This document shows, piece by piece, positions 1-38,831 of a stretch of DNA of 38,831 nt. This DNA comes from SAR92 clade bacterium. Lineage in GTDB: Bacteria; Pseudomonadota; Gammaproteobacteria; Pseudomonadales; Porticoccaceae. Position 1 is the first letter of the stretch, and each line of letters opens with the position of its first letter. A program made the translations under genes and the position numbers. The stretch spans positions 1-38,831 of the forward strand of contig JACNKP010000057.1 of assembly GCA_014381985.1 (NCBI GenBank), read 5' to 3'. Below the pieces are notes generated by a model. It was not told where the DNA came from. It saw nothing but the letters and a program-made list of their open reading frames with translations, and did no database searches.

Positions 1-1
1 A

Positions 2-1090
2 GATGGCGAGGTAATTATTGATTCTGTCCCTGATATTGGTTATCACCATCGCGGTGCTGAAAAGATGGGCGAACGCCAAACATGGCACACCTACATTCCC
101 TACACAGACCGAATTGATTATCTTGGCGGGGTTATGAATAACTTAGCCTATATTCAATCCGTGGAAATGCTCGGGGGCGTAGTGGTGCCAGAACGCGCCA
201 AGATTATTCGTATTATGCTGTCTGAGCTGTTCAGGATTTCTAGTCACCTAGTGTTTTATGGAACTTTTGTTCAAGACGTCGGCCAAATGTCTCCTGTGTT
301 TTATATGTTCGCTGACCGTGAACGATTGTTCGGAATCATTGAAGCGATTACCGGTGGACGTATGCACCCGGCATGGTTCCGTATTGGTGGTGTTGCTCAG
401 GACCTCCCGCAGGGTTGGGATACGTTGGTTCGCGACTTTATAGATTTTTTACCAGCCCGTCTGGATCATTACGACAAGATGGCCATGCAGAACAAAATGC
501 TTAAAGACCGTACAGTCGGTATTGGTGTTTATACTCAGCAAGAAGCCATTGACTGGGGCATTACTGGTCCTGGATTACGAGCCACAGGTTGTGATTGGGA
601 TGTACGTAAAAAACGCCCTTACGGTGGGTATGATCAGTTTGACTTTGATGTCCCGGTTTCACATAACGGCGATTGTTATGACCGTGCTGAGTTGCGTATT
701 GAAGAGATGCGTCAGAGCTTACGTATTATTCGGCAGTGCCTTGATAACATGCCCGGCGGGGCGTATAAGAGCGATCATAGGCTGACCACTCCGCCGCCAA
801 AAGAGAGGACAATGGAAGATATTGAGACTCTTATACATCATTTTCTTAATGTTAGCTGGGGGCCGGTGGTGCCTGCAGGAGAGGCCTCGGTAATGATTGA
901 GGCAACCAAAGGTATAAATAGTTACCACCTAATCAGTGACGGTGGCACTAACTCATATAGAACACGTATACGAACCCCTTCTTTCCCTCATTTACAGCAA
1001 ATACCTCTGATTAGTAACGGCCTAATGATCCCTGATTTGATAGCCATTATTGCCAGTATCGATTTTGTTATGGCGGATGTTGACCGATGA
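2..1090 (+). CDS. nuoD: NADH-quinone oxidoreductase subunit D (3' part of nuoCD or nuoD), 5' truncated
   Basis: This is the 49-kDa type quinone-site subunit of complex I, on the peripheral arm next to the membrane. The frame is open from the window edge, and the first in-window residues ([22 protein letters not shown]) carry the family hallmark GYHHRGAEK. The gene therefore starts upstream, and the ATG at 65 is internal. The C-terminus [12 protein letters not shown] closely matches E. coli NuoCD. About 362 residues are visible, close to the D domain alone, so a fused nuoCD cannot be told from a separate nuoD here. Its stop codon overlaps the nuoE start (ATGA at 1087-1090), so the two are translationally coupled. 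The family call is secure; only the fusion state is open. Confidence 0.95.
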
Positions 1091-1605
1091 GTAATGCAAA
1101 GATGATTCAAAGTGATGTTAGTTCAGTACTGACGCTGCAAGAAATGGCTGAGATAGATCACGAATTGGAGCATATTCCCTATAAATCAGGGGCTGCCATT
1201 GACGCCCTAAAGATCATTCAGGCTGGGCGCGGTTGGGTGTCTGATGAGTGCCTTCAAGCCATCGCCAAATATCTAGGCATGTCCTCTGAAGAACTGGAGG
1301 GGGTGGCAACCTTTTATAACTTAATTTATCGCCGCCCGGTGGGTGAGAAAGTCATTCTCTTTTGTGACAGCGTTAGTTGCTGGATAAGTGGTTGTGACAG
1401 TGTTAAGCAAACTCTTTCTGATACGTTGGGTGTCGACTATGGTGAAACCACTAAAGACAATCGCTATACGCTGCTTCCAGTTCCCTGTTTGGGGGCCTGT
1501 GATAGGGCGCCAGTAATGATGGTGGGCGATGACTTGGTCACACATCTTGATGACAATAAAATCAATGAACTGTTTTCTGCTAGTAAAACGGGAGATCAGT
1601 CTTAA
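1087..1605 (+). CDS. nuoE: NADH-quinone oxidoreductase subunit E (24 kDa, [2Fe-2S] N1a)
   Basis: This is a peripheral-arm subunit of complex I that pairs with NuoF and holds the off-path N1a [2Fe-2S] cluster. The thioredoxin-like ferredoxin motif is intact: C93 and C98 in FCDSVSC, and C134 and C138 in PCLGACD, with the spacing found in E. coli NuoE. The length of 172 residues is normal for the family. The start overlaps the end of nuoD (ATGA), and the stop overlaps the nuoF start (TAATG at 1603-1607), which fixes both boundaries and indicates one polycistronic message. Nothing is odd. Confidence 0.97.
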
Positions 1606-2900
1606 TGGAGAAAGTACTTACACGCAATATTAAACCCGGCAAGCCGCCAACCGACATGGCTGCCTACGAGGCCAACGGCGGATATCAAGGTTTACGTAAA
1701 GCAATGTCTGGCATGTCACCCCAAGATTGCCGGGAGGTGGTCAGCGCATCTAATTTACGGGGACGTGGAGGAGCTGGATTTCCCACTGGTATGAAGTGGA
1801 GCTTTGTGCCGATGGGTGACAAATGCACCCCGGGACACAAGTATCTAGTGTGCAATGCCGATGAAATGGAACCAGGTGCATTTAAAGATCGCTTGTTGAT
1901 GGAGTATGACCCACACCAACTCATCGAAGGGATGATTTTATCGGCTTATTGCATTGGCGCTGATATTTCTTATATCTTTATCCGTGGTGAATACATCGTT
2001 GCCATCGAACGTCTGCGCAAGGCGCTGGAAGAATGTTATGCCAAAGGTTATCTTGGCGAAAATATTCTTGGTAGCGGTTGCAAGCTTGAGATGTACGTGC
2101 ATCCCAGTGCTGGCCGTTATATTTGTGGTGAAGAAACAGCCCTCATTAATGCTCTTGAAGGTAAGCGAGCAAATCCTAGAGCCAAGCCACCATTCCCCCA
2201 GGTGAGTGGCCTATGGGGGCGTCCGACGATTGTCAACAATGTCGAAACCCTATGTAACATTCCGCATATTATTGATCGTGGTGCCGAATGGTTTAAGAGC
2301 CTTGGGGTGGGCGAGGACGCCGGGACTAAACTGTTTGGCGTTAGCGGGCGAGTTAAAAATCCTGGTTGTTGGGAGCTACCAATGGGCACGCCCATCCGTG
2401 AAATTCTTGAAAACCATGCCGGGGGCATGCAAGACGGTTTGCAGCTTAAAGGTTTCTTGCCTGGAGGCGGTTCAACTGACTTTTTAACGAAGGATCATCT
2501 TGATTTAGCCATGGACTATAACGTGATTGGTAAAGCGGGCAGCCGTATGGGTACCGGCACCATGATTATTCTCGATGATCAGACTTGCCCGGTGGGCATG
2601 GTGTTAAATCTGATTCGTTTTTTTGCCCATGAATCTTGTGGATTTTGCACTCCTTGTCGTGACGGCCTGCCTTGGACAAGGCAGGTGTTAGAAGACATAG
2701 AACAGGGTCGTGGCAAAGTTGAAGATCTGGATACGCTTGAATACCAAATTAATTATATAGGCGCCATAGGCAACACTCATTGTGCCCTAGCGCCGGGCGC
2801 TATGGAGCCACTGCAAAGTGCACTTAAATATTTCCGTGAGGATTTTGAACGACACATTAGTGGTGGCTGTTGCCCTTACCACTCAGGAAAGGGAGCCTAA
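1605..2900 (+). CDS. nuoF: NADH-quinone oxidoreductase subunit F (NADH/FMN site, [4Fe-4S] N3)
   Basis: This is the NADH-oxidising subunit of complex I, which binds FMN and the N3 [4Fe-4S] cluster. The glycine-rich nucleotide and FMN loop GRGGAGFPTG lies at residues 53-62. The N3 ligands are C345, C348 and C351 in SCGFCTPCR plus C393 in NTHCALAPG. The 431 residues compare with about 445 in E. coli. It is coupled to nuoE by a TAATG overlap, and nuoG starts 3 bases after its stop. It would receive NADH made by downstream carbon oxidation, possibly including the one-carbon pathway encoded later in the window; that link is inference. Confidence 0.97.
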   Translation: MEKVLTRNIKPGKPPTDMAAYEANGGYQGLRKAMSGMSPQDCREVVSASNLRGRGGAGFPTGMKWSFVPMGDKCTPGHKYLVCNADEMEPGAFKDRLLMEYDPHQLIEGMILSAYCIGADISYIFIRGEYIVAIERLRKALEECYAKGYLGENILGSGCKLEMYVHPSAGRYICGEETALINALEGKRANPRAKPPFPQVSGLWGRPTIVNNVETLCNIPHIIDRGAEWFKSLGVGEDAGTKLFGVSGRVKNPGCWELPMGTPIREILENHAGGMQDGLQLKGFLPGGGSTDFLTKDHLDLAMDYNVIGKAGSRMGTGTMIILDDQTCPVGMVLNLIRFFAHESCGFCTPCRDGLPWTRQVLEDIEQGRGKVEDLDTLEYQINYIGAIGNTHCALAPGAMEPLQSALKYFREDFERHISGGCCPYHSGKGA

Positions 2901-2903
2901 ACG

Positions 2904-5669
2904 ATGCCAATGATCTATGTTGATGGTCAGGAAATTGAGGTGGTCCAAGGGGAAAATATACTCGAAGCCTGCCTTAATGCTGGCCTGGACCTGCCGTACT
3001 TTTGTTGGCATCCGGCCATGGGCTCTATCGGTTCTTGCCGTCAATGTGCAGTGATTCAATATCAGAATGAGGAAGATACCAGCGGCCGCATTGTCATGGG
3101 CTGCATGACCCCAGTGAGCGAAGGGGCACGCTTCTCACTTAAGGCAGAGAAAGCCACGGAGTTTCGTGAGGCGGTGGTTGAAAGTCTTATGCTTAATCAT
3201 CCCCATGACTGTCCTGTCTGTGCGGAAGGTGGAGAATGTCATCTGCAAGACATGACGGTGATGGTCGGACATCGTGACCGGCGATATACCGGCAAAAAGA
3301 ACACTTATCGCAACCAATATTTGGGCCCTCTGATTCATCATGAGATGAATCGTTGTATAGCCTGTTATCGATGCGAGCGCTACTACCGAGATTATGCGGG
3401 GGGTAAAGATCTGGGGGCACAGGCTTCCCATGACCACCTTTATTTCGGTCGTCATGAGGAAGGGGTTTTAGAGAGTGAGTTTTCTGGTAATTTGGTTGAG
3501 GTATGCCCCACAGGTGTTTTCACGGATAAGCCGTTCTTAAAGCAATATAGCCGTAAGTGGGACTTACAGTCTGCACCCTCTATATGTCAGGGCTGTGCGG
3601 TGGGCTGCAATATTGCCCCAGGTGAGCGTTACGGCAAAGTTAAGCGTGTCCATAACCGCTATAACAATGAGGTTAATGGTTACTTTATCTGTGATCGAGG
3701 TCGCTTTGGTAGCGGCTATCTAAATAGTGATCTACGTCTTGATTATGCGGGCATTAAGAATCCCGATGGTAGCTTCTTTGCTGTTCACCAACAGCAAGCA
3801 TTGGATACAGCAGCTGGCTGGATGGTCGGCAAGAAGGTCGCGGCTATTGGCTCGCCCAGAGCCTCGATTGAGGCGAATTACCTGTTGCGAGAGTTGGTTG
3901 GTGCAAAGAACTTTGCAGCAGGGTTTTCAGATCAAGAAGCTGATTTGATGGGTAGTATTGCCAATATTTTGCAGGCTACCAAGGCAATTAACCCATCGAT
4001 TAAACAGATCGAGTCTGCCGACGCGGTGCTCATTCTTGGCGAAGATGTCACTAATACTGCTCCGCGCGTTGCGCTTGCGTTGCGTCAGTCGGTGCGTAAC
4101 AAGGCCTTTGAATTAGCAGAGCAGATGGGACTTCCATCGTGGCAAGATGCCGCGGTTCGCAATCTTGCGCAAGACCAACGTTCGCCAATGACCATCGTGT
4201 CAGCCATGGATACTCGTCTTGATGATGTTGCCAGCACCTGCGTTTCTTTAGCTCCGGATGATATAGCCGCCTTTGGTTATGCTGTCGCGGCAGCTCTGGC
4301 AGGTGAATCGACAGATAACGCCCAAGCAGATGCCACAGCGCAGATGTTAAAAGCGGCGAAAAACCCGTTAATTGTCAGTGGTTCGAGCATGGCTCATCAG
4401 GGAGTGATTAACAGTGCTGTTGCAGTGGCCGACGCTCTGGATAAGGCGACAAGCATGTTGAGTTTTTGCATACCTGAGTGCAACAGCCTAGGGCTGGCGC
4501 TGATGGTGGCCGATGGTTCTGGCAGTAGTTTGAGTGGCTTAGCTAAGAGAGCATCCAAGCTAGATGCATTAATTATATTAGAAAATGATGTGTATCGCCG
4601 TGGCGATAAGTCGCAAATCGATCAGTTATTGGCCAGCGGGACTAAAGTGATTACCTTGGATATGGTTGAGAATAGTACGCTTGATCAATCTGACTTGGTC
4701 ATGGCTGCGGCATCCTATGCCGAGTCTCAAGGCACCTTGGTTAGCAGTGAGGGACGAGCTCAGCGGTTCTACCCAGTACATTCACCAGCTGCTGAGAGAT
4801 TACCTAGCTGGCAGTGGTTGTTGCGTTTGGCCAGCGTTACTGGGCACAAAAAGTTATCTAACTTACAGAATTTTGACCAGATAGTTGCTGCCTGTGCCGT
4901 GAGCAATCCGCTGTTTGCTGGACTGGTGGATGTTGCGCCACTCAACAGTTTCAGAGATCGTGGTTCGAAGATACCGCGTCAAACGCATCGATACAGTGGT
5001 CGTACAGCGATGAATTCGGGTGTTTCAGTACATGAACCTCAGCAGCCCAAAGATCACGAAAGCCCATTGTCCTATAGCATGGAAGGTTTGAATCGAGATC
5101 AACCCTCATCATTAATGCCCTTTGTTTGGTCGCCAGGGTGGAATTCTAACCAGTCTCTGCAAAAGTTTCAGTCTGAAGTGGATGGCCCTCTTAAAGGCGG
5201 CCCTTCAGGAGTGCGCCTGATTAGTTCGTCTTTACAGGGAGCTGATATTTCTCGGCAGATCGATAAAGTGACCTTGAAGGCTCATCAGTGGCATTTAGTC
5301 CCCATGCAACAGATTCACGGAAGTGATGAATTGTCTGCTCATACAGATGAAATTGCTGAACTGGCCGGTCGAGGATTTATCGCCATTGGTCAAAAGGTGG
5401 CTGAAAAACTGGCCGTCACCGAGGGCGATGGTTTGTTGGTTAAACAGGGAGAGATTGAATGTTCCCTCGAGGTCAGGATTTTGTCTAGGGTGGCGAAAAA
5501 CTGTATTGGCTACAGTGTAGGCTACCTAGAAACGCAAGGGCTAACGGCAGGCAGTTTGGTTACCTTGGAGGCGGACAAATCTTGGCAGCGCTCTGGACCT
5601 GAGATGATTGCCTCAGACAAGGCAGCGTTTGAACAGGTTATTAGTGATGGAGGTGCGAGTAATGTCTGA
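2904..5669 (+). CDS. nuoG: NADH-quinone oxidoreductase subunit G (multi Fe-S subunit)
   Basis: This is the large iron-sulfur subunit of the complex I peripheral arm, 921 residues against about 908 in E. coli. Ligand sets are visible in order: N1b C34, C45, C48, C67; N5 H99, C103, C106, C112; N4 C151, C154, C157, C201; and N7 C228, C231, C235, C263. The N7 set is the extra cluster kept by the E. coli-type enzyme and lost in many lineages. The molybdopterin-oxidoreductase-like C-terminal half (about residue 220 onward) is more variable, and its low-complexity stretch near residues 690-750 looks divergent. The last 8 bases overlap nuoH. A clear orthologue. Confidence 0.97.
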   Translation: MPMIYVDGQEIEVVQGENILEACLNAGLDLPYFCWHPAMGSIGSCRQCAVIQYQNEEDTSGRIVMGCMTPVSEGARFSLKAEKATEFREAVVESLMLNHPHDCPVCAEGGECHLQDMTVMVGHRDRRYTGKKNTYRNQYLGPLIHHEMNRCIACYRCERYYRDYAGGKDLGAQASHDHLYFGRHEEGVLESEFSGNLVEVCPTGVFTDKPFLKQYSRKWDLQSAPSICQGCAVGCNIAPGERYGKVKRVHNRYNNEVNGYFICDRGRFGSGYLNSDLRLDYAGIKNPDGSFFAVHQQQALDTAAGWMVGKKVAAIGSPRASIEANYLLRELVGAKNFAAGFSDQEADLMGSIANILQATKAINPSIKQIESADAVLILGEDVTNTAPRVALALRQSVRNKAFELAEQMGLPSWQDAAVRNLAQDQRSPMTIVSAMDTRLDDVASTCVSLAPDDIAAFGYAVAAALAGESTDNAQADATAQMLKAAKNPLIVSGSSMAHQGVINSAVAVADALDKATSMLSFCIPECNSLGLALMVADGSGSSLSGLAKRASKLDALIILENDVYRRGDKSQIDQLLASGTKVITLDMVENSTLDQSDLVMAAASYAESQGTLVSSEGRAQRFYPVHSPAAERLPSWQWLLRLASVTGHKKLSNLQNFDQIVAACAVSNPLFAGLVDVAPLNSFRDRGSKIPRQTHRYSGRTAMNSGVSVHEPQQPKDHESPLSYSMEGLNRDQPSSLMPFVWSPGWNSNQSLQKFQSEVDGPLKGGPSGVRLISSSLQGADISRQIDKVTLKAHQWHLVPMQQIHGSDELSAHTDEIAELAGRGFIAIGQKVAEKLAVTEGDGLLVKQGEIECSLEVRILSRVAKNCIGYSVGYLETQGLTAGSLVTLEADKSWQRSGPEMIASDKAAFEQVISDGGASNV

Positions 5670-6636
5670 GTTGATGCCGGTAATTCTCGCCCTCACTATC
5701 TTAATAGGAGGCGTTGCAGGTGCGGCTATCTTGACGTGGTTCGAGAGGCGCTTGCTGGGTGTTTGGCAAGATCGCTACGGGCCTAATCGACTTGGACCGT
5801 TCGGTATTGGCCAGGTGGCCGCTGACATGATTAAACTATTATTTAAAGATGACTGGGTTCCCCCCTTTGCTGATCGATTAGTGTTTATCTTTGCTCCCAC
5901 CGCTATTGTCGTCGCTATGATGATGGGTTTTGCCGTGGTGCCCTTTGCCCCCGGCATGATGATTATCGACGTCAATATTGGTTTGTTATTCTTTCTCGGC
6001 ATGACGTCTCTAGCGGTTTACAGCGTGCTGCTAGGAGGTCTGGCCTCTAACAATAAATATGCACTTTTGGGTGGCTTGCGGTCGGCGGCGCAAATGGTTA
6101 GTTACGAAGTCTTTATGGGCCTTTCATTAATTGGCGTGGTCATGATGTCTGGCAGTTTTAGTTTGGTGGACATCGTTGAAGCTCAGACCGATGTTTGGTT
6201 CTGTTTTTCTCAGATACTCGGTTTAATCGTGTTTATTATTGCCGGTATTGCCGAGAGCCATCGTTTACCTTTTGATCTACCCGAAGCAGAGCACGAACTC
6301 ACAGCAGGCTTCCACACTGAATACGGCGGCATGAAGTTTGCGATGTTTATGCTCGGGGAATATCTCGGGCTAATGCTCATTTCTTGCATGATTGTGACGT
6401 TATTCTTTGGCGGTTGGCATGGCCCTATGCTGATCGGAGATTGGTTGCCGCCATTCTTCTGGTTTAGTTCCAAAGTATTTGTGGTTATTTGTTTCTTTGT
6501 CTTATTGCGCGCAGCGATACCTCGTCCGCGTTACGACCAATTGATGTCACTTGGCTGGAAAGTAATGTTACCCATCACTCTGGTTAATATTCTGGTCACG
6601 GGTGCCGTGCTGTTATGGATGGAGGGAGTCGCCTGA
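5662..6636 (+). CDS. nuoH: NADH-quinone oxidoreductase subunit H
   Basis: This membrane subunit forms much of the quinone chamber and the entry to the proton channel. I chose the ATG at 5662 (MSELMPV) because a GGAGG sits at about 5650 and the resulting 324 residues match the usual 325. An upstream in-frame ATG at 5608 would add 18 residues inside nuoG. The family signatures WFERRLLG (about residue 26) and the charged quinone-site loop [20 protein letters not shown] are intact. About eight hydrophobic segments are visible. It overlaps nuoG by 8 bases and nuoI by one base (TGATG). Confidence 0.96.
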
Positions 6637-7151
6637 TGTTAAGTGAACTGCGAACCATGTGGGAAGTGCTCAAGCACACCTTTACCAAAGCTGAAACTGT
6701 TCAGTATCCTGAGGAAATGCCGTATCTGGCGCCACGTTATCGAGGGCGCATTGTGTTGACTCGCGACCCTGATGGCGAAGAGCGTTGCGTGGCTTGTAAT
6801 CTATGTGCTGCTGTTTGCCCTGTTGACTGTATAGCACTACAGAAAGATACGCGCGAAGATGGCACCTGGTACCCAGAGTTTTTCCGCATTAATTTTTCAC
6901 GATGCATTATGTGCGGTATGTGTGAAGAGGCCTGCCCGACCTATGCTATCCAATTGACGCCTGACTTTGAAATGTGTGAATACGATCGGCAAAACATGGT
7001 CTATGAAAAAGAACATTTACTGATTGATGGCGTGGGTAAATACCCAGACTACAATTTTTATCGGGTGTCGGGCATGAAAACAGCGACTAAAGACAAAGGC
7101 GAGGCTCTCAACGAAGCTAGGCCAATTGACACTAAGAGTTTATTGCCATGA
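6636..7151 (+). CDS. nuoI: NADH-quinone oxidoreductase subunit I (two [4Fe-4S], N6a/N6b)
   Basis: This is the ferredoxin-like subunit that carries electrons from NuoG to the terminal N2 cluster. Both CxxCxxCxxxCP motifs are intact: C51, C54, C57, C61 and C90, C93, C96, C100. I chose the ATG at 6636 because it overlaps the nuoH stop (TGATG), gives 171 residues and starts like the family. An in-frame ATG at 6615 lies inside nuoH. A 36-base gap with no overlap separates it from nuoJ, the longest break in the nuo block. An AGAGG ribosome site lies in that gap. Confidence 0.96.
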
Positions 7152-7187
7152 GTCTACTTTATACAACAACAGACCAGAGGGCCGCCC

Positions 7188-7715
7188 ATGCTTGAAATTG
7201 TATTTTTTTACATAGCGGCAACGGTTGCATTGGTGGCGACAGTGATGGCGATGACCAGAGCTAATGCTATTCACGCCCTAATTTATCTAATTGTTTCGCT
7301 GCTGGCTGTTGCCGTTATCTTTTTCTTGATTGGCGCGCCATTTGCCGCCGCCCTAGAGATCGTTATTTATGCTGGAGCAATCATGGTGCTATTTGTTTTT
7401 GTAATCATGATGCTCAATTTAGGTGAAAAGGGTGATAAGCAGGAACGACAATGGTTGCAGCCTTCAATATGGGCAGGGCCGGCGGTTTTATCCGCAGTTT
7501 TACTCATTGAGCTGGTGATGGTCATTAGTCAAACCAATGGTCCAGTGTCTGTCACTGCGGTCTCGGCAAAAGAAGTGGGTTTGGCTTTATTTGGCCCCTA
7601 TGTGTTGGCGGTAGAGATTGCCTCAATGTTATTGCTGGCAGGGCTCGTAGGTTCTTTCCATCTTGGTCGACGTTATCTTGAGCGAGACAACTTAGAAAAA
7701 CAGGGTGGTCAATAA
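7188..7715 (+). CDS. nuoJ: NADH-quinone oxidoreductase subunit J
   Basis: This is a small membrane subunit of complex I with about five hydrophobic helices; 175 residues against about 184 in E. coli. The conserved helix 3 region ([19 protein letters not shown]) holds the flexible pi-bulge segment typical of NuoJ, linked to coupling between quinone reduction and proton transfer. The start is preceded by AGAGG at about 7176-7180. The stop overlaps the nuoK ATG (TAATG at 7713-7717). Gene order and sequence both support the call. Confidence 0.95.
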
Positions 7716-8029
7716 TGGATGGCCTGAATATACCTCTTAACCATATTCTTCTGGTCTCATCTCTCCTGTTTGCCATTGGCATGCTCGGCCTAATGATCAG
7801 ACGTAATATTATTTTCATATTGATGTCACTGGAGGTCATGCTTAATGCAGCGGCCTTGGCGTTTGTCGCCGCCGGGGCTCATTGGGGGCAGCCTGACGGA
7901 CAGGTAGTATTTATGCTTATCCTCACTGTGGCTGCAGCTGAGGTAGCCGTGGGCTTGGGCTTGGTCCTTCAAGTTCAGAAGCGTTTTAAAACATTGGATA
8001 TGGATCACGCCAACCGGATGCAGGGTTAA
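7715..8029 (+). CDS. nuoK: NADH-quinone oxidoreductase subunit K
   Basis: This three-helix, MrpC-like membrane subunit of complex I has 104 residues. The two membrane glutamates needed for proton movement in E. coli (E36 and E72) correspond here to E40 ([13 protein letters not shown]) and E76 ([12 protein letters not shown]), so the N-terminus is about four residues longer. It is coupled to nuoJ by a one-base overlap, and nuoL begins 2 bases after its stop. Nothing unusual. Confidence 0.96.
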
Positions 8030-8031
8030 AT

Positions 8032-9879
8032 ATGAGTGAGACTATTTGGTTAATACCACTGATACCCTTGCTTAGTTCAGTGACATTAATGCTGTTTGGC
8101 AGTCGTCTTAAAGCGTCTCAAATTGGGATACTAGGGGTCGCATCGGTGGGTATAGCAGCTTTGCTGACGTTGCTGCTGGCCGTTGAATTTATGCAAAATC
8201 AACAGGTTATACAGCTATCACTGTGGACCTGGATGGAAGTAGCAGGCTTTGCTCCCGGCATTTCGTTCTATTTTGATGGACTGACTCTAGTGATGATGTC
8301 GGTGATCACTGGCGTTGGCTTTTTGATTCATCTTTTCTCTACCGAATTTATGGAGAAAGATCCAAGTTATGCCCGATACTTCGCCTACTTGAATATGTTT
8401 GTTGCCGCCATGTTGATACTAGTGATGGCCGACAACCTTTTATTACTTTATCTGGGCTGGGAAGGTGTAGGGGTCTGTAGTTACCTGTTAGTGGGTTTCT
8501 GGTATCAGCACAACGCTAACGGCCATGCCGCACGTAAAGCCTTTATTGTTACCCGTATCGGTGATACTGCTATGGCATTGGGTTTGCTGCTGTTGTTCAC
8601 CCAGTTGGGAACCTTAGATATTCAGACCATGGTGGGTGAGGCTAATCAAACTTGGCAGGTGGGCGATACTATCCCTCTAATAGCTTGCCTGCTATTAGTC
8701 TGTGGGGCTGTCGGCAAATCAGCTCAACTGCCGTTACATACTTGGTTGCCAGATGCGATGGCAGGTCCAACGCCCGTTAGCGCATTGATTCATGCGGCGA
8801 CGATGGTCACCGCTGGGGTTTACCTAATAGCGCGTACTCATGGGTTGTTCTTATTAGCACCCACGGCCATGACCGTTGTTGCTGTTATTGGCATAACCAC
8901 CTCGCTGATGGCGGCTTTTACAGCGTTAATGCAGACCGACATTAAACGTATCTTGGCCTATTCGACCATTAGTCAGATCGGCTATATGTTTCTTGCGTTG
9001 GGTGTGGGCGCATGGAGTGCAGGTATTTTCCACCTAATGACCCATGCGTTTTTTAAAGCGCTATTATTCTTGGGGTCAGGTGCCATTATTCACTGCCTGC
9101 ATCACGAACATAATATTTTCAAAATGGGCGGCCTGAGGACTCGAATGCCTGTCACCTTTTGGAGTTTTATGATCGGCTCAGCGGCATTAGCGGCGCTACC
9201 GATGACCTCGGGATTCTTCAGTAAAGATCAGATTTTACTGCAGGCTTACCAACTTCCCGATATAGGGCCTGCATTATGGGTGGCCGGGCTCCTAGGGGCC
9301 TTGCTGACCGCAATTTACAGCTTTAGATTAGTCTTTGTGGTGTTTTTTGGTAAGGCCAACACCGAGCCGGATAAAGACACTGGATGGCGCATGGCAGTTC
9401 CGCTTTCGGTGTTGTGTTTCTTAGCCATGGTTGGCGGTTGGTTCATGATCCCGGTGACTGAGGTTTTCCCTGCTAGCGATGGCAGTCATCCGGCCCATTG
9501 GGTTGAATATGTTTCCATATCTGTGCCTATTGTTGGCGTGCTATTAGCATATTTCATATTCTACAGCGGTCGGTTGAAAATTGATGGACTTGCCAACTCA
9601 GCCTTAGGTAAGAGCCTCGGTCAGTTTTGGCTCAGCGGTTGGGGTATCGACTGGCTCTATGACCACCTTTTTGTAAAGCCTTATTATGGATTGGCTAATA
9701 TGCTTAAAGGAGAACCTGTGGATGCGATATACGGCTTAATCGTCGCCCTAAATCAAACATTTAACCACTGGCTGAGTGTCGCTCAATCGGGGCGCATACG
9801 CTGGTATTTAGCCAGCATGGTAGCAGGGCTGATCCTGGTGATTACTCTCGCCGCTAATCTTTCAGGGGGCTCTCTATAA
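8032..9879 (+). CDS. nuoL: NADH-quinone oxidoreductase subunit L (antiporter-like)
   Basis: This is the distal antiporter-like subunit with the long lateral helix; its 615 residues almost equal the 613 of E. coli. The proton-path glutamate E144 in LGWEGVGVCSYLLVGFW is at the same residue number as in E. coli. The histidine and lysine-rich channel region (LPLHTWLPDAMAGPTPVSAL) is intact. The C-terminal part after about residue 500 contains the lateral helix and the terminal membrane anchor. The stop overlaps nuoM (TAATG at 9877-9881). Confidence 0.97.
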   Translation: MSETIWLIPLIPLLSSVTLMLFGSRLKASQIGILGVASVGIAALLTLLLAVEFMQNQQVIQLSLWTWMEVAGFAPGISFYFDGLTLVMMSVITGVGFLIHLFSTEFMEKDPSYARYFAYLNMFVAAMLILVMADNLLLLYLGWEGVGVCSYLLVGFWYQHNANGHAARKAFIVTRIGDTAMALGLLLLFTQLGTLDIQTMVGEANQTWQVGDTIPLIACLLLVCGAVGKSAQLPLHTWLPDAMAGPTPVSALIHAATMVTAGVYLIARTHGLFLLAPTAMTVVAVIGITTSLMAAFTALMQTDIKRILAYSTISQIGYMFLALGVGAWSAGIFHLMTHAFFKALLFLGSGAIIHCLHHEHNIFKMGGLRTRMPVTFWSFMIGSAALAALPMTSGFFSKDQILLQAYQLPDIGPALWVAGLLGALLTAIYSFRLVFVVFFGKANTEPDKDTGWRMAVPLSVLCFLAMVGGWFMIPVTEVFPASDGSHPAHWVEYVSISVPIVGVLLAYFIFYSGRLKIDGLANSALGKSLGQFWLSGWGIDWLYDHLFVKPYYGLANMLKGEPVDAIYGLIVALNQTFNHWLSVAQSGRIRWYLASMVAGLILVITLAANLSGGSL

Positions 9880-11414
9880 TGGTGATGATTAACCTGATAG
9901 TGATACTCTTAGTTGGCGGCTTATTGGCTATATTGTCTGAGCGCATTAGTGACACTATGCCTCGGAAAGTGGCCATGGGTGTGGTCCTAGTTGACTTATT
10001 GTACCTACTTGTTTGTTTGTCTGGCATGCCTGACATTACGCAATTGCAGGCGCCTGTGGCCAACGATCCTTCGTCGTGGTTAATGCACTTTAAGGCTGAC
10101 TGGATTCCAGCGTTCGGTATCAGTATTGAATTGGCATTAGACGGCATTAGTTTATTAATGGTATTGCTAACACTGGTTCTTGGTGCCATTGCAATAAGCG
10201 CGTCATGGACGGACATTGTGGTGCGCAAAGGCTTCTTTGAGGCTAACTTATTGTGGTCACTGGCAGGCGTGCTAGGGGTATTCATGTCTCTAGATCTAAT
10301 GCTGTTCTTCTTGTTTTGGGAGGTAATGCTAATCCCCATGTACTTCATGATTGCAATCTGGGGTCATGAGAATCGTGGCTATGCGGCCATGAAATTCTTT
10401 ATCTTTACCCAAGCCAGTGGCTTGTTGATGTTAGTGTCGATATTGGCGCTAGTAGCGGTTAATCATGGCGCCACAGGGACCTGGACCTTTAGTTACTTTG
10501 ATTTACTGAACACAGAAATGGCCGAGCAAACAGCGCACTGGATTATGCTAGGTTTCTTCATTGCTTTTGTGGTCAAATTGCCGGGATTTCCTTTCCATAC
10601 TTGGTTACCCGACGCGCACACTCAAGCACCGACTGCGGGTAGTGTAATTCTGGCCGGTATTCTTCTTAAGACAGGTGCCTACGGACTCATTCGTTTTGCA
10701 GTGCCTCTCTTCCCTGAAGCGGCGTTAAATTTTTCATACTCTGCTATGTGGTTAGGAGCGGCTGGGGTGGTCTATGGTGCTGTGCTGGCCTTCGGCCAAA
10801 CCGATTTTAAACGCCTAATAGCCTATAGCAGCGTCAGCCATATGGGCTTTGTACTCTTGGGGATTTATGCATGGAATGAACTGGCGCTGCAAGGTGCAGT
10901 GATGCAAATGGTAGCGCATGGGTTTAGCACCGCAGCTCTGTTTATGATCGCAGGATCGCTACAAGAGCGATTGCACACAAGAGACATGCGAGAGATGAGT
11001 GGCCTGTGGCAACAGATGCCGCGTATGGGCGCAGTGGCAATGTTTTTTGTCGTTGCATCGCTGGGCCTTCCAGGTTTAGGTAATTTTGTTGCCGAATTCC
11101 TGGTGTTGCTGGGGCTTTTCCAAGTCAATGTTTGGATTACAGTGATTGCTGCTACCGGCTTAATTACCGGCGCGGCCTATTCACTGCTTCTTATGCAGCG
11201 TTCATTTCAAGGCGAAGTTAATAAAAAGTGGGCTGACTATGGTCTGGCTGATTTCGGGCCTCGCGAGATGCTGACCATGGGAGTAATGATGATCGCACTA
11301 ATCCTATTGGGTATTTATCCGCAGCCAGTATTAGATGCAGCACAACCGGTATTGCAAAGTTTGCTTGAGCTCACAGCTACTCCGGCGCTTGCTAGCGCGG
11401 AGGCAATGCAATGA
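9879..11414 (+). CDS. nuoM: NADH-quinone oxidoreductase subunit M (antiporter-like)
   Basis: This is an antiporter-like proton-pumping subunit of complex I, 511 residues against 509 in E. coli. The key glutamate is E148 in FWEVMLIPMYFMIAIWG, and the channel motif FPFHTWLPDAHTQAPTAGSV is present. A GGGGG sequence at 9865-9869 sits about 9 bases before the ATG at 9879, favouring this start over the ATG two codons later. The stop overlaps nuoN (ATGA at 11411-11414). Confidence 0.97.
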   Translation: MVMINLIVILLVGGLLAILSERISDTMPRKVAMGVVLVDLLYLLVCLSGMPDITQLQAPVANDPSSWLMHFKADWIPAFGISIELALDGISLLMVLLTLVLGAIAISASWTDIVVRKGFFEANLLWSLAGVLGVFMSLDLMLFFLFWEVMLIPMYFMIAIWGHENRGYAAMKFFIFTQASGLLMLVSILALVAVNHGATGTWTFSYFDLLNTEMAEQTAHWIMLGFFIAFVVKLPGFPFHTWLPDAHTQAPTAGSVILAGILLKTGAYGLIRFAVPLFPEAALNFSYSAMWLGAAGVVYGAVLAFGQTDFKRLIAYSSVSHMGFVLLGIYAWNELALQGAVMQMVAHGFSTAALFMIAGSLQERLHTRDMREMSGLWQQMPRMGAVAMFFVVASLGLPGLGNFVAEFLVLLGLFQVNVWITVIAATGLITGAAYSLLLMQRSFQGEVNKKWADYGLADFGPREMLTMGVMMIALILLGIYPQPVLDAAQPVLQSLLELTATPALASAEAMQ

Positions 11415-12832
11415 ACGCGACTATGTTCTCCGCCTTGGCGCCTATTTTAATACTCTCTTTGACTGCTATTGTATTGATGATTCAAGCGTCAATTAAAAGG
11501 GATCAGTCGCTGGCTTGGGTAATTACTGCCGTTGGCTTTGTGCTCACGCTATGCGGTGCTTATTACGCGAGAGACTTTACTCAGTCGGTCACGATTTTGT
11601 TGCAAGTGGATCATTGGAGTTTGTTTTTCACGAGCCTTATTATGATTGCGTCATTAGTGACTCTGGTGCTTTCGAGAGACATATTTTCTCCTGAGGGGGA
11701 ACGAAAAGAAGAGTATTACTTGCTCTTAGTGTTATCGGTATTAGGTGCGGTGGTGCTCATTCAGTCCAGCCACATGGTTTCGTTATTGCTGGGTATGGAG
11801 CTGATGGGCGTCGCTCTTTACGCCATGATTGCGTTTCCGGAGCGTGGCCAGTTGCCCCTTGAAGCCGCTATTAAATATCTGGTTTTGTCTGCCTGTGCGT
11901 CAGCAATGTTACTGTATGGTTTTGCGCTTATTTATGCAGCCACCGGCGAATTAAGTTATGCAGGTATTGGTGCTAAAGGTGCTTTAGCTTACATTGAAAA
12001 CCCCATGCTGATTATGGCGGGCAGTGCCATGGTGCTAGCGGGCATTGGCTTTAAGCTATCTGTCGCACCTTTCCATATGTGGACGCCGGACGTTTATCAG
12101 GGCGCACCTACCCCGGTGACTGGATTTCTTGCCACAGTTTCTAAGGGCGCGGTATTTGTAGCATTGAGTCGGTTTTATATAGATGGGGGCCTAGATCAAT
12201 ACAGCGGTTTAAATACAGCATTAGTGGTTTTGGCTATTGCGTCTATGCTGGTTGGTAATTGGCTGGCCTTGCGTCAAGAAAATATCAAACGCTTGCTAGC
12301 TTATTCTTCGATCGCCCATTTTGGTTATCTGTTGGTGGTGTTAATAGCCCTGACTTACGTGGATGCAGGGCTAGTCAGCCAAAGCATTACCTTTTACCTG
12401 ACAGCCTACATGGTCACGACCTTAGCGGCTTTTACTGTAGTCTCTACGGTAGCTGGAGAAGACACTGCCAAGCAAGATATTAGTGCCTTTGAGGGCCTGT
12501 TCTGGCATCGGCCACTAGAGGCATCTGCCCTAACTGTGGCTATGTTGTCACTGGCAGGTATACCCTTAACCGCTGGATTTATGGCCAAGTTCTTTGTAAT
12601 TACCCTTGGCATTCAATCTGGCCTTTGGGGATTACTGGCAGCCTTAGTGGTGGGTAGTGCCGTTGCTATCTATTACTATTTGAGAGTTATTTACGCCATG
12701 AGTAAGTCTACCGAAAGCACCGGCGAAAGCGCAAATCGTCTAGAAAAGCTACTTGCGCTAGTCTTACTGGCTTCTATCTTAGTGCTTGGCTCTTGGCCAC
12801 AACCTTTTATTGCCTATGCAGGGGGCCTATAA
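11411..12832 (+). CDS. nuoN: NADH-quinone oxidoreductase subunit N (antiporter-like)
   Basis: This is the third antiporter-like subunit and the last gene of the nuo operon, 473 residues against about 485 in E. coli. The conserved glutamate is E130 in LLGMELMGVALYAMIAF. The channel motif APFHMWTPDVYQGAPTPVTGF is complete. The ATGA overlap with nuoM sets the start. No terminator hairpin is visible between its stop and the small CBS gene 42 bases on, so read-through into that gene is plausible. Confidence 0.97.
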   Translation: MNATMFSALAPILILSLTAIVLMIQASIKRDQSLAWVITAVGFVLTLCGAYYARDFTQSVTILLQVDHWSLFFTSLIMIASLVTLVLSRDIFSPEGERKEEYYLLLVLSVLGAVVLIQSSHMVSLLLGMELMGVALYAMIAFPERGQLPLEAAIKYLVLSACASAMLLYGFALIYAATGELSYAGIGAKGALAYIENPMLIMAGSAMVLAGIGFKLSVAPFHMWTPDVYQGAPTPVTGFLATVSKGAVFVALSRFYIDGGLDQYSGLNTALVVLAIASMLVGNWLALRQENIKRLLAYSSIAHFGYLLVVLIALTYVDAGLVSQSITFYLTAYMVTTLAAFTVVSTVAGEDTAKQDISAFEGLFWHRPLEASALTVAMLSLAGIPLTAGFMAKFFVITLGIQSGLWGLLAALVVGSAVAIYYYLRVIYAMSKSTESTGESANRLEKLLALVLLASILVLGSWPQPFIAYAGGL

Positions 12833-12874
12833 AACCTGCTTTTAAAAACCGTTAATCAAAGTGCGGAGGTGTTT

Positions 12875-13291
12875 ATGTTACATTCGGTTGACCTTAGCGA
12901 CTACATGGTTCAGGGACCTATAACGATCCTAGCAGAGGCTGATCTTTTTGACGCGATTCATATGATCATCGACAATAGGATATCTGGGATATGCGTGGTC
13001 GATGAGCATGATGACCTCGTGGGCTTGTTATCTGAAATAGACTGTCTGCGTGCCATTCTGGCGGTCACGTACAATGAGCACGGTGATGTTGGAAAGGTCG
13101 GTGATTATATGACCAAAGAGGTTGATTACTGCGATTTACACGCTGACTTAGTCGACATTGCTGATGATATGGTGAAAAAAGGCCATCGTCGTCGTCCGGT
13201 ACTAGATCATGGCAAGCTGGTTGGTCAGGTGACGTGTCGACAGCTATTGCGAGTGGTCAGTGAGTTCAATCAAAATGCGGTGGTAGTCTAA
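12875..13291 (+). CDS. CBS-domain pair protein
   Basis: This is a small cytoplasmic protein of about 138 residues made almost only of two CBS domains: about residues 5-65 (MVQGPITILAEADLFDAI... GICVVDEHDDLVGLLSEIDCL) and about residues 78-132 (MTKEVDYCDLHADLVDIADDM... PVLDHGKLVGQVTCRQLL). Stand-alone CBS pairs usually bind adenine nucleotides and regulate a partner. The ATG at 12875 is preferred because GGAGG lies at 12865-12869; the GTG at 12869 overlaps that site. It stands 42 bases after nuoN with no visible terminator, so it may share the nuo message. It has no fused effector domain. The partner is unknown; a link to respiration is only positional. Confidence 0.85.
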   Translation: MLHSVDLSDYMVQGPITILAEADLFDAIHMIIDNRISGICVVDEHDDLVGLLSEIDCLRAILAVTYNEHGDVGKVGDYMTKEVDYCDLHADLVDIADDMVKKGHRRRPVLDHGKLVGQVTCRQLLRVVSEFNQNAVVV

Positions 13292-13300
13292 GGTCATCGG

Positions 13301-14206
13301 TTAGTCGTTTGAATTTAATTGATCGTAGCGGGTGATGGCTCGGTTCTCATTCAATTGGTATAAATGATCCATTCCCCCTGGCATGGCAGTTAAACAATGC
13401 TCAGTGATACGCTGAAAGTAATCAACAAAGTGTCGAACGTTATTCTCATCCATTATATCTGAAGGCAACGGATCTTTAATGTTGAGCCTTAAACGCTCTG
13501 CTAGTTTTTGTTCTTGCTCTAGCCGCCACTGAAAAACGCTATCAAAGGAGGGCGCTCTAAGCATCACGCGGCGATCGGCCATGTTAAATAAAGATTGATA
13601 ATCTCCTGCCAACGCATCATTAACGTAGCGCCGCCATATGCTGTTGGCATCAGACTTTTTCTCAAGTTCGTTAACCGGTGTCGCTAGTTTTTCTTGTGAC
13701 TCTGGTGTGGCACCAAAGCACCAGCCTTCAAGGACTATAAGACCAATGGGACCATTCATGATTACAGAGTCTTCAACTTTAGTTCTATCGTCAGTGCTTT
13801 TATCAAACCGAGTCAGTAGGGTTCTTTTACCGGCTTTAAGGCTATTTACCGTATCGATGGCCAGTGCAATATCATGAGTGCCGGGCACCCCGCGGACGGC
13901 TAGTAGCGGATGCACGTCATGTGCAAGTGTAGTTCGTTCTGCCTTGGTTAGATAAAAATCATCTAACGACAATGACACTGTGGCTGCGCCATATTGTAGT
14001 TTCACTTGGGTGCAAAGGTAATCGGCTAGCGTTGACTTGCCTGACCCCTGACAGCCATTAATCCCTATAATTTGAATGCTTTGTTCGCGTCCATAATGCT
14101 CCCCAAACTCAGATAGAATCGGAGAAAACCATTTCTCAGCCATCGAGAGATACGATTCGGGCAACCGATGACGACTAATAAAACTTTGTAAGGCTGGGGT
14201 AATCAT
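13301..14206 (-). CDS. P-loop kinase, plant-type D-glycerate 3-kinase family
   Basis: This cytoplasmic kinase of 301 residues has a Walker A motif NGCQGSGKST (about residues 49-58), followed by the family block SLDDFYLTKAER and VRGVPGTHD, a basic loop RFDKSTDDR, and a Walker B-like VLEGWCFG. These match the plant glycerate kinase (GLYK) group, which phosphorylates D-glycerate to 3-phosphoglycerate, rather than the classical GlxK/GarK fold. If correct, it would close a route from glycine and serine through hydroxypyruvate to central metabolism. It is convergent with the CBS gene (9-base gap) and divergent from phoA. Other P-loop kinases such as uridine or pantothenate kinase are less likely because of the VRGxxGTHD block. 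No clear Shine-Dalgarno precedes the start. Confidence 0.75.
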   Translation of the reverse strand: MITPALQSFISRHRLPESYLSMAEKWFSPILSEFGEHYGREQSIQIIGINGCQGSGKSTLADYLCTQVKLQYGAATVSLSLDDFYLTKAERTTLAHDVHPLLAVRGVPGTHDIALAIDTVNSLKAGKRTLLTRFDKSTDDRTKVEDSVIMNGPIGLIVLEGWCFGATPESQEKLATPVNELEKKSDANSIWRRYVNDALAGDYQSLFNMADRRVMLRAPSFDSVFQWRLEQEQKLAERLRLNIKDPLPSDIMDENNVRHFVDYFQRITEHCLTAMPGGMDHLYQLNENRAITRYDQLNSND

Positions 14207-14287
14207 AAAATTATGGCTTTAAGAAAAGGATAAAAGCTAAAATACTAGTATAATTACAGTATAGGTTGAAATGCCTGACTTAATGCA

Positions 14288-14311
14288 ATGCTCGTTGAAA
14301 ATTACGAGCAT
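14288..14311 (+). promoter_or_regulatory. Perfect hairpin in the phoA leader
   Basis: ATGCTCGT at 14288-14295 pairs perfectly with ACGAGCAT at 14304-14311 across an 8-base AT-rich loop. A TATAAT hexamer lies at 14249-14254, 34 bases upstream, with no good -35 box. If phoA starts at 14361 the hairpin lies in its 5' leader, or it is a protein-binding palindrome. Its function is unknown. Confidence 0.4.
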
Positions 14312-14360
14312 AATGGGTAAAAGTTACATTCAGATATCATTTTTAATTGGACTAAATCTT

Positions 14361-15761
14361 ATGAAGTATCCTTCTGGCGAGCGTTTTAAATTAACCTTTT
14401 TGGCTGCTCTATTTACGGCGCTATGTTCGATTTCTGTACCGAGTCTGGCAGGTAATGTGATCCTGATCATCGGTGATGGCATGGATGATCATCAAATCAC
14501 TATAGCTCGCAATTACCTTGTGGGTAGTCGCGGCAAGCTTACGCTTGATCAACTGCCGTTGAGAAGCACTGCTCAGGTATTGACGGTCGATGATGTAAGT
14601 TCAGATAGACCTATTTATGTCGCTGATTCAGCAAACAGTGCCACTTCTATAGCTAGTGGTGTTGCCACTAGTATTGGGCGAGTAGGCACGAGCGCCAGTG
14701 ATGATAAAGACTTAGCCAATATAGTCGAATTAGCCCAGCAGCAGGGAATCAAATCGGGGATAGTTAGTACGGCCAGTATTACCGATGCTACACCGTCCGC
14801 CTTTTACGCGCATGTCAACACACGCGACTGTGAGAACCCTAAGATGATGGTGCAAGCAGAAACCTACTATAAAACTATTGCTGATTGCTCTCCAGACCTT
14901 AAAAGTAATGGTGGCCTCGGTTCTATTTCAGAGCAGTTAGTTGATTCTGATATTCATGTAGCCCTTGGAGGTGGTATGCAGCACTTTGTTCAAGTGGCAG
15001 AAGGTTCAGACCAAACCGTCCTGCAACTGGCAGAAAAGGCAGAATATCAGGTGGTGACACGAGCGACAGAGTTAAATAACAACGGCTCAGGTAGACTGCT
15101 CGGACTGTTTTCACCCGGCACTATGCCCGTTAAGTGGCGTGGCGAAGATGGCCGAGTGGCGGAAAAACCCATACCCAGCCTGTTGAACAGATTGCACTGG
15201 ACACTTGGTTCAGTTACATATCCTGAGCCCATGGATTGTGAAGATAATCCTGAGTATGCCGGCATGCCAAGTCTTGCATTGATGACTGAGACAGCCTTAT
15301 CGCGATTGACAGGAGGGGACTCTGGCGCTGATAGCTTTTTCTTGATGATCGAATCCGCTTCAATAGATAAGCAATCACACCTGCGTAAGGCCTGTGGCAG
15401 TATTGGAGAGTTACAACAACTTGATGAAGCACTTGATTTGGCGTTAGAATTTGCCAAACTTCACCCCGACACACTTGTTCTAGTCACCGCTGATCATGGT
15501 CAAGCGGCGCAGCTGGTACCTGAGCGAACTCTTTTTATCGACATTCCAGTACCTGTCTATAGTCCTGGATACCTAGCCCGTATCAATACGGTAGAAGGCG
15601 AGATTATGGGTGTCAATTACGCCACTAATAATTTTTTAAGTGAAGAACATACCGGGGTTAACGTGCCCTTGCTCAGTAATGCAGTAGGTCAAGGGCTAGT
15701 GCCGGCTATGGTCACTCAACCTGAAATTTTTGATATTATTAAAAGCCATTTATTGAAATAA
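14361..15761 (+). CDS. phoA: Alkaline phosphatase, PhoA type, secreted
   Basis: This is a periplasmic phosphomonoesterase that releases phosphate from organic esters. From the ATG at 14361 the product has 466 residues (E. coli 471), with a signal peptide of a basic start, a hydrophobic core LTFLAALFTALCSISV and a PSLA-G cleavage site near residue 30. Active-site parts are visible: D39 in IGDGMD, the nucleophile S90 in ADSANSATS, the block IDKQSH that mirrors the E. coli D327/K328/H331 metal site, TADHG and EEHTG. Earlier in-frame ATGs (14271, 14313) would put 16-30 residues ahead of the signal peptide, so I reject them, although the Shine-Dalgarno at 14361 is weak. No clear Pho box was found. 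Confidence 0.88.
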   Translation: MKYPSGERFKLTFLAALFTALCSISVPSLAGNVILIIGDGMDDHQITIARNYLVGSRGKLTLDQLPLRSTAQVLTVDDVSSDRPIYVADSANSATSIASGVATSIGRVGTSASDDKDLANIVELAQQQGIKSGIVSTASITDATPSAFYAHVNTRDCENPKMMVQAETYYKTIADCSPDLKSNGGLGSISEQLVDSDIHVALGGGMQHFVQVAEGSDQTVLQLAEKAEYQVVTRATELNNNGSGRLLGLFSPGTMPVKWRGEDGRVAEKPIPSLLNRLHWTLGSVTYPEPMDCEDNPEYAGMPSLALMTETALSRLTGGDSGADSFFLMIESASIDKQSHLRKACGSIGELQQLDEALDLALEFAKLHPDTLVLVTADHGQAAQLVPERTLFIDIPVPVYSPGYLARINTVEGEIMGVNYATNNFLSEEHTGVNVPLLSNAVGQGLVPAMVTQPEIFDIIKSHLLK

Positions 15762-15795
15762 AAACAATCACGCCCAATAAACAGGATCTAGGCTT

Positions 15796-16425
15796 ATGTT
15801 GACAGTACATCATCTTAATAATTCTCGCTCGCAACGTATTGTTTGGTTACTTGAAGAGCTGGGGGTGGATTACCAAATCAAGAGCTATCAGCGCGACCCT
15901 GTCACGTCCTTGGCGCCATCAGAACTTGAAGCTGTGCATCCCTTAGGTAAATCACCAGTGCTCACCGATGGAGAGGTTACTGTTATAGAATCGGGCGCTA
16001 TTATCGACTATCTGTTGCGCCATCATGGTGGCGGCCAGTTATTACCTGAGACGGGAAGTGATGACCATGAGCAATATCTGCAGTGGTTGCATTACGGTGA
16101 GAGTGGCGCGGTATTACCGTTGATGCTCAAACTCTACACCTCCAAGCTCCCTGACGGGGGTGAGGCTTTGAAACCGCGTATTAGCGACGAGTTAACACGA
16201 CACTTGGGTTATATAGAGCAAGCATTAGACGGCGTTAACTGGTTTGTCGGGAATGCCTTTAGCGGTGCAGATATTCAATTGTCCTTTATTGCTGAAATTG
16301 CCCCCATGATGTATTCAGTGGATAAACTGCCTAATTTAATGGCTTTTCGTGACCGTTGTCATGAGCGACCTGCCTATCAGCGCGGCATAGCTAAAACTGA
16401 CTTTTATGCCTATGGACCAAAGTAA
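15796..16425 (+). CDS. Glutathione S-transferase family protein
   Basis: This is a cytoplasmic protein of 209 residues with the two-domain GST layout. The N-terminal thioredoxin-like half (about residues 1-80) has the glutathione-site serine region NNSRSQRIVWLLEELGV, the cis-proline KSPVL at about 55, and ESGAIIDYL for the gamma-glutamyl group. The C-terminal half is all helical (about 90-205). Substrate cannot be told; bacterial GSTs of this type serve in conjugation, peroxide reduction or isomerisation. The ATG follows phoA by 34 bases, and the lipoprotein gene starts 12 bases after its stop, so it may be co-transcribed with one or both. No Shine-Dalgarno is strong. Confidence 0.88.
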   Translation: MLTVHHLNNSRSQRIVWLLEELGVDYQIKSYQRDPVTSLAPSELEAVHPLGKSPVLTDGEVTVIESGAIIDYLLRHHGGGQLLPETGSDDHEQYLQWLHYGESGAVLPLMLKLYTSKLPDGGEALKPRISDELTRHLGYIEQALDGVNWFVGNAFSGADIQLSFIAEIAPMMYSVDKLPNLMAFRDRCHERPAYQRGIAKTDFYAYGPK

Positions 16426-16437
16426 CAGAGAGACACT

Positions 16438-17430
16438 ATGCACAAGCCATCGGTTAGAATTTACTTAGGTGTTTTTTGCCTAGCCCTTTTAACAGCCTGC
16501 AGTGAAGACAAGTTACCCTTGGCGTGTCTGCCTGAGAGTGAGCTCAATCAAACGGTTGATGTTAGTGGCGGTGATTTTAAATTTGGCGATAATCGTTATT
16601 ACCCGAATGAGGGACCGGTTAAGGTCACCAGGGTAGCAGACTTTAATATTGATAAAACCGAAGTAACCAACGGCCAATTCAAAGCCTTTGTTGATGCTAC
16701 CGATTATGTCACCGCTGCCGAGCGTGGGTTGTCCGACGTTGATTTCCCGGAAATACCACCGGAGTTTAGAGTGCCAGGCTCTATGGTGTTTGTGGCCCCT
16801 GATTTAGACAAACCAAGTTCGCCGGCGACCTGGTGGCAGTTTGTGTCTGGCGCAAATTGGCAAAATCCAAAGGGCCCTGACAGCTCAATTGCGGGCAAAG
16901 AAGCCCATCCAGTGGTCCAGGTTACCCATGCTGATGCTATAGCCTACGCCCAGTGGCTGGGTCGAAGACTACCCACTGAGGCAGAGTGGGAATATGCCTC
17001 TCGCGGTGGGCTAGAGGGTGCTTCTTTTTCCTGGGGAGAAGAGAGTCCCAATGTCGGTGCATCAAAAGCCAATACTTGGCAAGGACGCTTTCCGTATAAC
17101 AACATGAACGAAGACGGTTTTGTTGGTAGTTCCCCTGTAGGCTGTTTTGCGGCTAACGGACTAGGGTTGTACGATACTACAGGAAACGTCTGGGAGTGGA
17201 CTGATACGGCTTACGGACCTGACCGCAAGCGTGATTATGGTGCAGAGGGTTATGATCCTCAGCAACCTGGAGTGACAGTTAAAACACTAAAGGGCGGCTC
17301 ATTTTTGTGCTCGGACAACTATTGTCAGCGCTTTCGGCCAGCGGCACGACAAGCTCAAGACACGACCCTAGCTTCATCACACATTGGTTTTCGTACGGCG
17401 GCTGATATCAATACCTACCTTGACCTATAG
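16438..17430 (+). CDS. Formylglycine-generating enzyme (SUMF1/FGE) family lipoprotein
   Basis: The 330-residue product begins with a lipoprotein signal ending in LLTAC (lipid-bearing C21). S22 follows, which suggests outer-membrane rather than inner-membrane retention. The rest is an FGE-sulfatase fold: DKTEVTNGQFKAFVDAT, RLPTEAEWEYASRGG, GNVWEWT and GGSFLCSDNYCQRFRPAAR. Most SUMF1-like proteins lack the two catalytic cysteines. This one has both, C291 and C296, in the same C-x4-C place as human FGE, plus the closing GFRTAAD. FGE oxidises a cysteine in CxPxR of sulfatases, normally before or during folding. No sulfatase is in the window, and its neighbour PhoA has a serine nucleophile and no CxPxR. 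An extracytoplasmic FGE with an unseen substrate is the best reading. Confidence 0.82.
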   Translation: MHKPSVRIYLGVFCLALLTACSEDKLPLACLPESELNQTVDVSGGDFKFGDNRYYPNEGPVKVTRVADFNIDKTEVTNGQFKAFVDATDYVTAAERGLSDVDFPEIPPEFRVPGSMVFVAPDLDKPSSPATWWQFVSGANWQNPKGPDSSIAGKEAHPVVQVTHADAIAYAQWLGRRLPTEAEWEYASRGGLEGASFSWGEESPNVGASKANTWQGRFPYNNMNEDGFVGSSPVGCFAANGLGLYDTTGNVWEWTDTAYGPDRKRDYGAEGYDPQQPGVTVKTLKGGSFLCSDNYCQRFRPAARQAQDTTLASSHIGFRTAADINTYLDL

Positions 17431-17452
17431 CGTCTAGTTTGTGAGGTAATCA

Positions 17453-17476
17453 CACATGCTTTAATCGGAGCATGTG
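17453..17476. terminator. Hairpin between convergent genes, possible terminator
   Basis: CACATGCT at 17453-17460 and AGCATGTG at 17469-17476 form a perfect 8-base stem with an 8-base loop, 22 bases after the stop of the lipoprotein gene and 9 bases beyond the rlmA stop on the other strand. A run of seven T follows only at 17494-17500, so it is not a classical intrinsic terminator for the plus strand. It may still end transcription between the convergent genes. Confidence 0.4.
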
Positions 17477-17485
17477 ATCGATCGT

Positions 17486-18295
17486 TTAGTGTGTTTTTTT
17501 CTGATAAATGCGCAGGTAAAAATGTATTGGAGTAGTCAGTTGATCCAATGCAGAGAGCTTGCTTTGTTGCTCAGCACTGGCGTGCCAGTAATAGGGGGTC
17601 ATAGTGAGCAAATCAAAAATATCGGCGCCGTTGACGGTGATAGTTGCCTTTATTTCGATTTGCTCTTGGAGCGCAAAGGCAGGGTGGTCATCCAGCGCCT
17701 TAAAATTGCCCGCATGGGGCTGATGTTGGTCATAAATGTGTGCGGTAAGACCGGTGAGGTGCTCCTCTCCGGGGCCCACCATAATCAGGTAGCCATCTGT
17801 TTTTAAAACTCGCGCGGTCTCGTCAGGGGATATTGGTGAGAATACCGATAAGACTGTGTCGACACTATGATCAAACAGCGGTATCTTATAGGCGCTGTCT
17901 ACGACCAATAGAGCATTCAACTTCCGTTTGGCTGCCAGTCGCACCCCGGCCTTGGAAACATCCAAACCGAGTAGCTCTAAATTTGCATTGGAGCGTTCAG
18001 CAATATTTCGCAACTGTTGTAGGTAGTATCCCTCGCCACAACCAATATCTAGCAATTTTTGTTCAAAACTAAGCGGACAGTTATTGATAGTATTTGAGAT
18101 GGCATCGGCTAGGGGTTGGTAATAGCCGCCATTTAAAAATCTTTGGCGACTTTTGATCATGGGCTCGCTGTCACCGGGGCTTTTACTGCGTTTGTGCTGA
18201 GCTAGGTGCAGGTTGAGGTATCCCTCGCGGGCAACATCAAAACTATGATTGTTGGTGCAGCGATAGATTTTGGTCTGGCTATCAGCGACGGCCAT
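17486..18295 (-). CDS. rlmA: 23S rRNA (guanine-N1-)-methyltransferase RlmA
   Basis: This is a SAM-dependent enzyme that methylates a guanine in helix 35 of 23S rRNA (G745 in E. coli). Motifs visible are AREGYLNLHLAQHKRSKSPGDS (substrate side), LDIGCGEGYYLQQL (SAM motif I) and the C-terminal MTPYYWHA. The first ATG (18295) gives 269 residues but starts inside the zinc finger. The same frame stays open upstream and encodes KCPSCDGEL just before that ATG (cysteine codons at 18317-18319 and 18308-18310), completing the E. coli C-x2-C...C-x3-H pattern with YRCTNNH. No ATG, GTG or TTG lies in that upstream stretch, which runs back into the end of fhs (ATT codons at 18356-18361). The true start is therefore unresolved. 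Confidence 0.88.
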   Translation of the reverse strand: MAVADSQTKIYRCTNNHSFDVAREGYLNLHLAQHKRSKSPGDSEPMIKSRQRFLNGGYYQPLADAISNTINNCPLSFEQKLLDIGCGEGYYLQQLRNIAERSNANLELLGLDVSKAGVRLAAKRKLNALLVVDSAYKIPLFDHSVDTVLSVFSPISPDETARVLKTDGYLIMVGPGEEHLTGLTAHIYDQHQPHAGNFKALDDHPAFALQEQIEIKATITVNGADIFDLLTMTPYYWHASAEQQSKLSALDQLTTPIHFYLRIYQKKTH

Positions 18296-18351
18296 TAGTT
18301 CACCGTCGCAGCTCGGACATTTAAGTACGGAGACTGTGCCCCGAACGGTAT

Positions 18352-20019
18352 CTAGAATAATCCGACTACCTCACCATTTCCGTCAATATCAATATTGTTT
18401 GCTGCGGGCACTCTTGGCAAACCAGGCATGGTCATAATATCACCACAGACCACCACAATAAAGCCGGCACCGGCTGACAGGCGTACTTCACGGATCGCCA
18501 TTACATGATTATTTGGCGCACCTTTGAGGTTGGGGTCGGTGGAGAAACTGTACTGAGTCTTAGCAATGCATACAGGGAAGTGGCCATAGCCAGAATTCTG
18601 TAGGCTTTGGATTTGGTCACGAATCTTTTGGTCGGCAATAACATCATCCGCACGATAGAGGCGTGCGGCAATGGTTTTAACCTTGTCCCAAATCGGCATT
18701 TCATCCGCATAAAGAGGCGCAAAGTTAGCGTGACCGCCATCGACTAGCGCCACTACTTCATGGGCAAGTTCCTCAGTGCCGGCACCACCATCTGACCAAT
18801 GGGTACATTCAACGGCTTTGACGCCGTTGGCTTCCGCCACTTTTTTGATCATAGCAATTTCAGCATCAGTGTCAGTAACAAAGCGGTTGATCGCTACCAC
18901 TACGGGGACACCAAAAGATTTGACGTTTTCAATGTGCCGCACTAGATTGCTACAGCCTTCATGCACAGCCTCAACATTTTCGTCACCAAGAGCATCTTTA
19001 CCAACATGACCATGCATTTTAAGGGCTCGCACAGTGGCTACGATGACGGCGGCATCTGGATGCAAACCAGCGCTACGACATTTAATGTTAAAGAATTTTT
19101 CAGCACCTAAGTCAGCGCCAAAACCGGCTTCGGTGACTACATAGTCGGCCATCTTCAGGCCTGCTTTGGTCGCTATAACTGAGTTGCAGCCGTGAGCAAT
19201 ATTGGCGAAAGGACCACCGTGAATAATTGCTGGGTTGTTTTCCAAAGTCTGTACCAAGTTTGGAGCTAGTGCATCTTTTAACAGTACTGCCATGGCGCCA
19301 ACGCCTTTAATTTCACTGGCTAAAATGGGCTGATGATCCCGAGTGTACGCGACTACAATTTTATTCAAGCGGGCTTTTAAGTCTTCTAGGTCATTAGACA
19401 GACAGAAAATCGCCATAATTTCTGATGCCACAGTGATATCGTAGCCATCTTGACGCGGGAACCCATTACCGGGGCCCCCAAGGCCACAGCTAATATTACG
19501 CAGAGCGCGATCATTCATATCGATGACACGCTTCCATTGAACGCGGCGGGCGTCAACTTCTAAGCTATTGCCCCAGTGAATGTGGTTGTCCAACAGCGCT
19601 GATAATAAATTGTGCGCGGCGCCAATTGCATGGAAATCACCTGTGAAATGCAGATTAATATCTTCCATTGGTACTACTTGGGCGTAACCACCGCCGGCAG
19701 CGCCACCTTTCATGCCGAAACAGGGCCCAAGGCTTGGTTCGCGCAGGCAAACAATTGACTTCTTGCCTATTTTGCTTAGCCCGTCGGTTAAGCCTACAGA
19801 CGTAGTTGTTTTGCCTTCACCCGCTGGGGTCGGCGTAATCGCCGTGACCAGAATCAATTTGCCATCGGGCCGATCACTGAGAGTGGAAAGATACTCGGGG
19901 TCGATTTTGGCTTTGGTCTTGCCATAGGCAATAATTGCTGACTCCGGAATGAGCAGTTTTTCAGCTACTTCACTGATGGGTTTCATTGTCGCTTTACGGG
20001 CAATCTCAATATCACTCAT
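18352..20019 (-). CDS. fhs: Formate-tetrahydrofolate ligase
   Basis: This cytoplasmic enzyme joins formate and THF with ATP to give 10-formyl-THF, or runs backwards to make ATP and formate. Its 555 residues match the usual 556. The P-loop [17 protein letters not shown] lies near residue 60, followed by [23 protein letters not shown] and the C-terminal [12 protein letters not shown]. It is divergent from the DMGDH-like gene across a 229-base shared control region, so the two are probably co-controlled. In the setting of methyl-group catabolism, the ATP-yielding reverse direction is attractive, with FolD supplied from elsewhere. That direction is inference. The start has AGAGAG upstream and matches the family N-terminus. 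Confidence 0.97.
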
Positions 20020-20125
20020 TATTGCAGCTCTCTCTTTTAATAGGCTCTAATTTCTAGGTGCTTCATCTTCCGTAAACCCCATGTTAGGGGGATTCCTAAG
20101 ACCGTCAATGGCTGTCTCAAAAGCG

Positions 20126-20151
20126 ACCTGAAATGGTTGACGTTTTCAGGT
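20126..20151. repeat. Inverted repeat ACCTGAAA/TTTCAGGT
   Basis: ACCTGAAA (20126-20133) and TTTCAGGT (20144-20151) form a perfect 8-base inverted repeat with a 10-base spacer, near the middle of the fhs/DMGDH gap. The spacer includes the start of TTGACGTTTT (20137-20146), a 10-mer that recurs in the sox control region at 32793-32802. It could be an operator of a GlxA/AraC-type regulator; that is inference. Confidence 0.4.
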
Positions 20152-20162
20152 ATGAAGCAGTC

Positions 20163-20198
20163 GTAACTGTGCGCTGTCTATGCTGGCTTGCCAGTTAC
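20163..20198 (+). repeat. Inverted repeat in DMGDH leader
   Basis: GTAACTG (20163-20169) and CAGTTAC (20192-20198) are exact reverse complements. An alternative small stem, CTGGC-TT-GCCAG (20183-20194), overlaps the right arm, so two mutually exclusive structures can be drawn. They lie 50-85 bases before the DMGDH start. A regulatory role is possible but not shown. Confidence 0.3.
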
Positions 20199-20248
20199 AC
20201 TTCGCAATAATTAGAGCCTTAAATAACAGTCTAAATTGAGAAGTTTCT

Positions 20249-22762
20249 ATGAAGAAAAGTGCACAGGTGGTAGTTGTTGGTGGGGGTGTTGTGGGCGTTA
20301 GCACGCTCTATCATTTGGCCAAAAAAGGTTGGACCGATGTGGTACTGGTGGAACGCAAAGAGTTGACCTCGGGTTCGACCTGGCATGCTGCAGGTCTACT
20401 GCCGTTGTTTAATATGAGTTACTCAGTGGGTAAGTTGCATCAATATTCGGTGAAGTTCTATCACGAATTACAAGAAGAAACTGGCCAAAATGTCGGGTTT
20501 AGTGTGGTATCCAATATACGTTTAGCCTCCACTGAAGATCGTATGGATGAGTACAAGTATTATTCTGGTGTGGCCCAAACAGTGGGTGTCGAGGTCAATT
20601 TCTTAACGCCAGAAGAAGTCAAGGAAGTTTGGCCGCTGTGTAATACAGAGGGTGTTATAGGCGCCATTCAGCACCCCGATGATGGCTATATTCAGCCGGC
20701 GGATCTTACTCAGGCCTTAGCTAAGGGCGCCCGCGCTCGTGGTGCAGAGATCTATCGCAATACAACTGTTTTAGATCTTGAGCAGCAATCAGATGATAGC
20801 TGGATAGTAAACACTGATAAGGGCGACATCCACTGTCAGCATATTGTTTCCTGCACTGGTAATTTTGCTCGTAAGACTGGCGAGATGGTGGGCCTTGATA
20901 TTCCAGTCATTCCAGTAGAGCATCAATACATTGTTACTGACCCTCACCCCGATATTCTTGCCCGAAAAGCTGCAGGTTTACCAGAGCAGCCAGTGTTGCG
21001 TGAATCTGATGCTGGTTATTATCTTAGAGAAGAGGCTGGTGGCTTTATCTTAGGGCCTTACGAAGAGGGAGCGCCCTGCTGTTATGTCGATGGTCCGAGT
21101 GATCAGTCTGAGTATGAGTTATTTAACGGCGACCTTGATCGGCTAATGCCTCATATTGAAGCGTGCATGAGTCGAGTTCCGGCGTTTGCTGAAGTCGGCG
21201 TCAAAACCGTTTACAACGGCGCTATTGCCTACACGCCAGATGGCAATCCTATCGTTGGTCCGGCGTGGGGATTAAAGAACTTCTGGCTTAATGAGGGGCA
21301 TAGTTTCGGTATCACCGCTGCTGGTGGCGCGGGCTGGCAATTAGCTGAATGGATTGTGGACGGCGAACCTACAGTCGACATGATGGGTGTTGATCCTAGG
21401 CGTTTTGGACCTTATGCCACTCGTGGCTATCTGCGCTCTAAAAACGAGGAAGCCTATGATCACGTGTTTAAGACCCATTATCCCGACGAAGAGCGGGGTG
21501 CAGCACGGCCATTGAAGACATCTCCCTGTTACGATCGGATGAAAAACTTGGGCGCAGTGTTCGGCTCAGTGTATGGGTGGGAGCGACCTAATTGGTTTGC
21601 ACCTCTAGATTACTCGCTGTCCGACCAAGATTTGAATAAAGGCGACACCCTGTGGAATAAAAACCATTCCAAAGCTTTGGATGATGGCCGTATTGTGGAG
21701 AAGAATTCGTTCCGTCGCTCTAATTACTTTGATTTTGTAGGTAACGAGTGTCGCCATGTCAGTGAGAAAGTCGGCGTGCTCGATATGTCCGCTTTCGCTA
21801 AAGCAACGGTATCTGGGCATGGTTCTGAAGCGTGGCTGAATAGCATTGTCGCCAACAATGTTCCCAAAGGAATTGGCCGTATTGGACTCTGCCATATGCT
21901 GTCTTTAAATGGTGGTGTGCGCGCAGAATTTACTATCTATAAGCGCGCAAAAAATAGCTATTATCTCGTTTTTGCAGGCTCTAACGAGCGTCACGATTGG
22001 GATTATTTAACTAAACTTGCGCCTAATGACGGCTCAGTCAAATTACAAAAAATCACCACTCAAATGGGTGTGTTGGTGGTTGCTGGGCCAAAATCTCGTG
22101 AAGTGCTACAAAAACTTACCGACACTGATCTGTCCAATGACAATTTTAAGTGGCTGACAGGAAAATCTATTAACATGGGTTATGCCCAAGCTGAGGTGTT
22201 GCGAGTTAACTTTGTTGGTGAGTTGGGTTGGGAATTACACCATCCCATTGAGATGCAAAACTATATCTTTGATCAGTTAATGATAGCCGGTGCTGAGTTT
22301 GAGATAAAACCTTTTGGTATTCGAGCCATGGACTCTATGCGTCTGGAAAAATCATACCGGCTGATTCCCCGCGAAATGTCGATCGAATATTCAGCGTTTG
22401 AATCCGGGCTAGATCGGTTTGTTAAATTAGACAAAGACGGCGACTTTGTTGGCAAACAAGGCCTGCTGGATTGGCAACGCCGTGGATTTGAAAACTGTTT
22501 TGCAACGCTTGAAATTCACGATGTTGTGGATGCCGACGCCCGAGGCTCTGAGGGGCTTTATAAAGATGGGCAATTAGTGGGTCGAGCGACATCGGGTGGT
22601 TTTGGATTTCGGGTCAACAAGTCTTTAGCTCTGGGCTTAGTTAAGACAGCGTACGGAGCCATTGGCACCGAGTTAGAGATTGAAATTTTAGGTGAACGTT
22701 TTCGCGCCACGGTAATTGAAGAATCGCCGTTTGATGGCGACAACGCTGTGCTTAGGGGTTAG
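20249..22762 (+). CDS. Dimethylglycine dehydrogenase-like FAD/GcvT-domain oxidoreductase
   Basis: This 837-residue cytoplasmic flavoprotein probably oxidises dimethylglycine to sarcosine and passes the carbon to THF as 5,10-methylene-THF. The N-terminal DAO/FAD domain has GGGVVG at residues 11-16 and TSGSTWHAAG, whose H46 matches the histidine that holds FAD covalently in the DMGDH family. A linker domain (about 370-430) is followed by a GcvT-like folate domain (about 440-720, GVLDMSAFAKATVSG...) and the GcvT C-terminal barrel. Sarcosine dehydrogenase and related enzymes share this layout. I prefer dimethylglycine because sarcosine is covered by soxBDAG and the next gene is the MttB-like methyltransferase that would make dimethylglycine. 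It is divergent from fhs. Confidence 0.85.
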   Translation: MKKSAQVVVVGGGVVGVSTLYHLAKKGWTDVVLVERKELTSGSTWHAAGLLPLFNMSYSVGKLHQYSVKFYHELQEETGQNVGFSVVSNIRLASTEDRMDEYKYYSGVAQTVGVEVNFLTPEEVKEVWPLCNTEGVIGAIQHPDDGYIQPADLTQALAKGARARGAEIYRNTTVLDLEQQSDDSWIVNTDKGDIHCQHIVSCTGNFARKTGEMVGLDIPVIPVEHQYIVTDPHPDILARKAAGLPEQPVLRESDAGYYLREEAGGFILGPYEEGAPCCYVDGPSDQSEYELFNGDLDRLMPHIEACMSRVPAFAEVGVKTVYNGAIAYTPDGNPIVGPAWGLKNFWLNEGHSFGITAAGGAGWQLAEWIVDGEPTVDMMGVDPRRFGPYATRGYLRSKNEEAYDHVFKTHYPDEERGAARPLKTSPCYDRMKNLGAVFGSVYGWERPNWFAPLDYSLSDQDLNKGDTLWNKNHSKALDDGRIVEKNSFRRSNYFDFVGNECRHVSEKVGVLDMSAFAKATVSGHGSEAWLNSIVANNVPKGIGRIGLCHMLSLNGGVRAEFTIYKRAKNSYYLVFAGSNERHDWDYLTKLAPNDGSVKLQKITTQMGVLVVAGPKSREVLQKLTDTDLSNDNFKWLTGKSINMGYAQAEVLRVNFVGELGWELHHPIEMQNYIFDQLMIAGAEFEIKPFGIRAMDSMRLEKSYRLIPREMSIEYSAFESGLDRFVKLDKDGDFVGKQGLLDWQRRGFENCFATLEIHDVVDADARGSEGLYKDGQLVGRATSGGFGFRVNKSLALGLVKTAYGAIGTELEIEILGERFRATVIEESPFDGDNAVLRG

Positions 22763-22779
22763 GTAAAAAGGCTTTAAAA

Positions 22780-22900
22780 GACGCCATTTAATAGCGTCGC
22801 AGACGGGTACTCCCGTGTCGTATCGCCATATGCGGTCTGACCTAAACAGGAACAGACTGCTGGCGATAATAGATCCATTATATGAGAGCAATATACTCTC
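22780..22900 (+). promoter_or_regulatory. Structured leader with four tandem hairpins before the mttB-like gene
   Basis: The 154-base gap between the DMGDH and mttB-like genes holds four stems in a row. They are GACGC/GCGTC (22780-22784/22794-22798); ACGGG/CCCGT (22803-22807/22812-22816); a long bipartite stem with TATCGCCA/TGGCGATA (22821-22828/22861-22868) enclosing GCGGTCTG/CAGACTGC (22832-22839/22853-22860, one G-U pair); and GAGAG/CTCTC (22884-22888/22896-22900), just before the ribosome site. The 16-pair long stem is the strongest RNA structure seen in the window. No B12 box (GCCACTG) was found, so it is not an evident cobalamin riboswitch. It may be a regulatory RNA or an mRNA processing site. 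Confidence 0.5.
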
Positions 22901-22916
22901 CAACGGAAGCATTATT

Positions 22917-24470
22917 ATGACTGAACCAACAGGGCGTAGAAGAGCAGGTAGAGAGGGTGGTGGCCGTGAAGGGCGCCGCGAAGCCCGTGCCAATGCAGTG
23001 GTTGCAACCACTCCGTTTATTGAGCGCAAAATCCCGTATTTTGAATATCTGACTGAAGAGAATTTACAGCTGATAGAAGATAACGCTGATATCCTCTTGG
23101 AAGAGATCGGTATTGATTTTCTGGATGACCCAGAAGCTCTGGAAATGTGGAAAGAAGCCGGAGCCGATGTTCGGGGGAATCGGGTGCATTTCCCCAAAGG
23201 CCTTTGTCGTTCTCTGATTCAAGCGACGGCCCCACGAGAATATGTACAACACGCTAGAAACCCCGAGCGCAACGTTATTATCGGTGGCAAGCGCACAGTG
23301 CTAGTGCCCGCGTATGGCTCACCTTTTGTTCATGATATTGACAAAGGCCGGCGCTATGCGACCATTAAGGACTTTGAAAACTTTGTCAAACTGGCCTACA
23401 TGGCACCAGATATACACCACTCAGGTGGCACTATCTGTGAACCTGTGGATTTGCCGGTGAATAAACGTCATTTTGACATGATATACACCCATTTTAAGCT
23501 CAGCGATAAACCATTAATGGGTTCAGTAACCCATCATGAGCGTGCCCAAGATACGGTGGACATGGCTAAGTTAGTATTTGGTGAAGAATTTGTTGATCAA
23601 AATTGTGTATTGACCAGTCTTATTAACGTCAATTCGCCAATGACCTATGACGCTACCATGCTTGGTTCATTAAAGGTTTATGCGCGTAATAATCAGGCGA
23701 CAGTGGTATCACCCTTTATTCTTGCGGGAGCCATGTCACCAGTGACTACGGCAGGTACAGTTACCCAGATTTTAGCCGAAGCATTAGCGGGTATTGCTTT
23801 TACGCAGCTTTGTCGGCCTGGGGCACCCGTTGTTTTTGGGACATTTGCTGCCGCGGTATCCATGGCGACAGGTGCACCTACCTTTGGTACACCAGAGCCC
23901 AGCCAAGTTATTTATGCTGCGGCATCATTAGCTCGGCGTCTTGGGGTTCCATTCCGCAGTGGTGGGGGCCTTTGTGGCTCTAAATTACCTGATGCTCAGG
24001 CGGCTTATGAGGCGGCTAATACTCTGCAAACGTCTGCTCTAGCCGGAGTTAACTTTATGTTACATACCGCGGGTTGGTTAGAAGGCGGCTTGGCGATGGG
24101 TTATGAGAAATTCGTTATGGATTGTGATCAGGCCAGCATGATATCTGTCCTCCTTGGAGGTATGGATATGTCTGAAAATGGTCAGGCCCTTGACGCGGTG
24201 AGAGAGGTGGGTCCGGGCAAGCATTACCTAGGCTCTGCTCATACCCTGAAAAACTTCGAAACTGCCTTCTATTGCTCAACGGTGGCTGATAACAACAGCT
24301 ATGAGCAATGGACCTTAGATGGCGCTTTGGATACGGCCCAACGCGCCAATATCCTATGGAAGAAAATGCTTAATGAATATCAGGCGCCGGCGATAGATCC
24401 AGCGATTGATGAAGCACTGTTGGACTTTATGGCGCGGCGCAAAGGCTCGTTTGCCGATCGTGATTATTAA
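22917..24470 (+). CDS. MttB-superfamily corrinoid methyltransferase, non-pyrrolysine (probable glycine betaine methyltransferase, MtgB-like)
   Basis: This cytoplasmic protein of 517 residues should move a methyl group from a quaternary amine to the Co(I) corrinoid of the next gene's product. The MttB fold is clear: GTICEPVDLPVNKRHF, NVNSPMTYDATMLGSLKVYA, PFILAGAMSPVTTAGT, GTPEPSQVIYAAASLARRLGVPFRSGGGLCGSKLPDAQA and the C-terminal region. The frame contains no internal TAG, so it lacks pyrrolysine, like the glycine betaine enzyme MtgB and its relatives. Adjacent DMGDH and sarcosine oxidase genes point to glycine betaine; other betaines are possible. The ATG at 22917 is preferred because GGAAG precedes it; an upstream in-frame GTG at 22815 lies in the hairpin leader. 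The first 25 residues are Arg- and Gly-rich (GRRRAGREGGGREGRR). Confidence 0.88.
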   Translation: MTEPTGRRRAGREGGGREGRREARANAVVATTPFIERKIPYFEYLTEENLQLIEDNADILLEEIGIDFLDDPEALEMWKEAGADVRGNRVHFPKGLCRSLIQATAPREYVQHARNPERNVIIGGKRTVLVPAYGSPFVHDIDKGRRYATIKDFENFVKLAYMAPDIHHSGGTICEPVDLPVNKRHFDMIYTHFKLSDKPLMGSVTHHERAQDTVDMAKLVFGEEFVDQNCVLTSLINVNSPMTYDATMLGSLKVYARNNQATVVSPFILAGAMSPVTTAGTVTQILAEALAGIAFTQLCRPGAPVVFGTFAAAVSMATGAPTFGTPEPSQVIYAAASLARRLGVPFRSGGGLCGSKLPDAQAAYEAANTLQTSALAGVNFMLHTAGWLEGGLAMGYEKFVMDCDQASMISVLLGGMDMSENGQALDAVREVGPGKHYLGSAHTLKNFETAFYCSTVADNNSYEQWTLDGALDTAQRANILWKKMLNEYQAPAIDPAIDEALLDFMARRKGSFADRDY

Positions 24471-24496
24471 AAAAACCTATTTGAGGGTTACAGCAC

Positions 24497-25195
24497 ATGT
24501 CTGATGAAGACGATATCGTATTAGCAGAACTATCCGACAAAGATTTGGTTTTACAGATGCATGATGATCTGTATGACGGACTAAAAGAAGAAATTATAGA
24601 GGGAACTGAAATCCTTCTGGCTCGGGGCTGGTCTGCTGAAAAGGTCTTGGGAGAGGCCTTGGTTGATGGCATGACTATTGTTGGTATTGATTTCCGTGAT
24701 GGTATTTTGTTCGTCCCGGAAGTTTTGCTGTCTGCCAACGCGATGAAAGGCGGGATGTCGATTTTAAAGCCATTGTTGGCTGAGACAGGCGCCAAGCCCG
24801 TGGGCACAATGGTTATCGGTACGGTTAAGGGTGATATTCATGATATCGGTAAGAACTTAGTAGCGATGATGATGGAGGGGGCTGGTTTTGATGTTTACGA
24901 TATAGGCATCAACAACTCTGTCGAAGATTATCTTGCGGCGCTGGAACGGCACAAACCGGATATTCTGGGGATGTCGGCACTTTTAACCACGACCATGCCT
25001 TACATGAAAGTGGTTGTCGATGCGCTGAAAGACCAGAATATGCGTGACAAGTACATCGTTATGGTCGGCGGTGCGCCACTTAATGAAGAGTTTGGTCTCG
25101 CGGTGGGCGCCGATGCTTACTGTCGCGATGCGGCGGATGCGTCGACCACAGCAATTCGGTTGGTGTCTGAGCGTCGAGCATTAGAGACGGCTTAA
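24497..25195 (+). CDS. Corrinoid (B12-binding) methyl-carrier protein, MtgC/MtbC-like
   Basis: This cytoplasmic protein of 232 residues carries methyl on cobalamin between the MttB-like enzyme and the methyl-THF transferase. A helical cap domain (about 10-95) is followed by a Rossmann-like B12 domain with GDIHDIG (D113-x-H115-D116-x-G118, H115 being the expected lower cobalt ligand), S160-x-L162 and the GG motif at 191-192. The N-terminus is unusually acidic: 14 Asp/Glu and only 2 Lys in the first 40 residues. It begins 26 bases after the mttB-like stop, with GAGGG nearby, and overlaps the DUF1638 gene by one base (TAATG). The family call is secure; the donor substrate is inferred from the neighbours. 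Confidence 0.93.
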   Translation: MSDEDDIVLAELSDKDLVLQMHDDLYDGLKEEIIEGTEILLARGWSAEKVLGEALVDGMTIVGIDFRDGILFVPEVLLSANAMKGGMSILKPLLAETGAKPVGTMVIGTVKGDIHDIGKNLVAMMMEGAGFDVYDIGINNSVEDYLAALERHKPDILGMSALLTTTMPYMKVVVDALKDQNMRDKYIVMVGGAPLNEEFGLAVGADAYCRDAADASTTAIRLVSERRALETA

Positions 25196-25815
25196 TGAAA
25201 AGGGTCAGTGAGCAGTCAAAGGCAAAGCTTCTAGTGATTGCCTGCGGCGCACTGGCTCATGAAATAGTGTGGCTACAGAGACTGAACAATTGGAATCAAA
25301 TTGAGTTGCAATGTTTGGACGCAGAGTTACACAATCGACCAAAATTGATCCCTCAGAAGCTACGCGACAAGATTCAAGAGAACCTCGGTCAGTACCAAAG
25401 CATTTTTGTTGCCTACGCTGACTGCGGCACCGGCGGTGAGATTGATCGAGTTTTAGAGGAAGAGAATATAGAGCGCCTGCCAGGTGCGCACTGTTATTCG
25501 TTTTATGCCACTGAAGAGCGATTTTCTGAATTGGCCGAACAGGAATTGGGAACCTTTTATCTGACGGACTTTTTGGTTGAGCATTTTGACCGCATTATGA
25601 TTAAAGGGCTAAAGCTCGACAGGCACCCAGAGTTGCGTGATCAATACTTTGCTAATTACACCCGTGTGATTTACCTGTCCCAGCGCCAAGATGCCGAGTT
25701 AGTGAACAAGGCAAAAGTAGCGGCTGAGTTTTTAGGCCTTGGGTTTCGTCATTTGCATACGGGTTATGGTGATTTAGACAGCAGCCTGCAACAGCAGATT
25801 TTAAAATTTAGTTGA
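25195..25815 (+). CDS. DUF1638 family protein
   Basis: This is a protein of 206 residues without signal peptide or membrane segment, so likely cytoplasmic. Family-like blocks are VIACGALAHEI (C17), FVAYADCGTGGEIDRVLEE (C77), AHCYSFYA (H99, C100), TDFLVEHFDR (H130) and DQYFANYTRVIYLSQ, ending with HLHTGYGDLD. The conserved-looking cysteines and histidines could hold a metal or touch the corrinoid. No function has been established for this family to my knowledge. It is coupled to the corrinoid gene by TAATG and followed closely by the Virulence_fact gene, so it is part of the methyl-transfer operon. A role in corrinoid loading, reactivation or zinc supply is a guess. Confidence 0.8.
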   Translation: MKRVSEQSKAKLLVIACGALAHEIVWLQRLNNWNQIELQCLDAELHNRPKLIPQKLRDKIQENLGQYQSIFVAYADCGTGGEIDRVLEEENIERLPGAHCYSFYATEERFSELAEQELGTFYLTDFLVEHFDRIMIKGLKLDRHPELRDQYFANYTRVIYLSQRQDAELVNKAKVAAEFLGLGFRHLHTGYGDLDSSLQQQILKFS

Positions 25816-25841
25816 TAGCCGCTTACATAGAGAGTGAAGGT

Positions 25842-26150
25842 ATGCAGAAAATTGAAGTATTTTGGCGTGATATCCCAGCTCAGATATTAGTTAAAAGTGG
25901 TCGTGTGCGGGGCAAATCAATGCTTAGTCATCGATTTCAGGCCGCTATTGACCGTGCGGCAATGAAAGCAGGAAAGGGTGGCAGCGCAGAGTATTTGGAT
26001 GACTGGCGTCGAGTGACCAGCGCACTTGAGGCGCAGGGGAGTCCTCAGGAATTGGCACAGCAGTTTGCCGATGTCATTGAGGCAAAATACTCTAATGCTG
26101 ATATAGCCGCTTTAGTGGCTAACAAAGGCCTTAAGGTCGAGTCTGCATGA
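25842..26150 (+). CDS. Virulence_fact-domain small protein
   Basis: This is a small cytoplasmic protein of 102 residues (MQKIEVFWRDIPAQILVKSG...), resembling the domain named after a conserved virulence factor of Staphylococcus; that label says nothing of function here. The body is a short beta-rich start, the basic segment GRVRGKSMLSHRFQAAIDRAAMKAGK, and a helical end. The ATG at 25842 is chosen over a TTG at 25812 because it follows AGAGTGAAGG and is the natural start of the domain. Its stop overlaps the MetV-like gene (ATGA at 26147-26150). Its place between the corrinoid and folate genes suggests a helper role in the methyl-transfer module; this is inference. Confidence 0.72.
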   Translation: MQKIEVFWRDIPAQILVKSGRVRGKSMLSHRFQAAIDRAAMKAGKGGSAEYLDDWRRVTSALEAQGSPQELAQQFADVIEAKYSNADIAALVANKGLKVESA

Positions 26151-26608
26151 AGCGGGTTCGCTATTGGTCGGTTAAAAATGCCCGTGGGTTGCACTGGGCC
26201 TATCAGGGCCTGGAGGCCTGCCTTGCAGTTTTGCATCCCATTTTTATGCGGCTGGGTTATCGTCGTTTGGACCGAGGGTTTGCCGCGGTAGAAAAGTTAC
26301 TTAAGGGCTTTCTGTTTGATTCTCAATCATGCGGACAATGCACGCTAAGTGAAACCGGGATGGCCTGTCCCATGAATTGTCCCAAAAGTTTACGTAACGG
26401 CCCTTGCGGGGGTGTGCGAGCTAATGGTAATTGCGAAATTGAACCAGATATGGTTTGTGTTTGGGTTACTTCTTGGCAAGGTAGTCAGCGAATCGGCAGT
26501 CCGGTGTCGGCTATCCAGGTGATTCAGACTCCCGTCGATGTTCGTTTAAAAGGCTCTAGCGCTTGGTTACGTGCGGTAAGAAAAAGGATGGGGGCCAGTG
26601 AAATATGA
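26147..26608 (+). CDS. MetV-like / MTHFR C-terminal zinc or Fe-S domain protein
   Basis: This protein of 153 residues has a cysteine-rich core: C62, C65 (SCGQC), C74, C78 (ACPMNCPK), C87 (NGPCGG), C96 and C104. This is the signature of the domain found with methylenetetrahydrofolate reductases of acetogens, where MetV partners MetF. It probably binds a metal or Fe-S cluster and passes electrons to or from MetF. The N-terminal 55 residues are basic and helical. It overlaps its upstream neighbour and metF by ATGA at both ends, so a MetV-MetF complex made in fixed ratio is likely. The electron acceptor cannot be told. Classical E. coli MetF has no such partner, which makes this an anaerobe-like reductase in a respiring organism. 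Confidence 0.82.
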   Translation: MKRVRYWSVKNARGLHWAYQGLEACLAVLHPIFMRLGYRRLDRGFAAVEKLLKGFLFDSQSCGQCTLSETGMACPMNCPKSLRNGPCGGVRANGNCEIEPDMVCVWVTSWQGSQRIGSPVSAIQVIQTPVDVRLKGSSAWLRAVRKRMGASEI

Positions 26609-27591
26609 TCTTTGATGATGAGCCCATAGCCGGAGAGAACTTACCCATACTGCCAGGTCATTGTTCCCCTGGTCGATTTGAGAGAGTACTGCGTGCGGGA
26701 CACTTTGCGGTTACGGCTGAAATAGCGCCACCAGATTCTGCCGACCCTCATGATGTATACGAGCGGGCAGCTTTATTTGATGGTTATGTTGATGCTATTA
26801 ACGCGACCGATGGTTCGGGCGCTAATTGCCATATGTCTAGTGTTGGTATGTGTGCCTTACTGACGCGGCTTGGCTACTCGATGATCATGCAAATCTCTTG
26901 TCGTGACCGGAATCGTATCGCCATTCAGGGTGATGTGTTGGGCGCGTCGGCCATGGGTGTGTCCAATATTCTCTGCCTCACCGGTGACGGAGTGCAGTCA
27001 GGCGATCACCCTCAGGCTAAGCCTGTGTTTGATATGGACTGCATGACTAGCTTGCAAATGATTAGCGGTATGCGGGATAAAGGCGAGTTTTTGAGTGGTC
27101 GTAAAATCAGCTCGCGACCTCAGGTGTTTTTAGGCGCTGCCGCAAATCCGTTTGCGCCTCCGCTGGATTATAGGCCGCTGCGATTGGCTAAAAAGGTAGC
27201 TGCCGGCGCCCAGTTTATTCAGACTCAGTATTGTTTTGATATTGACAGATTAAAGACGTACATGTCTGAGATAAGAGATATGGGCTTAGATAAAAAAGTG
27301 TTTATTTTGGCGGGTGTAGGCCCGCTAGCTTCAGCCAAATCGGCCGAGTGGATTCGTAATAATGTGGCTGGTGTGCATATCCCCGATAATATTATTAAAC
27401 GGCTTGCTGGTGCTAATGATCAACGTCAGGAAGGTGTCAACATCTGTATTGATATGGTCAATCAAGTTAAAGAAATAGAGGGAGTGAGTGGCGCGCATAT
27501 TATGGCTTATCGCCAAGAAGAGCGGATCGCTGAGATCGTAGAAAAAACTAAAGTGTTGGGCGATAGAGCGCCCTGGCACCCGAATCGTTAA
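26605..27591 (+). CDS. metF: Methylenetetrahydrofolate reductase (MetF family)
   Basis: This FAD enzyme of 328 residues interconverts 5,10-methylene-THF and 5-methyl-THF. The TIM-barrel motifs are visible: FAVTAEIAPPDSADP, AINATDGSG, ILCLTGDGV, QVFLGAAANPFAPP, GAQFIQTQYCFD and the C-terminal GAHIMAYRQEERIAEIV. In this operon the likely direction is oxidation of methyl-THF delivered from the corrinoid step, the reverse of its usual biosynthetic role. It is coupled to the MetV-like gene by ATGA, and the methyl-THF transferase follows after 15 bases. A second MetF for methionine synthesis is probably encoded elsewhere, but that cannot be seen here. Confidence 0.9.
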   Translation: MIFDDEPIAGENLPILPGHCSPGRFERVLRAGHFAVTAEIAPPDSADPHDVYERAALFDGYVDAINATDGSGANCHMSSVGMCALLTRLGYSMIMQISCRDRNRIAIQGDVLGASAMGVSNILCLTGDGVQSGDHPQAKPVFDMDCMTSLQMISGMRDKGEFLSGRKISSRPQVFLGAAANPFAPPLDYRPLRLAKKVAAGAQFIQTQYCFDIDRLKTYMSEIRDMGLDKKVFILAGVGPLASAKSAEWIRNNVAGVHIPDNIIKRLAGANDQRQEGVNICIDMVNQVKEIEGVSGAHIMAYRQEERIAEIVEKTKVLGDRAPWHPNR

Positions 27592-27606
27592 TTTTAGGAG
27601 AAAAAT

Positions 27607-28500
27607 ATGACTGTAACCACCATCAGTTCAGCCACTAAAGAAGTCAAAATAGGCTTTAACCAACCCTTTGTTATCATTGGAGAGCGCATTAACCCTACAG
27701 GCCGCAAAATTTTGGCCGAAGAGATGAAGGTGGGTGATTATAGTCGTGTTGAATCTGATGCACTGGCGCAGGTTGTGGCAGGTGCCCATATGCTGGATGT
27801 AAATGCGGGTATTCCCTTGGCTGATGAGCCGCGTATCCTGGCCGAGGCTATTCAATTGGTGCAATCAATAACCGATGTACCGTTAAGTATCGATTCTTCT
27901 ATTATTGCTGCATTGGAGGCAGGGCTGTCAGTTTATCAAGGCAAGGCGCTGGTTAATTCCGTTACCGGTGAAGATGAAGTATTAGAAAGAGTGCTTCCTT
28001 TGGTAAAGAAATATGGTGCTGCTGTTGTCGCAATCTCCAATGATGAAACTGGTATTTCTGAAGACCCCAACGAACGTTTCGCAGTTGCTAAGAAAATTGT
28101 TGAGCGTGCGGCTGATTACGGTATTCATTACAGTGATGTTATTGTTGACCCTTTGGTTATGCCGATTGGCGCAATCAACACTGCTGGTTTGCAGGTGATG
28201 CATGTGGTGCGACGTTTACGCGAAGAATTGAAAGTTAACACTACCTGCGGAGCTTCCAACGTGAGCTTTGGGTTACCTAATCGAAATGGTATCAATAGTG
28301 CATTTTTGACTATGGCAATGGGAGCCGGTATGACATCAGCAATCACAAGCCCACTGCATCCAGAAGTGATGCAAGCTGTGAGGGGTGGCGATGTGATGAT
28401 GGGTAATGATCCTAACTGTACCAATTGGATTAAGGCTTACCGCGAGCCTCAGGCCGCAGGAACTGAACGCGTGCGCGGTGGTCGCCGACGGAGAGCATAA
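27607..28500 (+). CDS. Methyltetrahydrofolate:corrinoid methyltransferase (MtgA/AcsE-like)
   Basis: This is a pterin-binding TIM-barrel enzyme of 297 residues that takes the methyl from the corrinoid protein and loads it on THF. Typical blocks are IIGERINPTGRK, MLDVNAGIP (D64, N66), LSIDSS (D96), ALVNSVTGE (N117) and TTCGASNVSFGLPNR. It is the free-standing enzyme of anaerobic C1 metabolism rather than a domain of MetH. AGGAG lies just before the ATG. The C-terminus ends in RVRGGRRRRA, an Arg-rich tail beyond the barrel. It follows metF by 15 bases. Together with the MttB-like and corrinoid proteins it makes a complete three-part methyl transfer system. Confidence 0.9.
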   Translation: MTVTTISSATKEVKIGFNQPFVIIGERINPTGRKILAEEMKVGDYSRVESDALAQVVAGAHMLDVNAGIPLADEPRILAEAIQLVQSITDVPLSIDSSIIAALEAGLSVYQGKALVNSVTGEDEVLERVLPLVKKYGAAVVAISNDETGISEDPNERFAVAKKIVERAADYGIHYSDVIVDPLVMPIGAINTAGLQVMHVVRRLREELKVNTTCGASNVSFGLPNRNGINSAFLTMAMGAGMTSAITSPLHPEVMQAVRGGDVMMGNDPNCTNWIKAYREPQAAGTERVRGGRRRRA

Positions 28501-28551
28501 ATACTCTATAGTGTTTAAATGAAATGTAGTAATTGTAGGTAGACTGATCTA

Positions 28552-30564
28552 ATGGCAGATAAGCAAGTCAAAGTTGTGTTCACTCCTTCTGGCCGGCGTG
28601 GTAGCTTTCCGGTTAATACCCCGTTGCTTCATGCGGCAAGGGTCTTGGGGGTGGATATCGACTCGGTTTGTGGTGGTCGAGGCCTTTGCGGTCGTTGCCA
28701 AATCACCTGTGCTGAAGGTGCCTTTCCCAAGCATCAAATTAACTCCGATAGCAGCCATCTCTCTGCTGTCTGTGCCACAGAAATTAAATATGGTGAGCGT
28801 AAAACACCACTAGCCCTGGGGCGACGTTTGAGTTGCCATACCTTGCTGCTAGATGACGTCGTCATTGACGTGCCGCCTGAAAGTCAGGTGCACCGACAAA
28901 TTGTGCGCAAAGATGCAGAGCACCGCGATATTATCCTCGACCCTTCAACCAGGCTTTACTATATTCAAGTAGAAGAGCCCGATATGCATGTACCTAAAGG
29001 AGATTTACAGCGACTAATAGAGGCTTTAGAGCAAGAATGGCAACTCTCGGGTCTCAATTGTGACAACCGTCTACTGAAATCTTTACAACCAGTATTAGCG
29101 GCGGGTAAGAGATCAATCACCGTTGCTGTGCACAAAAACCAACAGATTATTGCTCTCTGGCCTGGGTTTCACGAGAAGGCTTACGGTGTGGCGGTGGATG
29201 TTGGCTCGACTACTATAGCTGCTCATCTGTGTGATCTAGCAAGTGGTGAAGTGCTGGCGAGTGCCAGCACTATGAATCCGCAAATACGCTTTGGCGAAGA
29301 TCTAATGAGCCGTGTTTCCTATGTGATGATGCACCCTGAAGGCGCCGATGAGATGACTGTTGTCATCCGGCAGGCCCTCAACCGACTATTTCTCGAGGCG
29401 GTCGAAGAGATAGGTGCCGAAATCGAGGATATTTTGGAAGTCTCCTTAGTCGCTAACCCGATCATGCATCATATTTTGCTCGGGATTAGTCCTGTGGAGT
29501 TGGGGGGAGCGCCTTTTGCCTTGACCACAGACGCTGCTGTGGAAATGCCCACCGCCGAGTTAGATTTAAAGATTAATGGTGGTGGCCGTATCTATATATT
29601 GCCTTGTATTGCGGGACATGTGGGCGCTGATACGGCCGGTATGATCCTGTCTGAAGAACCTCAACTGCAAGATAAGATGACACTATTGGTGGATGTGGGT
29701 ACCAATGCTGAAATAGTGTTGGGCAATAGTCAGCGCTTATTGGCGTGCTCCAGTCCCACTGGGCCCGCTTTTGAGGGAGCCCAAATTAGTTGTGGCCAAC
29801 GCGCGGCCACAGGTGCCATCGAGCGAGTGAGGATTAATTCTGAAACTCTGGAGCCGCGTTTTAAGGTTATTGGTTCAGAGCTTTGGTCTGATGAAGAAGG
29901 TTTTACTGATGCTATTGCAAACCACGGTGTCACAGGTATCTGCGGTTCTGGAATTATTGAAGTAGTCGCTGAGATGTACTTGGCAGGGATAGTTACGGTG
30001 GATGGGATTGTCGATGGCGATTTTATTGGTAGAACCTCGAGAATTATAAAAAATGACCGTACTTGGTCATATGTACTACATACCCCAGACTCCGATGAAA
30101 CTCAGATTGTGGTGACACAAAATGATATTCGTCAAATTCAGTTGGCCAAGGCAGCACTTTATGCCGGGGTAAAATTACTCATGGACCATATAGGCACTGA
30201 CCATATTGAGCGCATTCGTTTGGCCGGCGCCTTTGGTAGTCATATCAACGTGCAACACGCGATGGTTCTAGGTTTGATCCCTGATTGTGTCTTAGAGCAG
30301 GTATCCTCTGCGGGCAATGCGGCCGGTACGGGTGCTCGTATCGCTCTTCTAAATGCTGAGTCTCGTAATGTGATTGAGACCCTGGTCAAAAATATCGAGA
30401 AAATAGAGACGGCTTTGGAGCCTAAATTTCAGGATTATTTTGTTGATGCCATGGCATTTCCCAATAAAAAAGATCCGTTCCCCAACCTCTTTTCGGTGGT
30501 TGATAAACCCCAGGAAAAAGTCGGGCAAGATTCGGCTGGTGGAAGAAAACGCCGACGGCGATAA
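28552..30564 (+). CDS. ASKHA-domain [2Fe-2S] corrinoid reactivation protein (RamA/RACE-like)
   Basis: This protein of 670 residues should reactivate Co(II) corrinoid that has lost its electron. The N-terminal plant-type ferredoxin domain has C40, C46, C49 (CGGRGLCGRC) and C95 (RRLSCHT). A linker of about 100 residues leads to the ASKHA ATPase domain, with AVDVGSTTIAAHL near residue 215, LLVDVGTNAEIVLG and the glycine-rich GICGSGIIE. Such proteins use ATP binding to make the electron transfer to Co(II) possible. It starts 51 bases after the methyl-THF transferase stop and ends in GGRKRRRR, another Arg-rich tail. The electron donor for the ferredoxin domain is not in the window. Confidence 0.92.
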   Translation: MADKQVKVVFTPSGRRGSFPVNTPLLHAARVLGVDIDSVCGGRGLCGRCQITCAEGAFPKHQINSDSSHLSAVCATEIKYGERKTPLALGRRLSCHTLLLDDVVIDVPPESQVHRQIVRKDAEHRDIILDPSTRLYYIQVEEPDMHVPKGDLQRLIEALEQEWQLSGLNCDNRLLKSLQPVLAAGKRSITVAVHKNQQIIALWPGFHEKAYGVAVDVGSTTIAAHLCDLASGEVLASASTMNPQIRFGEDLMSRVSYVMMHPEGADEMTVVIRQALNRLFLEAVEEIGAEIEDILEVSLVANPIMHHILLGISPVELGGAPFALTTDAAVEMPTAELDLKINGGGRIYILPCIAGHVGADTAGMILSEEPQLQDKMTLLVDVGTNAEIVLGNSQRLLACSSPTGPAFEGAQISCGQRAATGAIERVRINSETLEPRFKVIGSELWSDEEGFTDAIANHGVTGICGSGIIEVVAEMYLAGIVTVDGIVDGDFIGRTSRIIKNDRTWSYVLHTPDSDETQIVVTQNDIRQIQLAKAALYAGVKLLMDHIGTDHIERIRLAGAFGSHINVQHAMVLGLIPDCVLEQVSSAGNAAGTGARIALLNAESRNVIETLVKNIEKIETALEPKFQDYFVDAMAFPNKKDPFPNLFSVVDKPQEKVGQDSAGGRKRRRR

Positions 30565-30571
30565 AAAGTCT

Positions 30572-30600
30572 TTAATAAAAACCCTTTCTTAGCCTATACT
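30572..30600 (+). promoter_or_regulatory. Possible sigma-70 promoter for the first GlxA-type regulator
   Basis: TTAATA (30572-30577) and TATACT (30595-30600) are separated by 17 bases, a fair sigma-70 match. It lies about 80 bases before the regulator start and would give a leader that includes the hairpin at 30622-30643. Not verified. Confidence 0.35.
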
Positions 30601-30621
30601 CCGCGAAAGAGCCTTGTTTAA

Positions 30622-30643
30622 AGGGCCGTTTGAGCATGGCCCT
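30622..30643 (+). repeat. Hairpin AGGGCC/GGCCCT in the regulator leader
   Basis: AGGGCC (30622-30627) pairs with GGCCCT (30638-30643) over a 10-base loop, 37 bases before the regulator start. It may be a weak transcription stop after the ASKHA gene or an autoregulatory operator; no T-run follows. Confidence 0.35.
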
Positions 30644-30679
30644 CTGTAGGGTCATAGGTCGAAAGGTGAGGTATAAAAA

Positions 30680-31660
30680 ATGTCTGAAAATGTCGATGCT
30701 ATTGCAGTTGAAGCCGTAACTCTGCATGTCGGATTCATATTGCTTCCCGAATATACCCTAAGTACGTTCTCTAATGCAGTTGGCATATTACGCATGGCTA
30801 ACCGGCTTTCGGGGCAACAATTATACCGTTGGTCGTTACACAGTCTTGATGGTCAACCATTGCTATCCAGTGCCGGATTGGAGCTTGCTCTAGACGGTAG
30901 TCTTGATGATGCTAGTGAAGCTAATATAATGCTGGTTTGTGGAGGTTACTCCGTTAAGCGCTATTGCGACAAAGCTCTACTGGAAGGGCTGCGCAAGGTG
31001 GCAAAACGTAAGATTCCTATGGGCGCCATCTGCACCGGTAGCTATGCTCTTGCGGCGGCAGGCCTATTAGATGGTTATCGCTGTACAATTCATTGGGAAA
31101 ATTTAGCCAGCCTGCGAGAAGAATTCCCTAAGCTTGATATATCTTCTAGCTTGTTTGTCATTGATCGTGACCGATACACCTGTGCCGGCGGGATTAGCTC
31201 GATTGACCTAATGCTTAATCTGGTGGCTAGTATTCATGGGCATCAATTAGTGCAGCAGATTTCTGAACAATTTACCTGCGATCGAGTCCGCACTGAAAAA
31301 GACGCTCAACGGGCCCCGTTAAAGTACCTCATTGGCGCTAGTCAACCACGCCTAGTTGAGGCTGTCACACTAATGGAAACCAATATTGAAGAGCCTCTAA
31401 CTCTGGATGAGATAGCGGCTTATGTTGGCATTTCTCGTCGTCAGTTAGAACGCCTGTTTAACCGTTACCTTCACTGCGCACCCTCGCGCTATTACCTTGA
31501 ATTGCGGCTTTCTCGAGCACGATTACTGCTTTTACAGACATCGATTCCCGTCATTGACGTTGCGATTAGCTGTGGCTTCTCTACCGCACCTCATTTTAGT
31601 AAGTGTTACAGCGACCTTTATGGCAAGCCACCGAGCAGTGAAAGAAGGGCGCTGGTTTAG
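30680..31660 (+). CDS. GlxA-family AraC-type regulator (GbdR-like)
   Basis: This is a cytoplasmic transcription factor of 326 residues. The N-terminal half is a DJ-1/PfpI-type amidotransferase-like sensor (about 15-190) with the elbow GAICTGSYALAAAGLLDG. The C-terminal half has two AraC helix-turn-helix motifs (about 225-320: LTLDEIAAYVGISRRQLERLF and DVAISCGFSTAPHFSKCY). In Pseudomonas this family includes GbdR and SouR, which sense glycine betaine, dimethylglycine or sarcosine and control their breakdown. Its position right after the corrinoid operon, 115 bases downstream with its own possible promoter, suggests it controls that operon. GGTGAGG precedes the ATG. The ligand is inferred. Confidence 0.88.
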   Translation: MSENVDAIAVEAVTLHVGFILLPEYTLSTFSNAVGILRMANRLSGQQLYRWSLHSLDGQPLLSSAGLELALDGSLDDASEANIMLVCGGYSVKRYCDKALLEGLRKVAKRKIPMGAICTGSYALAAAGLLDGYRCTIHWENLASLREEFPKLDISSSLFVIDRDRYTCAGGISSIDLMLNLVASIHGHQLVQQISEQFTCDRVRTEKDAQRAPLKYLIGASQPRLVEAVTLMETNIEEPLTLDEIAAYVGISRRQLERLFNRYLHCAPSRYYLELRLSRARLLLLQTSIPVIDVAISCGFSTAPHFSKCYSDLYGKPPSSERRALV

Positions 31661-31668
31661 ACGGTCTA

Positions 31669-32661
31669 CTAGGCTCGGTAATCCGTTGGTTTTTTATCGA
31701 AGATAACGCGGAAGGCCCTTGAGAAGTGGGCCGTGTCGGAAAAGCCGCACTCCTGTGCAATATCAGTAATTAACCGTTCAGTATTTTGCAAAAGCCAAAG
31801 CCCATAGCGCAACCGCATCTTACGGTAGAACTTCTGTAGGCTCTCATTGGTCTCGTTGGTAAACAGCCGTTCTAGTTGTCGCTTGGATATATCCACTCGA
31901 GCGGCTATCTCGTCGGTTGACAGAGGCCGGCTCAAGTTTTGCTCCATTAATAACAGCGCTCGACCTACTAAGCGGTTATTGACCTGATAGTCACCGCCAG
32001 GCTGCGGTTGAGGTGCATTGGCAGGACGTGGACTATCCATAACCAGTATGCGCATGCTTTTGCGCGCCCAATTTTGGCCTAAATGGCGCTCAATAATATA
32101 AGCAGCCAAATCCGCCGCCACCGCGCCCCCAGCACAGGTAATACGGTCACCATCATCAACAAAAAGCTGATCAGCAATGGGGGTGACGTTGGTATAGCGG
32201 TCGGTCAGATCCTTGTAGTGAAACCAGCTGACGCAACAACGTCGTTGATCCATTAACCCTGCGCGAATCATCGCAAAGGAGCCGGTGCAGAGTCCGATAA
32301 TCGGAACATGGGCAGCATCTACCTGCTGTAGATAATCGATCACATGTTGGCTACCTTGCAGGCTATTGTCTAAAAGCCCACCGACTACCACCACGTAATC
32401 AAAATCTGCTGGATCACGATAGGTCTCCCAGGGCTGAACTGTCACACCAGAGCTTGATGTGATGGCCTCCAGCGTGTGGCTCATCAGCGTCCACTGACAG
32501 TTGATTTGTCGGCTCTGGTCTCCCTCGTCAGCGGCCAGGCGGAGTGCATCGACAAAGGCCGAAAAGGGTAGAAGGGTAAAGCTTGGCATGAGCACAAAGC
32601 CAACCGATAAGTGAGTTGAACTACTGGCTGTTAAGGTTAGTCCTAGAGTGGCTTTTTTCAT
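31669..32661 (-). CDS. Second GlxA-family AraC-type regulator (SouR/GbdR-like)
   Basis: This is a transcription factor of 330 residues, built like its neighbour: an amidotransferase-like sensor (about 18-205, elbow GLCTGSFAMIRAGLMD) and two C-terminal AraC motifs (LSTDEIAARVDISKRQLERLF; DIAQECGFSDTAHFSRAF). It is convergent with the first regulator (8-base gap) and divergent from soxB, which makes it the likely local controller of soxBDAG, perhaps responding to sarcosine or dimethylglycine. The two regulators are clearly different in sequence, so this is not a recent tandem copy. Sensor ligand and DNA site are unproven; candidate sites lie in the gap before soxB. Confidence 0.88.
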   Translation of the reverse strand: MKKATLGLTLTASSSTHLSVGFVLMPSFTLLPFSAFVDALRLAADEGDQSRQINCQWTLMSHTLEAITSSSGVTVQPWETYRDPADFDYVVVVGGLLDNSLQGSQHVIDYLQQVDAAHVPIIGLCTGSFAMIRAGLMDQRRCCVSWFHYKDLTDRYTNVTPIADQLFVDDGDRITCAGGAVAADLAAYIIERHLGQNWARKSMRILVMDSPRPANAPQPQPGGDYQVNNRLVGRALLLMEQNLSRPLSTDEIAARVDISKRQLERLFTNETNESLQKFYRKMRLRYGLWLLQNTERLITDIAQECGFSDTAHFSRAFRVIFDKKPTDYRA

Positions 32662-32722
32662 TCAAAATCGCCTAATATGGGTCGTTTAAATACAGGTAAA
32701 TCTTGCTTTTTTACATAACGAT

Positions 32723-32818
32723 AACGACATTTTAGCGCTAAAACCGGCATTATTGTGTTTAATTGCCGTCATTGTCGTTTTTTCGCTCTCGATTGACGTT
32801 TTTGTTCTAGCAACGACA
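32723..32818. promoter_or_regulatory. Operator-like cluster between regulator and soxB
   Basis: The 213-base divergent gap holds a perfect 14-base palindrome TTTTAGCGCTAAAA (32730-32743) and three copies of one heptamer: AACGACA at 32723-32729, its complement TGTCGTT at 32773-32779, and AACGACA at 32812-32818. The first copy touches the palindrome. TTGACGTTTT at 32793-32802 is shared with the fhs/DMGDH region. Spaced heptamers of this kind fit the paired half-sites AraC-type proteins use. Binding is inferred. Confidence 0.45.
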
Positions 32819-32874
32819 GGGTAAAAACTGGTCAAATGCAATCTGTCTAGGCTATTAAAAGCGCAGTGGTCACC

Positions 32875-34125
32875 ATGAAACGATATTCTGGTTTTAGCTT
32901 GTTAAAAAACGCCCTTAGCTACCATGAAAACTGGCAGAAAGTGTGGCGTAATCCAACACCGAAAAAAGACTACGATGTGATTATTGTGGGCGGTGGTGGG
33001 CATGGGCTTGCAACGGCTTATTATTTAGCAAAGGTTCATGGTATTACCAATGTGGCGGTGGTCGAAAAAGGGTATTTAGGTGGCGGTAATACGGCCAGAA
33101 ATACCACTATCATTCGCTCCAACTATCTTTGGGACGAAGCAGCTCAACTTTATGAACTATCACTCAAACTATGGGAAGGGCTTAGCCAAGAACTTAACTA
33201 CAATGTCATGTTTAGTCAGCGTGGCGTGCTTAATTTGGGTCATAACTTACAGGACATGCGCGATATTGAACGTAGAGTTAATGCCAACAGGTTAAATGGT
33301 ATTGACGGCGAGGTTGTTACCCCGCAGCGTATCAAAGAGATTGCGCCACTGATTAATATTTCACCTGACAGTCGTTACCCGATCTTAGGGGCGTCCTGGC
33401 AACCTAGAGGTGGCACGGCGCGTCATGATGCCGTTGCATGGGGTTACGCTAGAGGCGCAGACGCGTTAGGCGTAGATATGATCCAGCAAACAGAAGTAAT
33501 TGGTATTCGGCGCAAAGGGGGTGCTGTGGTTGGTGTTGAAACCACCAATGGCTTTATCGGTGCGCGCAAAGTTGCCTGTGTGGCAGCGGGTAGTTCCGGC
33601 GTGGTCGCTGCTATGGCGGGGTTGAGGTTGCCAGTGGAATCTCGGCCACTACAAGCTTTAGTGTCAGAGCCAATCAAACCCTGCTTAGATACAGTAGTTA
33701 TGTCTAATGCGGTGCATGGCTATATTAGCCAGTCAGACAAAGGAGATCTAGTTATTGGCGCTGGGGTAGATAGCTATAACGGCTATGGTCAGCGAGGTTC
33801 TTTGCATGTCATAGAGCATACCGTGCAGGCAATCTGCGAGTTATTTCCGGCCTTTAGTCGAGTTCGTATGAATCGTCAATGGGGCGGTATCGTTGATACC
33901 TGTCCGGATGCCTGTCCGATTATTAGTAAAACGTCAGTTGAGGGCCTTTACTTCAACTGTGGTTGGGGAACCGGTGGTTTTAAAGCGACGCCGGGTTCTG
34001 GCTATGTGTTTGCCGACACAGTGGCTAATGACCGTCCTCACCCTTTGGCAAAAGCGTTTAACCTAGATCGGTTCAACACCGGAGCTTTGATCGATGAACA
34101 CGGTGCAGCAGGTGTAGCACACTAG
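32875..34125 (+). CDS. soxB: Sarcosine oxidase beta subunit
   Basis: This is the catalytic flavin subunit of the heterotetrameric sarcosine oxidase, which turns sarcosine into glycine, with the carbon going to THF as methylene-THF and O2 reduced to peroxide. The FAD loop VGGGGHG (about 38-44), [23 protein letters not shown] (near the histidine that carries covalent FMN) and [10 protein letters not shown] are intact. Starting at the ATG at 32875 (MKRYSGF) gives 416 residues, in line with known SoxB proteins; a GTG three codons earlier is the alternative. No strong Shine-Dalgarno is seen. First gene of soxBDAG. Confidence 0.95.
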
Positions 34126-34158
34126 CGTGTGTTGAAATAATAAGTCGAGAGAATAAAG

Positions 34159-34449
34159 ATGTTATTAATATATTGCCCACATTGCCTAGAGCATCGTGAA
34201 GAAGAAGAGTTTAGTTATGGCGGGGAGGCTCATATTGCAAGGCCATTGAACCCCGAGGCGCTATCTGACGAGCAGTGGGCGGATTATCTGTTCTTCCGTA
34301 AAAATCCACGCGGTATTCACCATGAAATGTGGTACCACGCGATCGGTTGCCGGCGTTACTTTAACGCAACACGCAACACCGTAACCTATGAGATCCTAGA
34401 AACCTATAAGGTCGGCACGCAGCCACAGATCACTGGAGCTGACGTATGA
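34159..34449 (+). CDS. soxD: Sarcosine oxidase delta subunit
   Basis: This small subunit of 96 residues binds structural zinc in the sarcosine oxidase complex. The expected ligands are present: C6 and C9 (CPHC) and H60 with C64 (WYHAIGC), the same pattern as in structurally known heterotetrameric enzymes. It lies 33 bases after soxB and overlaps soxA by ATGA (34446-34449). Length and context are typical. Confidence 0.95.
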   Translation: MLLIYCPHCLEHREEEEFSYGGEAHIARPLNPEALSDEQWADYLFFRKNPRGIHHEMWYHAIGCRRYFNATRNTVTYEILETYKVGTQPQITGADV

Positions 34450-37400
34450 GACAATTAAACCGCCTGCCTACAGCGGGCCGCACAGACCAAAATAAAGTGC
34501 TTAACTTCACCTTTAATGGCAAGGGCTATCAAGGTGTTGCTGGAGACACATTGGCATCAGCACTCCTCGCTAATGGGGTTGACGTGGTCGGTCGTAGTTT
34601 TAAATATGCTCGCCCTCGGGGTATTTTTGGGCATGGGCCTGAGGAGCCTAACGCCATTATTCAGTTAGGTTCCGGTGCAGCCACTATCCCTAATCTAAAA
34701 GCCACTCAGGTTGAGTTGTACGAGGGTCTTGAGGCCGCCAGTGTAAACGGCTGGCCCAGCGTCAATTTTGACCTCATGGGCCTAATAGGAGCCTTTGGGC
34801 GACTAATGCCACCGGGGTTTTATTATAAAACCTTTATGTATCCAAAGAAGCTATGGATGACCTATGAACATTTTATCCGCAAGGCCGCAGGTTTGGGCTC
34901 ATCTCCGACTGAGAGAGACCCTAATAGTTATGAAAAACTGAACCAACACTGCGATGTTTTAGTTGTTGGTGCTGGGCCAGCGGGCTTAGTCGCTGCTCGG
35001 GAAGCGGCACGAACCGGTGCTCGCGTTATTATTGCCGACGAACAGAGTGAGTTTGGTGGTAGCCTGTTGGCGTCCACTCAGTTGATCGATGGCGTACCTG
35101 CCACGCAGTGGGTAGCTGAAATAACCAACGAGCTTGGTGAGTTTAAAAATGTACAACGTCTGCCTCGGAGTACGGTTTTTGGCTACTACGACCACAATTT
35201 CTTGGCTATTTTAGAGAGAGTTACTGATCATTTGGGTATTAGTTCGGCATCGGGCCCGCGTCAGTGTATGCATCGTGTCCGCGCCGCTCAGGTTGTTTTG
35301 GCGACGGGCGCATTTGAGCGCCCATTAGTATTCGCCCATAACGATATTCCGGGTGTCATGCTGGCATCCTCAGTATCGACTTATGTTAATCGTTTTGGTG
35401 TTGCCCCAGGGTCCAGGCTGGTTGTAGCGACGACCAATGACAATGCTTATCAAACAGCGATCGATTGGCATCATGCAGGACGATCGGTGGTCTCTGTCGT
35501 GGATTCACGCACTGGACCCAGCGGCGACTTGGTTGAACAGGTTAGGGCATTGGGTATTCAGATTCTAGAGGGGCACGGTCTTATTGAAGCCGTGGGCGGC
35601 AAACGCGTACGTAAGGCTCTGGTGGCACCGATCAATCCAGAAGGGTCAAAAGTCACTGGTCCTGTAAAGAGTTTAGCCTGTGATCTGATTGCCAGTTCTG
35701 GTGGTTGGAGCGCCGCTATTCATCTTAGCTCTCATACTGGGGCTAAACCGGTTTGGGATGAGACGATTGTTAGCTTTAGGCCTGGTGAGTCCAAACAGAA
35801 GGAGCGCTCAGCGGGTGCGTGCAGGGGCACATTTGGTAGCTTAGAAGGTTTGCGTGAGGGTGCTAGCGCGGGCGCTGAGGCCGCTAAACTAGCAGGTTTT
35901 GGCTCGGGTGAGGTGCAATTTCCGACGCCTGTGATTGATCAGATCATCGAGCAACCACAACAGGCACTATTCTTAGTACCTCATAATAAAGCCACTAGTC
36001 GCGCCCCGAGCCAGTTTGTTGATTTTCAATTGGATGTCAGCGCTGCAGGGATTGAGTTGGCGGTTCGTGAGGGATTTGAATCCGTTGAACACGTAAAACG
36101 TTACACCGCTTTAGGTTTTGGTACTGATCAAGGTAAATTAGGCAATATCAACGGCATGGCCATTTTGGCAAATGCCTTGGGTCAAGGCATCGCCGAGACG
36201 GGCACCACTATTTTTCGTCCGTCATATACTCCAACTACATTTGGTGCTATCGCCGGGCGCGATATCAATGAACTCTTTGATCCTGAGCGCTATACGGCTA
36301 TGCACCGTTGGCACGTTGAAAATGGCGCTGAATTCGAGAACGTCGGACAGTGGAAGCGCCCTTGGTATTTTCCTGAGTCTAATGAAACAATGCAGCAAGC
36401 CGTGGATCGTGAGGGATTAGCGATCCGTAACGGCGTTGGTATTCTCGACGCCACTACACTGGGGAAAATCGACATACAGGGGCCAGATGCGGCTGAATTT
36501 ATTACCCGCATGTACACCAACTCTTATCTAAAGCTAGCCCCAGGGAAATGCCGTTATGGCGTGATGCTTAAAGAAGACGGGATGATATTTGACGATGGGG
36601 TTTGTGCTTGTTTATCTGAAAATCATTATCTGATGTTCACGACGACCGGCGGTGCGGCAGGTGTTTTATCTTGGCTGGAACTTTGGCAACAAACTGAATG
36701 GCCTGAACTGAAGGTGTACTTTACCTCTGTGACGGATCATTGGGCTACAGCCACCGTGACTGGGCCAAATGCCCGGAAGGTGATAGCTAAGGTGTGTCAG
36801 GACATTGATCTGGCATCTGAATCATTTGGTTTTATGGACTGGCGTGACGGCACAGTGGCCGGGGTTACAGCCCGCGTGTTCCGTATTAGCTTTACCGGAG
36901 AGCTGTCTTACGAAGTTAACGTGCCTGCTCATTACGGACGACATGTGTGGGAGCAGCTGATAGAGGCTGGTGCAGAGTTTAATATTACCCCTTATGGCAC
37001 CGAAACTATGCACGTTTTGCGGGCAGAGAAGGGTTTTATTATTGTAGGTCAAGATACTGATGGATCTATGACCCCCGCGGATATGAACATGAATTGGGTG
37101 GTTGGTAAAAACAAAGCCTTTAGTTTTATTGGCAAGCGTTCTTTGGAGCGCAGTGATTCGATACGCGAAAACCGCAAGCAACTCGTTGGCTTGAAAACCC
37201 TCGAACCAAGTGCGGTATTGCCTGAGGGAGCTCAAATTGTTGATGACCCTAACCAGCCAATACCTATGGCTATGCAAGGGCATGTAACATCCAGTTATTA
37301 CAGTGCATCCTTAGATCATTCGATTGCTTTGGCAGTGGTTAAAGGCGGTCTGAATCGTATGGGGGACATCGTATACTGTCCAGCAGCCGATGGTAGTTCC

Positions 37401-37463
37401 ATCGCGGCCGAAATCGTTAGTTCTGTTTTTTATGACCCGGCAGGGGAGCGCCAACATGTCTAA
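34446..37463 (+). CDS. soxA: Sarcosine oxidase alpha subunit
   Basis: This is the large subunit of 1005 residues, holding NAD and the folate-binding site where methylene-THF forms. An N-terminal ferredoxin-fold domain without cluster cysteines (about 15-100) is followed by the NAD-binding core with VVGAGPAGLVAA (glycines at 175, 177, 180), ATGAFERPLVFAHNDIPGVM, and a C-terminal GcvT-like aminomethyltransferase half (about 620-990, GVGILDATTLGKIDIQG). It overlaps soxD and soxG, so the complex is made from one message. Many sox operons also carry glyA or purU; none is seen here. Confidence 0.96.
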   Translation: MRQLNRLPTAGRTDQNKVLNFTFNGKGYQGVAGDTLASALLANGVDVVGRSFKYARPRGIFGHGPEEPNAIIQLGSGAATIPNLKATQVELYEGLEAASVNGWPSVNFDLMGLIGAFGRLMPPGFYYKTFMYPKKLWMTYEHFIRKAAGLGSSPTERDPNSYEKLNQHCDVLVVGAGPAGLVAAREAARTGARVIIADEQSEFGGSLLASTQLIDGVPATQWVAEITNELGEFKNVQRLPRSTVFGYYDHNFLAILERVTDHLGISSASGPRQCMHRVRAAQVVLATGAFERPLVFAHNDIPGVMLASSVSTYVNRFGVAPGSRLVVATTNDNAYQTAIDWHHAGRSVVSVVDSRTGPSGDLVEQVRALGIQILEGHGLIEAVGGKRVRKALVAPINPEGSKVTGPVKSLACDLIASSGGWSAAIHLSSHTGAKPVWDETIVSFRPGESKQKERSAGACRGTFGSLEGLREGASAGAEAAKLAGFGSGEVQFPTPVIDQIIEQPQQALFLVPHNKATSRAPSQFVDFQLDVSAAGIELAVREGFESVEHVKRYTALGFGTDQGKLGNINGMAILANALGQGIAETGTTIFRPSYTPTTFGAIAGRDINELFDPERYTAMHRWHVENGAEFENVGQWKRPWYFPESNETMQQAVDREGLAIRNGVGILDATTLGKIDIQGPDAAEFITRMYTNSYLKLAPGKCRYGVMLKEDGMIFDDGVCACLSENHYLMFTTTGGAAGVLSWLELWQQTEWPELKVYFTSVTDHWATATVTGPNARKVIAKVCQDIDLASESFGFMDWRDGTVAGVTARVFRISFTGELSYEVNVPAHYGRHVWEQLIEAGAEFNITPYGTETMHVLRAEKGFIIVGQDTDGSMTPADMNMNWVVGKNKAFSFIGKRSLERSDSIRENRKQLVGLKTLEPSAVLPEGAQIVDDPNQPIPMAMQGHVTSSYYSASLDHSIALAVVKGGLNRMGDIVYCPAADGSSIAAEIVSSVFYDPAGERQHV

Positions 37464-38100
37464 ATTAAATACTGAAACTGTGTCCTCAGAATCACCCCTA
37501 CATTATTTTAGTAAAATTTCTAGCCACCCGGTGAGTTCAAGCCAGCTGTTTAATGGTGATTTGGAGTTTGGCGTTGTGGCTAAAGAGATTAGTCTTGGTT
37601 GCCAGCTCAATCTTCGCGGTGATGTTAGTGACGAGCAGTTTGTGACTGGCGCTGCAGCTGTGCTGGGGGTTGCGCTGCCAACAGTGCCTGGCACTTATCA
37701 ATACAATAGCGATACTGTGGTTTATTGGCTTGGGCCCGATGAATGGCTGGTTACTAGTGCAACAGACGCCATAGACTTAGAGTCATCGCTGCGCTTAAAA
37801 ATCAGGGGTCATATAGCAGTTGTTGATGTTAGTGGTGGCCAAACATTGGTTAATCTACGTGGCCATGGCGTTCCAGTCTTGCTCAAAAAAGCTAGCGGTT
37901 ATGATTTTTCTAGTTGGAGCGGAGCGCTTCCCGGTGCAGGCCGTTGTGTGCAAACGACGTTCGCTAAGGCAACAGCGATTGTCGCTAATCGCGCGGACGG
38001 TAGCTTTGATCTGATTATTCGGCGCAGTTTTAGTGATTATATTGCTCAATGGTTGCTGGATGCAGGTCAAGAGGTTGGTTGTCGTATCGAATCCTGTTAA
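37456..38100 (+). CDS. soxG: Sarcosine oxidase gamma subunit
   Basis: This GcvT-like subunit of 214 residues completes the heterotetramer and closes the folate-facing cavity. Family features are the VYWLGPDEWLVTS stretch, VVDVSGGQTLVNLRG and GRCVQTTFAKATAIV, ending with FDLIIRRSFSDYIAQWLLDAG. The ATG at 37456 has GGGGAG upstream and overlaps the end of soxA by 8 bases; an upstream in-frame ATG at 37390 lies deep in soxA and is rejected. It is the last gene of the sox operon; no clear terminator follows. Confidence 0.93.
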   Translation: MSKLNTETVSSESPLHYFSKISSHPVSSSQLFNGDLEFGVVAKEISLGCQLNLRGDVSDEQFVTGAAAVLGVALPTVPGTYQYNSDTVVYWLGPDEWLVTSATDAIDLESSLRLKIRGHIAVVDVSGGQTLVNLRGHGVPVLLKKASGYDFSSWSGALPGAGRCVQTTFAKATAIVANRADGSFDLIIRRSFSDYIAQWLLDAGQEVGCRIESC

Positions 38101-38170
38101 TCATTAGCTTTTACGACTATAACCAGCATCATGATTTCGTATTACCAATGTAGAATATCCTCCTAATTAA

Positions 38171-38199
38171 TTATTAATAAACGCTATTTCTGCTAATAT
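38171..38199 (+). promoter_or_regulatory. Possible extended -10 promoter for the fumarase gene
   Basis: TGCTAATAT (38191-38199) is an extended -10 element, and TTATTA (38171-38176) lies 17 bases before the TAATAT hexamer as a weak -35. It is about 85 bases before the fumarase start. The promoter looks usable even though the gene downstream appears broken. Confidence 0.35.
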
Positions 38200-38202
38200 G
38201 GT

Positions 38203-38224
38203 AAACATACTTAGGCGTATGTTT
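38203..38224. repeat. Perfect inverted repeat AAACATAC/GTATGTTT
   Basis: AAACATAC (38203-38210) and GTATGTTT (38217-38224) form a perfect 8-base inverted repeat with a 6-base spacer, just downstream of the possible fumarase -10 element. The position fits a repressor operator; no regulator is assigned. Confidence 0.4.
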
Positions 38225-38282
38225 GATGCGCTGTGGGAGACCGCAAAGTAATCTAATTTGATCAGCAGATTAAGGAATAGCA

Positions 38283-38831
38283 ATGAAGACTCGTATTGAA
38301 CGCGATAGCATGGGTGAACTAGAGGTGCCTGAAACAGCTTTATATGGTGCGCAAACGCAGCGCGCTATTGATAATTTTCCAGTAAGTGGTAAGACCATGC
38401 CTGAGACATTTATTCGTGCCTTATTGACAGCTAAGTCTGCTGCTGCTCAAGCGAATGCCAAGCTAGAATTACTTCCTCTTAATGTAGCCAATGCCATTAG
38501 TGAGGTGGTGGCAGAATTGTTGGCAAGTCCTGACCTCATGAGTCATTTCCCCGTAGATGTTTACCAAACAGGTTCAGGTACTAGTTCAAATATGAACGCC
38601 AATGAGGTTTTAGCGACATTAGCCTCCGCTAAAGTGGGTGAGGTTGTCAGTGCTAATGACCACATTAATTATGTATAGAGCAGTAACGATATTATCCCCA
38701 CTACTCTTCATATTAGCTCAACTTTTGAGGTCACTGAACAATTATTACCCGATGTAGATTATTTGCCTGAAGCCATCCTTTCAACGGCTAAGACTGTTTA
38801 TCATCACATTAAAACCGCACGTACACCACTT
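38283..38831 (+). pseudogene. fumC: Class II fumarase, disrupted by in-frame amber codon, runs off window
   Basis: This resembles the N-terminal part of a class II fumarase (fumarate to malate). It reads normally from [28 protein letters not shown] through [21 protein letters not shown] to SANDHINY. The next codons, expected to encode a small residue plus an invariant Gln before SSND, are GTA and TAG (38676-38678). After the stop the same frame continues as SSNDIIPTTLHISSTFEVTEQLLPDVDYLPEAI to the window end, with no frameshift. The later block expected as GRTHL reads ARTPL, losing the histidine matching E. coli FumC H188. Three damaged active-site positions suggest a decayed copy. Sequence error near a contig end, or amber readthrough, are alternatives. 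AAGGAA precedes the ATG. Confidence 0.75.

Follow-up and report, generated by a model that had tools for sequence, protein, structure and literature searches.

The closest described systems are, in the accessible parts of two papers, the MtgBCDE proteins of Ruegeria pomeroyi with RamA and a DUF1638 protein, in which one carrier serves several enzymes (PMC12478193), and the split methionine synthase of Phaeobacter inhibens, which has the same module set and a shared carrier (PMC5764234). R. pomeroyi depends on mtgC both to grow on glycine betaine and for its methionine, genetics place mtgC and mtgD in both demethylation and methionine synthesis, and mtgC is reported to be widely expressed in the ocean; the same accessible parts give no explanation of how a single reactive Co(I) carrier is shared among separate modules (PMC12478193). 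DUF1638 has been tied to B12 reactivation in the literature, by genetics. Anaerobic MtgB/MtgC and the methanogen MttB/MttC and MtaB/MtaC (2QNE, 9YCE, 7XCN, 2I2X) are alike in folds and methyl-transfer logic. In solved relatives contact is made via the carrier cap and dimerisation loop, or via a folded N-terminal extension of MtaC (PMC9842639).

The window analyzed here is the whole stretch of 38,831 nucleotides from a SAR92 clade bacterium, and it carries the genes of a known aerobic system for glycine betaine, MtgB/MtgC/MtgD, together with a RACo/RamA-like activase (Table 1). The modules common to the two aerobic systems and to the window or its genome are PF06253 MtgB, corrinoid MtgC, pterin-binding MtgD, PF02574 MtgE, the RamA-like activase and DUF1638. 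As in an aerobic MtgBCDE hub, the PF06253 gene adjoins a PF02310/PF02607 corrinoid gene, a PF00809 methyltransferase gene and RACo, DUF1638 and the RamA-like activase both occur in the locus, and the genome encodes an MtgE (G000:C49; 311 bits to an MtgE-like query). The carrier scores below the curated cut-offs of the anaerobic glycine-betaine MtgC models (NF047996, 198 vs. 370 bits; NF047995, 166 vs. 310) and the MttB-like protein below that of the TMA methyltransferase MttB (TIGR02369, 259 vs. 525 bits). The MttB frame has its ATG at 22917 within a longer GTG frame from 22815. The genome also encodes a 1227-residue MetH-type frame.

Table 1. Features of the methyl-transfer locus and their positions in the window.
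Feature	Position	Strand	Evidence
MttB-superfamily methyltransferase (MtgB-like)	22917..24470	+	PF06253, 752 bits; genome's sole PF06253 match
MttB N-terminal Arg/Gly-rich tail, residues 7-24	22935..22988	+	Sequence; conserved in homologues
Corrinoid carrier (MtgC-like hub)	24497..25195	+	PF02310 and PF02607; genome's sole non-MetH PF02607 match
Carrier acidic first 40 residues, reaching into first cap helix	24497..24616	+	14 acidic/2 basic; clade statistics; model
Methyl-THF:corrinoid methyltransferase (MtgD-like)	27607..28500	+	PF00809; NCBIfam NF005719, 365 bits vs. cut-off 259
MtgD C-terminal Arg-rich tail, predicted disordered, residues 286-297	28462..28497	+	AF2 pLDDT <50; conserved
RACo/RamA-like reductive activase	28552..30564	+	PF14574, PF17651, PF17650, Fer2; genome's sole PF14574 match
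RACo C-terminal Arg-rich tail, residues 663-670	30538..30561	+	Sequence; conserved
DUF1638 protein, without tail	25195..25815	+	PF07796; C-tail in 0/77 homologues
MetF-like reductase, control without tail	26605..27591	+	PF02219; C-tail 0/55
Dimethylglycine dehydrogenase-like (DMGDH), control without tail	20249..22762	+	PF01266 and PF01571; C-tail 0/85

The sequence-only reading of this DNA had noted Arg-rich ends on the three partners of the corrinoid protein, and re-reading of the sequence recovered all of them: the MttB-like protein begins with MTEPTGRRRAGREGGGREGRREARAN, the methyl-THF transferase ends in RVRGGRRRRA and the RACo-like activase in GGRKRRRR. The acidic start ascribed to the carrier was likewise confirmed (14 D/E and 2 K, plus 1 His, in the first 40 residues), as was the lack of such tails on MetF and DMGDH, which extends to the C-termini of their homologues. 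In MtgD, the protein whose tail was modelled, exactly residues 286-297 have an AF2 pLDDT below 50; this tail is thus predicted to be disordered and to lie outside the catalytic fold, as a docking element would.

Conservation was surveyed in 96 loci, duplicate genomes included, a C-tail being defined as five or more Arg within the final 14 residues. Such tails end 91/93 methyl-THF transferases and 78/83 RACo proteins, and in Alpha- and Gammaproteobacteria, after removal of duplicates, 116/121 MtgD and 131/135 RACo; the nine proteins under the threshold still have basic ends. Among the neighbours at the hub loci the counts are 0/72 for the corrinoid protein, 0/77 for DUF1638, 0/69 for PF13769, 0/55 for MetF, 0/85 for DMGDH-like proteins, 0/40 for AraC, 1/46 for DUF5981, 2/65 for MttB (both with swapped termini) and 6/508 for other ORFs. 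At the N-terminus, at least 5 Arg occur in 59/60 MttB (33-residue window) vs. 14/534 other ORFs (first 25 residues); since PF13769 (10/69), DUF5981 (12/45), DUF1638 (6/73) and DMGDH-like proteins (6/100) sometimes reach this number as well, Arg number at the N-terminus is by itself a less clean marker than at the C-terminus. The occurrence of the tails is far above chance. Among other ORFs (508 C-termini, 534 N-termini) tails were confined to scattered single cases, and no further tailed family recurred beside the hub. A DNA pattern for other Arg-tailed C-termini found 43 sites in the organism's own genome, vs. 70 in the backward control, and so carries no information by itself; 28 sites were readable from 30 loci, and MtgD is the one frame of at least 100 aa that ends at such a site.

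It is highly improbable that the tails are an artefact of composition or annotation. MttB start codons are inferred, so that N-terminal windows may take in untranslated residues, but the C-tails are independent of the choice of start and Arg is kept in the MtgD tails of low-GC loci, where R/(R+K) is 0.85 in the tail vs. 0.42 in the body (n=5; for RACo, at one such locus, 0.62 vs. 0.56). The tail Arg codons in the window are mixed (CGT, AGA, CGC, CGA, CGG), and the tails are therefore no DNA repeat; an origin in composition or repeats was considered and is unlikely given these codons and the GC bins.

The end that carries the tail varies within the MttB superfamily. Of 146 members, 145 bear a basic segment at one terminus, counting one unclear case: 140 have clean N-tails (the raw count of 142 takes in L091 and L325), L306 has a mixed Lys/Arg stretch, L325 lacks a clear start, and L091, L093, and L321 carry the tail at the C-terminus only, a swap of termini. 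The remaining protein, L320, is tail-less. From one set of 93 PF06253 matches 87 were retrieved, the other six being mostly fragments. In one genome 19 MttB matches, fragments among them, occur with one hub-type carrier. In the anaerobic MtgB structures 2QNE and 9YCE the aligned core is preceded by 17 and 2 residues.

As a homocysteine methyltransferase fed by the same carrier, MtgE was predicted to be tailed; this was reasoned from the split methionine synthase before MtgE was looked up, and has no prior written record. Tails were found on 26/26 MtgE-like proteins vs. 0/29 other PF02574 family members, a count that leaves out 15 MetH frames running off their loci and two small matches. The genome's own MtgE, unlinked and outside the window, has a basic tail ending in HKSSGRARRRQK.

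Tail-less systems provide a contrast. The sole tail-less MttB (L320) adjoins a second corrinoid protein, and the second RACo and second methyl-THF transferase of its genome are tail-less too. Divergent RACo proteins are tail-less in 10/10 cases, although several of their genomes share a genus and are not independent; the tailed one of the 11 initially classed as divergent proved to be a hub RACo cut short by a contig edge (L259) and was excluded. It is very probable that the Arg-rich tail marks hub partners. The tailed systems fall approximately in one clade, within which no loss was found; independent events are consequently few, and the expectation that tails and acidic terminus are lost together could be judged between clades only, no member having lost one side. 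Restriction largely to one clade would also be expected if each tail served its own enzyme (in oligomerization, stability or protection from proteases) and were common through inheritance in one lineage. This is very unlikely, as four unrelated families are tailed, the tailed end varies, and PF02574 relatives and divergent RACo are tail-less.

The carriers of the hub are acidic throughout the set (first 40 residues: mean 15.5 acidic, range 12–19, and 1.0 basic; n=118), with a mean overall net charge of -22.6, and in the median case the N-terminal start is the carrier's most acidic segment. Partners and carrier thus bear opposite charges, as docking elements would, but the carrier adjoining the tail-less MttB is acidic too, its 12 acidic and 2 basic residues equalling the hub minimum, and that of L201 has 11. 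(The divergent carriers form six rows, two of which, L320 and L342, are the same protein; L201, L203, L206, L207, and L209 lie outside the carrier filter and were examined separately.) Carrier acidity correlates with tail Arg in MtgD (rho 0.59, n=60, with no correction for descent) but not in RACo (rho -0.15). An acidic target other than the carrier was considered: averaged over homologues the most acidic segment reaches -8.6 in MtgC, -6.7 in MttB, -6.2 in DMGDH-like proteins, -4.8 in MetF and -4.7 in DUF1638, the last two being weaker than MtgC. Within the window's own proteins the most acidic 20-residue segment lies in MttB (-9, vs. -6 at the carrier N-terminus), so a target other than the carrier may exist.

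Arg-rich tails in general can bind polyanions, and those of the hub might bind RNA, DNA, membrane, polyphosphate or folyl-polyglutamate and merely co-localize the enzymes. This is rather unlikely: the carrier, acidic and without an Arg C-tail, would be repelled from a polyanion, and folate-using MetF has no C-tail whereas MttB and RACo, which are not known to use folate, are tailed. A condensate or metabolon, in which Arg/Gly tails and acidic carrier would gather many partners loosely, as in a coacervate, instead of docking one to one, is also unlikely; the composition of the tails (45% R and 25% G in the last 14 residues of MtgD), the disorder predicted for MtgD and the acidity of the whole carrier are consistent with it, but short tails on otherwise folded charged partners count against it.

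The best reading is that a position-independent tag brings the exchange enzymes to the MtgC hub. Direct observations comprise the parts, how they are conserved and confined to hub partners, and the result for the fourth partner. Beyond these it is moderately likely that the tails form a shared electrostatic docking tag to MtgC, for which we infer binding, docking site and kinetic benefit. Every enzyme needing the corrin of the single carrier would have a disordered Arg-rich tail at one end: MtgB paralogues would load methyl onto MtgC, MtgD pass it to or from THF, MtgE hand it to homocysteine and RACo re-reduce Co(II). The tails would bind the acidic carrier, most likely at its flexible N-terminus next to the cap helices, raising local concentration, and fast release would let partners alternate. 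That the acidic N-terminus is the docking site is doubtful though possible, confidence being lowered by the acidic carriers of L201 and of the tail-less MttB. The docking code proposed in the sequence-only reading is largely favoured by the comparative pattern (more than 100 homologues, the fourth partner, the terminus-swapped paralogues and the contrast with tail-less systems), whereas the acidic start proved graded rather than all-or-none. DUF1638, genetically tied to reactivation, has no tail, an observation that counts against a docking tag.

With docking and quick release the separate proteins would act like the linked domains of MetH, in which one corrinoid domain alternates among homocysteine, folate and reactivation modules; there the modules are joined by linkers, whereas those of the hub are separate proteins, each tailed. 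Docking domains of carrier-protein systems are short terminal elements that bring partners to one carrier, and in charge-driven disordered complexes opposite charges pair; the hub tails would work alike but are not members of either, as proteins and chemistry differ.

The methyl-transfer system itself is known, and the tails look like a reusable docking tag within it. The accessible text of PMC12478193 and PMC5764234 makes no mention of tails or charge pairing, and no description of these tails was found among the open-licence PMC texts listed, represented mostly by titles and the starts of abstracts, without supplements. According to the accessible part of a 2025 paper, cooperation of the homocysteine module Bmt, the counterpart of MtgE, with the other parts of the split synthase is still an unknown (PMC12366255); a common tag would make this directly testable through tail deletion. 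It would also allow the many orphan MttB paralogues to be assigned to the hub by a rule read from sequence, and would offer a means of finding new partners, further ones being predicted by the tag. Access to the hub may, tentatively, be written as charge and not as fold, and be gained by acquiring a disordered Arg-rich tail at either end. If so, families would plug in or multiply without a new interface, and bacterial metabolism would have, in the tag, an electrostatic address that is swappable and independent of position.

The enzyme system encoded by the cluster (see table) is already known: as far as excerpts of the two papers go, it corresponds to the aerobic MtgBCD(E) system described in Ruegeria pomeroyi (PMC12478193) and also to the Phaeobacter split methionine synthase (PMC5764234). 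According to the former excerpt, mtgC and mtgD of R. pomeroyi are used in glycine betaine demethylation and methionine synthesis alike, and RamA and DUF1638 are tied to reactivation. The window lies on contig C4 of a gammaproteobacterial genome of 2.5 Mb (G000), and its methyl-THF transferase finds its best named match in the Porticoccaceae MAG UBA4026 (97%). The PF13769 and DUF5981 (MetF C-terminal-like) genes (25812-26608) are located between the carrier and MetF also in relatives.

Genes of the cluster and MttB-superfamily genes with C-terminal tails
Feature	Location	Strand	Place
DMGDH-like	window 20249-22762		first gene of cluster
MttB-superfamily methyltransferase	window 22917-24470		after DMGDH-like
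Corrinoid protein	window 24497-25195		after MttB-superfamily gene
DUF1638, PF13769, DUF5981, MetF			in this order between corrinoid protein and methyl-THF transferase
Methyl-THF:corrinoid methyltransferase	window 27607-28500		after MetF
RACo-like activase	window 28552-30564		after methyl-THF:corrinoid methyltransferase
GbdR-like regulator			next after RACo-like activase, end of cluster
C-tailed MttB	L091 11906-13486	-	
C-tailed MttB	L093 6635-8164	-	
C-tailed MttB	L321 478-2055	-	

The Arg-rich ends (tails) quoted by the sequence-only reading for the MttB-like loader (MtgB, PF06253), the methyl-THF transferase (MtgD) and the RACo/RamA-like activase are present in the window proteins. In a first survey of 96 loci, C-termini with 5 or more Arg among the final 14 residues were found in 91/93 MtgD, 78/83 RACo and 6/508 other ORFs, the remaining cluster members showing them rarely or never. 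Arg-rich N-termini were found in 59/60 MttB versus 14/534 other ORFs, and some neighbours have basic N-termini too (PF13769 10/69, DUF5981 12/45, DUF1638 6/73, DMGDH-like 6/100). After more alpha- and gammaproteobacterial genomes were added and duplicates removed, the C-terminal criterion gave 116/121 MtgD and 131/135 RACo, and the other nine also have a basic stretch at the C-terminus. The letters vary (110 distinct last-14 strings in 126 MtgD, 127 in 136 RACo), yet despite this divergence the composition is constantly R/G-rich; Arg codons are mixed, about as in the protein body. In the AF2 model of MtgD, pLDDT falls below 50 only at residues 286-297, which are the tail. Among PDB relatives, the close MttB homologue 4YYC has an Arg-rich start; 17 and 2 residues precede the aligned core in MtgB 2QNE and 9YCE, and 9, 8 and 1 follow it in RACo 3ZYY and the methyltransferases 4O0Q and 2YCI.

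In family f217, a single carrier match at E<=1e-40 is present in every genome (30/30), and 2-7 PF06253 matches in each of the ten that were scanned for this family. Among 146 distinct complete MttB-superfamily proteins, a few of which share no more than 22-28% identity with that of the window, 140 have a clean Arg-rich N-terminus; L306 is mixed Lys/Arg and L325 ambiguous. In three (L091, L093, L321) the tail is C-terminal and absent from the N-terminus, and only L320 has none at either end. With ~26% identity between L091/L093 and L321 and a tree that is weak at this point, their C-tails may have arisen independently.

If tails address the hub, i.e., the single shared corrinoid carrier MtgC, the homocysteine methyltransferase MtgE should be tailed too, though unrelated to the other partners. 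In several genomes, ORFs lying upstream of mtgC provided the first cases (two checked, both PF02574). Across 30 genomes and the loci of carrier matches, all 26 MtgE-like proteins (329-784 bits to one MtgE) reach 4 or more Arg within their final 16 residues, 25 of them 5 or more, versus 0/29 other stop-ended PF02574 ORFs (21-80 bits to the same MtgE). The MtgE-like gene of G000 (311 bits) is on a different contig (C49) and its product ends in HKSSGRARRRQK. The small genome G365 encodes tailed MtgD, RACo and MtgE and an acidic carrier, with no PF06253 match at E<=1e-20; tails are thus not tied to MttB, and methionine synthesis seems to be the sole role of this hub.

The carrier has the usual cap and Rossmann fold (best matches MttC in 7XCN, 4JGI and MetH fragments). 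In its AF2 model residues 1-3 are below 50 pLDDT and the first ten average 66, followed by a cap helix (14-26). Among all 20-residue windows of a carrier, the one at the N-terminus is the most acidic in the median case. In the excerpt of PMC9842639, the main MttB-MttC contacts come from the cap and core loops, and a groove in MtaB-MtaC holds the N-terminal extension of the carrier; by analogy, the acidic end is at a plausible docking face. Besides charge, carriers keep by eye a [DE]-I-[IV]-L-[SA]-[ED]-L-like motif just after the acidic tip (window 24497-24556), with D-L-D-L variants in some loci, which may be a separate linear motif.

Hub-type carriers (118 distinct) average 15.5 acidic (12-19) and 1.0 basic (0-2) among their first 40 residues. 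Several results speak against the proposed pairing of acidic start and tails: the carrier beside the tail-less MttB L320 equals the least acidic of them by the measure of the sequence-only reading (12 of 40). Of the window proteins, MttB contains the most acidic 20-residue stretch (-9, versus -6 at the carrier N-terminus). Carrier acidity correlates with the Arg content of MtgD tails (rho 0.59, n=60, uncorrected for descent) and not with that of RACo tails (rho -0.15). No hub member that had lost one side, tail or acidic start, was found among the homologues surveyed, and DUF1638 has no tail despite the genetic evidence that assigns it to reactivation (excerpt of PMC5764234). These results weaken the acidic start as docking site more than the tails as marks of hub partners.

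Tail-less systems also occur. L320 (L320/L342, contig C38 of the gammaproteobacterial genome G265) adjoins a second corrinoid protein, and a second methyl-THF transferase and RACo on contig C91 (L035), with a DUF1638 gene next, are tail-less; the first set (L023, L259) has all hub features. These tail-less parts presumably function jointly, qualified by their position on different contigs. Separately, G265 has 19 PF06253 matches, some fragments, a large expansion of MttB-like enzymes. None of the ten divergent RACo (L035, L201-L209) has a tail, and the carriers of these genomes have on the whole less acidic starts (about 5-10 acidic and 1-4 basic among the first 40 residues for L202-L209, counted from the most probable start), except for L201 (11 and 3) and G265 (12 and 2).

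The tail pattern fits a tag bringing the exchange enzymes to the shared carrier. That tails bind other polyanions is less likely, since the carrier is itself acidic and tail-less and MetF has no C-tail; they may form a condensate instead of docking. Terminal docking elements are known in other carrier systems; the matches listed in searches of open-licence PMC texts contained no recognisable description of tails or charge pairing. As a tag, multiple Arg residues facing an acidic, flexible end would make both binding and release fast, which would suit a carrier alternating among loader, unloader and repair enzyme. In MetH the modules are joined by linkers, whereas the hub enzymes are separate proteins, for which the tails would do what those linkers do.
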